Shown here: in pieces, positions 1 through 64,000 of the stretch
How the letters are laid out: each line of letters opens with the position of its first letter
Position numbering within the stretch: position 1 is the first letter of the stretch
Assembly (NCBI GenBank): GCA_018435665.1
Contig: JAHDND010000024.1
Coordinates: 1 to 64,000, forward strand
Length of the DNA stretch: 64,000 bases
DNA from: Candidatus Thiosymbion sp.
Lineage (GTDB): Bacteria > Pseudomonadota > Gammaproteobacteria > Chromatiales > Chromatiaceae
Direction: 5' to 3'
The notes under the pieces: model-generated
Database searches by the model: none
The model's input: only the letters and a program-made list of their open reading frames with translations
What the model was told of the DNA's origin: nothing
Made by a program: the position numbers and the translations under genes

Positions 1-123
1 CTTGGTGAAGTACCTGCGGGGGCGCGAATTGCAGCCCCCAACCCCCTTGCCGGCACCGGCATAGCCAGCATCCGCAACCCCTGGCTCCCGCTCCGTCAGC
101 TCGCAACGGGCTGGCGTAAGGGG

Positions 124-1131
124 CTAACTGCCGTTTTTAGGTTCATAGGCCTCGGCGATGTGCCTCCAGCGGCCGGGGTTGTTGTGACCGATTTCGATCA
201 CGTTGGGGTGGATGAGGTGGCGGATTTCCCGCGCCTCAAAGGCGAGATGCTCGCGGCTCTTGTTCTGGGTGTTGTAGTGCTGGAGGATGAGGTCGATGAT
301 CTCGCGGGGGTGATCCAGGGCGTACTGCCAGCCGCGCAGGGAGGCGTCCCGGAAAGCGGCCACCAGCGCGGGGCGCGCGTCCGCCAGGGCCTTGCGGGTA
401 AACAGCAGGTCGCCGTAGAAGTCCACGCCGTAGTTCTCCGGCTTGAAGATGGTGAAGGGAATGCCGCGCTGCTCCAGGATGAAGGGCTCGTTCGAGATGT
501 AGGCGTTGACCGCCGCGACCTGGCCCGCGATGAGGTCGTCCAGGTGACGTTCACTCCGTTCGAAACGCAGCTTGTCGAGGCCGATACCTTCTTCCAGGAA
601 CATGGCCTTGATTTCCACGTCCTGGTTGCCACCCATCAGCGCGATCGTCCCCGCATGATTGCCGGCACTATCGCCCGGGCCATTACCCGCCCTTTCGTCC
701 GCGCCATCGCCCGCAAGATTGGCCAGGAGCTGATCGCGCCCCTTTACCAGCAGGATACTGGGCGAATGCTGGAACACCGGCCCCAGGATCACGACCGGCT
801 GGCCTTGGAGGTAATCGAGCAGGAGGTCGGACATGCCAATGCCGAAATCGCTCCTGCCGGCCAGCACGTCCCCCACCGGATCGGCGTTCGGGCCACCCTC
901 CTTCAGCCGCACATCGAGGCCGGCCTCCCGGTAAAAGCCTTGATGCAGCGCCGCGTAGTAGCCGGCGAACTGGAACTGGTGCCTCCAGCGCAGTTGCAAC
1001 GAGACGGGTTCGAGGGCAAGGGCAGCCCCGGCAGTGCCAGCCAGCACCCAGCCGACCATGCAGGCAAGCGCTAATCCGGGCCGGGTGGCACGCCTGAAGA
1101 GGATGGCAAGGAAGGCGAACAGGGGAGACAT
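124..1131 (-). CDS. NMT1/THI5-like substrate-binding protein, C-terminally short
   Basis: The protein is an NMT1/THI5-family periplasmic binding protein, a family used for pyrimidine/thiamine-precursor uptake or as the sensor part of larger signalling proteins. A hydrophobic signal peptide (about residues 1-40 from Met at 1131) is followed by the typical opening LQLRWRHQFQFAGYYAA and the late motif NPGRWRHIAEAY. Family members fused to kinases or cyclases continue well beyond this motif; here the frame ends six residues later (EPKNGS), so the C-terminus looks cut or replaced. A Gly/Ala/Asp-rich segment near nt 650-740 looks like a low-complexity insert. A Met at 1170 is also possible but lies closer to the IS scrap. 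Bases 1-123 downstream hold no recognisable gene. The ligand is unknown; whether the protein works is uncertain. Confidence 0.7.
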   Translation of the reverse strand: MSPLFAFLAILFRRATRPGLALACMVGWVLAGTAGAALALEPVSLQLRWRHQFQFAGYYAALHQGFYREAGLDVRLKEGGPNADPVGDVLAGRSDFGIGMSDLLLDYLQGQPVVILGPVFQHSPSILLVKGRDQLLANLAGDGADERAGNGPGDSAGNHAGTIALMGGNQDVEIKAMFLEEGIGLDKLRFERSERHLDDLIAGQVAAVNAYISNEPFILEQRGIPFTIFKPENYGVDFYGDLLFTRKALADARPALVAAFRDASLRGWQYALDHPREIIDLILQHYNTQNKSREHLAFEAREIRHLIHPNVIEIGHNNPGRWRHIAEAYEPKNGS

Positions 1132-1270
1132 GTCAAGTTTCCAATTATAGACAGGAACCGCAAGCGACACTTAGGGGGAGAGGGCTGGCGGTTTCCCGCT
1201 CCCGTCGTGGCGTCGCGCGTCGGGACATGACCAACGCCTGTGGACTTGAGAGCGACCGGTTGTCGAGCAG

Positions 1271-1354
1271 CGATTCATGCTCGCCTCGATGCTCTCCCAC
1301 CATGCGCACCGCGCGCTCCCTGACTTCCAGTGAAAAGTTTGTCGATGTCTTCAT
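1271..1354 (-). pseudogene. IS3-family transposase OrfA N-terminal fragment
   Basis: The first 28 or so codons, opening MKTSTNFSLEVRERAVRMV and continuing GEHRGEHES, match the helix-turn-helix start of OrfA from IS3-family elements. After that the frame runs on without similarity (to about 1145) and no OrfB follows. It is a decayed remnant lying directly upstream of the binding-protein gene, between it and fdsA, so an IS insertion or deletion probably reshaped this junction. No inverted ends were identified. Confidence 0.7.
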
Positions 1355-1401
1355 GGCCCCATCCTCTCAAATGTTGGAGCCTCCAGGAAAGTCATTGCGG
1401 T

Positions 1402-4242
1402 TCAGGAGCCTGGAACTCTGACTTTGTCACTCCTCTCGAAATTCACCGCCACCACCTTGAACTCCGGGGTGAGGGTGAACTCGTCGCCCACGTCGCTGGT
1501 GAGCTGGTTGATGGCGGCCTCGGGGAAGTGAAAGCTGGTGTAGAGGACGCCGGGACTGACCAGGTCGGACACCGCCGCCTTGACCAGGGTCTCGTCCCGG
1601 GGGGAGCGCAGGCGCACCCAGTCACCCGACGCGATGCCCTTGGCCTGGGCGTCCTTTGGATGGAGGTAAAGCAGGTCCTCCCGCAGCAGCTCGGCGTTGG
1701 GAGTGCGGCGGGTCATGGTGCCGCTGTTGTAGTGCTCCAGCCGCCGGCCGGTGGTGAGGATGTAGGGATAGTCCGCGCCGTGGGCCTTCAGCTCCGCCGT
1801 CTCCTCGAAGTCCCAGGGCTGGAAGCGGCCCAGGCCGCGCTTGAAGGACCCCAGGTGCAGGATGGGGGTGTCGCCGCCGTCCAGTCCCACCGGCCATTGC
1901 CTGCCGTTGTCGCCTAGGTCCTCCCAGCGGACGCCCTGGAAGAAGGGGACGATGCCGGCGATCTCCCGCAGCAGGCCCGGGGCGGCGTAGGGCGCCTGGG
2001 GATAGCCTAGCCGATTCATCAGTTCGACGACGATCTGGCCGTCGGTCTTGGTCCCGGGCAGGGGGTCGATGACCCGCCGTACCTGCTGGACACGGCGCTC
2101 GGCGTTGGTGAAAGTGCCCTCCTTCTCGAAAAAGGACGCCGCCGGCAGGACCAGGTCCGCCAGGCGCGCGGTGTCGGTGAGGAACAGCTCCTGCACCATC
2201 AGGAACTCCAGGCCGGACAGGGCGTGGCGTACCTGGCAGGTGTTGGGGTCGGTGCGCAGCAGGTCCTCGCCCATGATCCACAGGGCCTTGAGGTCGCCGC
2301 GGGTGCTGGCGGCGAACATCTCCGGGATCTTGTAGCCGGGCCTGCCGGGCCAGGGGACGCCGTAGAACTCGGCGTAGCGGGCCTGGACCTGGGGATCGTC
2401 CACCGCCAGGTAGCCCGGCCCCTGGTGAGGCTGGACGCCCATGTCGGCGGCGCCCTGGACGTTGTTCTGGCCGCGCAGGGGGTTGACCCCGGCGCAGGGC
2501 TTGCCGAGGTTGCCGGTCATGAGGGCCAGGGCGGTGATCAGGGACACGGCCTTGGTGCCCTGCCAGTGCTCGGTCACCCCCAGGCCGTGGAACTCCATGG
2601 CCGCCGGGGCTTGGGCATAGTCCCGGGCGGCGGCCTGGATCAGGTCGTAGTCGACCCCGCAGACCTGGGCCAAGGCATGGATGTCCAGGGCGCGCAGATG
2701 GGCGGCGAAGGCCTCCCAGCCCTCGGTGCGGCGGGCGATGAAGTCGCGGTCGATGAGGTCGGCGTCGAGGATGGCGCGGGCGAAGAGGTTGAGGAGGGCG
2801 ACATTGGTCCCCGGCCGTGGACGCAGGTGATGGCGGGCCAAGCGCGCCAGCTCGGTGCGCAGGGGGTCGATGACGATGAGCGGCACCCCGCGCTGGGCCA
2901 GGGCCTTGATCCGGGCGCCGGTGACCGGGTGGGCGGCGGTGGGGTTGGCGCCGATGACCAGCAGGCAGGCGGTCCGCTCCAGGTCCGCCACGGAATTGGT
3001 GGCGGCGCCGGTGCCCAGGGTCCACTGCATGCCCAGGGCGGTGGGGGCATGGCAGACGCGGGCGCAGCCGTCGATGTTGTTGGTGCCGATCACCACGCGG
3101 AAGAACTTCTGCATCAGATAGTTTTCCTCGTTGGTGCAACGCGCCGAGGAGATGCCGGCCAGGGCGTCTGGCCCATGGCGATCACGGATCTCCCGCAGGC
3201 GGCGGGCGGCATGGTCCAGGGCCTCGTCCCAGGTGGCCGGCTCCAGCGGGCCGTGGCGGCCCTGGCGGCGGATGAGGGGCGTCGTCAGCCGGTCGGGATG
3301 GCGGTGGAATTCAAAGGCGAAGCGGCCCTTGACGCAGGTATGACCGCGGTTGACGGCGGCGTCCGTGGCGCCCTCGATGCCCAGGATGGTGCTCCCGATG
3401 CCCGGCGTGGCAGCGGCGATATCCTGAAGGCTGCCCGCGATACCCTGAGTGGCGCCGTCCCTGCCCGACAGGGCCTCCGCGCCGGCCTGAATGGTGCCAT
3501 CCCGGACCCTGACGACGAGATTGCAGCCCACGCCGCAATAGGTGCAGATGGTCCGCACCTGGCGATCGTGGGGGGCGGTCTTGGTGCCGTAACGGTCGCT
3601 AAGGGCGTTGGTGGGGCAGGTCTGGACGCAGGCGCCGCAGGCGACGCAGGGCGAGCCGGCGAAGCACTGATCGGCCCCGACGATGACCCGCGCCGCCAGC
3701 CCGCGCCCGGCCACCGCCAGCACCTGGCCGGCCTGGAGCTCGTCGCAGGCGCGCACGCAGCGGAAGCAGCCGATGCACTCGGCCAGGTCGGCCTTGATGT
3801 AGGGGTGGTCGAGGTCGGGGGGCGGAGTCGGATGGCGGGCGCCGGCGGGATAGCGCACCGGGGGGCGGCCGTGGGCGGCGAGGACGCGCTGGAACTCGGT
3901 CGGCAGGCGGCCGGGGGCGGGCTCGACACGGTCGGCGGGGTAATCCGATAGCACCAGTTCCAGCAGATTGCGGCGCAGGCGCTGGATGCGCGCGCTGTCC
4001 GGCCAGAGGTACTGGCCCGCGGTGACGGGGGTGTGGCAGGAGGCCAGCACCCGCCGGGGTCCCTCCGCCTGGCTGGCGACCTCCACCGAGCACAGCCGGC
4101 AGGAGCCGTAGTTCTCCAGGTTGTCGGCCTGGCACAGGGTGGGGATCAGGTCCCGGCCTCGGTGGCGGCGCACGAAGTCGAGGATGGTCTCCCCAGGGAT
4201 GAAGGCATGGGGCTGGTTGTCGATGTAAGCGATATGTTCCAT
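1402..4242 (-). CDS. fdsA: NAD-dependent formate dehydrogenase, molybdenum (alpha) subunit
   Basis: This cytoplasmic Mo-bis-MGD subunit oxidises formate to CO2 (or runs in reverse) and passes electrons to FdsB. Visible in order: an N-terminal [2Fe-2S] domain (Cys 37, 48, 51 and about 69), two [4Fe-4S] motifs (CIGCFRCVRAC and CVACGACVQTC), the CTYCGVGC cluster motif at residues 233-240, and the molybdopterin domain with the Mo-ligand Cys in RVCHAPT (Cys, not selenocysteine). The His-Cys cluster motif usual in NuoG is not seen after the first domain. The fourth Cys of the Mo-domain cluster is at about 303, so its loop is far longer than usual because of a Gly/Ala-rich insert (nt 3360-3495). The start at 4242 follows GGAG and matches the family; an upstream GTG at 4296 is less likely. 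No fdsG, fdsC or fdsD is nearby. Confidence 0.95.
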   Translation of the reverse strand: MEHIAYIDNQPHAFIPGETILDFVRRHRGRDLIPTLCQADNLENYGSCRLCSVEVASQAEGPRRVLASCHTPVTAGQYLWPDSARIQRLRRNLLELVLSDYPADRVEPAPGRLPTEFQRVLAAHGRPPVRYPAGARHPTPPPDLDHPYIKADLAECIGCFRCVRACDELQAGQVLAVAGRGLAARVIVGADQCFAGSPCVACGACVQTCPTNALSDRYGTKTAPHDRQVRTICTYCGVGCNLVVRVRDGTIQAGAEALSGRDGATQGIAGSLQDIAAATPGIGSTILGIEGATDAAVNRGHTCVKGRFAFEFHRHPDRLTTPLIRRQGRHGPLEPATWDEALDHAARRLREIRDRHGPDALAGISSARCTNEENYLMQKFFRVVIGTNNIDGCARVCHAPTALGMQWTLGTGAATNSVADLERTACLLVIGANPTAAHPVTGARIKALAQRGVPLIVIDPLRTELARLARHHLRPRPGTNVALLNLFARAILDADLIDRDFIARRTEGWEAFAAHLRALDIHALAQVCGVDYDLIQAAARDYAQAPAAMEFHGLGVTEHWQGTKAVSLITALALMTGNLGKPCAGVNPLRGQNNVQGAADMGVQPHQGPGYLAVDDPQVQARYAEFYGVPWPGRPGYKIPEMFAASTRGDLKALWIMGEDLLRTDPNTCQVRHALSGLEFLMVQELFLTDTARLADLVLPAASFFEKEGTFTNAERRVQQVRRVIDPLPGTKTDGQIVVELMNRLGYPQAPYAAPGLLREIAGIVPFFQGVRWEDLGDNGRQWPVGLDGGDTPILHLGSFKRGLGRFQPWDFEETAELKAHGADYPYILTTGRRLEHYNSGTMTRRTPNAELLREDLLYLHPKDAQAKGIASGDWVRLRSPRDETLVKAAVSDLVSPGVLYTSFHFPEAAINQLTSDVGDEFTLTPEFKVVAVNFERSDKVRVPGS

Positions 4243-4285
4243 GTCTCCAACCTGTGGCGGGGGATATACGACTAGCGTGGAACCA

Positions 4286-5935
4286 TCACGGATCACCCAC
4301 GGCCGGGTCCCGCGGCGCGAACAGGGGCGCCAGTTCCTCCCGAAACTGGGTCAGGGCATTGCGCACCGGCAGGGGCAGACCGCCACCCAGGGCGCAGAGG
4401 GAACCCCCTTCCAGGGTGTCGAGGAGGTCGTCGAAGAGGGCGGGGTCGATCCTGCGTCCCTGGTGCAGCGCGCCTTCCACCAATTCCTGGCCACGGCGGC
4501 TGCCAATGCGGCAGGGAAAACACTTGCCGCAGGATTCCCGCGCCGCGAAGGCGAAGAGATGGGCGAGGAGTTCCGCCAGGGGAAAGTGCGTGGGGATGGC
4601 GACGATGCCGGCGTGACCCAGCAAAAAGCCATGGTGGGCAAAGGACTCGAAGTCCAGGGTCAGCTCGGCCACCTTGCTGGCGGGGACCAGGCCGCCCAGG
4701 GGGCCGCCGATTTGGTAGGCCTTGACCGGATAGCGGGTGCCGCCGCCCAGGTCGTCAAGGATCTGGCGCAGGGGCGTGCCCATCTCGACCTCATAGACGC
4801 CGGGGCGGCGAAAACCGCCGTCGAGGGAGACCAGTTTGGTCCCGGAGCAGGCGGGCAGGCCCAGGGTGGCATAGGCACGGCCGCCGGCGGTCAGGATGGC
4901 GGGCAGGTTGGCCAGGGTCTCGACGTTGCTGAGCAGGGTGGGCTGGCCATAGAGGCCGTGGCTGGTGGGGTAGGGGGGACGGGTACGGACCTCGGGCCGC
5001 AGGCCTTCGATGGAGTTGAGGAGGGCGGTCTCCTCGCCGCAAACATAGGCCCCGGCGCCCCTGACGATGTGAAAGCGCAAGGGCCCCCCGGTGCAGGCCT
5101 CTCCCCCGGGCAGGGTCAGCGCCTCGAAGTCGGCGATGGCCCTCTGGATAGCCGGGATGGCCTCGGGATACTCGGCCCGGATATAGAGGACACCGGTCTC
5201 GGCGCCGATGATGCGGGCCGCCGCCAGCATGCCACCCAGGACGGCATGGGGACGCTCCTCCAGGAGCCATTTGTCGGAAAAGGCCCCGGGATCGCCCTCA
5301 TCCGCGTTGCACACCACAAACTTCCGGGCCCCGGGGGCCTCCCGGGCCGCCTTGAGCTTGAGGTGCAAGGGAAAGCCGGCGCCGCCCCGACCGCGTAGTC
5401 CCGAGTGGGTGATCTCGTTGAGGGCCTGCTCCGGAAACCGGAGGTGATCCAGCAGGGTGGCGTAGTAGTCCGCCGGTGACGGAAGCGGGGCCAGGAGGAT
5501 GGGGGATGCCAGCGGGCTCCTGCCTACGGGTCCGATCCCCTCGGCTGACGGGCGCGGGTAGGGCAGATCGTCCAGCAAGGCGGTGGCGCCCTCATGGAGA
5601 AAGGCATCGTTGCGGTGGCATTGGCCCAGACAGGTGGCGTGGCCAATCGCCTCCGGGCCGAAATGCTCCGCCAGTCGCGCCGCCACCGCGGTCGTCCGCC
5701 CGGAGACCAGGCAGGCGGTGCCATCGCAGGCGAACACCCGTTTCCCTTCCCGCTGCTGAGGTGGGAAGTGATAGCAGGAACTGGCGCCCATCAGGCTGGC
5801 CTCGCTCAGGTGGCTAGACTCGGCCAGGGGGGCGAAGGGACGCGGCTGGTTGGAGGTGGCGGCGGCGAGACTCTCCCCATGCAAACCAGGGTCAAGGCCC
5901 AGGCGAGCGGCGAGACCGCGCAGATTGGTGGACAT
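4286..5935 (-). CDS. fdsB: NAD-dependent formate dehydrogenase, FMN/NAD (beta) subunit
   Basis: FdsB is the diaphorase half that takes electrons from FdsA and reduces NAD+. The N-terminal third is a NuoE-like thioredoxin-fold [2Fe-2S] domain (CDGTACLVSG, then CLGQC). It is followed by the NuoF-like FMN/NADH domain (GRGGAGFP near residue 190, then VCNADEGDPGAFSD) and a C-terminal [4Fe-4S] motif, ESCGKCFPCRIG, with a final Cys near SLCALGG. At 549 residues it is normal for FdsB. It sits 15 bp downstream of sixA and 43 bp upstream of fdsA, one leftward operon. Since the usual separate FdsG subunit is absent, the fused N-terminal domain may be the only NuoE-type cluster here. Confidence 0.95.
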   Translation of the reverse strand: MSTNLRGLAARLGLDPGLHGESLAAATSNQPRPFAPLAESSHLSEASLMGASSCYHFPPQQREGKRVFACDGTACLVSGRTTAVAARLAEHFGPEAIGHATCLGQCHRNDAFLHEGATALLDDLPYPRPSAEGIGPVGRSPLASPILLAPLPSPADYYATLLDHLRFPEQALNEITHSGLRGRGGAGFPLHLKLKAAREAPGARKFVVCNADEGDPGAFSDKWLLEERPHAVLGGMLAAARIIGAETGVLYIRAEYPEAIPAIQRAIADFEALTLPGGEACTGGPLRFHIVRGAGAYVCGEETALLNSIEGLRPEVRTRPPYPTSHGLYGQPTLLSNVETLANLPAILTAGGRAYATLGLPACSGTKLVSLDGGFRRPGVYEVEMGTPLRQILDDLGGGTRYPVKAYQIGGPLGGLVPASKVAELTLDFESFAHHGFLLGHAGIVAIPTHFPLAELLAHLFAFAARESCGKCFPCRIGSRRGQELVEGALHQGRRIDPALFDDLLDTLEGGSLCALGGGLPLPVRNALTQFREELAPLFAPRDPAVGDP

Positions 5936-5950
5936 GCGGCCGCCGGCCCC

Positions 5951-6466
5951 TCAGCCCTTTTCCCGCCGGGGGCGGCGCAGCTCCAGCAGCTTGGCGCAGC
6001 CGGCGGTGAGTGACTCCCAGTCCTTGGGCATTTCCAGCCGGGCGACCGTGGCCGTGGGTAACAGCTTGCCGTCCGCTGGGGTCTCCACGTCCTCACCGAG
6101 CAGAAACCGCAGCAGTTCCTCCAGGCCGGGATTGTGGCCGATGAGCAGCACCGCGCGGCTCTTCACCGGACAACGGCCGAGGACCGCGAGCAGGGAGTTC
6201 ACCCCCGACTCGTAGATATCCCCGTCCCAGACGATCTTCTTCTCCTTGACCTGCATGGCCTTGCACACCAGGAGCGCCGTTTCCCGGGCGCGCGCGGCGG
6301 GAGAGCTGACCACCAGGTCGGGTATCAGGCCCGCCTGCGACAGCCATTCCCCCACCGCGGGGGCGTCCTGACGCCCCCGCTTGGCCAGCGGGCGGTCGAA
6401 ATCGTTGAGGAAGCCGCTCTCCCAATCGGATTTGGCGTGGCGCAGCAGGAGGAGTTCACGGGGCAT
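5951..6466 (-). CDS. sixA: Phosphohistidine phosphatase SixA
   Basis: This is a small histidine-phosphatase-superfamily enzyme of 171 residues. The catalytic RHAKS motif lies at residues 8-12, a second conserved stretch (VVSSPAARARET) in the middle, and the second active-site His in LLIGHNPGLEELL. SixA removes phosphate from phosphohistidine proteins such as HPt domains of phosphorelays or nitrogen-PTS proteins. The gene is first in a leftward unit with fdsB and fdsA (15-bp gap), which suggests co-transcription but not a shared function. A TATAAA-like box lies upstream near 6540 with no convincing -35. Confidence 0.9.
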   Translation of the reverse strand: MPRELLLLRHAKSDWESGFLNDFDRPLAKRGRQDAPAVGEWLSQAGLIPDLVVSSPAARARETALLVCKAMQVKEKKIVWDGDIYESGVNSLLAVLGRCPVKSRAVLLIGHNPGLEELLRFLLGEDVETPADGKLLPTATVARLEMPKDWESLTAGCAKLLELRRPRREKG

Positions 6467-6553
6467 GGCGGGGTTGCCTCTCGGGGGAAGTAAGGGGAGG
6501 TTTAGGAAAAGGGGGTGATATCGGGGTTGGCGGCGATTTTATAGTCTTAGCAC

Positions 6554-6607
6554 ATCAATTTTCGGTTTTTCCGGGTCGGGTGGCGTCTTGCGGGGGGCAA
6601 CCTGAAT
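6554..6607 (-). repeat. Half copy of a palindromic interspersed repeat
   Basis: The stretch from CAATTTTCGG through GGGTCGGGTGGCGTCT to AACCTGAAT matches one arm and flank of the element seen whole at 7900-8017, and again at 21718-21820 and 33510-33551. The second arm is missing. It lies between sixA and the fructosamine-kinase-like gene, ending about 15 bp from that gene's stop codon. Confidence 0.7.
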
Positions 6608-6623
6608 AGCCAGCCCAGGGTGG

Positions 6624-7505
6624 TCAGCCCAGGGCGGCCAGCAAACGGTCGATCATGGCCTGGGCCTGGCCCAGGTAGCCGGCGCCGAAGAGATTGAGGT
6701 GATTGAGGACGTGGTAGAGGTTGTAGAGATCGCGGCGGACCGGGTAGCCAGGTTCCAGGGGCCAAGCCTCGCGATAGGCGGCGTAAAAGTCGGCGCTGAA
6801 GCCGCCGAATAGCTCGGTCATGGCCAGGTCGGCCTCCCGGTCGCCGTAGTAGGTGGCCGGGTCGAAGATCACCGCCTGCCCGTCCTGGTCATAGGCCAGG
6901 TTGCCACCCCAGAGGTCACCGTGGAGCAGGGCTGGCGGTGGGTCATGGTCGAGCAGGGCTGGGCAGGCCGCCAGCAGCCGCTCGCCACGCTCCTGGAGAC
7001 GACCCCCATGGCCCCGTGCCCGGGCCAGGTCGAGTTGAGGACGCAGGCGCCGTTCCTGCCAGAACCGGGCCCAGTCACTGTCCACGGCGTTGGCCTGGGG
7101 CGTGGCGCCGATAAAGTTGTCGTGTTGCCAGCCAAACCGCTCCTGGGTCTGGCGGTGGAGGGCGGCGAGCTGGTGACCGGCTGTGGCCGGGCTCCGGGGG
7201 CCGGCGCGGCCGAAGGCGATGAATTTCAGGACCAGAAAGGCCTCGTCCCCGGCCGTGCCGGCGCAGAGGGGGCGGGGGACGCGGAGTGCCTCCGCCATCG
7301 CCAGGGCCTCCAGCCCCGCCGCCTCCGCCGTGAACATCGCCAGCCGCCGCGCGCTGTTGAGCTTGACGAACCAGGCCTGGGCGCCGTCCCGCAGGACGAA
7401 GGCGCGATTGATGCAGCCGCCGCCGAGCTCCTGACAGGACTGGGGGTGGCAGGGCTGGCCAGTGGCGGCCGTGATGGCGGCGGTGATCGAATGCCAATCG
7501 GTCAT
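6624..7505 (-). CDS. Fructosamine kinase / ketosamine-3-kinase family protein
   Basis: The 293-residue protein has the fold and motifs of the FN3K/YniA family, which phosphorylates sugar adducts on glycated amines so that they break down, a protein-repair role. The catalytic-loop motif LLHGDLWGGNLAY (about residues 190-202), the metal-binding VIFDPATYYGDREADLAM stretch and the C-terminal YNLYHVLNHLNLFG are diagnostic. Length is normal. It is transcribed leftward, apart from the sixA operon, and divergently from priA across a 600-bp gap. The family assignment is firm; the natural substrate cannot be read from the sequence. Confidence 0.9.
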   Translation of the reverse strand: MTDWHSITAAITAATGQPCHPQSCQELGGGCINRAFVLRDGAQAWFVKLNSARRLAMFTAEAAGLEALAMAEALRVPRPLCAGTAGDEAFLVLKFIAFGRAGPRSPATAGHQLAALHRQTQERFGWQHDNFIGATPQANAVDSDWARFWQERRLRPQLDLARARGHGGRLQERGERLLAACPALLDHDPPPALLHGDLWGGNLAYDQDGQAVIFDPATYYGDREADLAMTELFGGFSADFYAAYREAWPLEPGYPVRRDLYNLYHVLNHLNLFGAGYLGQAQAMIDRLLAALG

Positions 7506-7781
7506 GGGGCCTGATCCTCGGGACAGGGGCTGGGCAGGGGTGGGGGCTGGGTAGGAGGAAGAACGCTTTTAGCCGGGTATTTGTACACAGCCGGGGTAGG
7601 GGTGCTCCCGGCGGGGAGGGATGTCACCCCGGCAGGGGAAGGGGGGGCGGAGGTAGCGGCCTTGTTGGCATATCCATTTGTTCATAAAAGAGGTCATCGG
7701 ATTGTAAAGTTTCTGGCCAATCTAACCTGAGCCCAGCAATCGCGCCGCTTCCGGCCCCATGCTCAACCCTTGCGCACAGAC

Positions 7782-7804
7782 TTATCCACAGATGGCGTGG
7801 ATAA
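7782..7804. promoter_or_regulatory. Inverted pair of DnaA-box-like sites
   Basis: TTATCCACA at 7782-7790 is a perfect DnaA box. CGTGGATAA at 7796-7804 is an 8/9 match on the other strand, giving an 8-bp inverted repeat (TTATCCAC/GTGGATAA) with a 7-bp spacer. A further loose match, TTGTACACA, lies near 7577. The site is about 310 bp upstream of priA, so DnaA-linked control of priA is possible. Typical origin neighbours (dnaA, mnmG, parAB, rpmH) are absent. Confidence 0.45.
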
Positions 7805-7899
7805 CCCCCTTTCTTGGGGCAGGCTCAGGCACTTGCGCTGCCGGCCCGCGGCTAGGTCGATAAAGCACAGCCAACAAGGCTTCGACCTCGATTAGGGAG

Positions 7900-8017
7900 G
7901 GTCGGGTGGCGTCTGGCGGGGGTGTCGACCGCAGGGAGGCGGTCGTCAAGCCTACAGGGACGTATTCAGGTTGTCCCCCGCCAGACGCCACCCGACCCGG
8001 GAAAACCGAAAATTGAG
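7900..8017. repeat. Complete palindromic REPIN/MITE-like element
   Basis: Two perfect 23-bp inverted arms (7900-7922 and 7975-7997, beginning GGTCGGGTGGCGTCTGGCGG) enclose a 52-bp core that contains its own small hairpin (GACCGC-AGGGAG-GCGGTC). The right flank, CGGGAAAACCGAAAATTGAG, is the reverse complement of the flank at 6554 and 33510. The same arms and core recur at 21718-21820 in the opposite orientation. No transposase is encoded, which fits a non-autonomous element. Confidence 0.8.
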
Positions 8018-8109
8018 GTGCGATGTCGATAGAATCTTCCTTCCCAAGGTTCCGCCCCCGCCCAGGGCTGTTGGTCGGACCCCGCCTCACCCTCTGGGAG
8101 TAGCCTGCC

Positions 8110-10395
8110 ATTATCCTGCGGATCGCCCTGCCGGTGCCTCTTCCGGGTCTCTTCGATTATCTGCCGATGGCGGAGGCGGGGCCAACGGAAGCGTCCGTGT
8201 CCGGGCCAGCACCAGACCCAGCGCCAGCGCCCGTCCCTGGCTCCGTCCCAGTCCCGATGCCCCTGCCGGCGCCGGGGATGCGGGTCCAGGTGCCCTTTGG
8301 CGCCGGCGTGCGGGTGGGGCTGATCGTTGCCCTGGCAGAGGACAGCGATCAGCCCTTGGAGCGGCTCAAGCCCATCCTGGCGCTGATCGACGATCGCCCC
8401 TTGCTGGAGGCCGGGGACCTGGCGTTCATCCTCTGGGCCGCCGATTATTATCGCCAGCCCCCGGGGGAGGCCCTGTTCGCCGCCTTGCCGGCGCGGTTGC
8501 GCCAGGCCAAACCCCCGCTGGTCCCGCCTCCCCCCCGGGCGCCGAGTCGGGGTCCAGCGGTGCCCGACGAGGCCCTGGCCGCGGGCCCGGATCTTAATGC
8601 TCACCAGGATGCGGCGGTGAACGCGGTGCTGGGAGCCCTGGGGCGCTTTCAGCCCTTTCTGCTGGAGGGGGTCACGGGTAGCGGCAAGACCGAGGTCTAT
8701 CTGCGGCTCCTGCTGGCGGTGAAGGCGGCGGGGGGGCAGTCCCTGCTGCTGGTGCCGGAGATCGGGCTTACCCCTCAGCTTCGCCGCCGGCTGGAGAAGC
8801 GCCTGCCGGGCCGGCTGGTGACCCTGCACTCCGGCCTCGGCGCCACCGAGCGTGAGCTGGCCTGGCAGGCGGCGGCCAGCGGGGCGGCGGATCTGGTGCT
8901 GGGGACCCGCTCCGCGGTCTTCACCCCCCTGCCGCGCCTGCGACTCATCCTGGTGGACGAGGAGCATGACCTCTCCTTCAAGCAGCAGGACGGCTTTCGC
9001 TACTCCGCCCGGGACCTGGCGGTGCGCCGCGCCCAGCAGGCCGGTTGCCCCCTGGTGCTGGGTTCGGCGACGCCCTCCCTGGAGAGCCTGCGAAACGTGG
9101 CCCTGGGCCGCTATGGTCGCCTGGAGCTCCCGGAGCGGGCCGGCGGCGCCGCCCATCCCGCCATCGGCCTGCTCGACATCCGCGGCCAGCCGCTGCGCGG
9201 GGGCCTGTCCCAGGTCCTGATCCGGTTGATGCGCGAGCAGTTCGCCGCCGGCAATCAGGTGCTGCTCTTCCTCAACCGCCGCGGCTTCGCCCCGGTCCTG
9301 ACCTGCCACGACTGCGGCTGGGTGGGCGGCTGTCCCCACTGTGACGCCCGCCTCACCCTGCACCTGGCGGACCATCGCCTCTGGTGCCATCACTGCGGCC
9401 TGGTCCAGCCCCTGCCCCCGGCCTGCCCCCAGTGCGGGGGGCTGGATATCCGCCCCCTGGGGCAGGGGACGGAGCGCCTGGAGGGGGAACTCCAGGCCCT
9501 GTTCCCCGACATCCGCGTCGCCCGGGTGGACCGGGACAGCACCCGCCGCAAGGGCGAGCTGGACCGGCTGCTGGCGGCGGCCCGGGCCGGGGAATACTCG
9601 CTGCTGGTGGGCACCCAGATGCTGGCCAAGGGCCATCACTTTCCCCGCGTCACCCTGGTCGGCATCCTGGATGCCGACAATGGCCTCTATGGCGCCGATT
9701 TCCGCGCCGCCGAGCGCATGGCCCAGCTCGTCATCCAGGTGGCCGGGCGCGCCGGGCGGGCGGAGCGCCCCGGGCGGGTGGTGCTCCAGACCCACCACCC
9801 CGATCACCCCCTGCTGCAAACCCTGCGGCGCCAGGGCTACGGGGCCTTCGCCGCCGCGGCCCTGCGGGAGCGGCGGGCGGCGAACCTGCCGCCCTTCAGC
9901 CACCAGGCCCTGCTCCGGGCCGAGGCCAGCAGCCGCGAGTCCGCCCTGGGCTGGTTACGCCTGGCCCTGGAGGCCGCGGGGCCCCTGGCCATGCCCGCCC
10001 CAGGCGCACCGGTTGCTCTTGGTGCTCCTGATACTCCGGGCGCTCCAGGTGTCCGAGGCGTACCGGGCGCTCCTTGTGCTGAAAGCGCCCCAGGTTCCCC
10101 AAGTGCCCGAGGGGTACCGGGCGTACCTGGTTCTCAAAGGGCTCCAGGACCCCAAGGACCCCAAGGACCTCAAGGCGCCCATGGAGCCCCAGGGGGTGGC
10201 ATCAGCCTCTTTGGCCCGGTACCGGCGCCGATGGAGCGGCGGGCCGGACGCTATCGGGCCCAACTGCTGGTCCAGGCCCAGGCCCGGGCCAGCCTGCAAG
10301 CCTTCCTCGCCGACTGGCTGCCGTTGCTCTACGCCCTGCGCCGCCCGGCCGGCGGGCGCTGGTCCCTCGATGTCGATCCTCAAGAGTTGTACTGA
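8110..10395 (+). CDS. priA: Primosomal replication restart helicase PriA
   Basis: PriA reloads the replisome at stalled forks. Seen here: the N-terminal DNA-binding start ILRIALPVPLPGLFDYLP, Walker [10 protein letters not shown], the DEEH box (VDEEHDLSF), the eight-Cys zinc region (CHDCGWVGGCPHC through PACPQCGG), helicase motifs (LVGTQMLAKGHHF, QVAGRAGRAERPG) and the C-terminal GPVPAPMERRAGRYR. The family N-terminus aligns only if translation begins at ATT 8110, nine bases after GGGAG (8096-8100); the first standard codon, GTG 8134, would drop conserved residues. Two inserts are unusual: a Pro/Ala/Val-rich stretch (about 8175-8280) and a collagen-like Gly-X-Y stretch (9991-10200). The last codons are duplicated just downstream. 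Confidence 0.95.
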   Translation: MILRIALPVPLPGLFDYLPMAEAGPTEASVSGPAPDPAPAPVPGSVPVPMPLPAPGMRVQVPFGAGVRVGLIVALAEDSDQPLERLKPILALIDDRPLLEAGDLAFILWAADYYRQPPGEALFAALPARLRQAKPPLVPPPPRAPSRGPAVPDEALAAGPDLNAHQDAAVNAVLGALGRFQPFLLEGVTGSGKTEVYLRLLLAVKAAGGQSLLLVPEIGLTPQLRRRLEKRLPGRLVTLHSGLGATERELAWQAAASGAADLVLGTRSAVFTPLPRLRLILVDEEHDLSFKQQDGFRYSARDLAVRRAQQAGCPLVLGSATPSLESLRNVALGRYGRLELPERAGGAAHPAIGLLDIRGQPLRGGLSQVLIRLMREQFAAGNQVLLFLNRRGFAPVLTCHDCGWVGGCPHCDARLTLHLADHRLWCHHCGLVQPLPPACPQCGGLDIRPLGQGTERLEGELQALFPDIRVARVDRDSTRRKGELDRLLAAARAGEYSLLVGTQMLAKGHHFPRVTLVGILDADNGLYGADFRAAERMAQLVIQVAGRAGRAERPGRVVLQTHHPDHPLLQTLRRQGYGAFAAAALRERRAANLPPFSHQALLRAEASSRESALGWLRLALEAAGPLAMPAPGAPVALGAPDTPGAPGVRGVPGAPCAESAPGSPSARGVPGVPGSQRAPGPQGPQGPQGAHGAPGGGISLFGPVPAPMERRAGRYRAQLLVQAQARASLQAFLADWLPLLYALRRPAGGRWSLDVDPQELY
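9991..10200 (+). repeat. Collagen-like Gly-X-Y repeat inside priA
   Basis: About 70 codons encode Gly/Pro-rich triplets such as GAPGVRGVPGAP and GPQGPQGPQGAHGAP between the helicase core and the conserved FGPVPAPMERR segment. At the DNA level it includes near-exact 9-bp repeats (GGACCCCAA). PriA homologues have a short linker here, so this is an in-frame expansion. Confidence 0.8.
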
Positions 10396-10465
10396 AAACG
10401 GCCATGGCGACATCACCCTGGGTGGTGTCGGCCCCCGATGTCGATCCTCAGGAACTGTACTGAAA
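10368..10465 (+). repeat. Direct repeat duplicating the 3' end of priA
   Basis: The 30-bp stretches 10368-10397 and 10436-10465 differ at three positions. The first is the true priA end (codons for DVDPQELY plus stop); the second encodes the same residues and stop with three synonymous changes (CAA GAG TTG versus CAG GAA CTG). The 38 bp between them contain a near-perfect 10-bp inverted repeat (10408-10417 / 10421-10430). This resembles the scar of an element that inserts at a gene's 3' end and brings a replacement end. Confidence 0.8.
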
Positions 10466-10579
10466 CCCTTTCCCTCCGATTCCTGCTATTCTTGATTGGC
10501 CGCGAATTTTGCCGGCGCCCCCCGTCCTCGCCAGTCCCGCCGGGCCTGGCTCCCCTCCCCAGCCACACAGCCCAGCCGA

Positions 10580-12385
10580 ATGAAGCAACAGGTCAAGGAA
10601 TTACTCTCTATCGCATGGCGCACACTGGTCGCGACCGGCCAGGTCAGCGGCGCCGACCCGGCCGATCCCCAGGTAGAGCGCGCCCGCGATCCCGCCCATG
10701 GCGATTTCTCCACCAACCTGGCCCTGGTCATGGCCAAGGCGGTTGGTGGCAAGCCTCGGGATCTGGCGGCCAGGCTGGTCGCCGCCCTGCCGGCCTCCGA
10801 CCTGGTGGCCCGCACCGAGATCGCCGGCCCCGGCTTCATCAATTTCTTTCTGGCGCCGAACGCCCACCTGGGCCTGATCCCGGCCATCCTCGCCGCCGGA
10901 CCCGACTACGGGCGCAGCCACGTCGGCGCGGGCAAACGGGTCCAGGTCGAATTCGTCTCCGCCAACCCCACCGGCCCCCTGCACGTCGGGCATGGGCGGG
11001 GCGCGGCCTACGGCGCCGTGGTGGCGGACCTGCTGGCGGCGGTGGGCTTCAACGTCCACCGCGAGTATTACGTCAACGACGCCGGCCGGCAGATGGACAT
11101 CCTCGCCGCCTCGGTGTGGCTGCGTTACCTGGAGCTATGCGGCGAGGACTTGCGCTTTCCCGCCAACGGCTATCGCGGCGATTACGTCTGGGACATCGCC
11201 GCCAGCCTCCATCGCGACCATGGCGATGCCTACCGTCACGAGGCCGCCGAGGTCTTCGCCGGGGCCCCCGAGGATGCCGCCAGCGCCGATGAGCGCGATG
11301 CCGAGGGCAACCCCCTGCCTGGCGCCCCGGGCGGTGACAAGGAGGCCCACATCGACGCCCTGGTCAACCGGGCCAAGGAGTTGCTGGGCGACAACCGCTA
11401 TCGTTTCGTCTTCGAACTGGGCCTCAACACCATCCTCGACGACATCCGCGATGACCTGGCCCTGTTCGGGGTGGAGTACCAGGAGTGGTACTCGGAGCGC
11501 TCCCTGACCGAGAAGGGGGCCGTCAATCGTGCCATCGAGCGGCTGCGGGAGGCCGGGCACCTCTACGAGCGGGACGGGGCCCTCTGGTTCCGTTCCACCG
11601 CCTTCGGCGACGACAAGGACCGGGTGGTGGTCCGCGACAATGGCCAGGGCACCTACTTCGCCTCCGACATCGCCTACCACATGGACAAGATGGAGCGGGG
11701 CTTCGACCGGGTCATCGACATCTGGGGCGCCGACCACCACGGCTACGTGCCGCGCATCAAGGGCGCCCTCCAGGCCCTAGGGGACGATCCCGCCAAGCTG
11801 GACGTGCTGCTGGTGCAGTTCGCCATCCTCTACCGTGGGGGCGAGAAGGTGCAGATGTCCACCCGCTCCGGGGAGTTCGTCACCCTGCGGCAGTTGCGCA
11901 AGGAGGTGGGGCGCGACGCCGCCCGCTTCTTCTATGTCATGCGCCGCTGCGAGCAGCACCTGGACTTCGATCTCGACCTGGCCAAATCCCAGTCCAGCGA
12001 CAACCCGGTCTACTACGTCCAGTATGCCCATGCCCGGGTATGCAGCGTGCTCCGCCAGGCGGCGGAGAAGGGCCTGGCGGTGGAGCCCAGCCCGGGGCTG
12101 ACCCATCTGGAGCACCTGATTGAGAGCCACGAGCAGGACCTGCTCAAGACCCTGGCCCGTTACCCGGAGGTGGTCGAGACCGCGGCCCTCAGCGAGGAAC
12201 CGCACCAGCTCACCCACTACCTGCGCGAGCTGGCCAATGACTTCCACACCTACTACAACGCCCACCAGTTCCTGGTGGCGGACGCGGCCCTGCGGGATGC
12301 CCGTCTCAAGCTCATCCTGGCCACGCGCCAGGTGTTGCGTAACGGTCTCCAACTGATCGGCGTCTCGGCGCCGGAGACGATGTGA
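10580..12385 (+). CDS. argS: Arginyl-tRNA synthetase
   Basis: This class I synthetase charges tRNA-Arg. The 601-residue protein starts MKQQVKELL, as in the family. It has the N-terminal tRNA-recognition domain, the HIGH signature as [12 protein letters not shown] (after NPTGPL), and a KMSKS equivalent within [14 protein letters not shown], as usual for ArgRS, which often lacks the second Lys. A helical DALR anticodon domain with [11 protein letters not shown] closes it. ATG 10580 agrees with homologues; the frame is open further upstream without similarity. It is followed after one base by the SPOR-domain gene, a typical argS neighbour, so the two are probably co-transcribed. Confidence 0.97.
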
Positions 12386-12386
12386 C

Positions 12387-13169
12387 ATGGCGGCGGGTAG
12401 CAACGGCAGCCCACCCCTGAGACCGCGCCACCGCCGTGGCGGCGGGTCGGGCTTTTTCTGGTTCCTGACCGGCGGCCTGCTCGGTGCCCTGGGGGTGGCG
12501 GTCGCCTGGATGATGGATGAGCGCGGCGAGCCCCCGGCGGGCGCCGCGGGGGACAGCACCCGTGGTGTCCAGTCTCAGCCCCAGATTCAGCCCACACCCA
12601 AGCCGCGCTACGACTATCCGACCATCCTGCCCGATCTGGAGGTGGTGGTGCCGGAGGAGGATATGTCCAACCGGCCGCCGGCCCTGCCGCCCCCGCCGGA
12701 GCCCGATCCACCCGCCGCCAAGGAGACGCCCAAGACCGCGGCCAAGCCTCCGGCCAAGGAATCAGGCAAGGAAGGCGCCAAGGAGGCGGCCAGGACCCCG
12801 GCCAAGGAGCCGACCAAGCCCGTGACCAAGGAGCTCCCGAAGGAGTCCGCCAAACCGCTGGCCAAGGAGGCGCCGAAGGACCCGGCCAAGGCTCAGGCCG
12901 AGAAACCGGCGGAGACGGCGACCAAGGCCGGGGACAGCGAGACCTACATCCTGCAGATTGCCTCCCTGGCGTCCCCGGCGGAGGCGGAGCAGTTCAAGGC
13001 CAAGCTCGCCGCCCAGGGCATCTCCGCCAGCATTCAGCAGGCCAGCGTGGATGGCAAGACCCGCTACCGCATCCGTACCGGGCCCTTCAAGGGCAAGGAC
13101 GCGGCGAACAAGGTCCGGGCCCAGCTAGCCAGCCGGGGCCATCAGGCCATCACCATCAAGCTCAAATAG
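12387..13169 (+). CDS. SPOR-domain membrane protein, FtsN-like
   Basis: The protein has a basic cytoplasmic start, one membrane segment (FFWFLTGGLLGALGVAVAWM, about residues 20-40), a long Lys/Ala/Pro/Glu-rich periplasmic linker (about 105-180, many KEXAK-type units) and a C-terminal SPOR domain (about 188-260, opening YILQIASLASPAEAEQFKAK). SPOR domains bind denuded glycan strands at the septum, so the likely site of action is the division ring. The position right after argS, one base from its stop, is where ftsN-like genes often sit. The essential FtsN motifs outside SPOR cannot be confirmed, so a generic SPOR protein remains possible. Confidence 0.85.
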   Translation: MAAGSNGSPPLRPRHRRGGGSGFFWFLTGGLLGALGVAVAWMMDERGEPPAGAAGDSTRGVQSQPQIQPTPKPRYDYPTILPDLEVVVPEEDMSNRPPALPPPPEPDPPAAKETPKTAAKPPAKESGKEGAKEAARTPAKEPTKPVTKELPKESAKPLAKEAPKDPAKAQAEKPAETATKAGDSETYILQIASLASPAEAEQFKAKLAAQGISASIQQASVDGKTRYRIRTGPFKGKDAANKVRAQLASRGHQAITIKLK

Positions 13170-13196
13170 CCGCTGGGTTGGCCAGCGGCTGGTGGG

Positions 13197-15263
13197 CTAC
13201 ACCAGGTCGAAGCGCTCGAATTCCAGGGTGAACTGGCCGCGCCCCTGGGTCTGGCTGCGCAGGTCGGTGGTGTAACCCAGGACCTTCTCCAGGGCGATCT
13301 CGCAGTCGATGGTGACTCGGTCGCCCTCGGCGTGGGTGTCGCGGATGATCGCCAGGCGGGACTGGAGGTCGCCCAGCACGGTGCCCAGGTTCTCCCCTGG
13401 CACCACCACCTCCATGGCCATGAGGGGCTTGAGGGGGGCCGGGCTGGCCTCCTCCAGGGCCTTGTGCACGGCCCGGGCGGCGGCGGCCTGGAGGGCCTCG
13501 GGGGTGGAGGCGGCGCCGAAGACCTCGACGCGCAGGATGCGCGCGGCCACGTCCTCCACCGGCGTCCCCAGCAGGGGGCCGGCCTCCAGGGCGGCGCGCA
13601 GGCCGCGCTTGACCGCCGCCGCCTGTTCCATGTTCAGGGTCGCCCCGGCGGGCAGGACCTCGGGGATCTCGTCCTGGATCAGGACGCCGGCGCCACGCTC
13701 CCGGGCCTGGACCGCCACCACCACCCGCGCCTTGCGCTCGGGGATCTTCTGTTCGATGACCGGTGGGGTGGCGTGGATCTGGTCGCCGGTGCCGGCGCCG
13801 AGGATGGTCTCGCGCACCGCCACCGCCGGCCGGCCGCTGCGCACCCCGACGCGGAACTCCCGGTCCAGGCGCTCGATGACGATGGCCAGGTGCAGCTCGC
13901 CCATGCCGCGCAGCAGGCGCTGACCGGTCTCCGGGTCCTCCTCCAGGCGCAGGGTGGGGTCCTCCTCCAGGACCTTTTGCAGGGCCTCCAGCAGCTTGTC
14001 CTCCTCGGTGCCGGCGGTGGGCTCGATGGCCAGGCCCAGCACCGGCTCCCGGGCCTCGATGCGCTCCAGGTGCAGCAGGTGGCCGGGGGTGCAGAGGGTG
14101 TCGCCGGTGGTGGCGTGGCGCAGGCCGGCCAGCAGCACGATCTCCCCCGCCTTGGCCAGGTCCAGGGCGGTCTTGCGCCCGGCGTCGACGTCGAAGATGC
14201 GGGAGACGATCTCGTTCACCACCCGGCCATCGGTGGTCTGCAACTGCACCTTGTCGCCGGGCTTGAGCTGGCTGCGGTAGAGGCGGGCGAAGACATGGCG
14301 GCGCCCCTCCCACATCTGCACCTTGAAGGCCAGGGCGACCAGACTCCCCTTGGCGTCCATGGCCACCTCCTCCGGGCTGCCATCGGGTCGGACGGCGATC
14401 GAGGGGGGGCGGTCGAGGGGCGCGGGCAGGAGCTCGACCACGCCATCCAGCAGGGGCTGGACGCCGAGATTGCGCAGGGCGCTGCCGCCGAAGCAGGGGA
14501 AGTGGGTGCCGGCCAGGGTGCCCTGGCGCAGGGCGGCCCAGAGTTCCGCCGGTTCCGGGTCCTCGCCGGAGAGGATGCGGTCGGCCAGTTCGTCGTCCTG
14601 CTCGGCGCAGGCCATGAGCAGGGACTCCCGCTCGTGGGCGAAGGTCGCCCAGAGGTCCTCCGGGCAGGGGGTGACCACGAGCTCGGTGCCCTGGTCGCCG
14701 GTGAAACCGATGAGGGTGCGCTCGATGAGATGCACCACCGAGGGCAGCTCGTTGGGGGCCTCCAGCACGGGGAGGGTGACCGGCACCGGCTCGGCTCCCA
14801 GGCGCCGGCTGAGGCTTTCCAGGCTGTGGTGGTAATCGGCCCCGGGCCGGTCCATCTTGTTGACGAAGAACAGGACCGGCAGATTGAAGCGACAGCGCTG
14901 GCGCCACACCGTCTCGGTCTGGGGCTCGACGCCGCGCACGCCGTCTATGACCAGGATGGCGCCGTCGAGAACGCGCATGGAACGCTCCACCTCGACGGTG
15001 AAATCGACGTGGCCGGGGGTGTCGACGATCTGCAGCAGGTGGCCGCGCCAGGGGGCCTTGGTGACGGCGGAGGTGATGGTGATGCCATGCCGCTGCTCCT
15101 CCGCCAGGTAGTCCATGTGGGCGGCGCCGTCGTGGACCTCGCCGATTTTGTGGGAAGCGCCGGTATAAAACAGTATCCTTTCCGTCAAGGTCGTCTTGCC
15201 GGCGTCCACGTGGGCGGCGATACCGATGTTGCGTACGTGCGAGAGCGGCGAAGGCTTGGACAT
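13197..15263 (-). CDS. Elongation factor G paralogue (EF-G-like GTPase)
   Basis: This 688-residue translation GTPase has all EF-G domains. The G-domain motifs are AHVDAGKTT (P-loop), DTPGHVDF (G3) and NKMD (G4); domain II, domain III with the GMGELHLAIVIERL motif and a C-terminal domain V follow. It lies outside any rpsL-rpsG-tuf context, so it is probably a second EF-G, of the type sometimes specialised for ribosome recycling or translocation under stress. The N-terminus MSKPSPLSHVRNIGIAAHVD is standard. It is divergent from the L,D-transpeptidase gene with only 25 bp between the start codons, so at least one promoter lies inside the neighbour. Confidence 0.9.
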   Translation of the reverse strand: MSKPSPLSHVRNIGIAAHVDAGKTTLTERILFYTGASHKIGEVHDGAAHMDYLAEEQRHGITITSAVTKAPWRGHLLQIVDTPGHVDFTVEVERSMRVLDGAILVIDGVRGVEPQTETVWRQRCRFNLPVLFFVNKMDRPGADYHHSLESLSRRLGAEPVPVTLPVLEAPNELPSVVHLIERTLIGFTGDQGTELVVTPCPEDLWATFAHERESLLMACAEQDDELADRILSGEDPEPAELWAALRQGTLAGTHFPCFGGSALRNLGVQPLLDGVVELLPAPLDRPPSIAVRPDGSPEEVAMDAKGSLVALAFKVQMWEGRRHVFARLYRSQLKPGDKVQLQTTDGRVVNEIVSRIFDVDAGRKTALDLAKAGEIVLLAGLRHATTGDTLCTPGHLLHLERIEAREPVLGLAIEPTAGTEEDKLLEALQKVLEEDPTLRLEEDPETGQRLLRGMGELHLAIVIERLDREFRVGVRSGRPAVAVRETILGAGTGDQIHATPPVIEQKIPERKARVVVAVQARERGAGVLIQDEIPEVLPAGATLNMEQAAAVKRGLRAALEAGPLLGTPVEDVAARILRVEVFGAASTPEALQAAAARAVHKALEEASPAPLKPLMAMEVVVPGENLGTVLGDLQSRLAIIRDTHAEGDRVTIDCEIALEKVLGYTTDLRSQTQGRGQFTLEFERFDLV

Positions 15264-15288
15264 TGAAATTCGTGAGGCTTAGAAGTCG

Positions 15289-16263
15289 ATGAAAAGAGAG
15301 TATCCGGACAGAGGCCGGGGTCTGGCGCTGGCCCCGCTGGCGATGGGTCTGACCCTGGCCCTGGCGACGACGGTGGCTTCCCCGCCGGCCGAGGCCGCCG
15401 TGTTCCAACTGACGGACCCCAATCAGGAGGTCGTAGGCCGGGCATTCTATGTAAAGAGCCGCAAGGAAGACACCCTGCTCGACATCGGCCGCCAGAACAA
15501 CATGGGCTATGACGACATGCGCCTGGCCAACCAGAAGGTGGACACCTGGGTCCCCAAGGCCGGTTCGGATGTCCTGGTGCCGGAGAGCTTCGTCCTGCCG
15601 GATGCCCCCCATCAGGGCATAGTCCTCAACCTGGCGGAGAAGCGGCTCTACTTTTACCCCAGCAGTGGCCGGGAAGTGCACACCTTCGCCATCAGCATCG
15701 GCCGTGACGGGCTCAATACCCCCAAGGGCCGCTTCAAGGTCACGGCCAAGGTCAAGGACCCCACCTGGACCCCAACCGCGCAACACCATGCCGACCGCGC
15801 CAAGGAAGGGCGGGAACCCCTGCCGGCGGTGGTGCCAGCCGGTCCTGACAATCCCCTAGGCCAATACGCCCTGCGCACCAGCGCGCCCAGTATCCTGATC
15901 CATGGCACCAACAAGCCCTGGGGCCTGGGGATGGAAGTGAGCCGCGGCTGTATCCGCATGTATCCGGAGGGGGTGGAGAAGCTCTTCCCGATGGTCTCGG
16001 TCAACGAGCCGATCACCATCGTCGACCAATCCTATAAATTCGGCTGGCGCGACAATGACCTGTATCTGGAGGTGCACCGCAATCCCGATGAGCCGGCCCC
16101 GCCCCTACACGAGGTAGTGCCGAATCGTCTGGCGCAAGGGCCGGAGGTGAATTTGAATTGGGAGGAGGTAAGGCGGGCGGTGGAGGAGAATACCGGCCTC
16201 CCGCAATGGGTGGGAGGCCGGCAAAGCGCGGCTAACCGGCTTTACTTGGACATGATCTTCTGA
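15289..16263 (+). CDS. L,D-transpeptidase with N-terminal LysM-like domain (ErfK/YbiS family)
   Basis: This is an exported YkuD-fold enzyme that makes 3-3 peptidoglycan cross-links or attaches lipoprotein to peptidoglycan. A signal peptide covers residues 1-36 (LAPLAMGLTLALATTVA then PAEAAV). A LysM-like region follows (about 45-90, DIGRQNNMGYDDMRLANQ), then the YkuD domain with HGTNKPWGLG and the catalytic Cys in SRGCIRMYPEGVEKLF. This arrangement matches ErfK/YbiS/YcfS enzymes, some of which anchor Braun lipoprotein in E. coli. Its 3' end overlaps the convergent Lpp-like gene by 22 bp, which suggests that enzyme and substrate are encoded side by side. Confidence 0.9.
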   Translation: MKREYPDRGRGLALAPLAMGLTLALATTVASPPAEAAVFQLTDPNQEVVGRAFYVKSRKEDTLLDIGRQNNMGYDDMRLANQKVDTWVPKAGSDVLVPESFVLPDAPHQGIVLNLAEKRLYFYPSSGREVHTFAISIGRDGLNTPKGRFKVTAKVKDPTWTPTAQHHADRAKEGREPLPAVVPAGPDNPLGQYALRTSAPSILIHGTNKPWGLGMEVSRGCIRMYPEGVEKLFPMVSVNEPITIVDQSYKFGWRDNDLYLEVHRNPDEPAPPLHEVVPNRLAQGPEVNLNWEEVRRAVEENTGLPQWVGGRQSAANRLYLDMIF

Positions 16264-16427
16264 TACATGCGGTCAACACGCTGGGTGTTGGCATCGCAGC
16301 AGGCCTGAGCGGCTTCGGCCTTCTTCAGGGCGTCAGCGGCCATGTCGCGGGCCTGCTGGTCGGTGCAGCCGGACAGGAGGCCCAGGCCAAGGAGGGCGGC
16401 GGCGGACAGGGTGATCAGTTTGGTCAT
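16242..16427 (-). CDS. Lpp-like (Braun-type) outer-membrane lipoprotein
   Basis: The 61-residue precursor has a lipoprotein signal peptide ending LGLGLLSGC (lipobox, lipidated Cys at residue 21), a short Ala-rich helical body (DMAADALKKAEAAQACCDA) and a C-terminal Lys (KIMSK). That is the layout of Lpp, whose terminal Lys is linked to peptidoglycan by L,D-transpeptidases. The mature part is about 41 residues, shorter than the 58 of E. coli Lpp, and carries an unusual CC pair. AGGAG lies nine bases before ATG, and a TATAAA box is at 16485-16490. The gene overlaps the 3' end of the facing L,D-transpeptidase gene. Confidence 0.85.
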   Translation of the reverse strand: MTKLITLSAAALLGLGLLSGCTDQQARDMAADALKKAEAAQACCDANTQRVDRMYQKIMSK

Positions 16428-16714
16428 GGCATAACTCTCCTAGAGTTGGTAAGAAAAACGGGATTCGCCCATAGGGCTTCTTCATTTATAGCACAGTGTC
16501 TGGGATAGTGGCGAGTAGCCGTGGTGGCTTTTTATCCGGAAGGCTCAAACTTGACCGCTGTTTTGCGTATATTCACCACCGGATACACCCAGAGGCCGCT
16601 GGTTGCCGGGTTGCGGTTCCCTACCAAGGCCTTGACGCAACAAGTACAGGTTGAGCGCGTCGCTGGGCCTCGCGACCTGACCACCACCAAAAAATACCAG
16701 AGGATAAGTGCCTG

Positions 16715-18187
16715 ATGAACAGTGACAGTGTGGAACATGCCGCCGCCACCGGCGGGACCGGGCAGTCGCCGGTGAATGAGATCGCTACCGAAGTGGTCGT
16801 GCTGGGGGCTGGACCCGGTGGCTACACGGCGGCCTTCCGCGCCGCGGATCTGGGCAAGCGGGTGGTCCTCGTCGAGCGCTACCCCAGTCTGGGGGGCGTC
16901 TGCCTCAACGTGGGTTGCATCCCCTCCAAGGCCTTGCTCCATGCGGCCCAGATCATCAACGAGGCCGCGGAGATAGGCCACCTGGGCATCCGCTTTGGCG
17001 AGCCGGATATCGATCTCGAGCAGCTGCGCGCCGGTAAGGATCAGGTGGTGCACAAACTCACCAGCGGGCTGGCCGGGCTGGCCAAGGCGCGCAAGGTCCA
17101 GGTGATCCAGGGTACCGGGCGCTTCGAGGCCCCCAACCGACTGGGGGTGGAAACCCGCGAGGGGCGCGTCCGGATCAGCTTCGATCAGGCCATCATCGCC
17201 TGTGGCTCGACACCGGTGAAAATCCCCGGCTTCCCCCACGAGGACCCCCGGGTCATGGATTCGACGGATGCCCTCACGCTGCCGGATATCCCCGGGCGGA
17301 TGCTGGTGGTGGGCGGCGGCATCATCGGTCTGGAGATGGCGACGGTCTACCAGGCCCTGGGGGCGCGCATCGACATCGTCGAACTCCAGGACCAGCTCAT
17401 TCCCGGCTGTGACAAGGACCTGGTCAAGCCGCTGGAAAAGATCATCAAGAAACGCTACGACCGCATCATGCTCGGCACCCGGGTCACGGCCATGGAGGCC
17501 ACGGCGGCGGGGATCAAGGTCGGCTTCGAGGGCTCGGAGGCCCCGCCCGAGGATATCTACGACCGCGTCCTGGTGGCGGTAGGCCGCAGGCCCAACGGCA
17601 AGCTGATCAATGCCGAGGCCGCGGGGGTGAACGTGGACGAGCGGGGCTTCATCCCCGTCGACCAGCACATGCGCACCAATGTCCCCAACATCTTCGCCAT
17701 TGGCGACGTGGTGGGCAACCCCATGCTGGCCCACAAGGCCACCCATGAGGCCAAGGTGGCCGCCGAGGTCATCGCCGGCCTGCCGGCCCTCTTCGACCCC
17801 CTGACCATCCCCTCCGTGGCCTACACGGACCCGGAGATCGCCTGGATGGGCCTGACCGAAACCGAGGCCAAGGCCAAGGGCATCCCCTACGAAAAGGGCG
17901 CCTTCCCCTGGGCCGCTAGCGGTCGCGCCCTGGGTATCGGCCGTGACGAGGGCCTGACCAAGCTCCTCTTCGATCCCGCCACCAAGCGCATCCTCGGCGC
18001 CGGCATTGTCGGCCCCAACGCCGGCGAACTGATCGGCGAGGCGGTCCTGGCCCTGGAAATGGGCGCCGATTACGAGGACATCGGCCTCACCATCCATCCC
18101 CATCCCACCTTGAACGAGACCATTTGCTTCGCGGCGGAGGTGGCCCACGGCTCCATCACCGATCTGCCGCCACTGCGCAAGCGCTAG
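16715..18187 (+). CDS. lpdA: Dihydrolipoyl dehydrogenase
   Basis: This flavoprotein is the E3 component that reoxidises lipoyl groups of 2-oxo-acid dehydrogenase or glycine-cleavage complexes with NAD+. An N-terminal FAD motif (VVVLGAGPGGYTAAFRAA), the redox disulfide GGVCLNVGCIPSKALLH, an NAD-binding GGGIIGLEMATVYQALG, and the C-terminal dimer motif with the catalytic His-Glu pair (HPHPTLNETI) are all present. ATG 16715 has AGGA at 16701-16704. There is no E1/E2 gene alongside, so it is encoded alone. The first 25 residues are a variable leader. Confidence 0.95.
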   Translation: MNSDSVEHAAATGGTGQSPVNEIATEVVVLGAGPGGYTAAFRAADLGKRVVLVERYPSLGGVCLNVGCIPSKALLHAAQIINEAAEIGHLGIRFGEPDIDLEQLRAGKDQVVHKLTSGLAGLAKARKVQVIQGTGRFEAPNRLGVETREGRVRISFDQAIIACGSTPVKIPGFPHEDPRVMDSTDALTLPDIPGRMLVVGGGIIGLEMATVYQALGARIDIVELQDQLIPGCDKDLVKPLEKIIKKRYDRIMLGTRVTAMEATAAGIKVGFEGSEAPPEDIYDRVLVAVGRRPNGKLINAEAAGVNVDERGFIPVDQHMRTNVPNIFAIGDVVGNPMLAHKATHEAKVAAEVIAGLPALFDPLTIPSVAYTDPEIAWMGLTETEAKAKGIPYEKGAFPWAASGRALGIGRDEGLTKLLFDPATKRILGAGIVGPNAGELIGEAVLALEMGADYEDIGLTIHPHPTLNETICFAAEVAHGSITDLPPLRKR

Positions 18188-18302
18188 TGTGAAAGTCAGG
18201 GGAATGTCTTTGATTATCAGGAGGGTGGCCTGCCGCCTCATGGCAGTTAGTGCCTGCGGAGGGACAGGGCTTGGGCATTCTCACCGCTGAGGCCGTGAAA
18301 CC

Positions 18303-18842
18303 ATGCGCGCCCTGACCCTGGTCGGGTCCGCGCTTGGCCTGGCGGGCGCGGTGGCGGCGACGAATCAGCTCTTGATTGGGCCACGGGCGGCGGGGGACCG
18401 GGCGGCGGACCCCGGTCGCCCGCCCAGCGAGACCTTCCTCCTGGACCCCGGTCCGGACATGACCACGCCCCCCATGGGCGAGTCGGCCCTACCCTTCCCG
18501 CCCGCGGCCCAGCGCGGGGGCCAGGTCGTCGAGCCAGCCTTTTTTTCCCCGGAGAATCTGCTCAACCTGGGGTTTTCCTTCATCGTGGGGCTGGCGGTGG
18601 GGTACGCCTTCAAGATCGCCTTCAAGGTCGCCCTGATTGGCGGGGGGCTGTTGCTGATTGCCCTCTTCGCCCTGCAGCATGCCGGGTTGATCGGCATCAA
18701 CTGGGTCGGCATGGAGGCCGGTTACGACAGCTTCGCGGCCTGGTTCGGCGCCTACGCCGGCGCCCTCAAGGACTTCATGACGCAAAATCTCTCCAATGCC
18801 GCCGCCTTCGGCGCCGGATTGCTGCTCGGTCTGAAGCTCTGA
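18303..18842 (+). CDS. FUN14-domain small membrane protein
   Basis: The 179-residue protein has a signal-like N-terminal segment, a Pro-rich stretch (about residues 35-75) and a C-terminal FUN14-like domain with glycine-rich membrane segments: SFIVGLAVGYAFKIAFKVAL, GGGLLLIALFALQHAGLIGI and a terminal AAAFGAGLLLGLKL. FUN14 homologues in bacteria have no settled function. The gene stands alone, 115 bp after lpdA, and is followed by a strong hairpin terminator at 18875-18906. Confidence 0.8.
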   Translation: MRALTLVGSALGLAGAVAATNQLLIGPRAAGDRAADPGRPPSETFLLDPGPDMTTPPMGESALPFPPAAQRGGQVVEPAFFSPENLLNLGFSFIVGLAVGYAFKIAFKVALIGGGLLLIALFALQHAGLIGINWVGMEAGYDSFAAWFGAYAGALKDFMTQNLSNAAAFGAGLLLGLKL

Positions 18843-18874
18843 TCCTCAGGGGGCCGTCCCCTGCCAGAACACAC

Positions 18875-18906
18875 AAAAAAGGGCGTACCGAGGTACGCCC
18901 TTTTTT
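18875..18906. terminator. Bidirectional rho-independent terminator
   Basis: A run of six A, GGGCGTAC, a 4-base loop (CGAG), GTACGCCC and six T form a near-perfect hairpin. It works on either strand, serving the FUN14 gene on the plus strand and the Met-X-Gly gene on the minus strand. Confidence 0.9.
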
Positions 18907-18951
18907 GTGATCGCCAGCCGCAAGGGCCGGCGAATCGTGGCGAGGCGCTTA

Positions 18952-19251
18952 TTACTTGCCTGCCATGCCGCCCATGCCACCCATGCCACCCATGCCCGAC
19001 ATACCGGACATGCCACCCATGCCGCCCATGCCTGACATACCGGACATGCCACCCATGCCGCCCATGCCTGACATACCGGACATGCCGGACATGCCGCCCA
19101 TGCCTGACATACCGGACATGCCACCCATGCCGCCCATGCCTGACATACCGCCCATGCCGGACATACCATCCATGGCCATGGCGGATCCGGAGACGGCGAT
19201 GGTGCTGACGAACAGAGCAGTCTTAACAGCCTTGGTAAGGGACATACCCAT
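18952..19251 (-). CDS. Secreted protein made of Met-X-Gly triplets
   Basis: The 99-residue precursor has a clear signal peptide (residues 1-26, SLTKAVKTALFVSTIAVSG then SAMA) with a likely cut after SAMA. The rest is 24 consecutive triplets Met-(Ser/Gly, once Asp, once Ala)-Gly and a final Lys, so one third Met and about half Gly. At the DNA level four tandem 36-bp units lie at 18998-19141. A perfect AGGAGGT sits six bases before ATG 19251, suggesting strong translation, and a bidirectional terminator follows, so it is a single-gene unit. No family is recognised. Gly at every third position would suit a polyglycine-II helix with Met along one face. Roles in copper/silver binding, oxidant scavenging or sulfur-globule coating are guesses. 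Confidence 0.85.
   Translation of the reverse strand: MGMSLTKAVKTALFVSTIAVSGSAMAMDGMSGMGGMSGMGGMGGMSGMSGMGGMSGMSGMSGMGGMGGMSGMSGMGGMGGMSGMSGMGGMGGMGGMAGK
18998..19141 (-). repeat. Four tandem 36-bp units in the Met-X-Gly gene
   Basis: Units are 18998-19033, 19034-19069, 19070-19105 and 19106-19141. Three are nearly identical and the third has one variant triplet. Each encodes 12 residues (four Met-X-Gly triplets), so copy number may vary between strains without a frameshift. Confidence 0.9.
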
Positions 19252-19497
19252 GTGCTGACCTCCTAAGGTCGTTATTTGGTTTAATTTGAGGTTATAGAAT
19301 TATCAGTTCCAGCCATTCCCGACTATGACAGATTGTCAGGCCTTTTGGCTATTTTCCCTTGATTTTTTAGAATGATAGCGTTAGGTGGAAGTGGCGGGCG
19401 CCGACAGTCCTTGGCAACCCAGTGGCTTGGCCAGGGTTGATCCTCGGCAGGCGCGGTTTCCTTAACCTGGCCGTAATAAGACGGAGCCCGGAAAACG

Positions 19498-21645
19498 GTG
19501 ACCCTTGGTAAGCTGCAAGTCCGCGGGGTTTATGCTTGGTTGCTGGTCGGCGGGCTCGGATTGCTGCTGCTTCTGCTGGTCGGCATCCAGGTGGGCGGCT
19601 GGGTTCTCGCCCGGAGCCTGTCCGAACCGGTCAGGGTGGCAACCTCGCCGCTGGTGGTGGATCGGCAAGGTCGCCTGCTGCGCGCCTTCACGGTCGCGGA
19701 TGGCCGTTGGCGCCTGCCCGTGACCCTGGCGGAGGTGGACCCGCTATTCCTAAGCCTCTTGTTGACCTTCGAGGATCGCCGTTTTTACCACCACGGGGGG
19801 GTCGATTATCTGGCCCTGGCCCGGGCGGTCGGGCAGTTGATCGTCAACGGCCGGGTGGTCTCCGGGGCCTCGACCCTGACCATGCAAACCGCCCGGCTGC
19901 TGCATGGTCAATCCAGCCGGGGGGTGGCGGGCAAGTTGCGACAGATGGTCCAGGCGCTGGCGCTGGAGCGGCGCCTGGACAAGGCGGCCATCCTGGAGCG
20001 CTATCTGCACCTGGCGCCCTATGGGGGGAACCTCGAAGGCATCCGCGCCGCCAGTCTAGCCTGGTTCGGCCTGGAACCCAGGCGCTTGACCCCAGCTCAG
20101 GCCGCCCTGCTGGTGGCCTTGCCCCAGGCCCCCGAGGCCCGCCGCCCGGATCGGGATCCGGCGGCGGCCCGGCGGGCCCGGGACCGGGTTCTGGCCCGGG
20201 CCCTGGCGGCGGGCATTCTGGATGCGGAGACGGTCGCCGCAGCCCAACGCGAGCCGGTGCCCCGCCAGCGGCTGCCCTTTCCGCTGCTGGCGCCCCATGC
20301 CACCCAGCGCGCGCGGCTCGCTCATCCGGAGCGGCCGGTGCAGCGCCTCACCCTGGCGTCGGACCTTCAGGCCCGGCTGGAGACCCTGGCCGCGGAACGG
20401 GGCCGCCTGCTGGGGGAGAAACTGTCCCTGGCCCTGCTGGTGGCGGATCACCCGAGTGGTGAGATCCTCGCCGCGGTGGGCTCCCCGGGCCTGGAGGCGG
20501 CGCGCGAGGGTTTCATCGACATGACGCGGGTGGTGCGTTCGCCCGGTTCGACCCTCAAGCCCCTCATCTATGGCCTGGCCTTCGAGGCCGGGATCGCCCA
20601 CCCCGAGAGCCTGATCGAGGACCGGCCCGCCGGCTTCGGCCGCTATGTCCCGGCCAATTTCGATCGCGACTACCAGGGCACGGTGACCCTGCGGCGCGCC
20701 CTGCAACTGTCGCTCAACATCCCCGCGGTCAAGCTGCTGGAGGCGGTGGGGCCGGCGCGGCTGGTCGCCCGCCTCAGGCGGGCAGGGGCCCGGCCCGAAC
20801 TGCCGGACCTGTCGCCGCCGGGGCTCGCCATCGGTCTGGGCGGGGTCGGCCTGAGGTTGACGGACCTGGTGGCCGTCTACGGCGCCATCGCCCGGGGCGG
20901 ACGGCCCATGCCCTTGGTCGAGGAATTGCCGATGGCGACACGTGGGGGGCTGGATGACACTGGTAGCGCGCCATCGCAAGGAACTGGGGGGACGGCTCAA
21001 GCATCTCCGGGGGATGACCGCCTGCGGCTGCCCGTCCTGGACGAGCGCGCCGCCTGGCAGGTCACCGATATCCTGGCCGCCGCCCCGCCTCCCGAGGCGG
21101 CCAACACCGCCGGCCTGGCCTTCAAGACCGGCACCTCCTATGGCTACCGCGATGCCTGGGCCCTGGGCTTCGATGGCCGGCACGTCGTCGGCGTCTGGGT
21201 CGGGCGCCCCGATGGCGCCCCGGTGCCGGGGCTCACCGGGATCAGCGCCGCTGCCCCCCTGCTGGTCGACGTCTTCGCCCGCCTGGGTCCCCGCCACCCC
21301 CTGCCACCGGCGCCGCCCGGCGTGCTGCGCGCCACCACCGTCAGCTTGCCCCCACCCTTGCGCCGGGTCGACGAACCCGCGGCGACGGCCGGCCCGCGCA
21401 TCGCCTTCCCCCCGGCCGGTGCCCGCCTGGCCTTGGGCGCGGGCCTGGACGCGGAACTGGCCCTGAAGGTGCGCGATGGCCAGCCGCCCTTCACCTGGTT
21501 CGCCAATGGTACCCCCATCGCCCACGAGCCCTTCGCCCGCGTCACCCCCTGGCGCCCCCAGGGCGCGGGCTTCGTGACCCTGGCCGTGGTCGATGCCCAG
21601 GGCCGCTCCGGCCGGGTACGCGTCTTTCTGGAGCCAGGGCCTTGA
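19498..21645 (+). CDS. pbpC: Penicillin-binding protein 1C
   Basis: This is a bifunctional class A peptidoglycan synthase. A membrane anchor (about residues 12-35) precedes the GT51 glycosyltransferase (EDRRFYHHGGVDYLALARA, then GASTLTMQ). The transpeptidase has SPGSTLKPLIYGLAFE (SxxK), SLN and KTGTSYGYRDAW, and the PBP1C-specific C-terminal domain closes it. At 715 residues it is a little short for the family. The start is GTG 19498 after a GGA-rich stretch. A Gly/Ser/Thr/Gln-rich segment (about residues 478-506, nt 20930-21015) looks like a low-complexity insert. No alpha-2-macroglobulin (yfhM) partner is beside it. Confidence 0.93.
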   Translation: MTLGKLQVRGVYAWLLVGGLGLLLLLLVGIQVGGWVLARSLSEPVRVATSPLVVDRQGRLLRAFTVADGRWRLPVTLAEVDPLFLSLLLTFEDRRFYHHGGVDYLALARAVGQLIVNGRVVSGASTLTMQTARLLHGQSSRGVAGKLRQMVQALALERRLDKAAILERYLHLAPYGGNLEGIRAASLAWFGLEPRRLTPAQAALLVALPQAPEARRPDRDPAAARRARDRVLARALAAGILDAETVAAAQREPVPRQRLPFPLLAPHATQRARLAHPERPVQRLTLASDLQARLETLAAERGRLLGEKLSLALLVADHPSGEILAAVGSPGLEAAREGFIDMTRVVRSPGSTLKPLIYGLAFEAGIAHPESLIEDRPAGFGRYVPANFDRDYQGTVTLRRALQLSLNIPAVKLLEAVGPARLVARLRRAGARPELPDLSPPGLAIGLGGVGLRLTDLVAVYGAIARGGRPMPLVEELPMATRGGLDDTGSAPSQGTGGTAQASPGDDRLRLPVLDERAAWQVTDILAAAPPPEAANTAGLAFKTGTSYGYRDAWALGFDGRHVVGVWVGRPDGAPVPGLTGISAAAPLLVDVFARLGPRHPLPPAPPGVLRATTVSLPPPLRRVDEPAATAGPRIAFPPAGARLALGAGLDAELALKVRDGQPPFTWFANGTPIAHEPFARVTPWRPQGAGFVTLAVVDAQGRSGRVRVFLEPGP

Positions 21646-21717
21646 GTGCAATCCCCGCTGGGCCATGTCACACTGCCCCCCGTTAGCCGATATCCGTCGA
21701 CAGTCGGAGCCTGGTTT

Positions 21718-21820
21718 GTCGGGTTCAGGTGGCGTCTGGCGGGGTACAACCTGAAGCCGTCCCTGGAGGTTTAACGACCGCGTTCTCATGGTCGACACCC
21801 CCGCCAGACGCCATCCGACC
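21718..21820. repeat. Palindromic REPIN/MITE-like element, second complete copy
   Basis: Inverted arms related to GGTCGGGTGGCGTCTGGCGG lie at 21718-21746 (with small insertions) and 21798-21820. The core (ACAACCTGAA, CGTCCCTG, CGACCGC, GGTCGACACC) matches the reverse complement of the 7900-8017 copy. It fills the gap between pbpC and ruvB. Confidence 0.8.
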
Positions 21821-21886
21821 CTCTCCACCTCGGCCGAGAACCGCCAACCTTCAGTTAGTCCTCCTCCACACCCGTCACCCTTAGCC

Positions 21887-22945
21887 ATGCCCGCCCCCGC
21901 CCCTGAACGCCTCATCAGCCCCGACGCGGCCCCCGACGACAAGGCCCTGGACCGCGCCATCCGCCCGCGCCAGTTGGCGGACTATGTCGGCCAGCCGGCG
22001 GTCAGGGAGCAGATGGAGATCTTCATCCACGCCGCCCGCCAGCGCCGCGAGACCCTGGACCACGTCCTCATCTTCGGCCCCCCCGGCCTGGGCAAGACCA
22101 CCCTGGCCCACATTATCGCCCACGAGATGGCCGTCGGCCTGCGCCAGACCTCGGGCCCGGTGCTGGAGAAGCCCGGCGACCTAGCCGCCCTGCTCACCAA
22201 TCTGGAGCCGGGGGACGTGCTGTTCGTCGACGAGATCCACCGCCTCAGCCCGGTGGTGGAGGAGGTCCTCTATCCGGCCATGGAGGACTACCAGCTCGAC
22301 ATCATGATCGGCGAGGGCCCGGCGGCGCGCTCCATCAAGCTCGACCTGCCACCCTTCACCCTGGTGGGCGCCACCACCCGCGCCGGGCTCCTGACCTCGC
22401 CTCTGCGCGACCGCTTCGGCATCGTCCAGCGCCTGGAGTTCTACTCGGCGGAGGACCTGACCCACATCGTCACCCGCTCCGCCCGCATCCTCGGCATCGA
22501 GACCGAGCCGGCCGGCGCCGCCGAGATCGCCCGCCGCTCCCGCGGTACCCCGCGCATCGCCAACCGCCTCCTGCGCCGGGTGCGAGACTATGCCCAGGTC
22601 AAGGCCGAGGGCCGCATCACCGCCGCCGTGGCGGATGGTGCCCTGTCCCTGCTCAAGGTCGATGGCCAGGGCTTCGACCACATGGACCGCCGCCTGCTGG
22701 CGGCCGTCATCGAAAAGTTCGACGGCGGTCCCGTCGGCGTCGAGAGCCTGGCCGCCGCCATCGGCGAGGAGCGCGGCACCATCGAGGACGTGCTGGAGCC
22801 CTTCCTCATCCAGCAGGGCTACCTGATGCGCACCCCCCGCGGGCGCATGGCCACCCAGTCCGCCTATCTGCACCTGGGCATCAGGCCGCCTCGCCAGCCC
22901 CCGGGCCAGGTCGCCCCTGTTGGGGACCTGTTTGGCGAGGCCTGA
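21887..22945 (+). CDS. ruvB: Holliday junction branch-migration ATPase RuvB
   Basis: This hexameric AAA+ motor drives branch migration with RuvA. Walker A is [12 protein letters not shown], Walker B FVDEIHRL, sensor I GATTRAG, the arginine finger lies in [10 protein letters not shown], and a C-terminal winged helix ends with [16 protein letters not shown] 21887 gives 352 residues, the usual length; the frame is open back to 21788 but that part reads through the palindromic repeat and is not conserved. ruvA and ruvC, commonly next to ruvB, are not in this window. Confidence 0.97.
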
Positions 22946-23039
22946 GCCGGCTGGTCTTCCGGCGCCTTAGCAACCGCTCTCCTTAAATGGAGGTGCGATG
23001 ACAATATTCAGGTCGTCCCCCACCAGTCCGTCAGTGCGA

Positions 23040-23615
23040 TCAAAACACTGGGAAGGGATGAGCATCCCGGAAGGGATTGGCCGGCCGCGCCCGGCCTTGC
23101 CGCTTGACGATGACCGGATCGCCGATCTTGACGCGGCTGAAGAGCAGCTTGGCGTCTTCATATCTCAGGCGCACGCAGCCGTGGGAATCGGCATGCCCCG
23201 GCAGCCAGCCCTCGTGGATGAAATAGGGACCATAAAACTGCAAGGAGTAGGGCATGGGGGTGTTCTGGTCGAAGTAGTTGGTGTACTTGCCGGAACGCTT
23301 GTCCTCGTCCTTGGACAGGACGCGGAAATTCCCCGCCGGGGTCGGGTGCTGGGGGGAGCCGGAGGAGATGGGGCCGCTGGCGAAGACGCGGTCGTCCTCT
23401 CGGTACTCGAAGGTCTGGGAGTCGAGAAAGATGCTGATGGCGCGCTTTTGGCCGGTGGGGATGGCGTAGCGCGGGTCCTCCGGCGGGCGGAAGCGGCGTT
23501 CCTGCCGGATTGACTCGGCTTCCAGTCCCTCCGCCGTCGTCTCCTGATGGGCGCAGCCGCTTCCCGCCAGGGAGCTGGCCAGAAGGCTGGCGATGACGAA
23601 TGGGATGTTGGACAT
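23040..23615 (-). CDS. L,D-transpeptidase (YkuD family), second
   Basis: The 191-residue exported protein has a signal peptide (FVIASLLASSLAGSGC, possibly lipidated although the lipobox is not canonical) and a YkuD domain with the active-site motif HADSHGCVRL near residues 146-155. Upstream conserved residues include ISSGSPQHPTPAGNF and FIHEGW. It belongs to the small L,D-transpeptidases acting on peptidoglycan or lipoproteins in the periplasm. It is convergent with ruvB and divergent from ubiU. Confidence 0.88.
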   Translation of the reverse strand: MSNIPFVIASLLASSLAGSGCAHQETTAEGLEAESIRQERRFRPPEDPRYAIPTGQKRAISIFLDSQTFEYREDDRVFASGPISSGSPQHPTPAGNFRVLSKDEDKRSGKYTNYFDQNTPMPYSLQFYGPYFIHEGWLPGHADSHGCVRLRYEDAKLLFSRVKIGDPVIVKRQGRARPANPFRDAHPFPVF

Positions 23616-23704
23616 GGCTCCCTCCCAAGTACCTTGTTTCCAAGCATGGACCAGGATCTAGTGCGGCGCAATGGCTGCCGTCAGCAGGAGAAATGGACCC
23701 GCCT

Positions 23705-23718
23705 TGATGTCTGTCATA
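23705..23718 (+). promoter_or_regulatory. Possible FNR/Anr-type box upstream of ubiU
   Basis: TTGAT-GTCT-GTCAT matches the FNR consensus TTGAT-N4-ATCAA at eight of ten fixed positions and lies about 60 bp before the ubiU start. ubiUVT genes are under FNR control in E. coli, which makes the match worth noting. One imperfect site is weak evidence. Confidence 0.3.
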
Positions 23719-23777
23719 ACCGACCGCCAGCCGAGAGGATTAAAATTCAGGCAATTTTTTTCTCAGGCACTGCATTC

Positions 23778-24791
23778 ATGGCCCCCGCTCCCCGCATCGA
23801 ACTCGTTTGCCCCGCCGGCAGCCTGCCGGCGCTGAAAACCGCCATCGACCATGGCGCCGATACCGTCTACCTCGGATTCAAGGACGCCACCAACGCCCGC
23901 AATTTCACCGGCCTCAACTTCGACCCGCCGCGCCTGCGCGAGGGCATCGCCTATGCCCATGCCCGGGGGCGCAAGGTGCTGCTGGCCCTGAACACCTTCC
24001 CCCAGGCCGCCAACTGGGCGGACTGGACGGCAGCGGTGGATCGGGCCGCCGAGTTCGGTGTCGATGCCGTGATCATGGCCGACGCCGGGCTCATGGCCTA
24101 TGCCGCCAAGCGCCATCCCAAGCTGCGGTTGCATCTGTCGGTCCAGGGCTCGGCCACCAGCTACGAGGCCATCAACTACTACCACGAGCGCTTCGGCGTC
24201 CGGCGCGCCGTCCTGCCCCGGGTCCTGTCCCTGGCCCAGGTGGAGAACGTCATCAGCCGCACCCCGGTGGAGATCGAGGTCTTTGGCTTCGGTGGCCTGT
24301 GCGTCATGGTCGAGGGGCGCTGCGCCCTGTCCGCCTATGCCACCGGCGAGTCGCCCAACTGCCAGGGCGCCTGCTCCCCCGGCGAGTGGGTGCGCTGGGA
24401 GGAGACTCCCCAGGGCATGGAGACCCGCCTCAACGGCATCCTCATCGACCGCTTCACCCCCGGCGAGCGCACCGGCTACCCGACCCTATGCAAGGGCCGC
24501 TTCGAGGTCAACGGCGAGACCTACTACGCCATCGAGGAGCCCACCAGCCTCAATACCCTGGAATTGCTCCCGGAGATCGCCCGCATCGGCGTGCGCGCCC
24601 TGAAGATCGAGGGCCGCCAGCGCAGCCCCGCCTACGTGGCCCAGGTGACCAAGGTGTGGCGCGCGGCCATCGACAGCCTCCAGGCCGGCCCGGAGCGCTT
24701 CAAGGTCGCCCCGGCCTGGATGGCGGAGCTGAACAAGGTCTCCGAAGGCCAGAGCCATACCCTTGGCGCCTACCATCGGCCGTGGAAATGA
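23778..24791 (+). CDS. ubiU: Oxygen-independent ubiquinone hydroxylation protein UbiU
   Basis: This U32-family protein forms a heterodimer with UbiV and carries a [4Fe-4S] cluster needed for ring hydroxylation in anaerobic ubiquinone synthesis. It opens IELVCPAGSLPALKTAIDHG. Conserved Cys residues lie in GGLCVMVEGRCALS, PNCQGACSPGEW and PTLCKGRF, followed by LKIEGRQRSPAYVAQVT. ATG 23778 gives 337 residues, normal for the family. ubiV starts 76 bp downstream, then ubiT, so the three form an operon. Confidence 0.95.
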   Translation: MAPAPRIELVCPAGSLPALKTAIDHGADTVYLGFKDATNARNFTGLNFDPPRLREGIAYAHARGRKVLLALNTFPQAANWADWTAAVDRAAEFGVDAVIMADAGLMAYAAKRHPKLRLHLSVQGSATSYEAINYYHERFGVRRAVLPRVLSLAQVENVISRTPVEIEVFGFGGLCVMVEGRCALSAYATGESPNCQGACSPGEWVRWEETPQGMETRLNGILIDRFTPGERTGYPTLCKGRFEVNGETYYAIEEPTSLNTLELLPEIARIGVRALKIEGRQRSPAYVAQVTKVWRAAIDSLQAGPERFKVAPAWMAELNKVSEGQSHTLGAYHRPWK

Positions 24792-24867
24792 CGGGGACGC
24801 CAGTGACTTGTCTTCTGGTTTTTTCTCCCGCGCGTCCATCCATTTTATTATCGGGGAGCCCAAAGGG

Positions 24868-25764
24868 ATGAAACTTGCCCTTGGTCCATTGCTGTACTAC
24901 TGGCCCCGCCAGGAGACCCTGGCCTTTTACAACCGCATCGCCACCAGCCCGGTGGACACGGTCTATCTCGGCGAGACCGTCTGCTCCCGCCGCCATGAGC
25001 TGCGCCTGGACGACTGGATCGGCCTGGCCTGCGACCTCGCTGCCGCCGGCAAGGAGGTGGTCCTGGCCACCCAGAGCCTGATCGAGTCCGAGTCGGACCT
25101 CAAGACTCTGCGCCAGATCACCGGTCAGGGGGACTTCCGGGTCGAGGCCAACGACATGGGCGCCGTGCGCCTGCTGGAGGCCAACCAGGTCGCCGACTGG
25201 GTCGCCGGGCCGACCCTGAACGTCTTTAATCCCCAGACCCTGGAGCTGCTGATGGCCGCCGGGGCCCGGCGCTGGGTGGCAGCCCCGGAGATCTCCGGGG
25301 CCGACCTGGCGGCGGTCCGCGCCGGTCTGGCCGCGCCCATCGAGACCGAGGTCTACGCCTACGGTCGCCTGCCCCTGGCCTTCTCGGCGCGCTGCTTCAC
25401 CGCCCGTCATTTCAACCTGCAAAAGGACGCCTGCGAATTCCGTTGCCTGTCGGTCGAGGATGGCATCGTGCTGCGCACCCGCGAGGGCGAGCCCTTCCTC
25501 ACCCTCAATGGCATCCAGACCCAATCGGCGCGGGTCCACAACCTGCTCGCCGACCTGCCGGGCCTGGCCGGCCGGGCCGAGGTGCTGCGCGTCAGCCCCC
25601 AGGGCGCCCACACCCTGGACATCCTCACCCTGTTCCGCGCCGCCCTGGACGCCAAGCTGACCCCCGTCGCCGCCCTGGAGGCCAGCCGCGATTACATGCC
25701 CGAGGCCCCCTGCAATGGCTTCTGGCACGGCCGCCCCGGGGTCGAGCAGTATGTCGCCGCCTGA
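24868..25764 (+). CDS. ubiV: Oxygen-independent ubiquinone hydroxylation protein UbiV
   Basis: UbiV is the U32-family partner of UbiU, also with a [4Fe-4S] cluster. The start MKLALGPLLYYWPR and the motif VYLGETVCSRRHE are typical, and the remaining cluster Cys are in LAFSARCFTARH and KDACEFRCLS. A GGGGAG stretch precedes ATG 24868. At 298 residues it is full length. With ubiU upstream and ubiT downstream, the complete O2-independent hydroxylation set is present, fitting an organism that makes quinone under anoxia. Confidence 0.95.
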   Translation: MKLALGPLLYYWPRQETLAFYNRIATSPVDTVYLGETVCSRRHELRLDDWIGLACDLAAAGKEVVLATQSLIESESDLKTLRQITGQGDFRVEANDMGAVRLLEANQVADWVAGPTLNVFNPQTLELLMAAGARRWVAAPEISGADLAAVRAGLAAPIETEVYAYGRLPLAFSARCFTARHFNLQKDACEFRCLSVEDGIVLRTREGEPFLTLNGIQTQSARVHNLLADLPGLAGRAEVLRVSPQGAHTLDILTLFRAALDAKLTPVAALEASRDYMPEAPCNGFWHGRPGVEQYVAA

Positions 25765-25803
25765 TCTTACCCTCATCCAGCCCCTCCAGCCCGGACACGC
25801 CCC

Positions 25804-26385
25804 ATGACCTTCCCGCCGCGCCTGCCCACCCCGCCCCGCTTCCTTGCCGAGCCCCTCGGCCGGTTGCGTCAGCGCATCGACGAACGGCTGGATAATCCAG
25901 GCATTCCCGACTTCAACCTGCCGCCCGCCGTGGCCCGTATCATCTCCCGGTTACCGGCCCAACCGCCCGCCCTGGCCCTCACCACGGCCCTGAATCTGGC
26001 CCTCGACCGCATCCTGCCTCGGGATAACCTCGATCCCCTGCAAGGGCGCTGGCTGCGCCTGGTTATCACAGACGCCGGGCTGACCCTCGATTTCCACCTG
26101 GCGGGCAAGCATTTCCGGCCGGGCCCCGCTCACGGACCCGCCGTCGGCGCCAAGCCTGATGTCACCCTGACCGCCCGCACCCGCGATTACCTCGCCCTGG
26201 CCCTGCGCGAGGAGGATGCCGACACCCTGTTCTTCAGCCGTCGCCTGCGCATGGAAGGGGCCACGCATTTGGGCCTGCTGGTCAAGAATACCCTCGACGC
26301 CGTGGACTGGTCCGCCTTTCGGGACCGCCTGGAGCGTTTCCTACCGCCCCGGGGCGATGAGGCGGGGCGCTATTCGGCGGTCTGA
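25804..26385 (+). CDS. ubiT: Ubiquinone biosynthesis accessory factor UbiT (SCP2 domain)
   Basis: The 193-residue protein has an SCP2-type lipid-binding fold, the anaerobic counterpart of UbiJ, thought to bind polyprenylated ubiquinone intermediates for UbiUV and other enzymes. The sterol-carrier-like core runs from about residue 60 (ALNLALDRI) to 185 (VDWSAFRDRLERFL), with the conserved strand PDVTLTARTRDYLALALREED. It follows ubiV after 39 bp. No gene lies in the 220 bp downstream, only an AT-rich patch near 26430-26452. Confidence 0.9.
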   Translation: MTFPPRLPTPPRFLAEPLGRLRQRIDERLDNPGIPDFNLPPAVARIISRLPAQPPALALTTALNLALDRILPRDNLDPLQGRWLRLVITDAGLTLDFHLAGKHFRPGPAHGPAVGAKPDVTLTARTRDYLALALREEDADTLFFSRRLRMEGATHLGLLVKNTLDAVDWSAFRDRLERFLPPRGDEAGRYSAV

Positions 26386-26606
26386 TTTTAAGGCTGATCC
26401 GTCCTTGTTGAGAGCGTGGTCCTCCCTTTCTCATTGATAATATTTTGAAAGAAGGCTGGGTGCCAGAAGACTGAGTTACAGGGCTGGCTGGTTCGTCACG
26501 GCGGGGTACTAAATGTCCCGGGGCGCCCCGGCCCTGGCGTCTGGTGCCTCATCTCTGGGCCGGAAGCCAATGGGGCGTTCGCTCCGGGCCGGAGGCAAAG
26601 CCCCCC

Positions 26607-27206
26607 TCAGCGCAGCGAGTCGAGGTACGCGGAGGATAGATTGGGATCGATGCCGGTGATGCGGGCATGCTGGGCCAGGTGGAAGACCTTGATCATCAGC
26701 ATGACGATCCCCGTGGTCCAGGCAAAGGCGAACATGCCGGATAAGGCGATGATCATGTTCATCATTTTCCACCCCGCCGGCATCAGGTCCGTGCTGAAGC
26801 CCACGGTGGTGTAGGTGCTGCCACAAAAGGTGACCGCATCCCGGAAATTCGGGATCAGGCCCAGGGCAAAAGTCATCAGGGCCCAGATGACGATTTCCCC
26901 GATGTGGGTGAGGGTCAGGAGAAAGATACTGAAATAGAAGAGGAATTCCACGCGCCAATAGGCGTGGCGATGCAGGAGGAGGCGACTGCGGCGCTCGAAC
27001 CAGGGATAGATGAGGGCAATGGACAGGCCGTGATAGCAGAGGATGGCGATGAGGCCCAGGCCACCCACCACAAAGTCAGGGAGGTCATAGGTGACGGCGA
27101 TGGCGCCCAAGTCGTCGATGACCTGAGTCGGCACGACAGGGACAAGGGTCTCGGCGACTTTCGTGGTCAGGGGACCGGGGGAAAGCGGGTCTGGCATCGC
27201 GGACAT
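26607..27206 (-). CDS. Pore-loop ion channel protein (K+ channel-like) with altered filter
   Basis: The 199-residue membrane protein has a helix at about residues 45-68, a second at 88-118, a pore loop (FRDAVTFCGSTYTTVGFSTD) and an inner helix at about 150-175. The layout resembles the 2-TM channel family with one extra helix, but the selectivity signature reads TTVGFS, lacking the last Gly of the TVGYG/TVGFG K+ filter, so ion selectivity is unsure. It begins three bases after the stop of the hemerythrin-GGDEF-EAL gene, so the two are translationally coupled and may work in one response. Confidence 0.75.
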   Translation of the reverse strand: MSAMPDPLSPGPLTTKVAETLVPVVPTQVIDDLGAIAVTYDLPDFVVGGLGLIAILCYHGLSIALIYPWFERRSRLLLHRHAYWRVEFLFYFSIFLLTLTHIGEIVIWALMTFALGLIPNFRDAVTFCGSTYTTVGFSTDLMPAGWKMMNMIIALSGMFAFAWTTGIVMLMIKVFHLAQHARITGIDPNLSSAYLDSLR

Positions 27207-27209
27207 TCC

Positions 27210-29561
27210 TCAGCCAGGCGGCCTTTCGGGCGAGACCGGCGTGCTCACCGCCGCGACGACCGGCGGCGCGGGCCGCACCAAGTCCTCGAAGTCCGCCACC
27301 GGCAAGGGCTTGCCATAGAGATAGCCCTGATAGAAGAAGCAACCCTCGGCCTCCAGGAAGTCGCGCTGGGCCTGGGTCTCCACCCCTTCGGCAACCACCT
27401 CGATGCCCAGGCTTTCGGCCATGCCGATGATGGTCCTGACGATGATGTCGTCGGAGGCGTTGAGCCCGAGGTTATGGACGAAGGCCTGGTCGATCTTGAG
27501 TTGGGACAGGGGCAGTTGGGTCAGATAGGCCAGGGAGGAATAGCCGGTGCCGAAGTCGTCCAGGGAGAAGCGCACCCCCAGGGCACGCAGGACGTTCATC
27601 TTGCGCACGCTGTCGCCCACGTCGTCGAGTATGGCGCCTTCGGTCAGTTCGAGCTTGAGGCGTTCCGGGGCGATGTCGTGCCGCCGCAGGGTGCGCCGGA
27701 CCGCGTCCACGAAATCCAGGTCCCGTAACTGGCGGGCGCTGACATTGACGGCGAGCTGGAGGTCGCCCAGGCAGGGGTCCCCCTCCCAGGCCTTGAGCCG
27801 GGCGCAGACCCGTTCCAGGATCCATTGGCCGATGGGGACGATAAGGCCCGTCTCCTCGGCCAGGGGGATGAAGGTCATGGGCGAGACCATGCCGCGTTCG
27901 GGATTTCGCCAGCGGAGCAGCGCCTCCGCGCCCACCGGTTGGCCCGCGGCGTCGACCTGGATCTGGTAATGCAGGATGAATTCGTCGTTGGCCAGGGCAC
28001 GGCGCAGGTCGGTCTCCAGGAAGGCGCGCTGGGAGACCTGGGACTCCATCTCCGGGTCGAAGACGCAGAGCCGGTTGCGGCCCAGGGTCTTGGCCTGATA
28101 CATGGCGATGTCGGCCTTCTTCAGCAGTTCTCCCGGCGTGGCCGCGGGGTCGTGACCGAAGAGGACCAGGCCGATGCTGGGGGTGCTGAGGTAGTCATGG
28201 CCGGCGAGTTGATAGCTGGCATTGAGGGCGGCGAGGAGCCGCTCGGCCCCCTCCTCGGCCTGGGATTGCGCTTCCTCCGGATCACGACTCAGTTCCTCGA
28301 AGAGCACGACGAATTCATCCCCACCCAGCCGGGCCACGGTGCCGTGGGGTCCGGCCTGATCCTGGAGGCGTCGCGCCACTTCCTGCAAGAGCAGGTCGCC
28401 GATGCCGTGGCCCAGGGTCTCGTTGAGGCTGCGGAAGTTGTCCAGGTCGATGAGCAGCAGTGCCCCCCGGTGCAGATGGCGGACGCTGGCGGCTAGGGCC
28501 AGGGTGAGGCGGTCGGCCAGGAGCTGGCGGTTGGGCAGCTTGGTGAGGCTGTCGTGGGAACTGAGGTGGGCGATGCGGTCCAGTGCCTCCTTGCGCTCGG
28601 TGATGTCCCGGGCGTAGGCGACGAAGACGAACTCGCCGCGCCGCTTCATGGCGGCCAGGGTGATTTCCAGGGGGAATTCGGTGCCGTCGGCGCGCAGGCC
28701 AACCATCTCCAGGGTCCGGCCTGGCCGGGGCGAGGGGCTGGCGGCCACCGCCCTGGCCATCCATTGACGGTGGGCTTCACGGAACAGGGGGGGCAGCAGG
28801 GTCGCGGCGAAGTCTTCCCCCAGAATCTGGGCGGTTTGCCAGCCGAAGATGCGCTCCGCCTGGGCATTCCAGCCCGTGATTCGGTCCGCGCTGTCCATCT
28901 CGATGACGCCGTCCGGGGAGGCATCGACGAGCATCTGGATACGCTCCAGGTTTTCCTTGAGGCATTCGTCCGCGACGCGCAATTCCTGCTCGACTCGTCG
29001 GCGCTCGGCGATCTCCCGGATCAGGTGGGTGGTGTTGGCGGTCAGGGAGTGGTAGATGGCCAGCACCAGGCTGACGAGCACGGCCGCGGAGCCGCGCATC
29101 TCCTCCGCGGCCCGGATCTTGGCATCCTTGAGGGAGAGGCCGGCCTGGCGCGCTAGCACGATCTTGGCCAGGTGCCGGTCCTTCTCCAGGATGTGGGAGG
29201 CCAGCCAGCGGGTCAGGAGGGCCAGCAGGTCCTGCACCAGGTCTTCGACGGGACGGTCGCCGGCCTCGGCCTTGGCCTTGAGGACGCTGGCGACGAAGGC
29301 CTGATGGTCCCCATGGTGGGCAACCTCCAGGTGGTCGCTACCCAGGTGCTGGCGCCAGATACCCTCCTCCGTCTCGAAGTGGTAGAGGGTGTAGTCCACC
29401 AGGCTGGCGAGGATGACGTCCAGGCCCAGGTCCGCGGAGGGGAAGGCGACATGGCTGGCCAGATCGTTGAGGATCTCGACCAGGCGCTGGTGCTGCTCAT
29501 CGATGCGCTCGATGCCGGTGGCGAAGTTGTCGTTCCAGGGGAAGATGTCGATGCTGCTCAT
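27210..29561 (-). CDS. Hemerythrin-PAS-GGDEF-EAL signalling protein
   Basis: This is a soluble 783-residue c-di-GMP enzyme with an oxygen/NO-type sensor. The N-terminal bacteriohemerythrin domain (residues 1-135) has the iron ligand motifs DEQHQRLVEILN, HFETEEGIW, HHGDHQAF and HILEKD. A linker helix, a PAS/PAC domain (about 215-335), GGDEF (RLGGDEFVVLFEE, intact active site) and EAL (GAEALLRWRN, with DDFGTGYSSL and EVVAEGVET) follow. Both catalytic domains keep their signatures, so it could make or break c-di-GMP depending on the ligand. It is first in a two-gene unit with the channel protein. Confidence 0.95.
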   Translation of the reverse strand: MSSIDIFPWNDNFATGIERIDEQHQRLVEILNDLASHVAFPSADLGLDVILASLVDYTLYHFETEEGIWRQHLGSDHLEVAHHGDHQAFVASVLKAKAEAGDRPVEDLVQDLLALLTRWLASHILEKDRHLAKIVLARQAGLSLKDAKIRAAEEMRGSAAVLVSLVLAIYHSLTANTTHLIREIAERRRVEQELRVADECLKENLERIQMLVDASPDGVIEMDSADRITGWNAQAERIFGWQTAQILGEDFAATLLPPLFREAHRQWMARAVAASPSPRPGRTLEMVGLRADGTEFPLEITLAAMKRRGEFVFVAYARDITERKEALDRIAHLSSHDSLTKLPNRQLLADRLTLALAASVRHLHRGALLLIDLDNFRSLNETLGHGIGDLLLQEVARRLQDQAGPHGTVARLGGDEFVVLFEELSRDPEEAQSQAEEGAERLLAALNASYQLAGHDYLSTPSIGLVLFGHDPAATPGELLKKADIAMYQAKTLGRNRLCVFDPEMESQVSQRAFLETDLRRALANDEFILHYQIQVDAAGQPVGAEALLRWRNPERGMVSPMTFIPLAEETGLIVPIGQWILERVCARLKAWEGDPCLGDLQLAVNVSARQLRDLDFVDAVRRTLRRHDIAPERLKLELTEGAILDDVGDSVRKMNVLRALGVRFSLDDFGTGYSSLAYLTQLPLSQLKIDQAFVHNLGLNASDDIIVRTIIGMAESLGIEVVAEGVETQAQRDFLEAEGCFFYQGYLYGKPLPVADFEDLVRPAPPVVAAVSTPVSPERPPG

Positions 29562-29715
29562 GGCGTCAGGTCGCTAGCCAGCCGTTTCCTGGTCGAAAGC
29601 CGCGGGGCGGGTGCCGGAGGATAGGCGCGGAGGTCGATGATCGGGGCCAGGATGATCGGGACCAGAGAGTTAGCGTCCGACCCTCCTGATTTGGGTTTGT
29701 GGGGCACGCCATGGG

Positions 29716-33429
<3,714 letters not shown>

Positions 33430-33509
33430 GTCGTGGTCCTGACCGGTGTGGCGGGGTGGGGGCCTGTTGCTGTAGGCCATCCAGGGATTATACCTGTTGT
33501 CATCGTCCG

Positions 33510-33551
33510 TCAATTTTCGGTTTCTCCGGATCGGGTAGCGTTTAGCGGCGG
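33510..33551 (-). repeat. Degenerate half copy of the palindromic repeat
   Basis: CAATTTTCGGTTTCTCCGGA followed by TCGGGTAGCGTTTAGCGGCG matches one arm and flank of the element at 7900-8017 with several changes. It lies in the 273-bp gap between metH and the small gene at 33703. Confidence 0.6.
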
Positions 33552-33702
33552 GTGTCCCGAGCGGATGCCGGCGGATGACCCGAGCGGATTTTGGCGAACC
33601 TGACGCGCCCTCCGCCGTGGGAGGGGAAAAACCGGACCCACCCCTATATCATGTCCCTGTCTGGCCCTTGGGGGGCCATAGCCCTGATGAGGAACCCGTA
33701 AG

Positions 33703-33927
33703 ATGACCGATCGACTCATGATCCTGCCGAGCAAGGACCCCGCGCGGGTGCGCCTGGTCAGTATCCCCGAGGATATCTCGCCCCATGAGGCCTACCGCTA
33801 CGTCACCGGGCTGGTGAGCGAGGTCCCGCGGGAAGATGAGGACCTGTGGCTTGACGCGGTGATGGATACCCTGGAGGACAAGGGCTTCCAGCGGGTGGAC
33901 TTTCTGCTCGGTCCCGCCCTGGACTGA
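33703..33927 (+). CDS. Small conserved-looking protein of unknown function
   Basis: The 74-residue acidic soluble protein is not recognised. It starts MTDRLMILPSKDPARVRL after AGGAA, and has a compact mix of charged and hydrophobic residues (SPHEAYRYVTGLVSEVP, LEDKGFQRVDFLLGPALD) that looks like a folded domain rather than random translation. It sits just upstream of rlmH, where rsfS is often found, but it is shorter than RsfS and lacks its motifs. There is no signal peptide or membrane segment. Confidence 0.65.
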   Translation: MTDRLMILPSKDPARVRLVSIPEDISPHEAYRYVTGLVSEVPREDEDLWLDAVMDTLEDKGFQRVDFLLGPALD

Positions 33928-34034
33928 GGCCAGTCAGCCCCGATGGATCACGGTCCCGGTCTTGGTCCCGGCCCCGGACGGGGAAACCTGGACGGGCCCT
34001 TGCCAGGGGCCTCCTGGCCCGGGTCGGGTGAACC

Positions 34035-34505
34035 CTGCGCATTCATCTATTAAGCGTGGGCCGGCGCATGCCGGGCTGGGTGGCAACAGGCTACGAGGAA
34101 TATGCCAAGCGCCTGCCCGCGGAGTGCGCCCTGCGCCTGGTGGAGGTCGAGCCCGGCCACCGGGGCAAGGGGGCCAGCGTCGACCTCGCCCGGCGCGAGG
34201 AGGGCGCCCGCCTCCTGGCCGCCCTGCCCAAGGGGGCCCAGGTGATCGCCCTCGACGAGCGTGGCCGGACCTGGAGCACGGCCGAGCTGTCCCGGGAACT
34301 GGCCGGCTGGCTGGCGGAGGGGCGGGACCTGGCCCTGCTGGTTGGCGGCCCCGAGGGCTTGGACCCGGCCTGTCGCCAGCGCGCCGACCGGCTCTGGTCC
34401 CTCTCGCCCCTGACCTTCCCCCACCCCCTGGTACGGGTGATCCTCGCCGAGCAGATCTACCGGGCCTGGAGTTTGCTGTCGGGTCATCCATATCATCGTG
34501 CCTGA
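34035..34505 (+). CDS. rlmH: 23S rRNA (pseudouridine1915-N3)-methyltransferase RlmH
   Basis: This SPOUT-fold methyltransferase modifies helix 69 of 23S rRNA. The knot motifs LLVGGPEGLDPAC and SLSPLTFPHPLVRVILAEQIYRAW and the C-terminal GHPYHRA are diagnostic. An in-frame TGA at 34029-34031 limits the start. The family N-terminus (M-x-L-x-L-x-x-VG) aligns only with CTG at 34035 as initiator, giving RIHLLSVGRRM and 156 residues; the first standard codon, GTG 34056, would remove the first beta strand. It precedes maf and rng, a familiar gammaproteobacterial order. Confidence 0.92.
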   Translation: MRIHLLSVGRRMPGWVATGYEEYAKRLPAECALRLVEVEPGHRGKGASVDLARREEGARLLAALPKGAQVIALDERGRTWSTAELSRELAGWLAEGRDLALLVGGPEGLDPACRQRADRLWSLSPLTFPHPLVRVILAEQIYRAWSLLSGHPYHRA

Positions 34506-34605
34506 TCGCTGACCGTGGAGCTTTCAGGTCGGGTCGCGGTCATAAGTCCCGACTCTCAGACCAGGGATCGCAACCTTTAACCCCCTTTGCGCTTACCACC
34601 GATCC

Positions 34606-35256
34606 ATGACGCCCCCTACGCTCTATCTGGCCTCCAAGTCTCCGCGCCGGCGGGAGCTGCTGGCGCAGATCGGCATCACCCCGGCCATCATCGCGCTGGA
34701 GCTGGACGAGGCCCCCCTGCCCCGGGAGGCCCCGGAGGACTACGCCCAACGGGTGGCCCTCGACAAGGCCCGCGCCGGGCGAGCCCTGCTGCCCACGGGT
34801 TGCGAGGTCCCGGTTTTGGGGGCGGATACCCTGGTGACCCTGGACGGGCGCATCCTGGGCAAACCCCGGGACGCGGCGGAGGCGGTCGCCATGCTGCGCC
34901 TCCTGTCGGGCCGCACCCACCGGGTCCTGAGCGCGGTGGCCCTCCTCGGCCAAGAGGAGCGCCTGGCCCTGAGCGGCAGCGAGGTCAGCTTCCGCGTCAT
35001 CGGCGACCAGGAGGCGCATGCCTACTGGGCCTGCGGCGAACCCGCCGACAAGGCGGGCGGTTATGCCATCCAGGGGCTGGGGGCCCTGTTCGTCCGTGAA
35101 CTCCGCGGCAGCTATTCCGGGGTCATGGGTCTGCCGCTCTTCGAGACGGCCGAATTACTCGCCGCGGAGGGAATTCTTTTGCTGGATACTGGCCAAATCC
35201 CGGGCGTGCCCCCACCTGAACTGGGCATGCCTCGATTTGCCGCGTGTCATCCCTAA
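34606..35256 (+). CDS. Maf-family nucleoside triphosphate pyrophosphatase
   Basis: Maf proteins hydrolyse non-standard or pyrimidine nucleoside triphosphates and so clean the nucleotide pool. The N-terminal signature [33 protein letters not shown], and [30 protein letters not shown] match the YhdE subfamily that precedes rng in many gammaproteobacteria. It has 216 residues with a slightly extended C-terminus. The gap to rng is 27 bp, so co-transcription is likely. Confidence 0.92.
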
Positions 35257-35283
35257 CCACCAACGATAACGCCGTGGGCCATC

Positions 35284-36738
35284 ATGAGTGAGGAAATCCT
35301 GGTCAATATCACGCCGCCGGAGACCCGGGTCGCCGTGGTCGAGAACGGTGTGGTCCAGGAGATCATCATCGAGCGCCTGGAGCGCTGCGGCCTGGTGGGC
35401 AACATCTACAAGGGTCGCATCTGCCGGGTGCTGCCGGGCATGCAGGCGGCCTTCGTCGACATCGGCCTGGAGCGCGCCGCCTTCCTCCACACCTCCGACA
35501 TCGTCGGCGTCGAGGGCGAACCCCGGGGCGATCAGATCCACGACCTGGTGAGCGAGGGCGATACCCTGGTGGTGCAGGTGGTCAAGGACCCCCTGGGCAC
35601 CAAGGGCGCCCGCCTCACCACCAATATCTCCATCCCCTCCCGCTACCTGGTCTTCATGCCCACCCTCCAGAACACCGGGGTGTCGCAGAAGATCGAGGAC
35701 GAGGAGGAGCGTCGCCGCCTGCGGGACATCCTCCAGCGTTTCGTTGCCGCCCATGCCGGGGAGGGGGGCTTCATCGCCCGCACCGCCGCGGACGGGATCA
35801 CCGAGGAGGCCCTGGTCAACGACATGAGCTTCCTCGCCAAGCTCTGGTCGGATATCAAGGAGCGCTGTCGCGGCGGCAATCACATCGGCCTCATCCACGA
35901 GGACCTGCCCCTGGCCCTGCGCGCCCTGCGCGATCTGGTGGGACCCGAGGTGGAGCGGGTGCGCTTCGACTCCCGCCTGACCATGGACAAGGCCCTGTCC
36001 TTCGCCGAGCAGTACATCCCCGACATTCGCGAACGGGTGGAGTACTACCAGGGCGAGCGGCCCCTGTTCGACCTCTACGGGGTGGAGGAAGAGATCCAGA
36101 AGGCCCTGCAACGCAAGGTCCAGCTCAAGTCCGGCGGCCACCTGGTCATTGACCAGACCGAGGCCATGACCACCATCGACGTGAACACCGGGGCCTTCGT
36201 CGGCCACCGCAACCTCGAGGAGACCATCTTCAAGACCAACCTGGAGGCGGCCCAGGCCATCTGCCGTCAACTGCGCCTGCGCAACCTGGGGGGTATCATC
36301 ATCATCGATTTCATCGATATGACCGACGAGGACCACAAGCGCCAGGTCCTGCGCGCCCTGGAGAAGTGTCTGTCCCGGGATCACGCCAAGACCCACATCA
36401 GCGAGGTCTCCTCCCTGGGCCTGGTGGAGATGACCCGCAAGCGCACCCGGGAATCCCTGGAACATGTCCTCTGCGAGCCCTGCCCCTGCTGCGGCGGTCG
36501 CGGCACGGTCAAGACGGCGGAGACCACCTGCAACGAGATCTTCCGCGAGATCATGCGCGAGGCGCGGCAGTTCGAGGTGGAGACCCTGCTGGTCCTGGCC
36601 TCCCAGGAGGTCATAGACCGGCTGCTGGACGAGGAGTCCGGTCACCTGGCGGAGCTGGAGGAGTTCATCGGCAAGCCCATCAAGCTCCAGGCCGAGGCCC
36701 TTTATACTCAGGAACAGTACGATGTGGTTCTGATCTGA
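35284..36738 (+). CDS. rng: Ribonuclease G
   Basis: RNase G is a single-strand endoribonuclease related to the catalytic half of RNase E; it matures 16S rRNA 5' ends and decays some mRNAs. The 484-residue protein begins MSEEILVNITPPETRVAVVE, has the S1 domain (GNIYKGRICRVLPGMQAAFVD), the DNase-I-like site (TIDVNTGAF and IIIDFIDM) and the zinc-link Cys pair in CEPCPCCGGRG. Length and order (maf-rng-yhdP) are standard. Confidence 0.96.
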   Translation: MSEEILVNITPPETRVAVVENGVVQEIIIERLERCGLVGNIYKGRICRVLPGMQAAFVDIGLERAAFLHTSDIVGVEGEPRGDQIHDLVSEGDTLVVQVVKDPLGTKGARLTTNISIPSRYLVFMPTLQNTGVSQKIEDEEERRRLRDILQRFVAAHAGEGGFIARTAADGITEEALVNDMSFLAKLWSDIKERCRGGNHIGLIHEDLPLALRALRDLVGPEVERVRFDSRLTMDKALSFAEQYIPDIRERVEYYQGERPLFDLYGVEEEIQKALQRKVQLKSGGHLVIDQTEAMTTIDVNTGAFVGHRNLEETIFKTNLEAAQAICRQLRLRNLGGIIIIDFIDMTDEDHKRQVLRALEKCLSRDHAKTHISEVSSLGLVEMTRKRTRESLEHVLCEPCPCCGGRGTVKTAETTCNEIFREIMREARQFEVETLLVLASQEVIDRLLDEESGHLAELEEFIGKPIKLQAEALYTQEQYDVVLI

Positions 36739-36790
36739 TGGGTGGTGGAAAATTCCCTTGCACGAGCCTTTGCACGAGCACCCATACCTT

Positions 36791-36838
36791 CACCTTCGCT
36801 TCAGTTTCCACGTCCACCTTCGCTTTAGCTTCTACGTC
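36791..36838 (+). repeat. Two 24-bp imperfect tandem repeats
   Basis: Units 36791-36814 and 36815-36838 match at 21 of 24 bases (CACCTTCGCTT...ACGTC). They fill the short rng-yhdP gap together with related CTTC/CCTT-rich sequence. They may be noncoding traces of the slippage-type repeats seen inside neighbouring genes. Confidence 0.6.
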
Positions 36839-36894
36839 CGATTTCGCCTTCCCTCCTCGCTGCTCGCCCGATCCCTGTTCATCGACCCTTGCCC

Positions 36895-39800
36895 ATGTCT
36901 CCTCCCCGGCGGTCAAGCGCCAGGCGCCGCTGGCGTCCATTCCGGTACCTCTTGCTGGCCCTGCTGGTGCTGGTCGCCGCGGGGAGCCTGGCGCTGGGTC
37001 TGGGGTACGCTGACGGGCTGCGCCCCCCACTGATGGCGGCCCTGTCGGCGGCGCTGGGCAGGGAGGTAGCCAGCGAACGCCTACATCTGAGGCTGGTGGG
37101 CCTGACTCCGCGACTGACCCTGGAACAGGTGGTACTGCACGGGCGGGTTGACCCCGACGGGCCGCGCCCCGTCGATCCCGTGGCGCCAACCCAGGTTGTC
37201 GCTTTGGCACCGATCCCGCCGTTCGACCCCGCGGTGGCGCCCCCGGCAGACCCCGCGCCGGCACCCACGGTTGACCCCGCGGTGATGATCCCGCGTGATC
37301 CCGCGGCGGCACCCCCGGCTGACCCTGTGGCCTTGACCCCAATTCATCCCGCGGTGCCGACCCGGGTCGATCTCGCAACGGCGACCCCTGTCGACCCCGC
37401 CGGGGTGACCCGCGTGCCGCGTTTGCACCTGGACCTGGATCTCCCGGCGAGCCTGATCGCCGGCGAACCCCGGCTCAAGGCCCTGGTCTTGGAGGGGCTG
37501 CGCCTGCGGCTGGAGCGGGACGCGACGGGCCAATTGGCCATCGCCGGCCTCCCGCTGGGCGGGGAGGGGGAAGTCGGGCCGGCCCTGAGACATTTTCTTG
37601 ATCAGGGGCAATTCGTGGTGACCGCTGGCGAGGTCGCGTGGCTGGAGCGGTCCGCCGGTACCACTCACCAGCTCCTCACCGGTGTCGAGCTTAGCCTGGA
37701 CAATCAGGGGACGGGGCATCGGCTGGAACTCCAGGCCGCCCTGGCCGGCGAGCCTCAGGGGGGCATGCTGCGCCTGAGCGCGGAACTGCGTGGGCCCAGT
37801 GACCAACCTTCGGCCTGGTCCGGCCCGGTCGAATTCTTTTTGCAGTCCAATGACCTGGAGTGGCTGGGGCAGACCGGCCTGCCGCCGGCCTTCCAGGTGG
37901 CGGGCTCAAGATTCGACCTCAGCGGGCAACTGGAGATCGCGGCGGCCCGGGTCCAGGCCTTCCAGGGGCGGCTCGATGTCCAGGCGTTGTCCGTGGCGGG
38001 ACAGGTCCCTGCTCAGGGGCCTCTGGGGCTGGAGGCGGGGCGGCTCGAACTCCAGGTCACGGCGGACGGCCGGGCCGGGCAGCTTCAGGTGACGGCCAAG
38101 GATCTGACGCTGCGTCTGCCGGCGGTCTTTGGTGACCGGCCCCCGATCCGGGTCGAGCAACTAGCCGGACCCCTGGATTGGGCCCTCGATGCCGTGACGG
38201 GCCTGAGCCTCGGCACCCGCGGTCTGTCCGCCACCAACCCCGACCTGGGGGTGAGCCTGACCTTCAGCTCGCGGGTCCCCTGGAAGACGCCGGGCGGGGA
38301 AAGGTCGGTGCTGAGCGATCTGGCGCCGGCGGAGGCGGAGCTGGATCTTCGTGGGAAGATCCTGAACGCCTCGGCGGCGCGGATTCGCGACTACCTGCCC
38401 GATCCCCAACTCCGACCCCAGGCCCGGGCCTGGCTGGATCGCGCCTTTCCCGGCGGTCGGGTCCCCTGGGGCCTGATCCGTTTCCAGGGGCGGCTGGCGG
38501 ATTTTCCTTTTCGCCAGGCACCGGGTGATTTTCAGGTCCTGTTGCGGGTCGAGGATATGGCCCTGGACTTCGATCCCGATTGGCCGCGACTGGAGGGGTT
38601 GGAGGGCATCGTCCATTTCCACAACCAAGGCCTTGCCATAGCCACCTTGGGCGGTCGCATCCATGAGGTCCCGCTGCTCAAGGTCCAGGCCAGCCTCCCA
38701 GACCTGGCGGAGACCCGTTTTCTCGGGATCAGGGGGACCGCGCAGGGGCCTTTCGCGGCGGCCCTGGCCTTTTTGGGGGCCTCACCCTTGAAGACCGTCC
38801 TGGGCGCGATCCCTAACCTCCTTAGCGCCGAGGGGGTGGCGCGGGTCGATCTGGACATGGACCTCCCCCTTGAGCCCGATGTGTATCCCGACGACCGCCT
38901 GCGCCTGGCGGGCGCCTTGTCATGGCCCGGCGCAGGAGTAGGCTCAGGAACGGGCGCAGAAATTGGCGCAGAAACTGGGGCAGAAGCTGGGGCAGAAACT
39001 AGTGCAGGAATAGGCGCAGGGCCTGAGGCACCCCCAGGCCTGGCTAGCGCCGGCGGGGACGGACCCCCGGCGGCCCGCCTCACCCTCGCCGGAACGCGGC
39101 TGGCCCTGGATGACCTGGCGGGCGCCGTGAGCTTCAATGCCGAGGGGGTGACCCGCTCCCGGGTCCAGGGCCGTTTTCTCGGCAGACCCCTGACGATGGA
39201 CCTGGAGCGGATCCGAGATCCCATCGGGGAACCCATCGGGGAGCCCAAGGGGGCGATCATCGGGGAGTCCAGCCGTGACCCGCTCCGTGAGCCCATCCGG
39301 GATAGCGTCTCATCCGAGGGCCTGACCGGGCTGCGGATCGCCGGGCGCTCGGCGGTCAGCGAGCTGTCCGGGTACCTGCCCGCCGAATTCCTGCGCCATC
39401 TGGAGGGTGAGGTTCCCTGGGAACTGGCGGTCAGGATTCCCGATCCGCCGCCCCAGGTGGAGGCTAGCACCCTGGCGGCGGATTTTCTGCTGACCTCCAG
39501 CCTGCGGGGGCTCGCGGTCAAGCTGCCCGCCCCGCTGGGCAAGGCGCGCGAGGCGGTCCGGCCTCTGCGCCTGGCCTGGGGGGTGGCGCCGGGGGAGGAC
39601 CTGCGGGTCCGCGGCCACTATGACGACCTGGCCCTGGACCTGCTGTTCGCCGCCGACGCCCGGGGTGGTCGGGAGTTCCGGCGGGGCAGTCTGACCGCCG
39701 GTCAGGAGCGGACGGAACTGCCGCCAAGGGCGGGGTTGCGCATCGATGGCCGTCTGGCCCGACTGGATGCGGCCGGCTGGGTGGACTGGGCCGCCGGGCT

Positions 39801-41217
39801 CCCGGCCAGGGCGACCACCGGAAGCCCCCCCCTGACCGTGGCCGGGCTGCGCATCGATCACCTCCAGTGGGGGGAGCTGGGCCTCTGGGAGGCGGTGCTG
39901 GATCTGGAGCAGGGCGCCAGGGCCTGGGAGGTCCAGATCGAGTCCCGGGAGTTGGCTGGCCAGTTGGAGATTCCCCGCCAGTCCCGTGCCCAGCCCCTGC
40001 GGGCGGATATCGCGCGCCTCGACCTGCAGCCCTTCCTCGCCGCATCGCCCCCGGCGGCTGACGTTAAGCCGGGGCGCAACCGCCCGGACACGGGGCCGGC
40101 CGATCCGCGCCGGGCCTGGGGCCTGGACCTGGCCGTCGAGCGGCTGCGCTGGCTGGACACCGAACTCGGACGGTTGAGCCTGCGCGCCGAACCTCAGGCC
40201 GCTGGTCTGCGGATCGCCGAGGTCCGGCTTTCCCTGCCGGGTCGGCTCGATCTCCAGGGTCAGGGTGAATGGGTCAGGGAGGAGGGGGAGACGGCAGGCG
40301 CGCGGATGACCCTAGATCTGGCGGCCAAGACGGGGGATCTCGGCGATTTGCTCCGACACCTGGGCTATGTCAGCCCCTTGGCGGAGGCACCCGCCGAGGT
40401 CGAGGCCCGTCTCACCTGGCCCGGCGGGCCCGGTGATCTCAGTCCCGCCACCCTGCAAGGGGAAATCGACCTGGCCATCGGCAAGGGTAGCCTGCTGGAT
40501 GTCGATCCCGGCATGGGCCGGGTGCTGGGGGTGCTGAATCTGGGGGCCTTGGGGCGACGCCTGGCCCTGGATTTCACCGATCTCTACGATCGCGGTTTCG
40601 TGTTCCAGGATATCAAGGGCAAGCTGGGTCTCCGGGACGGAAAGGTGGAACTGGTCGAGCCCCTGCTGATCGAGGGCACCGCGGCGGACGTGCGGATCGA
40701 GGGGCGGGCCAATCTGCTCGATCAGTCCCTGGAGCAGGTCGCCACGGTGACCCCCAGCCTGGGCGGGGGCGTCGCCCTGGCCAGCGCCATTGCCGCCGGC
40801 CCCCTGGTGGGGGCGGCGGTCCTCCTGGCCGACCAGGCCAGCGGCGGGGCGCTGGACGTACTGGGTCGCCATGCCTACGACATCCGCGGCCCCTGGGCCA
40901 ATCCCGAGATCGTGTCGCGAGATGGCCGGGCCCCGGATGACCGGGGGGCCTCCAGCGGTTTGGTGTCCCCCGCCGTCACACCCGCCACCCTGGAGAGTGA
41001 CGGAGGCTCGACCGGGACCACCGAGTCGACCCTTGGGTCCAGACCTGACTCCAATTCCAACTCCAGCTTTAGCTCTAGCTCCTATACCAGATCCAGCTCT
41101 AGCCCCAGCCCTGGCTCTAACTCTAGTTCTAGCTCTAGCTCTAGCTCTAGCTCCAACTCCCCGTCGACGGCGCCTGTCTCGCCCCTGAAGGGTAATGCCT
41201 TTCTCGATCAACCCTGA
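36895..41217 (+). CDS. yhdP: YhdP-family AsmA-like envelope lipid-transport protein
   Basis: This very large inner-membrane-anchored periplasmic protein (1440 residues, versus about 1270 in E. coli) belongs to the AsmA/TamB-like group thought to carry phospholipid to the outer membrane. The membrane anchor is at residues about 16-38 (YLLLALLVLVAAGSLALG), followed by the long beta-rich groove and the conserved C-terminal region (GRVLGVLNLGALGRRLALDF, AYDIRGPWANP). Four low-complexity segments stand out: residues about 85-172 (Pro/Asp/Ala, VDP and ADP units), 678-724 (EIGAETGAEAGAE), 773-808 (IGEPIGEP) and a Ser-rich tail at 1364-1432. These account for much of the extra length. The start is ATG 36895. 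Confidence 0.9.
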   Translation: MSPPRRSSARRRWRPFRYLLLALLVLVAAGSLALGLGYADGLRPPLMAALSAALGREVASERLHLRLVGLTPRLTLEQVVLHGRVDPDGPRPVDPVAPTQVVALAPIPPFDPAVAPPADPAPAPTVDPAVMIPRDPAAAPPADPVALTPIHPAVPTRVDLATATPVDPAGVTRVPRLHLDLDLPASLIAGEPRLKALVLEGLRLRLERDATGQLAIAGLPLGGEGEVGPALRHFLDQGQFVVTAGEVAWLERSAGTTHQLLTGVELSLDNQGTGHRLELQAALAGEPQGGMLRLSAELRGPSDQPSAWSGPVEFFLQSNDLEWLGQTGLPPAFQVAGSRFDLSGQLEIAAARVQAFQGRLDVQALSVAGQVPAQGPLGLEAGRLELQVTADGRAGQLQVTAKDLTLRLPAVFGDRPPIRVEQLAGPLDWALDAVTGLSLGTRGLSATNPDLGVSLTFSSRVPWKTPGGERSVLSDLAPAEAELDLRGKILNASAARIRDYLPDPQLRPQARAWLDRAFPGGRVPWGLIRFQGRLADFPFRQAPGDFQVLLRVEDMALDFDPDWPRLEGLEGIVHFHNQGLAIATLGGRIHEVPLLKVQASLPDLAETRFLGIRGTAQGPFAAALAFLGASPLKTVLGAIPNLLSAEGVARVDLDMDLPLEPDVYPDDRLRLAGALSWPGAGVGSGTGAEIGAETGAEAGAETSAGIGAGPEAPPGLASAGGDGPPAARLTLAGTRLALDDLAGAVSFNAEGVTRSRVQGRFLGRPLTMDLERIRDPIGEPIGEPKGAIIGESSRDPLREPIRDSVSSEGLTGLRIAGRSAVSELSGYLPAEFLRHLEGEVPWELAVRIPDPPPQVEASTLAADFLLTSSLRGLAVKLPAPLGKAREAVRPLRLAWGVAPGEDLRVRGHYDDLALDLLFAADARGGREFRRGSLTAGQERTELPPRAGLRIDGRLARLDAAGWVDWAAGLPARATTGSPPLTVAGLRIDHLQWGELGLWEAVLDLEQGARAWEVQIESRELAGQLEIPRQSRAQPLRADIARLDLQPFLAASPPAADVKPGRNRPDTGPADPRRAWGLDLAVERLRWLDTELGRLSLRAEPQAAGLRIAEVRLSLPGRLDLQGQGEWVREEGETAGARMTLDLAAKTGDLGDLLRHLGYVSPLAEAPAEVEARLTWPGGPGDLSPATLQGEIDLAIGKGSLLDVDPGMGRVLGVLNLGALGRRLALDFTDLYDRGFVFQDIKGKLGLRDGKVELVEPLLIEGTAADVRIEGRANLLDQSLEQVATVTPSLGGGVALASAIAAGPLVGAAVLLADQASGGALDVLGRHAYDIRGPWANPEIVSRDGRAPDDRGASSGLVSPAVTPATLESDGGSTGTTESTLGSRPDSNSNSSFSSSSYTRSSSSPSPGSNSSSSSSSSSSSNSPSTAPVSPLKGNAFLDQP

Positions 41218-41378
41218 TCGCCAGGCACTGGTCGCTGGTCGTTGGGGGGTGGGCTGGAGGGGGCCAGACGGGTAAGCCTTGGGTTCGCCTGGGGCTGATG
41301 GTATCTTTTTCCGGGAAGCATCCCCCGGTCCCCGCCCCAAGGACCGTCACCCCAAACGATGGAGCTACCGCCACCGCC

Positions 41379-42212
41379 ATGCCGAGAAAAGCCCGCGTCG
41401 CCGCCATCCAGATGGCTAGCAGCCCCAATGTCAGCGCCAATCTGCTGGAGGCCCGGCGTCTGATCCAGGAGGCCGTGGACGAGTCCGGCGCCAACCTGGT
41501 GGTGCTGCCGGAAAACTTCGCCTTCATGGGGGATCAGGATCGCGACCTGCTCGATCTACGCGAGGCGGAGGGGCGGGGGCCCCTCCAGGACTTCCTCGCC
41601 GAGATGGCGTCCCGCCACCGTATCTGGCTGGTTGGCGGTACCGTCCCGCTGAATGCCACCCACCCCGACCGGGTCCGGGCGGCCTGTCTGGTCTTCAACG
41701 ACCGCGGGGAGCGGGTGGCCCGCTACGACAAGATCCACCTCTTCGATGTCAAATTGCTGGAGACCGGCGAGCGCTACGAGGAATCCGCCACCATCGAGCC
41801 CGGTGACGCCTCGGTGGTCCTGGACACCCCCTTCGGGCGGCTGGGTCTGGCGGTGTGTTACGACCTGCGCTTTCCCGAACTCTACCGGGAGATGCTGGAC
41901 GTCGGCATGGAGATCATGGCCTTGCCAGCCTGCTTCACGGCGATCACCGGCAAGGCCCACTGGGAGGTGCTGGTGCGTGCCCGGGCCATCGAGAATCTCT
42001 GCTACGTGGTCGCGGCCGCCCAGGGCGGCTATCACCGCAACGGCCGCCGCACCCATGGCCACAGCATGGTCGTGGACCCCTGGGGGTCGGTCCTCGCCCA
42101 GGTGCCCCGGGGCGCCGGGCATGTCTGCTGCCCCCTGGACCAGGAATACCTGCATTCGGTACGCCTCAACTTCCCGGCCCTCGACCACCGCCGCCTGACC
42201 TGCCGCGTCTGA
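41379..42212 (+). CDS. Nitrilase-superfamily amidohydrolase (Nit1/Nit2-like)
   Basis: The 277-residue carbon-nitrogen hydrolase has the Glu-Lys-Cys triad visible in VVLPENFAF, YDKIHLFDV and LAVCYDLRFPELYR. The sequence resembles the Nit1-type deaminated-glutathione amidase that clears a transaminase by-product, and the gene often sits between yhdP and tldD in gammaproteobacteria, as here. The start MPRKARVAAIQMASS at 41379 fits the family. Substrate specificity is inferred from family and position. Confidence 0.88.
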   Translation: MPRKARVAAIQMASSPNVSANLLEARRLIQEAVDESGANLVVLPENFAFMGDQDRDLLDLREAEGRGPLQDFLAEMASRHRIWLVGGTVPLNATHPDRVRAACLVFNDRGERVARYDKIHLFDVKLLETGERYEESATIEPGDASVVLDTPFGRLGLAVCYDLRFPELYREMLDVGMEIMALPACFTAITGKAHWEVLVRARAIENLCYVVAAAQGGYHRNGRRTHGHSMVVDPWGSVLAQVPRGAGHVCCPLDQEYLHSVRLNFPALDHRRLTCRV

Positions 42213-42406
42213 AATCGGCTACTACCGTCCGACCCGGGATCACCGAAAACTGCTGGGCGACGTCTATTAATCGGCCATCAACCTCGGACCCGCCGGGTCT
42301 GTAAGGTTGAATTTCGCCGTCTTTCCCTCACCATCCGGTCCAGATTGTTTTTCAACTTCATCCCCAGCGGCCGTCCAGGCCGCCACGCTGACCAGGTCCC
42401 GGACCC

Positions 42407-43855
42407 ATGACTATGACCGATCCCATCGCCATCGCCCGTGACCAGATCCTGGCCCCGGCGGGCCTCGATACCGGCCACCTCGAGCGTCTCCTCGGCCAGC
42501 TCAAGACCAGCGCCATCGACGCCGCAGATATCTATTTTCAGCACAGCCGGCTGCAATCCTGGGTGCTCGAGGACGGCATCATCAAGGAGGGTAACTTCAG
42601 TATCGAGCAAGGTGCCGGGTTGCGGGCACTGAGCGGGGAGAAGACCGGCTTCGCCTATGCCGACGAGGTCCAGTTCGAGACCCTGCTTCAGGCCGCCCAG
42701 GCGGCCCGGGCCATCGCCCGCGGTGGCCACGAGACCCGGGCGCGCATCGACGGCACCGGGGCGGGCCTTGGCCTTTACGCCCCCCTCGATCCCCTGGACA
42801 GCCTCTCGGACGAGGACAAGGTTGCCTTGCTTCACCGGGTCGACGCCGAGGCTCGGCGCCAGGATCCGCGGGTGCGGCAGGTCATCGCCAGCCTGGTGGC
42901 GGTTCGTGACCTGGTGCTTATCGCCAGCGACGATGGCCGCCTCAGCGCCGACGTCCGGCCCCTGGTGCGCCTCAGCGTCAGCGTCATCGTCGAGGACGGC
43001 GACCGCAGGGAGCAGGGCGCCAGCGGCGGCGGCGCCCGGGCCGATCTGGGCTACTTTCTCGCCGAGGACCGCGCCCTGGGCTTTGCCCGTCAGGCCGTCC
43101 ATCAGGCCCTGATCAATCTGGAGGCCATCCCCGCCCCCGCCGGGGCCATGACCGTGGTCCTCGGTCCCGGCTGGCCCGGCATCCTGCTCCACGAGGCCGT
43201 GGGCCATGGGCTGGAGGGGGACTTCAATCGCAAGGGTACCTCGGCCTTTGCCGGGCGGCTCGGCGAACGGGTCGCCGCCCCCGGGGTCACGGTGGTCGAT
43301 GACGGCACCCTGGCCGGGCGCCGCGGCTCCCTTAATCTGGATGACGAGGGTACCCCGACCCAGAACACGGTCCTCATCGAGGACGGCATCCTGCGCGGTT
43401 ATCTCCAGGATCGTCTCAATGCCCGCCTCATGGGCGTGGCCAGCACCGGCAATGGGCGCCGCGAGTCCTATGCCCACCTGCCCATGCCGCGCATGACCAA
43501 TACCTACATGCTCGCCGGCGATCGCGATCCGGCGGAGATCATCGCCTCGGTGGACAAGGGCCTCTATGCCGTCAACTTTGGCGGTGGCCAGGTCGATATT
43601 ACCTCCGGCAAGTTCGTCTTCTCCGCCAGCGAGGCCTATCTGATCAAGAAGGGGCGCATCGGCCCGGCGGTGAAGGGCGCCACCCTCATTGGCAACGGCC
43701 CGGATGTGCTCACCCGGGTCAGCATGATCGGCAATGACCTGGCCCTGGATCAGGGGGTTGGCACCTGCGGCAAGGAGGGCCAGTCGGTTCCGGTCGGTGT
43801 CGGGCAGCCCACCCTGCGCGTGGATGGTCTGACGGTGGGTGGCACCCAGGGGTAG
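42407..43855 (+). CDS. tldD: Metalloprotease TldD
   Basis: TldD is the catalytic subunit of the TldD/TldE (PmbA) zinc protease that trims unfolded peptides and matures certain modified peptides. The metal site [11 protein letters not shown] (HExxxH) is at about residues 263-273, and the C-terminal [19 protein letters not shown] is typical. It has 482 residues, full length. Its usual partner pmbA is 1.7 kb downstream, separated by two unrelated small genes. Confidence 0.95.
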
Positions 43856-44293
43856 GCATTGCCAAGTCCTCGGTGGGCCATGGCGATCGACAATACCGCG
43901 GCCCGCCACCTCCCATGCCCCGGGCAAGTCTGGGTCCGACGTCTGGCAGGACTTGCTCAGTGTCTACCGCCAGCAATGCCCCAGACCCGCCTGGGACCGA
44001 CCCTGCCCCCTCCTTTTTGAGGTGACCTGAACGGGACCTGGGTCTCATGCAGTGTTGTTGTAAATTTACAATATGTTGTGTTTGTGATTCAGGTCAACCA
44101 TCGGCCGTCTGGCCCCCTTACGCTTTCTCCCGGCCCTGACTATAAGTTTTGGTAACAGCCAGTCGTCACGGCTGGTTGCGGTCCGGATTCAGGTACCTGC
44201 CAGAGGGTTAAACCGGTCCGTCCCTGAATCCATCCGCCTGACTCGCAGGCACTGGGAATGCGTGGAGGCCCGGCTTTGCGGCTGGGAAACAAG
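43856..44293. other. 438-bp non-coding region after tldD
   Basis: No gene is supported in this gap. It contains an AT-rich patch with the palindrome at 44058-44071, in contrast to the GC-rich surroundings, and is likely the control region of the GRAM-like gene. Confidence 0.5.
44058..44071. promoter_or_regulatory. Perfect 14-bp palindrome, possible operator
   Basis: TTGTAAATTTACAA is its own reverse complement and sits in an AT-rich patch 223 bp before the GRAM-like gene. The form suggests a dimeric regulator site. It does not fit TyrR (which needs N6 in the centre) or FNR spacing. The regulator is unknown. Confidence 0.4.
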
Positions 44294-44704
44294 ATGTACG
44301 AACAATCGCCCCATGAGCAGCTAGGTGAGGGGGTGACCGCCCTGTCAAGGGAGAAAATGCTCAAGTCCGGCAAGGCCATCATCCTGATCGATTCGATTCA
44401 TGCCTTGGTGGGTAGTCTCTATCTGACCAGCCGCCGGATTCTGTTCATGGCGGAAACCGGGGACTGGGGCAAGACCCATGGCGGTTGGGAGTCCCCACCT
44501 CGGGACGGCGTGCTCCACTTTCACGCCTATCATGACGATATCCGGAGTATTTCGGTTCAGGAGCAAGGGCTTGCGCTGAACATGACCCTGACCACCCGAT
44601 CGCGGGAACGCTATACCTTCATCCCCGATTATCTGCGCGACTGGATTGCCGAATTCGACCGCTCCTGTCTACCCCTGAAGAGCCTGCCGATCCGGCTGGG
44701 CTGA
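44294..44704 (+). CDS. GRAM/PH-like domain protein of unknown function
   Basis: The 136-residue soluble protein has the strand pattern and motif GSLYLTSRRILFMAET typical of GRAM-type PH-fold domains. It continues with HDDIRSISVQEQGLALNMTLTTRSRERYTFIPD and ends with a short helix (LRDWIAEFDRSC). GRAM domains bind lipids or proteins, usually at membranes. The start is taken at ATG 44294 (MYEQSPHEQLGEG); an in-frame start at 44258 is possible. It lies between tldD and pmbA. The domain call rests on motif only. Confidence 0.6.
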   Translation: MYEQSPHEQLGEGVTALSREKMLKSGKAIILIDSIHALVGSLYLTSRRILFMAETGDWGKTHGGWESPPRDGVLHFHAYHDDIRSISVQEQGLALNMTLTTRSRERYTFIPDYLRDWIAEFDRSCLPLKSLPIRLG

Positions 44705-44821
44705 ACCGCTGCCGCAAACCGAAGTGAGATGTCTGTCCAGGGGCTGTAAAAGGGCTGGCGAAGTCAGCGCCCTTAGGCTATTTTCCGTCTTTCCGAACAA
44801 CGAGAGACGAGGAAGAACCTT

Positions 44822-45271
44822 ATGAAAAAGACCCTGATCGCCTTGGCCGCTGGCCTTCTGTGCTCGACCGCCGCCCTGGCGGCCGATCTGGCCACCCCGG
44901 ACGAGGCCAAGGCCATGTCGCAGAAGGCCCAGGCGACCGTCAATGAGATGGGCAAGGACAAGGCCTTCGCCACCTTCGCCGCCGCCGATGGTGGCTTCAA
45001 GGTCAAGGACCTCTATGTCTTCTGCATGGACATGGAGGGCGTCATGCTCTCCCATGCGGTCAAGCCCGAACTGGTGGGCAAGAACCTGCTCACCTTCAAC
45101 AAATATGGTGACGAGCTGTTCAAGAACATGATCGCCAAGGCCAAGGCCTCCGGCGAGGGCTGGGTGGACTATAAATGGCCCTATCCCGGCACCGAGGAAA
45201 TCAAGGAGAAGACCAGCTACATCATGACCAATAAGGAAGGCTTTTTCTGTGGCGTCGGCGCCTACAAGTAG
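44822..45271 (+). CDS. Secreted single-Cache-domain protein
   Basis: The 149-residue precursor has a classic signal peptide (residues 1-21, LIALAAGLLCSTAALAA) and a Cache-type sensor fold: an N-terminal helix (EAKAMSQKAQATVNEMG), LYVFCMDMEGVMLSHAV, then GWVDYKWPYPGTEEIKEKTSYI. Cache modules bind small molecules in the periplasm, usually as part of chemoreceptors or kinases. Here the domain is free, so it may be a soluble ligand carrier or co-receptor. A good AGGAAG precedes the start. The 298 bp to pmbA hold no gene. Confidence 0.85.
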   Translation: MKKTLIALAAGLLCSTAALAADLATPDEAKAMSQKAQATVNEMGKDKAFATFAAADGGFKVKDLYVFCMDMEGVMLSHAVKPELVGKNLLTFNKYGDELFKNMIAKAKASGEGWVDYKWPYPGTEEIKEKTSYIMTNKEGFFCGVGAYK

Positions 45272-45569
45272 CGTTTGACGCACAGCTCCCGGTAGCGACA
45301 GGACGTTGCTCCCGGGTGTTCAGCCCACCCGATGGCCAGCAGGTCGCATGCGGCTGAATCCGCCCACATTCCTCACTGATTGACTGGACTTGCTTCCGGG
45401 GTGATTCATCCGGAGCGATGCCCTGGGGATTTGCCTCCCCGGCCGCGTCCCGCCCTTTAGTTGCGGGCTTCGGGCCACCACTTAGCCTTTTTCAAACGCC
45501 GGCCCGGCGCATCCCCTCTGGGAGGACGTCGCCCTTGGCCGCATCCCTCCATTTACCAGGACTTGGGTT

Positions 45570-46934
45570 ATGACCACGATCACCACCAACGATACCGCGG
45601 CGCGCCTCGACCGCCTGGAACGGGTTGTGCGCGATCTGCTGGCGGAGGCCCGACGCCAAGGCGCCACGGCGGCGGAGGCGGCCGCCAGCTCCGAGGCGGG
45701 GCTGGAGATCAACGTCCGCTTGGGTGAGGTGGAGACGGTCGAGCACACCCGGGACAATGGCCTGGGCATCACGGTCTATTTCGGCCAGCGCAAGGGGTCC
45801 GCCAGCACCTCGGACATGAGTCCCGAGGCGGTGCGCGATGCCGTCACGGCCGCCTGCGCCATCGCCAGCCGCACCCAGGAGGACCCCCATGCCGGTCTAG
45901 CGGACGCCGAACTCATGGCCCAGGACCTGCCGGAACTGGACCTGCATCACCCCTGGGACCTCGAGCCGGACGCGGCCATCGAACTTGCCATCGCCTGCGA
46001 GGACGCCGCCCGTGGCTTCGATCCGCGCATCGTCAATTCCGAGGGGGCCAGTATCTCGACCCATGCCGGCCTCCACGTCTACGGCAACAGCCAGGGTTTC
46101 GTCGCCGGCTATTCCGGCACCCGCCACAGCCTGAGCTGCGCGGTGGTGGCCCAGGAAGGGGAGAACATGCAGCGCGACTATTGGTGGACCACCGCCCGCG
46201 CCGCCGCCGACCTGGAGACCCCCGAGGCCGTGGGCCGCCGGGCCGGCGAGCGGACGGTGGCGCGCCTCGGCGCCCGTCAGCTCACCACCCGGAAGGCCCC
46301 GGTGCTCTTCAGCCCCCTGACCGCCGCCGGTCTGCTGCGCTCCCTCACCGGCGCCATCAGTGGCTCCAGCCTCTACCGCCGCTCCAGCTTTCTCCTCGAG
46401 CGCCTCGACACGCCCATCTTTCCCGATTTCGTGCGCATCCACGAAATCCCCCATCTGCCCCGGGGCCTGGGCAGCGCCCCCTTCGACGGTGACGGCGTCG
46501 CCACCCGGGCCAAGGACCTGGTCAGCGAGGGCATCCTGCGCACCTACCTGCTGGATGCCTACTCCGCCCGGCGCCTGGGGCTCAGGACCACCGGTAATGC
46601 CGGCGGCGTCCATAACCTCCACATCGAGCCTGGTTCCCGCGGGGGCGGTCCCCTGGATCGCGCCGGCATGCTCCAGGCCCTGGATACCGGGCTCCTGGTC
46701 ACCGAACTGCTCGGCCACGGCACCAACCCCGTCACCGGTGACTACTCCCGGGGCGCCGCCGGCTTCTGGGTCGAGGGGGGGGAGATCGCCTTCCCCGTGG
46801 AGGAGATCACCATCGCCGGCAACCTCAAGGATATGTTCCTGGGCCTGCTGGCCGTGGGCAACGATTGCGATTTTCCCGGCAGCACCCGCACCGGCTCCTG
46901 GCTGATCCCGGAGATGACTATTGCCGGGGATTGA
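45570..46934 (+). CDS. pmbA: Metalloprotease subunit PmbA/TldE
   Basis: PmbA (TldE) is the non-catalytic partner of TldD. The 454-residue protein shows the family pattern from LDRLERVVRDLLAEARRQGA to the C-terminal GHGTNPVTGDYSRGAAGFWVE and GNLKDMFLGLLAVGNDC. It has no HExxxH, as expected. It ends five bases before the start of a TldD paralogue, so pmbA and the paralogue are likely co-transcribed. Confidence 0.95.
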   Translation: MTTITTNDTAARLDRLERVVRDLLAEARRQGATAAEAAASSEAGLEINVRLGEVETVEHTRDNGLGITVYFGQRKGSASTSDMSPEAVRDAVTAACAIASRTQEDPHAGLADAELMAQDLPELDLHHPWDLEPDAAIELAIACEDAARGFDPRIVNSEGASISTHAGLHVYGNSQGFVAGYSGTRHSLSCAVVAQEGENMQRDYWWTTARAAADLETPEAVGRRAGERTVARLGARQLTTRKAPVLFSPLTAAGLLRSLTGAISGSSLYRRSSFLLERLDTPIFPDFVRIHEIPHLPRGLGSAPFDGDGVATRAKDLVSEGILRTYLLDAYSARRLGLRTTGNAGGVHNLHIEPGSRGGGPLDRAGMLQALDTGLLVTELLGHGTNPVTGDYSRGAAGFWVEGGEIAFPVEEITIAGNLKDMFLGLLAVGNDCDFPGSTRTGSWLIPEMTIAGD

Positions 46935-46939
46935 TACCC

Positions 46940-48385
46940 ATGGACTACCTGAACGCCATCGCCAACCGCTTTCGCGCCACCGCCCCGGCGGCGGATTACT
47001 GGTCCCTGCGCCTGGTCAGCGAGGAGACGGAGCACCTGGCGGTCCGCCAGGGGGTGTCGGAACCCAGCGCCCTGGGCTCTAGCCTGGGGGCCATGGTCAC
47101 CCTGGTCCAGGCAGGCGGTATTGGCTATGGCGCCACCTCCGATCTCAGCCCCGCCGGTCTGACGGCCGCCTGGGCGCGGGCGGCGCGCTGGGCGGAATGG
47201 CATGCCCGCCTGGGGCTCTTTCCGGCTGACCTCTATCCCCGTTCCAGCCTGCGGGCGGACTATGCCAGCCCAGTGGTGGAGCCCTGGGAGGGCCTGAGCC
47301 TGGTGGACAGGCTCGATCTGCTGCATGACGCCTGCGCGGCCCTGGAGATCGACCCGCGCATCGTCGACAGCTCCGCCTGGCTGGGTCGACGCCTGGTCCG
47401 GCAACTGCTCATCACCAGCGACGGCGGCGAGGTCCGGCATCGGAGCGATCAGGTTTCCTCCGGGCTGATGGCGGTGGCCAACGCCGGCAGCCAGACCCAG
47501 ACCCGCACCGGCGGGGGGGCGGACTGGGGCGGCCAGGGGGGGCTGGAGCGGCTGGCCCAGGTCGGTTTCCGCGCGGACGCCCACCGGGTCGCCGCCGAGG
47601 CCCTGGCCCTGCTCGACGCCCCTGAGTGTCCGGCGGGGACCCGCGATCTGATCCTGATGCCGAGCCAGATGATCCTGCAGATTCACGAGAGCATCGGCCA
47701 CCCCCTGGAGCTGGATCGGATCCTGGGCGACGAGCGCAACTACGCCGGCACCAGTTTCGTCACCCCGGACCTGTTCGGGCGCTATCGCTATGGCTCCGAA
47801 CTGCTGAATGTCACCTTCGACCCCGGGGTCCCCGGGGAACTGGCCAGCGCCGTCGCCGACGACGAGGGCACCCCGGCCACCCGTCAGTATCTGATCCGCC
47901 AGGGCATCCTGGAGCGGCCCCTGGGCGGGCGCTTGTCCCAGGCCCGGGCCGGGCTCCCCGGGGTCGCCACCGCCCGGGCCAGCGCCTGGGACCGGCCGCC
48001 GATCGACCGCATGGCCAACCTCAATCTGGAGCCGGGCAGCGACCGCCTGGCGGACCTCATCGCCCGGGTGGAGCACGGCGTCCTCATGGACACCAATCGC
48101 TCCTGGTCCATCGATGATAGCCGCAACAAGTTTCAGTTCGGCTGTGAACTGGGGCGACTGATCGAGGATGGCGAGCTCAAGGGCCTGGTGCGCAACCCCG
48201 GCTACCGGGGCATTTCCGCCAGCTTCTGGCGCTCCCTGGCCGGGGTGGGCGATGCCTCCACCTTGGAGGTCCGCGGCGTCTACACCTGCGGCAAGGGCGA
48301 GCCCAACCAGTCCATCCAGGTCGGCCACGCCTCCCCGCCCGCCCTGTTCCGGGCGGTCGAGGTCTTCGGGGGCGGGGAAGAATGA
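46940..48385 (+). CDS. TldD paralogue with intact metal site
   Basis: The 481-residue TldD/PmbA-family protein has its own HExxxH motif in HESIGHPLELDRILGDE (about residue 252) and the C-terminal TCGKGEPNQSIQVGHASP. It is clearly diverged from the tldD at 42407 and belongs to the second TldD type seen in many proteobacteria. ATG 46940 follows pmbA after five bases. A TldE-like gene follows after about 100 bp, so this looks like a second protease pair. Substrate unknown; no obvious modified-peptide precursor is nearby. Confidence 0.9.
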   Translation: MDYLNAIANRFRATAPAADYWSLRLVSEETEHLAVRQGVSEPSALGSSLGAMVTLVQAGGIGYGATSDLSPAGLTAAWARAARWAEWHARLGLFPADLYPRSSLRADYASPVVEPWEGLSLVDRLDLLHDACAALEIDPRIVDSSAWLGRRLVRQLLITSDGGEVRHRSDQVSSGLMAVANAGSQTQTRTGGGADWGGQGGLERLAQVGFRADAHRVAAEALALLDAPECPAGTRDLILMPSQMILQIHESIGHPLELDRILGDERNYAGTSFVTPDLFGRYRYGSELLNVTFDPGVPGELASAVADDEGTPATRQYLIRQGILERPLGGRLSQARAGLPGVATARASAWDRPPIDRMANLNLEPGSDRLADLIARVEHGVLMDTNRSWSIDDSRNKFQFGCELGRLIEDGELKGLVRNPGYRGISASFWRSLAGVGDASTLEVRGVYTCGKGEPNQSIQVGHASPPALFRAVEVFGGGEE

Positions 48386-48488
48386 GGCGCGGGGGGTGGC
48401 ACAACCGGCCTGCGTCGCCAATGGATAACAGCTGGGTGACCCGGGAATTCGCCCGGACGGGCGAGCCGGTAACGAGGGGGAAGTCACG

Positions 48489-49979
48489 ATGAGGGACCGG
48501 GCTTTTTTCGACCTCAGCGACCGTCTGTGCCAGGAACTGCACGGGGAAGAGGTCCTGTTCTGCAACCTGGAGGGCGAGGATTCGGATTTCGTCCGCCTCA
48601 ACGGGAACCGGATCCGCCAGGCCGGGGGCGTCAGCGCCTGGGGCCTGAGCCTGGATCTCATCAGTGGTCAGCGGCAGGCCCAGGCAAGCTGCGACCTCAG
48701 CGGTGATCGGGATGCCGACCTGGCCCGGGCCCGATCCCTGCTCCAGCGCCTGCGGGAACGCCTGCCCCATGTCCCCGAGGACCCCTATCTCCATTATTCC
48801 ACCACCCCGACCGAGAGTTACCGGGTTCAGGGGTCAGGGCAGGAGGTGGGGGCGGGGACCCTGAGCCAGGATAAGGACCCCGGGGGGGATGATCAGTCAG
48901 AGGGTGAGGAGCATGGCGGGCGGGAAGAACCTGGAGTACCTAAGGAGTCAAGGGGACGGGATGACTCCGGGGTGCGACCAGGGGGCCACGGTGGCACCGC
49001 CACGAGCGACGACTGGGACAGCGCCGACGTCATCGCCGATCTCACCCAGGCGGCCGCGGGGCTGGACCTGGTGGGTATCTGGGCCAGTGGCGAGCTGAGC
49101 GCCGGCCTGGTCAGTTCCCTCGGGCATCGCCACTGGCATGCCAGTCGCAGCTTCAACCTGGACTTCAGCTGCTACCTGGCGGGGGACAAGGCGGTCAAGG
49201 CCAACCTCAGTGGCCAGGCCTGGGATCCGCGGGCGCTGGCGGCCAAGCTGGCGGGGGTGCGTCGTCACCTGGAGGTCCTGGCACGCCCGGCGCGGGTCAT
49301 CCCCCCGGGCCGCTATCGGGCCTGGCTGGCCCCGGCGGCGGTGGCCGAACTCCTGGAACTCCTGGCCTGGGGTGGTTTTGGCCTCAAGGACCACCGGACC
49401 GCGCAGACGCCGTTGCTGCGCCTGGCGCGGGGCGAGCGCCACCTCGACCCCCGGATCACCCTCCACGAGGCGCATGGCCGCGGGCTGGTGCCGGGTTTCA
49501 CCGCCGAAGGCTTCGTCAAGCCCGCGACAGTCACCCTCATCGCCGCTGGCCGCTACCAGGATTGCCTGGTGGACAGTCGCAGCGCCCGAGAATACGGTCA
49601 GCAGGTCAATGTCGCCGGGGAGGCGCCGGAGTCCCTGGCCTTGGAAGCGGGGGATATCCCCGTCGCCGACATGTGGCGGCGGCTGGACACCGGGCTGGCC
49701 ATCGGCAATCTCTGGTATCTCAACTATGCCGACCGCAACGACTGCCGGATCACCGGCATGACCCGTTTCGCCACCTTCTGGGTCGAGAACGGCGAGCCGG
49801 TGGCCCCGGTGGAGGTGATGCGCTTCGATGACTCCCTGTACCACCTCTGGGGTGACCGCCTGGTGGGCCTGACCCGGGAACGCGAGCTCATTGTCTCGCC
49901 GGAAACCTACGAGGGTCGCTCTCGCGCCAGCGCCCTCCTGCCGGGGATGCTGGTCAGCGGGATCGATCTGGCGTTGTGA
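48489..49979 (+). CDS. TldE/PmbA paralogue with low-complexity insert
   Basis: The 496-residue protein of the TldD/PmbA superfamily has no HExxxH. Conserved C-terminal features such as GLAIGNLWYLNYADRNDCRITGMTRF and the FWVENGEPVAPVEVMRF stretch identify it. Residues about 114-174 (nt 48828-49010) are a Gly/Glu/Asp/Ser-rich hydrophilic insert in an otherwise ordered domain. It probably pairs with the TldD paralogue just upstream. Confidence 0.85.
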   Translation: MRDRAFFDLSDRLCQELHGEEVLFCNLEGEDSDFVRLNGNRIRQAGGVSAWGLSLDLISGQRQAQASCDLSGDRDADLARARSLLQRLRERLPHVPEDPYLHYSTTPTESYRVQGSGQEVGAGTLSQDKDPGGDDQSEGEEHGGREEPGVPKESRGRDDSGVRPGGHGGTATSDDWDSADVIADLTQAAAGLDLVGIWASGELSAGLVSSLGHRHWHASRSFNLDFSCYLAGDKAVKANLSGQAWDPRALAAKLAGVRRHLEVLARPARVIPPGRYRAWLAPAAVAELLELLAWGGFGLKDHRTAQTPLLRLARGERHLDPRITLHEAHGRGLVPGFTAEGFVKPATVTLIAAGRYQDCLVDSRSAREYGQQVNVAGEAPESLALEAGDIPVADMWRRLDTGLAIGNLWYLNYADRNDCRITGMTRFATFWVENGEPVAPVEVMRFDDSLYHLWGDRLVGLTRERELIVSPETYEGRSRASALLPGMLVSGIDLAL

Positions 49980-50021
49980 TCCCGAAAAATGGTCTCCAGC
50001 CCAACCTAACCCTTCGACTCC

Positions 50022-50612
50022 TCAGGGCTGGATGTGAATCGGCGTCCCGTCCTTGACCGCCTGCCAGATTTCGTCCATCTCGTGATTTTTGACGGCGATG
50101 CAGCCGTTGGTCCAGTCGATGCGATCGTACTCGGCTTGCACGGCCGCTGACTTGATGTAGTTCGGTCGGCCGTGGATCATGATCATGCCGCCGGGTTGGT
50201 AACCGGCCTCCTGGGCGCGCAAGCGGTCATCGACGCTGGGATAGGAGACGTGGATTGACTTGTAGAACTGGCTACGGTGGTTCCGCCAGTCCAGCACGTA
50301 CTTACCCTCCGGGGTCCGTTGGTCTCCCTCTCGGTACTTGTGGCCGGTCGGGTCCTTGCCCAAGGCGACCCGATATTCGCGCATCACCTTGCCATCCTTG
50401 ATCAGCCGCAATTTGCGATCCGATTTATCGACGACGACCTCGTCGGCAGTGGTCAGTTTAGGGGATGAGGTGTCTTTGGTCGTGGAGCACCCGGTCAGCC
50501 AGCCGGCCAGACAGAGCGTGGCGCAAACCAAGGCGCCGGCCCTGCCCTGGGTCTTGGCCCAGGACCTGGCCTTGGGAGAAGAAAGGGGATTATGCGTACG
50601 AAGTGGAGTCAT
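50022..50612 (-). CDS. L,D-transpeptidase lipoprotein (YafK-like), third
   Basis: The 196-residue protein has a lipoprotein signal (LCLAGWLTGC, canonical lipobox) and a YkuD-type domain with MIMIHGRPNYI and the active Cys in DWTNGCIAVKNHEMDEIW, the arrangement of the YafK/DpaA-like group. In E. coli DpaA cuts Lpp from peptidoglycan, so with the ErfK-type enzyme and Lpp-like protein at 15-16 kb both attachment and release could be covered; this is inference. The start is set at ATG 50612; an upstream in-frame start at 50648 exists. Confidence 0.85.
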   Translation of the reverse strand: MTPLRTHNPLSSPKARSWAKTQGRAGALVCATLCLAGWLTGCSTTKDTSSPKLTTADEVVVDKSDRKLRLIKDGKVMREYRVALGKDPTGHKYREGDQRTPEGKYVLDWRNHRSQFYKSIHVSYPSVDDRLRAQEAGYQPGGMIMIHGRPNYIKSAAVQAEYDRIDWTNGCIAVKNHEMDEIWQAVKDGTPIHIQP

Positions 50613-50739
50613 GCCGTCTTTCAACCCAGCAACTAGTAGCAACAGCACTCAAAGTAAACGACGGGAGCTTATCCCCGTCAAGTGATTGCGTGGTTGAGTT
50701 GATGTGGCCAGTGTGACTGACGGGCAGGCGGCACCTGTT

Positions 50740-50774
50740 ACCGCTTTCCGTGCGACGTAACGGATAGCGGTTTT
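50740..50774 (+). terminator. Hairpin followed by short T run
   Basis: ACCGCTTTCCGT (50740-50751), an 8-base loop and ACGGATAGCGGT (50760-50771) pair with one mismatch and are followed by TTT. It lies downstream of the 58-residue minus-strand gene, but the T run is on the plus strand, so its role is unclear. Confidence 0.4.
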
Positions 50775-50883
50775 CGTGCGGGGGTGGGGAGATTCGGCAG
50801 TAACCTCACGGGAGTAACGAGAAGGTCATGGCGTGACCTGCGCCTTGGCAGGGATCGGCCGCGGTCTTACCCCCGTCCTACGA

Positions 50884-51060
50884 TCAGAGATAGCGCAGGG
50901 ATGAATCGCGATCGACGTGGGACGACGGGGCCTGCGGCTCGGCCAGCTCCACGGCGGCAGGACGGGCCTCTTCGGCGGCCAGACGCGCCTGCTCATTCAG
51001 GACCATGGTGGACGAGACGCTACCCACGGTGAGGGTGATGGCTGTTAGAACGCTGAACAT
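50884..51060 (-). CDS. Small exported or membrane-tethered protein, 58 residues
   Basis: A short frame beginning MFSVLTAITLTVGSVSSTMV, hydrophobic at the N-terminus, continues as an Ala/Glu-rich body (NEQARLAAEEARPAAVELAE) and ends SLRYL. GGGAGG lies eight or nine bases before ATG 51060, and a good sigma-70-type promoter is at 51099-51126, giving real support to so short a frame. It may be a secreted peptide or single-pass protein. No family recognised. It lies between lgt and the third L,D-transpeptidase. Confidence 0.6.
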   Translation of the reverse strand: MFSVLTAITLTVGSVSSTMVLNEQARLAAEEARPAAVELAEPQAPSSHVDRDSSLRYL

Positions 51061-51098
51061 GCGGGCTTCCTCCCGAAAACATCGGTTTCGTGTCCTTC

Positions 51099-51126
51099 AT
51101 TATATAAGCATTTGCTAATTTAACAA
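51099..51126 (-). promoter_or_regulatory. Sigma-70-type promoter of the 58-residue gene
   Basis: On the minus strand, TTGTTA (51126-51121) is followed after 16 bases by a perfect TATAAT (51104-51099), in an AT-rich island of a GC-rich genome. The start codon is about 40 bp downstream. Confidence 0.65.
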
Positions 51127-51253
51127 GCCGCCGACCCGCCATTCTCCGCCTCAGATGCTGTGAAAAAAACTCCTGATCAGGCTTCTCGGCATCTTGAATA
51201 ATAAGGAGATAGCACCCCTGGGACTGACCAGGAACGGAATTTTTCACAAGCTC

Positions 51254-52084
51254 TCAGGCGGCGGAATGACGACGATACGCCAGGATGAGCAGCAGGGTGC
51301 CCGCCAGGATCATGGGCAGGCTCAGAAGTTGGCCCATGGTGAGCCAGTCGAAGGCCAGGTAGCCGATGTGGCTGTCCGGTACCCGCACCAGTTCCACCAG
51401 GCCGCGGAAGACGCCGTAGCCAAGCAGGAAGAGTCCGGAGACGGCCATGGTCGGGCGTGGCCGGCGGGAGAAAATCCAGAGGATGAGGAAGAGGGCGAGC
51501 CCTTCCAGGGCCGCCTCGTAGAGTTGGGAAGGGTGCAGGGCATGGCTCCACTCGGAGCCGGGCGGCAGGTCCCGGCAATACTGTGGGAAACGCGCGCAAG
51601 ACAGCCGCATGCCCCAGGCGACATCCGTGGCCCGGCCCCAGAGTTCGCCATTGATGAAGTTGCCGATGCGCCCGGCCAGCAGCCCCAGGGGCACCAGGGG
51701 GGCGATGAAATCGGTCACCTCGAAAAAGGTCCGGCCCCGTCGCCGGCCATAGAGCGCCATGGCCACCAGGACGCCGATGAGCCCCCCATGGAAGGACATG
51801 CCCCCCTCCCAGACCCGGAAGAGGTTGAGGGGGTTGGCGAGGATCTGGTCGAAGCCGTAAAAGAGCATGTAGCCCAGGCGCCCGCCGGCGATGACGCCAA
51901 TCACGCCATAGAAGAGCAGATCGTCCACCATCGGGGGGCTCCAGCCCGAGCCTGGGCGGCCGGCGCGATAGCGGCCAAGGCCCCAGAAGGCGGCGAAGCC
52001 CAGCAGGTACATGAGCCCGTACCAGTGGATCTTGAGGGGGCCCAGGGCCAGGGCGACGGGGTCGATGTCGGGATAAGTCAGCAT
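51254..52084 (-). CDS. lgt: Prolipoprotein diacylglyceryl transferase
   Basis: Lgt adds diacylglycerol to the lipobox Cys of prolipoproteins in the inner membrane. It is 276 residues with seven predicted membrane helices. The signature [13 protein letters not shown] is complete, and the conserved [18 protein letters not shown] and HPSQLYEA segments are present. Met at 52084 ([12 protein letters not shown]) fits the family; one at 52093 is possible. It serves the lipoproteins in this window (Lpp-like, YafK-like). Confidence 0.96.
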
Positions 52085-52119
52085 GGCGCGCATCTTACTC
52101 CAGGGGCGGCGAAATGACC

Positions 52120-54138
52120 TCAGGCCACCAGCCCCTTGGACTGGAGTTCCTTGAGCTTGTCCCGCACCGCAGCCGCCTTCTCGAACTCCAGGTCCTTGGC
52201 GTACTGGTACATCTCCTTTTCCAGGGCCTTGATCTTGCGAGCCATCTGCGCCGGGGTCAGGCCGGCGTATTCCGCGGTTTCCTCCGCCACCCGGGCGTAT
52301 TCCCTGGCCGACTTGGGCCCGCCGGGGATGCTGGCCTCCATGATGTCGGCGATGGCCTTGCGGATGGTCTGGGGGGTGATGCCGTGGTCGGCGTTGAAGG
52401 CGGCCTGTTTGGCGCGGCGGCGTTCGGTCTCGCCGATGGCCCTTTCCATGGAGCCGGTGAGGGTGTCGGCGTAGAGGATGGCCTTGCCGTTGGCGTTGCG
52501 GGCGGCGCGGCCGATGGTCTGGATCAGGGAGCCTTCGGAACGCAGGAAGCCCTCCTTGTCGGCGTCGAGGATGGCCACCAGGGACACTTCGGGCATGTCC
52601 AGGCCCTCGCGCAGCAGGTTGATGCCCACCAGGACGTCGAACTCCCCCAGGCGCAGGTCGCGGATGATCTCCACCCGCTCCACGGTCTCGATGTCCGAGT
52701 GCAGATAGCGCACCCGCACCCCGTGGTCGCGGAAGTAATCGGTCAGGTCCTCGGCCATGCGCTTGGTCAGGGTGGTGACCAGGACGCGCTCATCGCGCTG
52801 GACGCGGAGGCGGATCTCCGACATGAGATCGTCGACCTGATGCAGGGCCGGGCGCACCTCCACCGCCGGGTCCACCAGGCCGGTGGGGCGCACCACCTGC
52901 TCGACGATGGCCCCGGAATGCTGGATCTCGTAAGTGCGCGGGGTGGCGGAGACATAGATGGTCTGGGGCTGGCGCGCCTGGAACTCCTCGAAGCGCAGAG
53001 GGCGGTTGTCGAGGGCCGAGGGCAGGCGGAAGCCGTACTCCACCAGATTCTCCTTGCGCGAGCGGTCGCCCTTGTACATGCCGCCGAGCTGGGGCACGGT
53101 GACATGGCTCTCATCGATGATCACCAGGGCATCGTCGGGCAGGTAGTCGTAAAGGGTGGGGGGTGGTTCCCCCGCCTGGCGCCCGGACAGGTAGCGGGAG
53201 TAATTCTCGATGCCGGAGCAGTAGCCCACCTCCACCATCATCTCCAGGTCGAAGAGGGTGCGCTGCTCCAGGCGCTGGGCCTCCACCAGCTTGTCGTTCG
53301 CCCGCAGCCAGGCCAGGCGGTCCTTGAGTTCGACCTTGATCTGCTCCACCGCCGCCAGCACTACCTCCCGGGGCGTGGCGTAGTGGGTCTTGGGGTAGAC
53401 GGTGTAACGGGCGACCTTGCGCAGCACCTCGCCGGTGAGGGGGTCGAAGACCGCCAGGGACTCGATCTCGTCGTCGAACAGGGTGACGCGCAGGGCCTCC
53501 TCGTCCGATTCCGCCGGGTGGATGTCGATGACGTCGCCGCGCACGCGGAAGGTGCCGCGGTGCAGTTCCACCTCGTTGCGCTTGTATTGCAAGTCCGCCA
53601 GGCGGCGCAGGATGGCGCGCTGGTCCACCGGCTCGCCACGGCTCAGGTGCAGCACCATGCTCATGTAGGCGTCCGGGTCCCCCAGGCCGTAGATGGAGGA
53701 GACGGTGGCGACGATGATGACGTCCGGCCGCTCCAGGATGGCCTTGGTGGCGGAGAGGCGCATCTGCTCGATGTGCTCATTGATGGATGCGTCCTTCTCG
53801 ATATAGGTGTCCGAGGCGGGGACATAGGCCTCCGGCTGGTAATAGTCGTAGTAGGAGACGAAATACTCCACCGCGTTGCGGGGGAAGAAGTCGCGCATCT
53901 CGCCGTAGAGCTGGGCGGCCAGGGTCTTGTTGGGGGCCAGGATCAGGGCCGGGCGTTGCAGCTCCTGGATGACATTGGCCACGGTGAAGGTCTTGCCCGA
54001 GCCCGTCACCCCCAGCAGGGTCATGCCCGCCTCGCCATCCCGCAGTCCCTCCGCCAGGCGGCGGATGGCCTCCGGCTGATCGCCGGCGGGGCGGAAGGGG
54101 GAGACCAGTTCGAAGGGTTTGTCGGGGGCTTTGCTCAT
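52120..54138 (-). CDS. uvrB: UvrABC system protein B
   Basis: UvrB is the helicase-like damage-verification subunit of nucleotide excision repair. It is 672 residues: Walker [15 protein letters not shown], the beta-hairpin region ([12 protein letters not shown]), DESHVT, helicase motifs ([24 protein letters not shown]) and the C-terminal UVR coiled-coil domain that binds UvrC ([22 protein letters not shown]). ATG 54138 fits homologues; the frame is open further upstream without similarity. It is divergent from the aminotransferase gene across 277 bp. Confidence 0.97.
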
Positions 54139-54415
54139 CGGGAGGGGGCTGGAGGGATTCAGGGATGATAGGGGGAGTAGGGAAGGGACGAATGGCTCCA
54201 AAGGGGGGTAAATCAGGCCCAAGTATCCTGGCCGCGACCTCGCCGCCTCGCCCTCACCAATCCCGATGCCGGAAAAGGCGCAATTGGCTATTATTGGGAG
54301 CCGTGCCCGCGATTGCCAGGGCGCCGCATTTTCACCATTCGCCCAACCTGTGATCACTGCCGCCGATCACGGCACCGATCATCAAGAACCGACCACAGCC
54401 CCGAGAACAGGACCG

Positions 54416-55600
54416 ATGAGCAGCAAACTTTCCGCCCGCGTACTAGCCGTCAAGCCTTCGGCGACCCTCGCCATCACCGCCCGCGCCAAGGCCCTGCGCG
54501 CCGCCGGCAAGGACGTGGTCGGCCTGGGCGCCGGCGAGCCGGACTTCGACACCCCGGACCACATCAAGGACGCCGCCATCAAGGCCATCAACGACGGCTT
54601 CACCAAGTACACCCCGGTGGAGGGCACCGCCGAGCTGCGCCGCGCCATCTGCGACAAGTTCAAGCGCGAGAACGGCTTCGACTACAGCCCCGAGGAGATC
54701 CTGGTCTCCTGCGGTGGCAAGCAGAGCTTCTACAACCTGGCCCAGGCCATCCTCGACCCGGGTGACGAGGTCATCATCCCCGCCCCCTACTGGGTGTCCT
54801 ATCCCGACATGTCCATCCTCGCCGGTGGCGTGCCGGTCATCGTCGACGCCGGGGCGGACCAGAGCTTCAAGATCACCCCCGCCCAGCTCGAGGCGGCCAT
54901 CACCCCGCGCACCGGCCTGTTCGTCATCAACAGCCCCTCCAACCCCACCGGCATGTCCTATACCGGCGAGGAACTGGCGGCCCTGGGCGAGGTGCTACGC
55001 CGTCATCCCCAGGTGGTCATCGCCACCGACGACATGTACGAGCATATCCGCTGGAGCAGCGAGCCCTTCGTCAACATCCTCAACGTCTGCCCCGACCTGG
55101 CCCCCCGCACCCTGGTCCTCAACGGCGTCTCCAAGGCCTACTCCATGACCGGCTGGCGCATCGGCTATGCCGCCGGCCCCGCCGACATCATCAAGGCCAT
55201 GAAGAAGATTCAGGGCCAGAGCACCTCCAACCCCACCTCCATCTCCCAGGTCGCCGCCCAGGCCGCCCTGGAAGGCCCCCAAGACTGCATCACCATCATG
55301 GGCGCGGCCTTCAAGGAGCGCCATGACTATGTAGTGAATCGTCTCAACGGCATGGCCGGCATCGAATGCCTGCCCACCGACGGCACCTTCTACGTTTTCC
55401 CCAAGGTCCAGGGCCTGATCGACGCCATCGACGGCGTCAAGGACGACCTGGAATTGGCGGAATACCTGATCGAGCAGGCCGGCGTCGCCTTGGTGCCCGG
55501 CTCCGCCTTCGGCCTCGGCGGCCACGTGCGCATCTCCATCGCCACCAGCATGGCCAACCTGGAGAAGGCCCTGGACCGCATCGCTAGCGTCGCCGGCTGA
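54416..55600 (+). CDS. Aspartate aminotransferase (class I, type Ib)
   Basis: This PLP enzyme interconverts aspartate/oxaloacetate and glutamate/2-oxoglutarate, possibly accepting prephenate in some members. It opens LSARVLAVKPSATLAITARAK. The substrate-binding GLGAGEPDFDTP, SPSNPTGM, and the PLP Lys in SKAYSMTGWRIGYAAG are present, as is the C-terminal Arg in GHVRISIA. ATG 54416 gives 394 residues, standard. A tRNA-Asn gene with its own promoter follows after 69 bp. Confidence 0.95.
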   Translation: MSSKLSARVLAVKPSATLAITARAKALRAAGKDVVGLGAGEPDFDTPDHIKDAAIKAINDGFTKYTPVEGTAELRRAICDKFKRENGFDYSPEEILVSCGGKQSFYNLAQAILDPGDEVIIPAPYWVSYPDMSILAGGVPVIVDAGADQSFKITPAQLEAAITPRTGLFVINSPSNPTGMSYTGEELAALGEVLRRHPQVVIATDDMYEHIRWSSEPFVNILNVCPDLAPRTLVLNGVSKAYSMTGWRIGYAAGPADIIKAMKKIQGQSTSNPTSISQVAAQAALEGPQDCITIMGAAFKERHDYVVNRLNGMAGIECLPTDGTFYVFPKVQGLIDAIDGVKDDLELAEYLIEQAGVALVPGSAFGLGGHVRISIATSMANLEKALDRIASVAG

Positions 55601-55624
55601 GCCAGAAGGGAATCAGCCTTGAGC

Positions 55625-55653
55625 TTGACTCGATAAGCCGGGGTGACTAGACT
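55625..55653 (+). promoter_or_regulatory. Promoter of tRNA-Asn
   Basis: TTGACT (55625-55630) and TAGACT (55648-55653) are separated by exactly 17 bases, matching a sigma-70 promoter at five and four of six positions. The tRNA begins 16 bp after the -10 box. Confidence 0.6.
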
Positions 55654-55669
55654 TCTCTCCCTCAACTAA

Positions 55670-55745
55670 TCCCCGGTAGCTCAGTCGGTAGAGCGGATGA
55701 CTGTTAATCATTAGGTCCGTGGTTCGAGTCCACGCCGGGGAGCCA
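55670..55745 (+). tRNA. tRNA-Asn (anticodon GTT)
   Basis: A 76-base cloverleaf: acceptor TCCCCGG pairing with CCGGGGA, D-arm AGCTCAGTCGGTAGAGC, anticodon loop CTGTTAA with GTT, T-arm GTGGTTCGAGTCCAC, discriminator G and encoded CCA. All stems pair. A terminator-like hairpin follows at 55762. Confidence 0.98.
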
Positions 55746-55761
55746 ATAAATCAAACGCTTA

Positions 55762-55795
55762 GGCCAGGCTAAACCCCTGGCCTTTTGTGTTTTTG
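55762..55795 (+). terminator. Rho-independent terminator after tRNA-Asn
   Basis: GGCCAGG (55762-55768), a 7-base loop, CCTGGCC (55776-55782), then a T-rich tract (TTTTGTGTTTTT). It probably ends the tRNA transcript. Confidence 0.85.
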
Positions 55796-56007
55796 GGGAT
55801 TTGCTATCCATTTGCTATCAAGAACGCGAGTGGTAGGCTCCAATCCTCACGACCAATTTCGACTTTCGCCTCCCCAAACCCCTGACGACGCTGGCTCAGG
55901 CTCGCCCGCACTTGACCGCGGGTGTCAATCGTCGCTGCTTCGCAGCGGCATCGTAAGGCCATCATGGCCTGTTCGGTACCGACAACGCGGACTCGCAACT
56001 GGGACTC

Positions 56008-58251
56008 ATGGCACTGACCCCTGCACCCGAGACCAGCCCTGACCAAGTTCGGCGCCGGAGATGGCGCGCCGGCCTGGCCGAGCGGGTCCTGATCGGTCTC
56101 GTCCTCGGCATAGCCACCGGCGTCTTCTGCGGCGAGATGGCGCATGCCCTCAAGGTCGTGGGCGACGCCTTCATCATGCTCCTGCAGGTGGGGGTGATTC
56201 CCTATATCGTCGCCTCACTGATTACGGCGCTTGGCCGCTTGACGCTCGACGAGGCAAAGACGCTGGGCCTGAAGGCCGGCAGTGTCCTGCTCCTGCTCTG
56301 GGGCATCGGGGTTGTGGTGCTGCTGCTCACCCCGCTGGCTTTCCCCGACTGGCCGTCGGCGTCGTTCTTCAGCACCAGTCTGGTGGAGGAGGCGAAGCCG
56401 GTCGATTTCCTGAAGCTCTACATTCCGGCGAATCCCTTCGCGTCCCTGGCGAACTCGGTGGTGCCGGCCATCACCGTCTTCAGCATCCTGCTGGGCGTCG
56501 CGCTGATCCGGGTGAAAAACAAGCAGGCCGTGCTGGAGCCCCTGTCCGCCATCGCGGAGGCCTTGATGGCGGTGACCGGATTTGTCGCCAGGCTCGCGCC
56601 CTACGGGGTGTTCGCCCTTGCCGCCAGCGCCGCCGGCACCCTGGACCTCGAGGAGATCGATCGCCTCCAGGTCTACGCCGTGGTCTACATGACGATGGCC
56701 ATCGTCCTGAGCTTCTGGGTGCTGCCAGCCCTGATTTCCATCCTGACGCCGTTGCGGTATCCCGACGTGCTGCGCGCCATGCGCGGGGCGCTCATCACCG
56801 CGTTTGCCGCCGGCAGCGTGCTGATCGTGCTGCCGCTCCTTGCCGAGGAGTGCAAGAAGCTGATGGACGAGGTAAGGGAGCGCGGCGACGACCGTGATGG
56901 CGACGAAGCGCGCTCGACGGTGGACGTGCTCATACCGGCGGCATACAACTTCCCGGGCCTCGGCGGCATCCTTTCCCTGACGTTCGTGCTGTTTGCCGGC
57001 TGGTACATCGGATGGGCGGTGCCCGTGTCCGAATATCCGTTATTCATCGGGGCCGGACTGGCGAGCCTGTTTGGTGGCACGACCCTCACGATTCCGTTCC
57101 TGCTGGACCTACTCAATCTGCCGCATGATCTGTTTCAGTTCTTTGTGACCATCGACGTCCTAGGCACCCGCTTCAGCACCCTGGTTGCGGTGATGACGAT
57201 CGTCACCACCGCCTTGGTGAGTGCTTATGCGCTGCAGGGCCGCGTGCGCCTGCACCTGATGCCCGCCCTGCGCTTCGTCGGGATCACCGCCGCGTTGTTA
57301 GCCGCTACGCTGATCGGTATCCGCGTCTTCTACACCTATGTCGTCGTCGCGCCCTATACCAAAGACCAGGCCTTGCGGGGGCTGCACCTGCTGGCCGATC
57401 CCCAGCCGGCGAGGGTCTACCGGGAGATTCCCCCTGACCTTGAGGCGGCGGCGACGGGCCCGGCCGGCATCGCGCAAATCCGGGCGCGGGGTGTGCTGCG
57501 CGTCTGCTATCTCGACGACGATTTTCCCGTATCGTTTTTCAACGCCGATGGCGAGTTGGTCGGGTTGGACATAGAACTGGTACACCGCCTGGCCCGGAGC
57601 CTGGACCTGCCGCTGGAGTTCCTGCCGGTGCCAGGCGCGGGCGAAGCGGAAGCGGCGCGTCTGCTCACTACCGGGGTGTGCGATCTCCATGCCTCGACAC
57701 AGGCCATTACGGCCCGGCGCATGGAGGCGTTCACCATCACCATCCCGGTCTACACCTCCTCGGTCGGCCTCATCGTCCCCGATCACCAGCGCCACGCCTT
57801 CCAGAGCTGGGATGCCATCCGCGAGCGAGGCGCTGCGGTCCGGGTCGCCGTTCCCGGGAACCCGGAGGCGATGGCAATCGCCAGATCAATGCTGCCGAAC
57901 GCGGCTTTGGTGCCGCTGAACGGCCTTGGCGATCAGCGCAAGATGCTCGAATCGGCATCCCCGAAGGTCGATGCGATCGCCGATCTGTCGGAGGAGGGGG
58001 CGGCGTGGACCCTCCTCTACCCCCGCTTCACCCTGGTCGTGCCCAAGCCGACGGTCTTCACCCAACAGGGCTTTGGAGTCGCGTGGGGCAACCAATCGCT
58101 CGCCCAGACCCTCAACGCCTGGATCATCGAGGAGAAGGCGAAGGGAACGGTGGACGCCCTGTACCGCCACTGGATGTTGGGGGACGCGGCTAGGCGGGTC
58201 AAACCGCCCCGCTGGTCGGTAATCCGCGACGTGCTGCACTGGGTCCAGTAA
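56008..58251 (+). CDS. Dicarboxylate/amino-acid symporter fused to a periplasmic binding domain
   Basis: The 747-residue protein joins two families. Residues about 25-460 are a DAACS (GltP/DctA-type) Na+/H+ symporter with several membrane helices, NPFASLANSVVPAITVFSI, and the GGTTLTIPFLLDL reentrant region. After a linker, residues about 490-730 form a type-3 solute-binding (SBP_bac_3) domain: RARGVLRVCYLDDDFPVSFFN, LVGLDIELVHRLARSL, and a conserved end GTVDALYRHWMLG. DAACS transporters normally lack a binding protein, so the fusion could feed captured substrate to the carrier. It lies just after tRNA-Asn and may be acquired; that is inference. Substrate unknown, likely an amino acid or dicarboxylate. 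Confidence 0.88.
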   Translation: MALTPAPETSPDQVRRRRWRAGLAERVLIGLVLGIATGVFCGEMAHALKVVGDAFIMLLQVGVIPYIVASLITALGRLTLDEAKTLGLKAGSVLLLLWGIGVVVLLLTPLAFPDWPSASFFSTSLVEEAKPVDFLKLYIPANPFASLANSVVPAITVFSILLGVALIRVKNKQAVLEPLSAIAEALMAVTGFVARLAPYGVFALAASAAGTLDLEEIDRLQVYAVVYMTMAIVLSFWVLPALISILTPLRYPDVLRAMRGALITAFAAGSVLIVLPLLAEECKKLMDEVRERGDDRDGDEARSTVDVLIPAAYNFPGLGGILSLTFVLFAGWYIGWAVPVSEYPLFIGAGLASLFGGTTLTIPFLLDLLNLPHDLFQFFVTIDVLGTRFSTLVAVMTIVTTALVSAYALQGRVRLHLMPALRFVGITAALLAATLIGIRVFYTYVVVAPYTKDQALRGLHLLADPQPARVYREIPPDLEAAATGPAGIAQIRARGVLRVCYLDDDFPVSFFNADGELVGLDIELVHRLARSLDLPLEFLPVPGAGEAEAARLLTTGVCDLHASTQAITARRMEAFTITIPVYTSSVGLIVPDHQRHAFQSWDAIRERGAAVRVAVPGNPEAMAIARSMLPNAALVPLNGLGDQRKMLESASPKVDAIADLSEEGAAWTLLYPRFTLVVPKPTVFTQQGFGVAWGNQSLAQTLNAWIIEEKAKGTVDALYRHWMLGDAARRVKPPRWSVIRDVLHWVQ

Positions 58252-58418
58252 CCAGGTGCGAGACGTCTGCCGCTCCCGGCCAGTACTCCACGCCCTTGGC
58301 GGCGCTTTGGGATCCTTAAGCTCTCTGGGGTGCGGCCAGGCATTGATTCGCCTTGGTCGAAACCGGCCCCTCCCTGGGCCACACCGGCGATGCCTTCACC
58401 GCTTGAGTGGTGCCCTGT

Positions 58419-58784
58419 TTAAATGGCGGGAACGGCCCTTTGCAGGTCGTTGGTCACCTCGGCCAGTTGCCTTTTGAACCAGGTCTGGTACTCGTGATGC
58501 GCCTGGCTGGCCATGGCCAGGGTGGTCCGAGATTCGGCCATGACAAGTCGGGTGAGGTCCTGAGAGGAATCGAACTGACCTTTCAGGAAGGTCTGGACGT
58601 CCTTGGCGGTGACCGCGTGGGCCAGGGTATCGTTACCATGCTCCAGCAGCAGGTCGAAGGCGGCCATCTGCTTGGCGGTCAACCGATCGAAAATGCCCAG
58701 GCTAAGGTCGGTCAGGCTGGTCATGCTGGCCAGGCCCTTTTCGGATAAGTCCTTAACGGTGTTGAGGGTGTCGTTCAGAGACAT
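58419..58784 (-). CDS. Phasin-family protein
   Basis: The 121-residue helical protein resembles phasins that coat polyhydroxyalkanoate granules: an N-terminal helix (LNTVKDLSEKGLASMTSLTDL), amphipathic heptads through FDLLLEHGNDTLAHAV and TWFKRQLAEVTNDLQRAV, with no signal peptide or membrane segment. ATG 58784 has a GGAG at suitable distance. It implies storage-polymer metabolism, though no phaC/phaE gene is in the window. Its start codon overlaps that of the divergent ClpP-like gene if the latter begins at 58783. Confidence 0.8.
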   Translation of the reverse strand: MSLNDTLNTVKDLSEKGLASMTSLTDLSLGIFDRLTAKQMAAFDLLLEHGNDTLAHAVTAKDVQTFLKGQFDSSQDLTRLVMAESRTTLAMASQAHHEYQTWFKRQLAEVTNDLQRAVPAI

Positions 58785-59520
58785 GATAAATCTCCACAGC
58801 AGGTTGAAATGTTGCAGTGCAGCATATGCGGCGATCCGGGCCCTGTCAATCCCGATCGCGGGGGTCTGCTGGGGAGTAATGTCCCTGTGCGGCCTCGCGC
58901 AAGCGGCCCTGTCGACCCCCGCGCTGCCGGGGGGGAGCGGACTGGTCAGGCCAGTCAACACTATCTCGGTTCGGCAGATCCTGGAGAGCGGGGCCAACAT
59001 GAAGGCGGTGGATGATGTCGTCTATATCTCCGGGACCATCGATTCCGATCAGGATGCGCGCTTGCGGGAGATCGCCCTGATCATGGCGCGCGGGGGCATG
59101 GCGCCGTCCCTGGTCGTCTTTCTGTCCAATGAGGGAGGGCATCTCGGCGCCGCGATGCGCCTGGGACGGCTCATCCGTCAACTCGGCGCCAATACGGCGG
59201 TCACGGGTATGTGCGCTAGCGCCTGCATTTACGCCTATGCCGGGGGTGCCCGGCGCGTCACCACCCCGGACAGTCGCCTGCTCCTGCATCAGGCCCGGCG
59301 GGCCGATGGCCGCGGTGGCACCGCCGCCGAGGATGAGCAGGTGGCGCGCATCCGTTACCAGTACCTGGAGGAGATGGGGGTGGACCCGATCCTGGTGGCC
59401 TGGGAGGCTGAACTCGCCCCTAACCAGATGCGCTGGGTCATCTCCGGGGAGGCGCTGGCGGCCAGACTGGCCACCGAGCGCCTGGCGGCCGAGGACATCC
59501 CCCTGCCCGCCGACGATTGA
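58783..59520 (+). CDS. Exported ClpP-fold protein (periplasmic protease-like)
   Basis: About 245 residues: a signal-type N-terminus (hydrophobic from about residue 15 to 40) and a ClpP/crotonase-like domain with VVYISGTIDSDQDARL, a candidate nucleophile Ser in MCASACIYAYAGG and a His in SRLLLHQARR. This matches the small exported ClpP-like family (COG3904 type), of uncertain function. The start is unsure: ATG 58783 overlaps the divergent phasin start in a CATG, and later TTG or ATG codons (up to 58879) would shorten the signal peptide. It is transcribed away from the phasin. Confidence 0.75.
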   Translation: MINLHSRLKCCSAAYAAIRALSIPIAGVCWGVMSLCGLAQAALSTPALPGGSGLVRPVNTISVRQILESGANMKAVDDVVYISGTIDSDQDARLREIALIMARGGMAPSLVVFLSNEGGHLGAAMRLGRLIRQLGANTAVTGMCASACIYAYAGGARRVTTPDSRLLLHQARRADGRGGTAAEDEQVARIRYQYLEEMGVDPILVAWEAELAPNQMRWVISGEALAARLATERLAAEDIPLPADD

Positions 59521-59673
59521 ATCTGGCCGTTGACTCGGAAGGGCGGGACCAGTGTGCCCTTCAGTCTCTTATCGAGCTGAGCAGCAGATGCTTGGTATGG
59601 AATGCCGTGAGACCCACCTAGGGGTCTTTGGTCCACGCCCGGTCACGGACCGGACTCAACAGACAGGCATGCG

Positions 59674-61005
59674 ATGATGCGTGATTTGGCAAGGACTCCG
59701 GGACTCCCGGTCCCCGGCAAACGTTTAAGCCGGCTCTGGCACTTCGGCCGTGCGACCACCGATCTGGCGGTTGGGGTCGGCATCAGCGGGTTGATGGAAT
59801 TGGCGCGCAATCGCAGCGGGGATCAGATCAGCCGCATCCGGCTCTCCCCCGCCCATACCCAACGCTTCACCGAGCGGCTGGCCACCATGCGTGGGGCGGT
59901 GATGAAGATGGGGCAGCTCATGTCCATGGACGGTACCGACCTCTTCACCCCGGAAGCGGCCGAGATCATGGCCAGCCTGCGCGACCGCGCCCAGCCCATG
60001 CCCATCGGCCAGCTGAACCAGGTCCTGTCCGCCGAACTGGGGGATGATTGGGATCGCCGTTTTCGCCGCTTTGACTTCACCCCCCTGGCCGCGGCCTCGA
60101 TCGGTCAGGTTCATCGCGCCGAGACCCGGGATGGCCGGCATCTGGCGATCAAGATCCAATTCCCCGGCGTGCGGGAAAGCATCGACAGTGACCTCGACAA
60201 CCTGTCCTTCCTGGGCAAGACCCTGGGCCTGGTCCCCAAGGGGCTGGACATCTCCCCCATCATGGACGAGGCACGTCGGCAGCTTCATCGGGAGGCGGAC
60301 TACCGGGCCGAGGCCGAATCCCTCGCGCGCTATGCCTCGCTGCTCGACGGAGACCCCGATTTCCTGATCCCGCGGGTCCATCAGGACCTCTCCACCACCC
60401 GGGTGCTGGCGATGGACTTTGCCGCGGGCGTCCCCATCGACCGGCTCGCCGATCCCGACTATCGCCACGCCGAACGCGACCGGGCGGCGGGATTGCTGGC
60501 TCGGCTCCTGTTGCGGGAGTTGTTCGACTTCGGTCTGGTTCAGACCGACCCGAATTTTGGCAATTATTTATACCAACCCGAGACCCAGCGCCTGGTGCTG
60601 CTGGATTTTGGCGCCACCCAGCCGGTGCCAGCGGTCCTGGTCGACCATTATCGCGCCTTGGCCCGGGCGGCGCTGGCCGGGGATGCCGCCGGCATGCGCG
60701 CATCCGCCGTCGCCCTAGGCTATCTGGACGCGGCGGCGTCCCCGGAGCAGGCGGCGGGTCTGACCGAGTTGATGCGGATTGCCGCCGAGCCCCTGCGCCA
60801 CCGGGGCATGTATGACTTCGGCAGATCCGATCTCTTCGAACGGACCTTCGTCCGTGGTCGTGACCTCTATTTCGAGGATGCCTTCGGACATCGTCCCGAC
60901 CCCGCCACCCTCTTCCTGCACCGCAAATTCGTCGGGACCTTCATGCTCTGCCGGCGGCTCCGGGCGCGGTTCGACCTGGGCGCCCAGATCGCGGCCTATC
61001 TTTAA
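59674..61005 (+). CDS. ABC1/AarF (UbiB/COQ8-like) atypical kinase
   Basis: The 443-residue protein-kinase-like protein of the ABC1/ADCK family has the KxGQ signature (MKMGQLMSMDG, about residue 85), the Ala-rich nucleotide loop AAASIGQVHRAE, and catalytic LVQTDPNFGNYLY and LVLLDFGA. It resembles the ADCK3/COQ8-like branch involved in ubiquinone metabolism rather than UbiB proper, whose C-terminal membrane helices are absent. It may support quinone synthesis together with UbiUVT; that is inference. Confidence 0.88.
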   Translation: MMRDLARTPGLPVPGKRLSRLWHFGRATTDLAVGVGISGLMELARNRSGDQISRIRLSPAHTQRFTERLATMRGAVMKMGQLMSMDGTDLFTPEAAEIMASLRDRAQPMPIGQLNQVLSAELGDDWDRRFRRFDFTPLAAASIGQVHRAETRDGRHLAIKIQFPGVRESIDSDLDNLSFLGKTLGLVPKGLDISPIMDEARRQLHREADYRAEAESLARYASLLDGDPDFLIPRVHQDLSTTRVLAMDFAAGVPIDRLADPDYRHAERDRAAGLLARLLLRELFDFGLVQTDPNFGNYLYQPETQRLVLLDFGATQPVPAVLVDHYRALARAALAGDAAGMRASAVALGYLDAAASPEQAAGLTELMRIAAEPLRHRGMYDFGRSDLFERTFVRGRDLYFEDAFGHRPDPATLFLHRKFVGTFMLCRRLRARFDLGAQIAAYL

Positions 61006-61156
61006 GTCATTATTCTGTAAGGTTTAGTTAACCCGGCGATGGTGGGGGATGACTCGTTTCCCCGTTTCCCCGTTTGCTGATCGAGCGGTTTTCTCACGGC
61101 CTCTGCCTCTGCCAGGGTCTCGGGATCAGTGGCAGGCTCCGGGTGCCGGCGGCTGA

Positions 61157-61795
61157 TCAGTCCCGCTGTCGGAACCAGCCGGTAATGCTCAGGCGTTCGC
61201 GCCGGGCGGGCAGGACTTCGTGGGGAAAGTCGCCGCTGAGGAAGCAGACCAGGCGGCCGGCAACCGGGAGCAGGTCCTGATGGCAGCCCTCATCGGTGGG
61301 ATCGGGATAGATGCGTAGTTGCCCACCGTCCTCATCCCGCCAGTCCGGGTTAAGGTAAAGGATGACCGTGACCAGGCGGTGCTGGGTACCCTGGAACTGG
61401 TCCAGGTGCTTGCGGTAATAGGCCCCGGGAGGATAAAGGGCCAGGTGGCCTTCGAACCCGAATAGGCCAAGAAACAGGTGGCGGTTGATGGCCTGGCGCA
61501 AGGCCTCCAGGATTTCCAGGTAATGCCGTTGGGCTGGGGTGGCCGTGTCGGGCTCCAGCCAGCGGATCTGGTCGCCACGGATCCCCTCATTCAGGTGCTG
61601 GCTGGGGCCACGGCCAATGCCCGCCGGGCGCAAACCCTCGCCCCGCCGAAGATCAATTGCTTCGGTAGCCAGTTGCGCCACCAGCGCGGGTGGCAGAAAG
61701 TCGTCCAGGGTGATGAGGCCCTGTTCCAGCAGGGCGGCGGCAATGCGCTCGTTATTGTCCACTATTTCAGCAGCCTCGAATTGGCCTTTCAGCAC
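61157..61795 (-). CDS. 2-oxoglutarate/Fe(II)-dependent oxygenase (prolyl-hydroxylase-like)
   Basis: The 212-residue protein has the double-stranded beta-helix oxygenase pattern: the iron ligands H-x-D in YRKHLDQFQG, a distal His in GDFPHEVLPA and the 2-oxoglutarate-binding Arg in RRERLSITGWFR, plus LVTVILYLNPDW. The family includes EGL-9/PHD-type hydroxylases of proteins such as EF-Tu. The start is GTG 61795 in this reading; the frame stays open upstream through a 12-bp tandem repeat, where it would encode Ile-His-Pro-His units, so the true start is uncertain. Confidence 0.85.
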   Translation of the reverse strand: MLKGQFEAAEIVDNNERIAAALLEQGLITLDDFLPPALVAQLATEAIDLRRGEGLRPAGIGRGPSQHLNEGIRGDQIRWLEPDTATPAQRHYLEILEALRQAINRHLFLGLFGFEGHLALYPPGAYYRKHLDQFQGTQHRLVTVILYLNPDWRDEDGGQLRIYPDPTDEGCHQDLLPVAGRLVCFLSGDFPHEVLPARRERLSITGWFRQRD

Positions 61796-61828
61796 TTTCT
61801 CGATGTCCTGTGCGCCGCGAGGATGAGT

Positions 61829-61888
61829 GTGAGGGTGAATGTGAGGGTGAATGTGAGGGTGAATGTGAGGGTGAATGTGAGGGTGAGG
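61829..61888. repeat. 12-bp tandem repeat, about five copies
   Basis: The unit GTGAGGGTGAAT occurs four times exactly from 61829, followed by a fifth degenerate copy. It lies just upstream of the 2OG-Fe(II) oxygenase start. In one plus-strand frame it reads ECEG repeats, and in the oxygenase frame IHPH repeats. Confidence 0.85.
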
Positions 61889-61970
61889 GGGAGAATGTCA
61901 TCGCCAGGCTCCGCCCGTCGACCTGGTGGCCGTCATCCCCGGTCCCGCTCCCATTCGGCTATATGCCCTG

Positions 61971-62354
61971 TCACGGCAGGACCAGGATGCCGTCCATCTC
62001 CACGGCCACCCCCTTGGGCAGGGCCGCGACGCCCACGGCGGCGCGGGCCGGGTAGGGTGCCTGGAAATAGGTTGCCATCACCTGATTGACCAGCGGGAAG
62101 TGGCTCAGATCGGTGAGATAGATGTTGAGTTTGACCATATCGGCCAGGCTGCCCCCGGCCGCCGCCGCCACCGCCGCCAGGTTATCGAAGACGCGGCGGA
62201 TCTGGGCCTCCATATCGCCCGTCACCAGTTCCATGGTCTCGGGCACCAAGGGGATCTGGCCGGAGAGATAGACGGTGTTACCCACTTTGACGGCCTGGGA
62301 ATAGGTGCCGATCGCCTGTGGGGCCTGGTCGGTCTGGATGATAGTCTTGGTCAT
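61971..62354 (-). CDS. ridA: RidA-family enamine/imine deaminase
   Basis: RidA hydrolyses reactive 2-aminoacrylate formed by PLP enzymes. Starting at ATG 62354 the protein is 127 residues with [21 protein letters not shown], the substrate Arg in [26 protein letters not shown] and the C-terminal [19 protein letters not shown]; all fit the family. The frame is open upstream to ATG 62468, which would add 38 residues with a hydrophobic stretch ([17 protein letters not shown]) resembling a signal peptide; that start also has an AGGA. A cytoplasmic RidA is the default reading. Confidence 0.92.
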
Positions 62355-62482
62355 GGCGTCTCTGGACATGGACAGGCTGGGCAGGTCAAGGGTGAAGAGG
62401 AAGAGGCCGATCGCCAGGGCGGACGGAATCAGGTTAGCCCTGACAGCGGAGGGGTGGCGATGGCTCATGGGGTGGCGGGTCC

Positions 62483-62956
62483 TCATCCGAACAGCCGCCG
62501 CCACCAGCGGCGACGACTCTGGGGCAGGATCCGGGTCGAGGGCAGGTCCACCGGCGGGATCAGGCTCATCACCCACCCCGGCAGGGGCGGGTTGTCGCTG
62601 TAACCGCAGGAGACCCCCAGGTTGTGGGGGTCGTAGATCTTGACGAGGCTCGGCGCCGCCAGATCGTCGGCGTAGACGATGCCGCAATAGTCCTCCTTAT
62701 GCTCGGCGCGCAGGAGCTGATCGATCTCGCGTATGAAGCTGAGGACCCCCGCCGCGTCCGCGGCAGTCTCCGGCGGCGGCTCGCCAACGGCATAGAGGTA
62801 CCAGCCGGCGTCGGCCCGCTCCCGCAGCCGCTCCCAGAGGGCATCCAGGTGTTGCCAGCGCAGGGCAGAGGTGAAGCTGCCGCGAAAGGCGGTGAGAAAG
62901 GCGTCGGACGGTGAATCCAGTTCAGCGGTCACGCGATACTCCGGGCCAAGGCCCAT
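62483..62956 (-). CDS. Hypothetical protein of unknown function
   Basis: The 157-residue soluble protein is not recognised. It reads as a real, ordered domain ([58 protein letters not shown]) with a basic tail [10 protein letters not shown]. There are no membrane helices. It lies upstream of ridA on the same strand, 14 bp from the possible early ridA start, so the two may share a transcript. Confidence 0.7.
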
Positions 62957-63193
62957 GATTTGAGGGGTCGTCAGGCAGCCACCCTGACCCGGATGGTGGA
63001 ATGGCCGTCGGGGATAGCGCCAGGGAGGCCGTCAGCGATGCCGCTTGGGGATATTTTCGCCGCCAGCCGGCGCCCCGCTTATGACCGTCATGTCGCATGC
63101 TCCCCCTGACTGGCATCCCGGGGTGTCTCTGAGTCGACTTCCCCGACCATTCGTTTATATTTGCCATTTTACCCCGGCGGAAGCTATCCCACG

Positions 63194-64000
63194 ATGTCAG
63201 CCCTCTACGAATCCCGCTTAAGCCAGCTCCAGCTCCTGCACCGCGGCAAGGTCCGCGATCTCTACCAGGTCGACGCCGATCACCTGCTGATCGTCGCCAG
63301 CGATCGCCTCTCGGCCTTCGATGTGGTCCTGCCCCAGCCCATCCCCGGCAAGGGCGAGGTGCTGACCCGGGTCTCCCGCTTCTGGTTCGGGCGTACCGGC
63401 GGGATCCTGCCCAACCAGCTGACCGACATCCCCGTCGAGGCGGTGGTGACGGACCCCGCCGAGCGCGCCCAGCTCGGCGATCGCGCCCTGGTGGTACGCC
63501 GGCTCCAGCCCCTGCCGGTGGAGGCCATCGTCCGCGGCTACATCATCGGCTCCGGCTGGAAGGACTATCAGCGGACCGGCGCCGTCTGCGGCATCCCCTT
63601 GCCGGTGGGCCTGCGCCAGGCGGACAAGCTGCCGGAGGCCATCTTCACCCCCTCCACCAAGGCCGCCCAGGGCGCCCACGACGAGAACATCGACTTCGAT
63701 GAAACCGTCGCCCTCCTGGGCCGCGATCTGGCCAACCAGGTGCGTGACGCCGCCCTGGCCATCTACACCCAGTGCGCCGACTACGCCCGCACCCGCGGCA
63801 TCATCATCGCCGACACCAAATTCGAGTTCGGCCAGGACCAGGCCGGCCGTCTCTACCTGATCGACGAGGTCCTGACTCCCGACTCCTCCCGCTTCTGGCC
63901 GGCGGACCAATACCAGCCCGGCACCAGCCCGCCCAGCTTCGACAAGCAGTTCGTGCGCGATTACCTGGAGACCCTCGACTGGGACAAGACCCCGCCCGGC
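63194..64000 (+). CDS. purC: SAICAR synthetase, partial at the window end
   Basis: PurC joins aspartate to CAIR in purine synthesis. The frame starts at ATG 63194 and is open to the end of the window, 269 codons. The typical [59 protein letters not shown] and [15 protein letters not shown] are present. The remaining C-terminal part, about 25-30 residues, lies beyond the window. A TATATT box at 63156-63161 may be its -10. Confidence 0.95.

Follow-up and report, generated by a model that had tools for sequence, protein, structure and literature searches.

A family of exported Met-x-Gly repeat proteins co-inherited with a DmsA-like molybdenum enzyme in sulfur bacteria

The window analysed is a stretch of 64 000 nucleotides from Candidatus Thiosymbion sp. 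(GenBank assembly GCA_018435665.1, contig JAHDND010000024.1, positions 1 to 64 000), in which an ATG-initiated ORF on the minus strand encodes a 99-aa protein, here called MxG (table 1). The signal peptide was assigned by eye. Re-translation matched exactly the earlier sequence-only reading of a signal peptide followed by 24 Met-x-Gly triplets and a Lys: the mature chain of 73 aa contains 24 Met (33%), carries S, G, D or A at position x, starts with MDG MSG MGG MSG, ends with MAG K and has no Cys, His or Pro. At the DNA level, the gene is a tandem array with 5.6 copies of a 36-bp unit and 90% matches. Two findings support the minus strand as the coding one: the Shine-Dalgarno sequence is conserved, and an ortholog (87% identity) lies in a congeneric genome, again with pbpC and ruvB as divergent neighbours, its repeat codons showing 12 synonymous and 4 non-synonymous differences. 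The antisense frame at 18956-19258 (plus strand, TTG start) was rejected as a gene; it is a by-product of the repeat and has no signal peptide. Searches of a plasmid collection and of Rfam gave no match. The same genome holds a second MxG gene (G000:C78), with about 57 triplets and the tail DKTWWQFWK.

Table 1. Features in and around the MxG gene of the window.
Feature	Position	Strand	Basis or remark
MxG repeat protein gene (99 aa)	18952..19251	-	ORF translation; ortholog and paralogs known
Signal peptide, MGMSLTKAVKTALFVSTIAVSGSAMA, probable cleavage after AMA	19174..19251	-	by eye and alignment with relatives
Mature chain, 24 M-x-G triplets + K	18955..19173	-	translation; 36-bp tandem repeat
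Shine-Dalgarno AGGAGGT	19258..19264	-	6 nt from ATG; conserved in G001
Conserved CTGATAAT, possible -10 element	19299..19306	-	alignment with G001; inference
Regulatory palindrome, core TGACA-N3-TGTCA at 19326-19338	19325..19339	.	also present at this genome's DmsA-like operon
Bidirectional intrinsic terminator	18872..18909	.	folding

The perfect AGGAGGT and the terminator described from the sequence were both found, the latter, about 43–80 nt downstream of the gene, being common to the convergent FUN14 gene, which it also follows on the 3' side. It is a strong one, with a 17-bp hairpin and a U tract, and the 82-nt stretch folds with −48.1 kcal/mol (z −7.3).

MxG proteins are spread over many Gammaproteobacteria, most of them sulfur oxidisers with dsrA, and extend into another class of the phylum; many of 55 related genomes carry them, often several per genome. 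Most relatives exceed the window protein in length, reaching about 490 aa (G144). Frame, triplet pattern and signal peptide were retained in dozens of them, with neither disruption of the repeat nor loss of the signal peptide seen, and the reading as a real secreted protein holds. MSG/MGG triplet arms are split by short linkers, namely GYFxITPxGxIxFYP, which forms a beta hairpin in the predicted model, WVWVPSG or W[VAF]CTQW, and an aromatic C-terminal tail, for example W-x-P-P, is present in many of the proteins. In L177, L178, L179 and L070, the linker W[VAFI]CTQW gives rise to paired Cys-containing segments. MxG stretches also occur on larger proteins: as a tail at the C-terminus of a PQQ-dehydrogenase-like protein (family assigned by eye; L184 / L198:4664-6820, G557:C18), the gene of which is followed by a cytochrome c gene, and ahead of a cytochrome c domain (PF00034; L035:8184-8825, G032:C117).

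Pfam, NCBIfam and PHROGs contain no family model for these proteins, in agreement with the sequence-only reading that no such family was known. Collagen and adhesin matches in PDB and NCBIfam and tail matches in PHROGs were rejected as compositional, and weak, low-identity MxG matches in G034 and G045 were left out of the family. Named carriers are a Lamellibrachia endosymbiont and Ca. Thiodiazotropha; a scan of named genomes confirmed only these two loci, a low yield that is probably due to low-complexity masking of repeat matches. Literature searches, confined to open-access papers and therefore a weak negative, turned up neither the family nor its partnership with DmsAB. MxG is an undescribed protein family within a conserved gene system in sulfur bacteria.

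The repeat itself bears on whether MxG is a structural or adhesive filament, either collagen-like or of the polyglycine-II type. Gly occupies each third position, collagen entries of the PDB are matched by composition, and two of four long relatives exceed the cut-off of the Pfam Collagen model (PF01391), again by composition, with one just below. The window protein has no PF01391 match, however, and its repeats lack Pro. Moreover, Met is hardly ever swapped for another hydrophobic residue: across 1788 in-register triplets it fills position 1 in 95%, Leu plus Phe reach about 0.2%, and neither Ile nor Val ranks among the twelve commonest residues there. AlphaFold gave a low-confidence, disordered monomer in which the repeats have pLDDT below 50 and are predicted to be unfolded; the polyglycine-II helix once proposed for this protein is neither shown nor excluded by the model and so gains no support from it. 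Given also the constant link to a redox enzyme described below, a filament appears very improbable.

In most relatives, one MxG gene sits within a conserved cluster, in the order histidine kinase, sigma-54-type response regulator, small secreted protein, MxG, pentahaem cytochrome c, DmsA-like enzyme, DmsB-like FeS protein and TorD/NarJ-like chaperone (PF02613); a small cytochrome c and a ferredoxin-type protein are often present as well. The small secreted protein has the motif IAGxxPxxRPxGAPVI...TPFxxPGMxGxYDIRGW. Most of the kinases carry CxxCH in the sensor part (e.g. L034:3770-5623, CPxxCH-like), a motif that suggests a haem-c sensor. No DmsC-like membrane anchor was seen among the cluster genes scanned or read. 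The window gene stands alone, outside the cluster, which in the same genome is located on contig C26. Several clusters also encode, between regulator and small secreted protein, a secreted GW protein of 250 aa (L034:6182-6943, L039:6105-6860, L042:10385-11242, L158); its repeated motifs, GW...G[DS][LI]...P, resemble the MxG linker GYFxITPxGxIxFYP, and in G156 the GW protein runs on, as judged by eye, into an OmpA-like domain. In G010, an MxG gene with the palindrome upstream adjoins a secreted MsrA-MsrB fusion and a ResA/TlpA-like thioredoxin.

These neighbourhoods speak to the proposal that MxG scavenges Cu(I) or Ag(I), its thioether sites binding soft metals in the periplasm. The mature window protein would suit such a function by composition only, with one third Met and no Cys; it has no His, however, the constant partner is a molybdenum reductase, and no copper, silver or other metal-handling gene was recognised in the neighbourhoods read. 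The direct metal role suggested earlier from the sequence is not supported, and metal scavenging is highly unlikely.

The DmsA-like enzyme is Tat-exported and has DmsA/YnfE (TIGR02166) as its best NCBIfam match, at 607 bits, which falls below the curated cut-off of 777.7 bits. It can be aligned with DMSO and TMAO reductases whose structures are solved, and a serine that is invariant in 19 of 19 sequences aligns with Ser147, the Mo ligand, of 1eu1 (DorA); a serine at this position points to S-/N-oxide reductase chemistry. The FeS motif reads CAHNCGSRH (L034:9739-12303 and relatives), with a His at the position that the third Cys of the motif takes in DmsA. In lucinid symbionts, dmsAB genes near a divergent soxY have been mentioned (PMC11237559).

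For analysis of co-inheritance, the 55 related genomes were searched with the G013 enzyme as query, positives having at least 76% identity. The enzyme was present in 17 genomes, all of which have MxG, compared with one MxG carrier (G002) among the 38 enzyme-negative genomes (Fisher 3e-13 over 55 genomes); the G002 contig carries kinase, regulator, small protein and MxG, and ends inside MxG. In a class sample of 369 genomes, 16 had the enzyme, 13 had MxG and 12 had both (Fisher 2e-18), although the p-values of both samples are optimistic, as the genomes are related and not independent. The apparent enzyme-only cases of the class sample have MxG after all: an MxG gene lies just upstream of the enzyme in G144 and G195, and an in-frame MxG end just upstream, at the contig edge, in G209 and G258. 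G156 was counted among the genomes with both, but the one MxG stretch it has belongs to an EF-hand protein encoded elsewhere, and it is best regarded as an exception. A phylum sample of 299 genomes contained four MxG carriers outside the class, and all four have the enzyme close by, at 78–82% identity. The case for a functional link between MxG and the DmsA-like enzyme is strong.

A further tie is the palindrome, the TGACA-N3-TGTCA core of which occurs once in the 64 kb of the window (0.03 expected) and just twice in the 5.0-Mb genome, upstream both of the window gene and of the cytochrome–DmsA operon on C26; a reversed control pattern had no occurrence in the genome. It is kept in the sister genome G001, where the adjacent bases have changed, and a relaxed form, CTG[AC]CA-N3-TG[TG]CAG, is found ahead of the cluster in many genomes, some of them outside the class. 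In many clusters, a sigma-54 -24/-12 site (at least 10/12 matches, as found at 0.9% of random positions) lies 70–114 nt downstream of the palindrome, and with this arrangement the palindrome would suit a site bound by the sigma-54-type regulator of the cluster. At the window gene, the centre of the palindrome is about 81 nt from the ATG, too near for the layout of the cluster, and no sigma-54 -24/-12 promoter was found between the two; the conserved CTGATAAT suggests another promoter type here. On the opposite side, a sigma-54-like TGGCAACCCAGTGGCT (score 9, 19412-19427, plus strand) lies between the palindrome and pbpC and faces pbpC. It was rejected as a sigma-54 promoter: it is not kept in G001, and 27% of random regions contain a site as good. 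The palindrome might belong to pbpC and not to the window gene, but pbpC is an unlikely target because TGGCAACCCAGTGGCT is not conserved in G001.

Taken together, the data are probably best explained by MxG acting as an unfolded Met/MetO oxidant sink that is recharged by the DmsAB-like reductase. The window gene would encode an exported, natively unfolded methionine buffer, whose closely spaced and exposed Met residues, in the context G-M-[S/G]-G, would be converted to methionine sulfoxide by periplasmic oxidants. The co-inherited periplasmic DmsAB-like Mo reductase would restore methionine from the sulfoxides with electrons arriving via the pentahaem cytochrome c, and MxG would thus cycle between oxidised and reduced forms as a rechargeable sink. 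The two-component system, with its sigma-54-type regulator and a sensor that usually has the CxxCH haem-c motif, would act through the palindrome on the cluster; the window gene would be a satellite copy bearing the cluster's palindrome, and may likewise be under the control of the cluster's regulator.

The chain is proposed as the substrate because an enzyme of the S-oxide reductase type is hardly ever found without an exported Met chain, and the location of MxG beside the MsrAB fusion in G010 provides an independent link to Met sulfoxide. Protein-bound MetO is a substrate of Rhodobacter sphaeroides DorA, with the context GAGM(O)Q preferred over PGYM(O)EE (PMC7402097). Among the functions guessed at in the sequence-only reading, oxidant absorption is thereby the best supported, through the enzyme link and the MsrAB neighbour; MxG as the enzyme's substrate, the Met/MetO chemistry and the electron route are what we infer from them. 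Points counted against the sink are the position of the window gene off the cluster, the absence of a sigma-54 promoter between its palindrome and ATG, the chance that the palindrome serves pbpC, the G156 exception and the dsrA enrichment given next.

A different role would be that of a sulfur-surface protein, with MxG coating periplasmic sulfur globules or binding polysulfide and the enzyme acting on sulfur species. In the class sample, 14 of the 16 genomes with the enzyme have dsrA, versus 104 of 353 others (p 4e-6), an enrichment that suits a sulfur role too. Both named carriers count on the same side, as do the Gly/Tyr/Pro-rich secreted proteins of G032, G005 and G010 to which MxG stretches are fused; 11 of the 55 related genomes have repeat-free relatives of these proteins. 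Against this, 104 of the 118 dsrA genomes have no enzyme and most of them no MxG, two enzyme-positive genomes have no dsrA match, the serine ligand marks the enzyme as an S-/N-oxide reductase type, and the Gly/Tyr/Pro-rich proteins match no family model, so that their identity as sulfur-globule proteins is putative. A sulfur-surface coat, also raised by the sequence-only reading, is a possible function that is weaker than oxidant absorption and, overall, unlikely. The Gly/Tyr/Pro-rich secreted proteins in which MxG stretches are inserted (L041, L047, L072, L074) are widespread in the family; these candidate sulfur-globule proteins feature NMMNPSRWFGG..., PGYGAPGYG, a coiled coil and FRPMxxY.

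MxG might, alternatively, be a protein-borne store of electron acceptor, charged to sulfoxide under oxic conditions and respired by the DmsAB-like enzyme under anoxic ones. This is decidedly unlikely; if true, bacteria at oxic–anoxic interfaces would carry a rechargeable acceptor made of protein. The sink, our preferred explanation, predicts that oxidised MxG peptide is a substrate of the DmsAB-like enzyme. If it holds, a protein would be the substrate of enzymes that in these bacteria carry no annotation beyond DMSO reductase, and Mo-enzyme-coupled oxidant buffering by Met arose more than once from different parts. The conserved system of MxG, DmsAB-like reductase, pentahaem cytochrome and own regulator extends to animal symbionts. 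The DmsAB-like cluster, the palindrome, the spread outside the order and the MrpX-MsrPQ precedent considered below all go beyond what the sequence-only reading contained.

Several known systems can be compared. Bacterial collagen-like proteins (SclA/SclB, Lcl) share with MxG the Gly at every third residue and the compositional HMM scores, whereas MxG has no Pro in its repeats and scores far below the curated cut-offs. The sulfur globule proteins SgpA-D of Allochromatium vinosum are likewise exported and repetitive and belong to sulfur oxidisers of the same group, but have regularly spaced prolines (PMC10386293); the mature window protein has none, and MxG is tied to a Mo enzyme. The DmsA-like enzyme has the Mo-ligand serine and the fold family of DorA/DmsA, and differs from DmsABC in falling below the DmsA/YnfE cut-off, in its pentahaem cytochrome and in its dedicated Met-rich partner. 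In Azospira suillum, the Met-rich peptide MrpX is paired with the periplasmic Mo reductase MsrPQ (YedYZ) and was proposed to be a recycled sacrificial sink (PMC4623255), and in BcrXQP of Brucella melitensis a peptide of MXKDX repeats, also with a periplasmic Mo reductase, was proposed as an oxidant sink (PMC8315932). Like MrpX and BcrX, MxG is a short, Met-rich repeat peptide that is exported and has a genetic link to a periplasmic Mo reductase. Its repeat is M-x-G, however, not MXKDX, and it has no MXKDX match in NCBIfam; its partner enzyme is of the DMSO-reductase family, whereas MsrP, the partner of MrpX, is a sulfite-oxidase-type enzyme; the electron donor is a multihaem cytochrome instead of MsrQ, and the regulator a sigma-54 two-component system instead of an ECF sigma factor. 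As repeat, Mo enzyme, donor and regulator all differ, MxG is not a member of the MrpX type but, by analogy, would work like MrpX-MsrPQ as a functional parallel.
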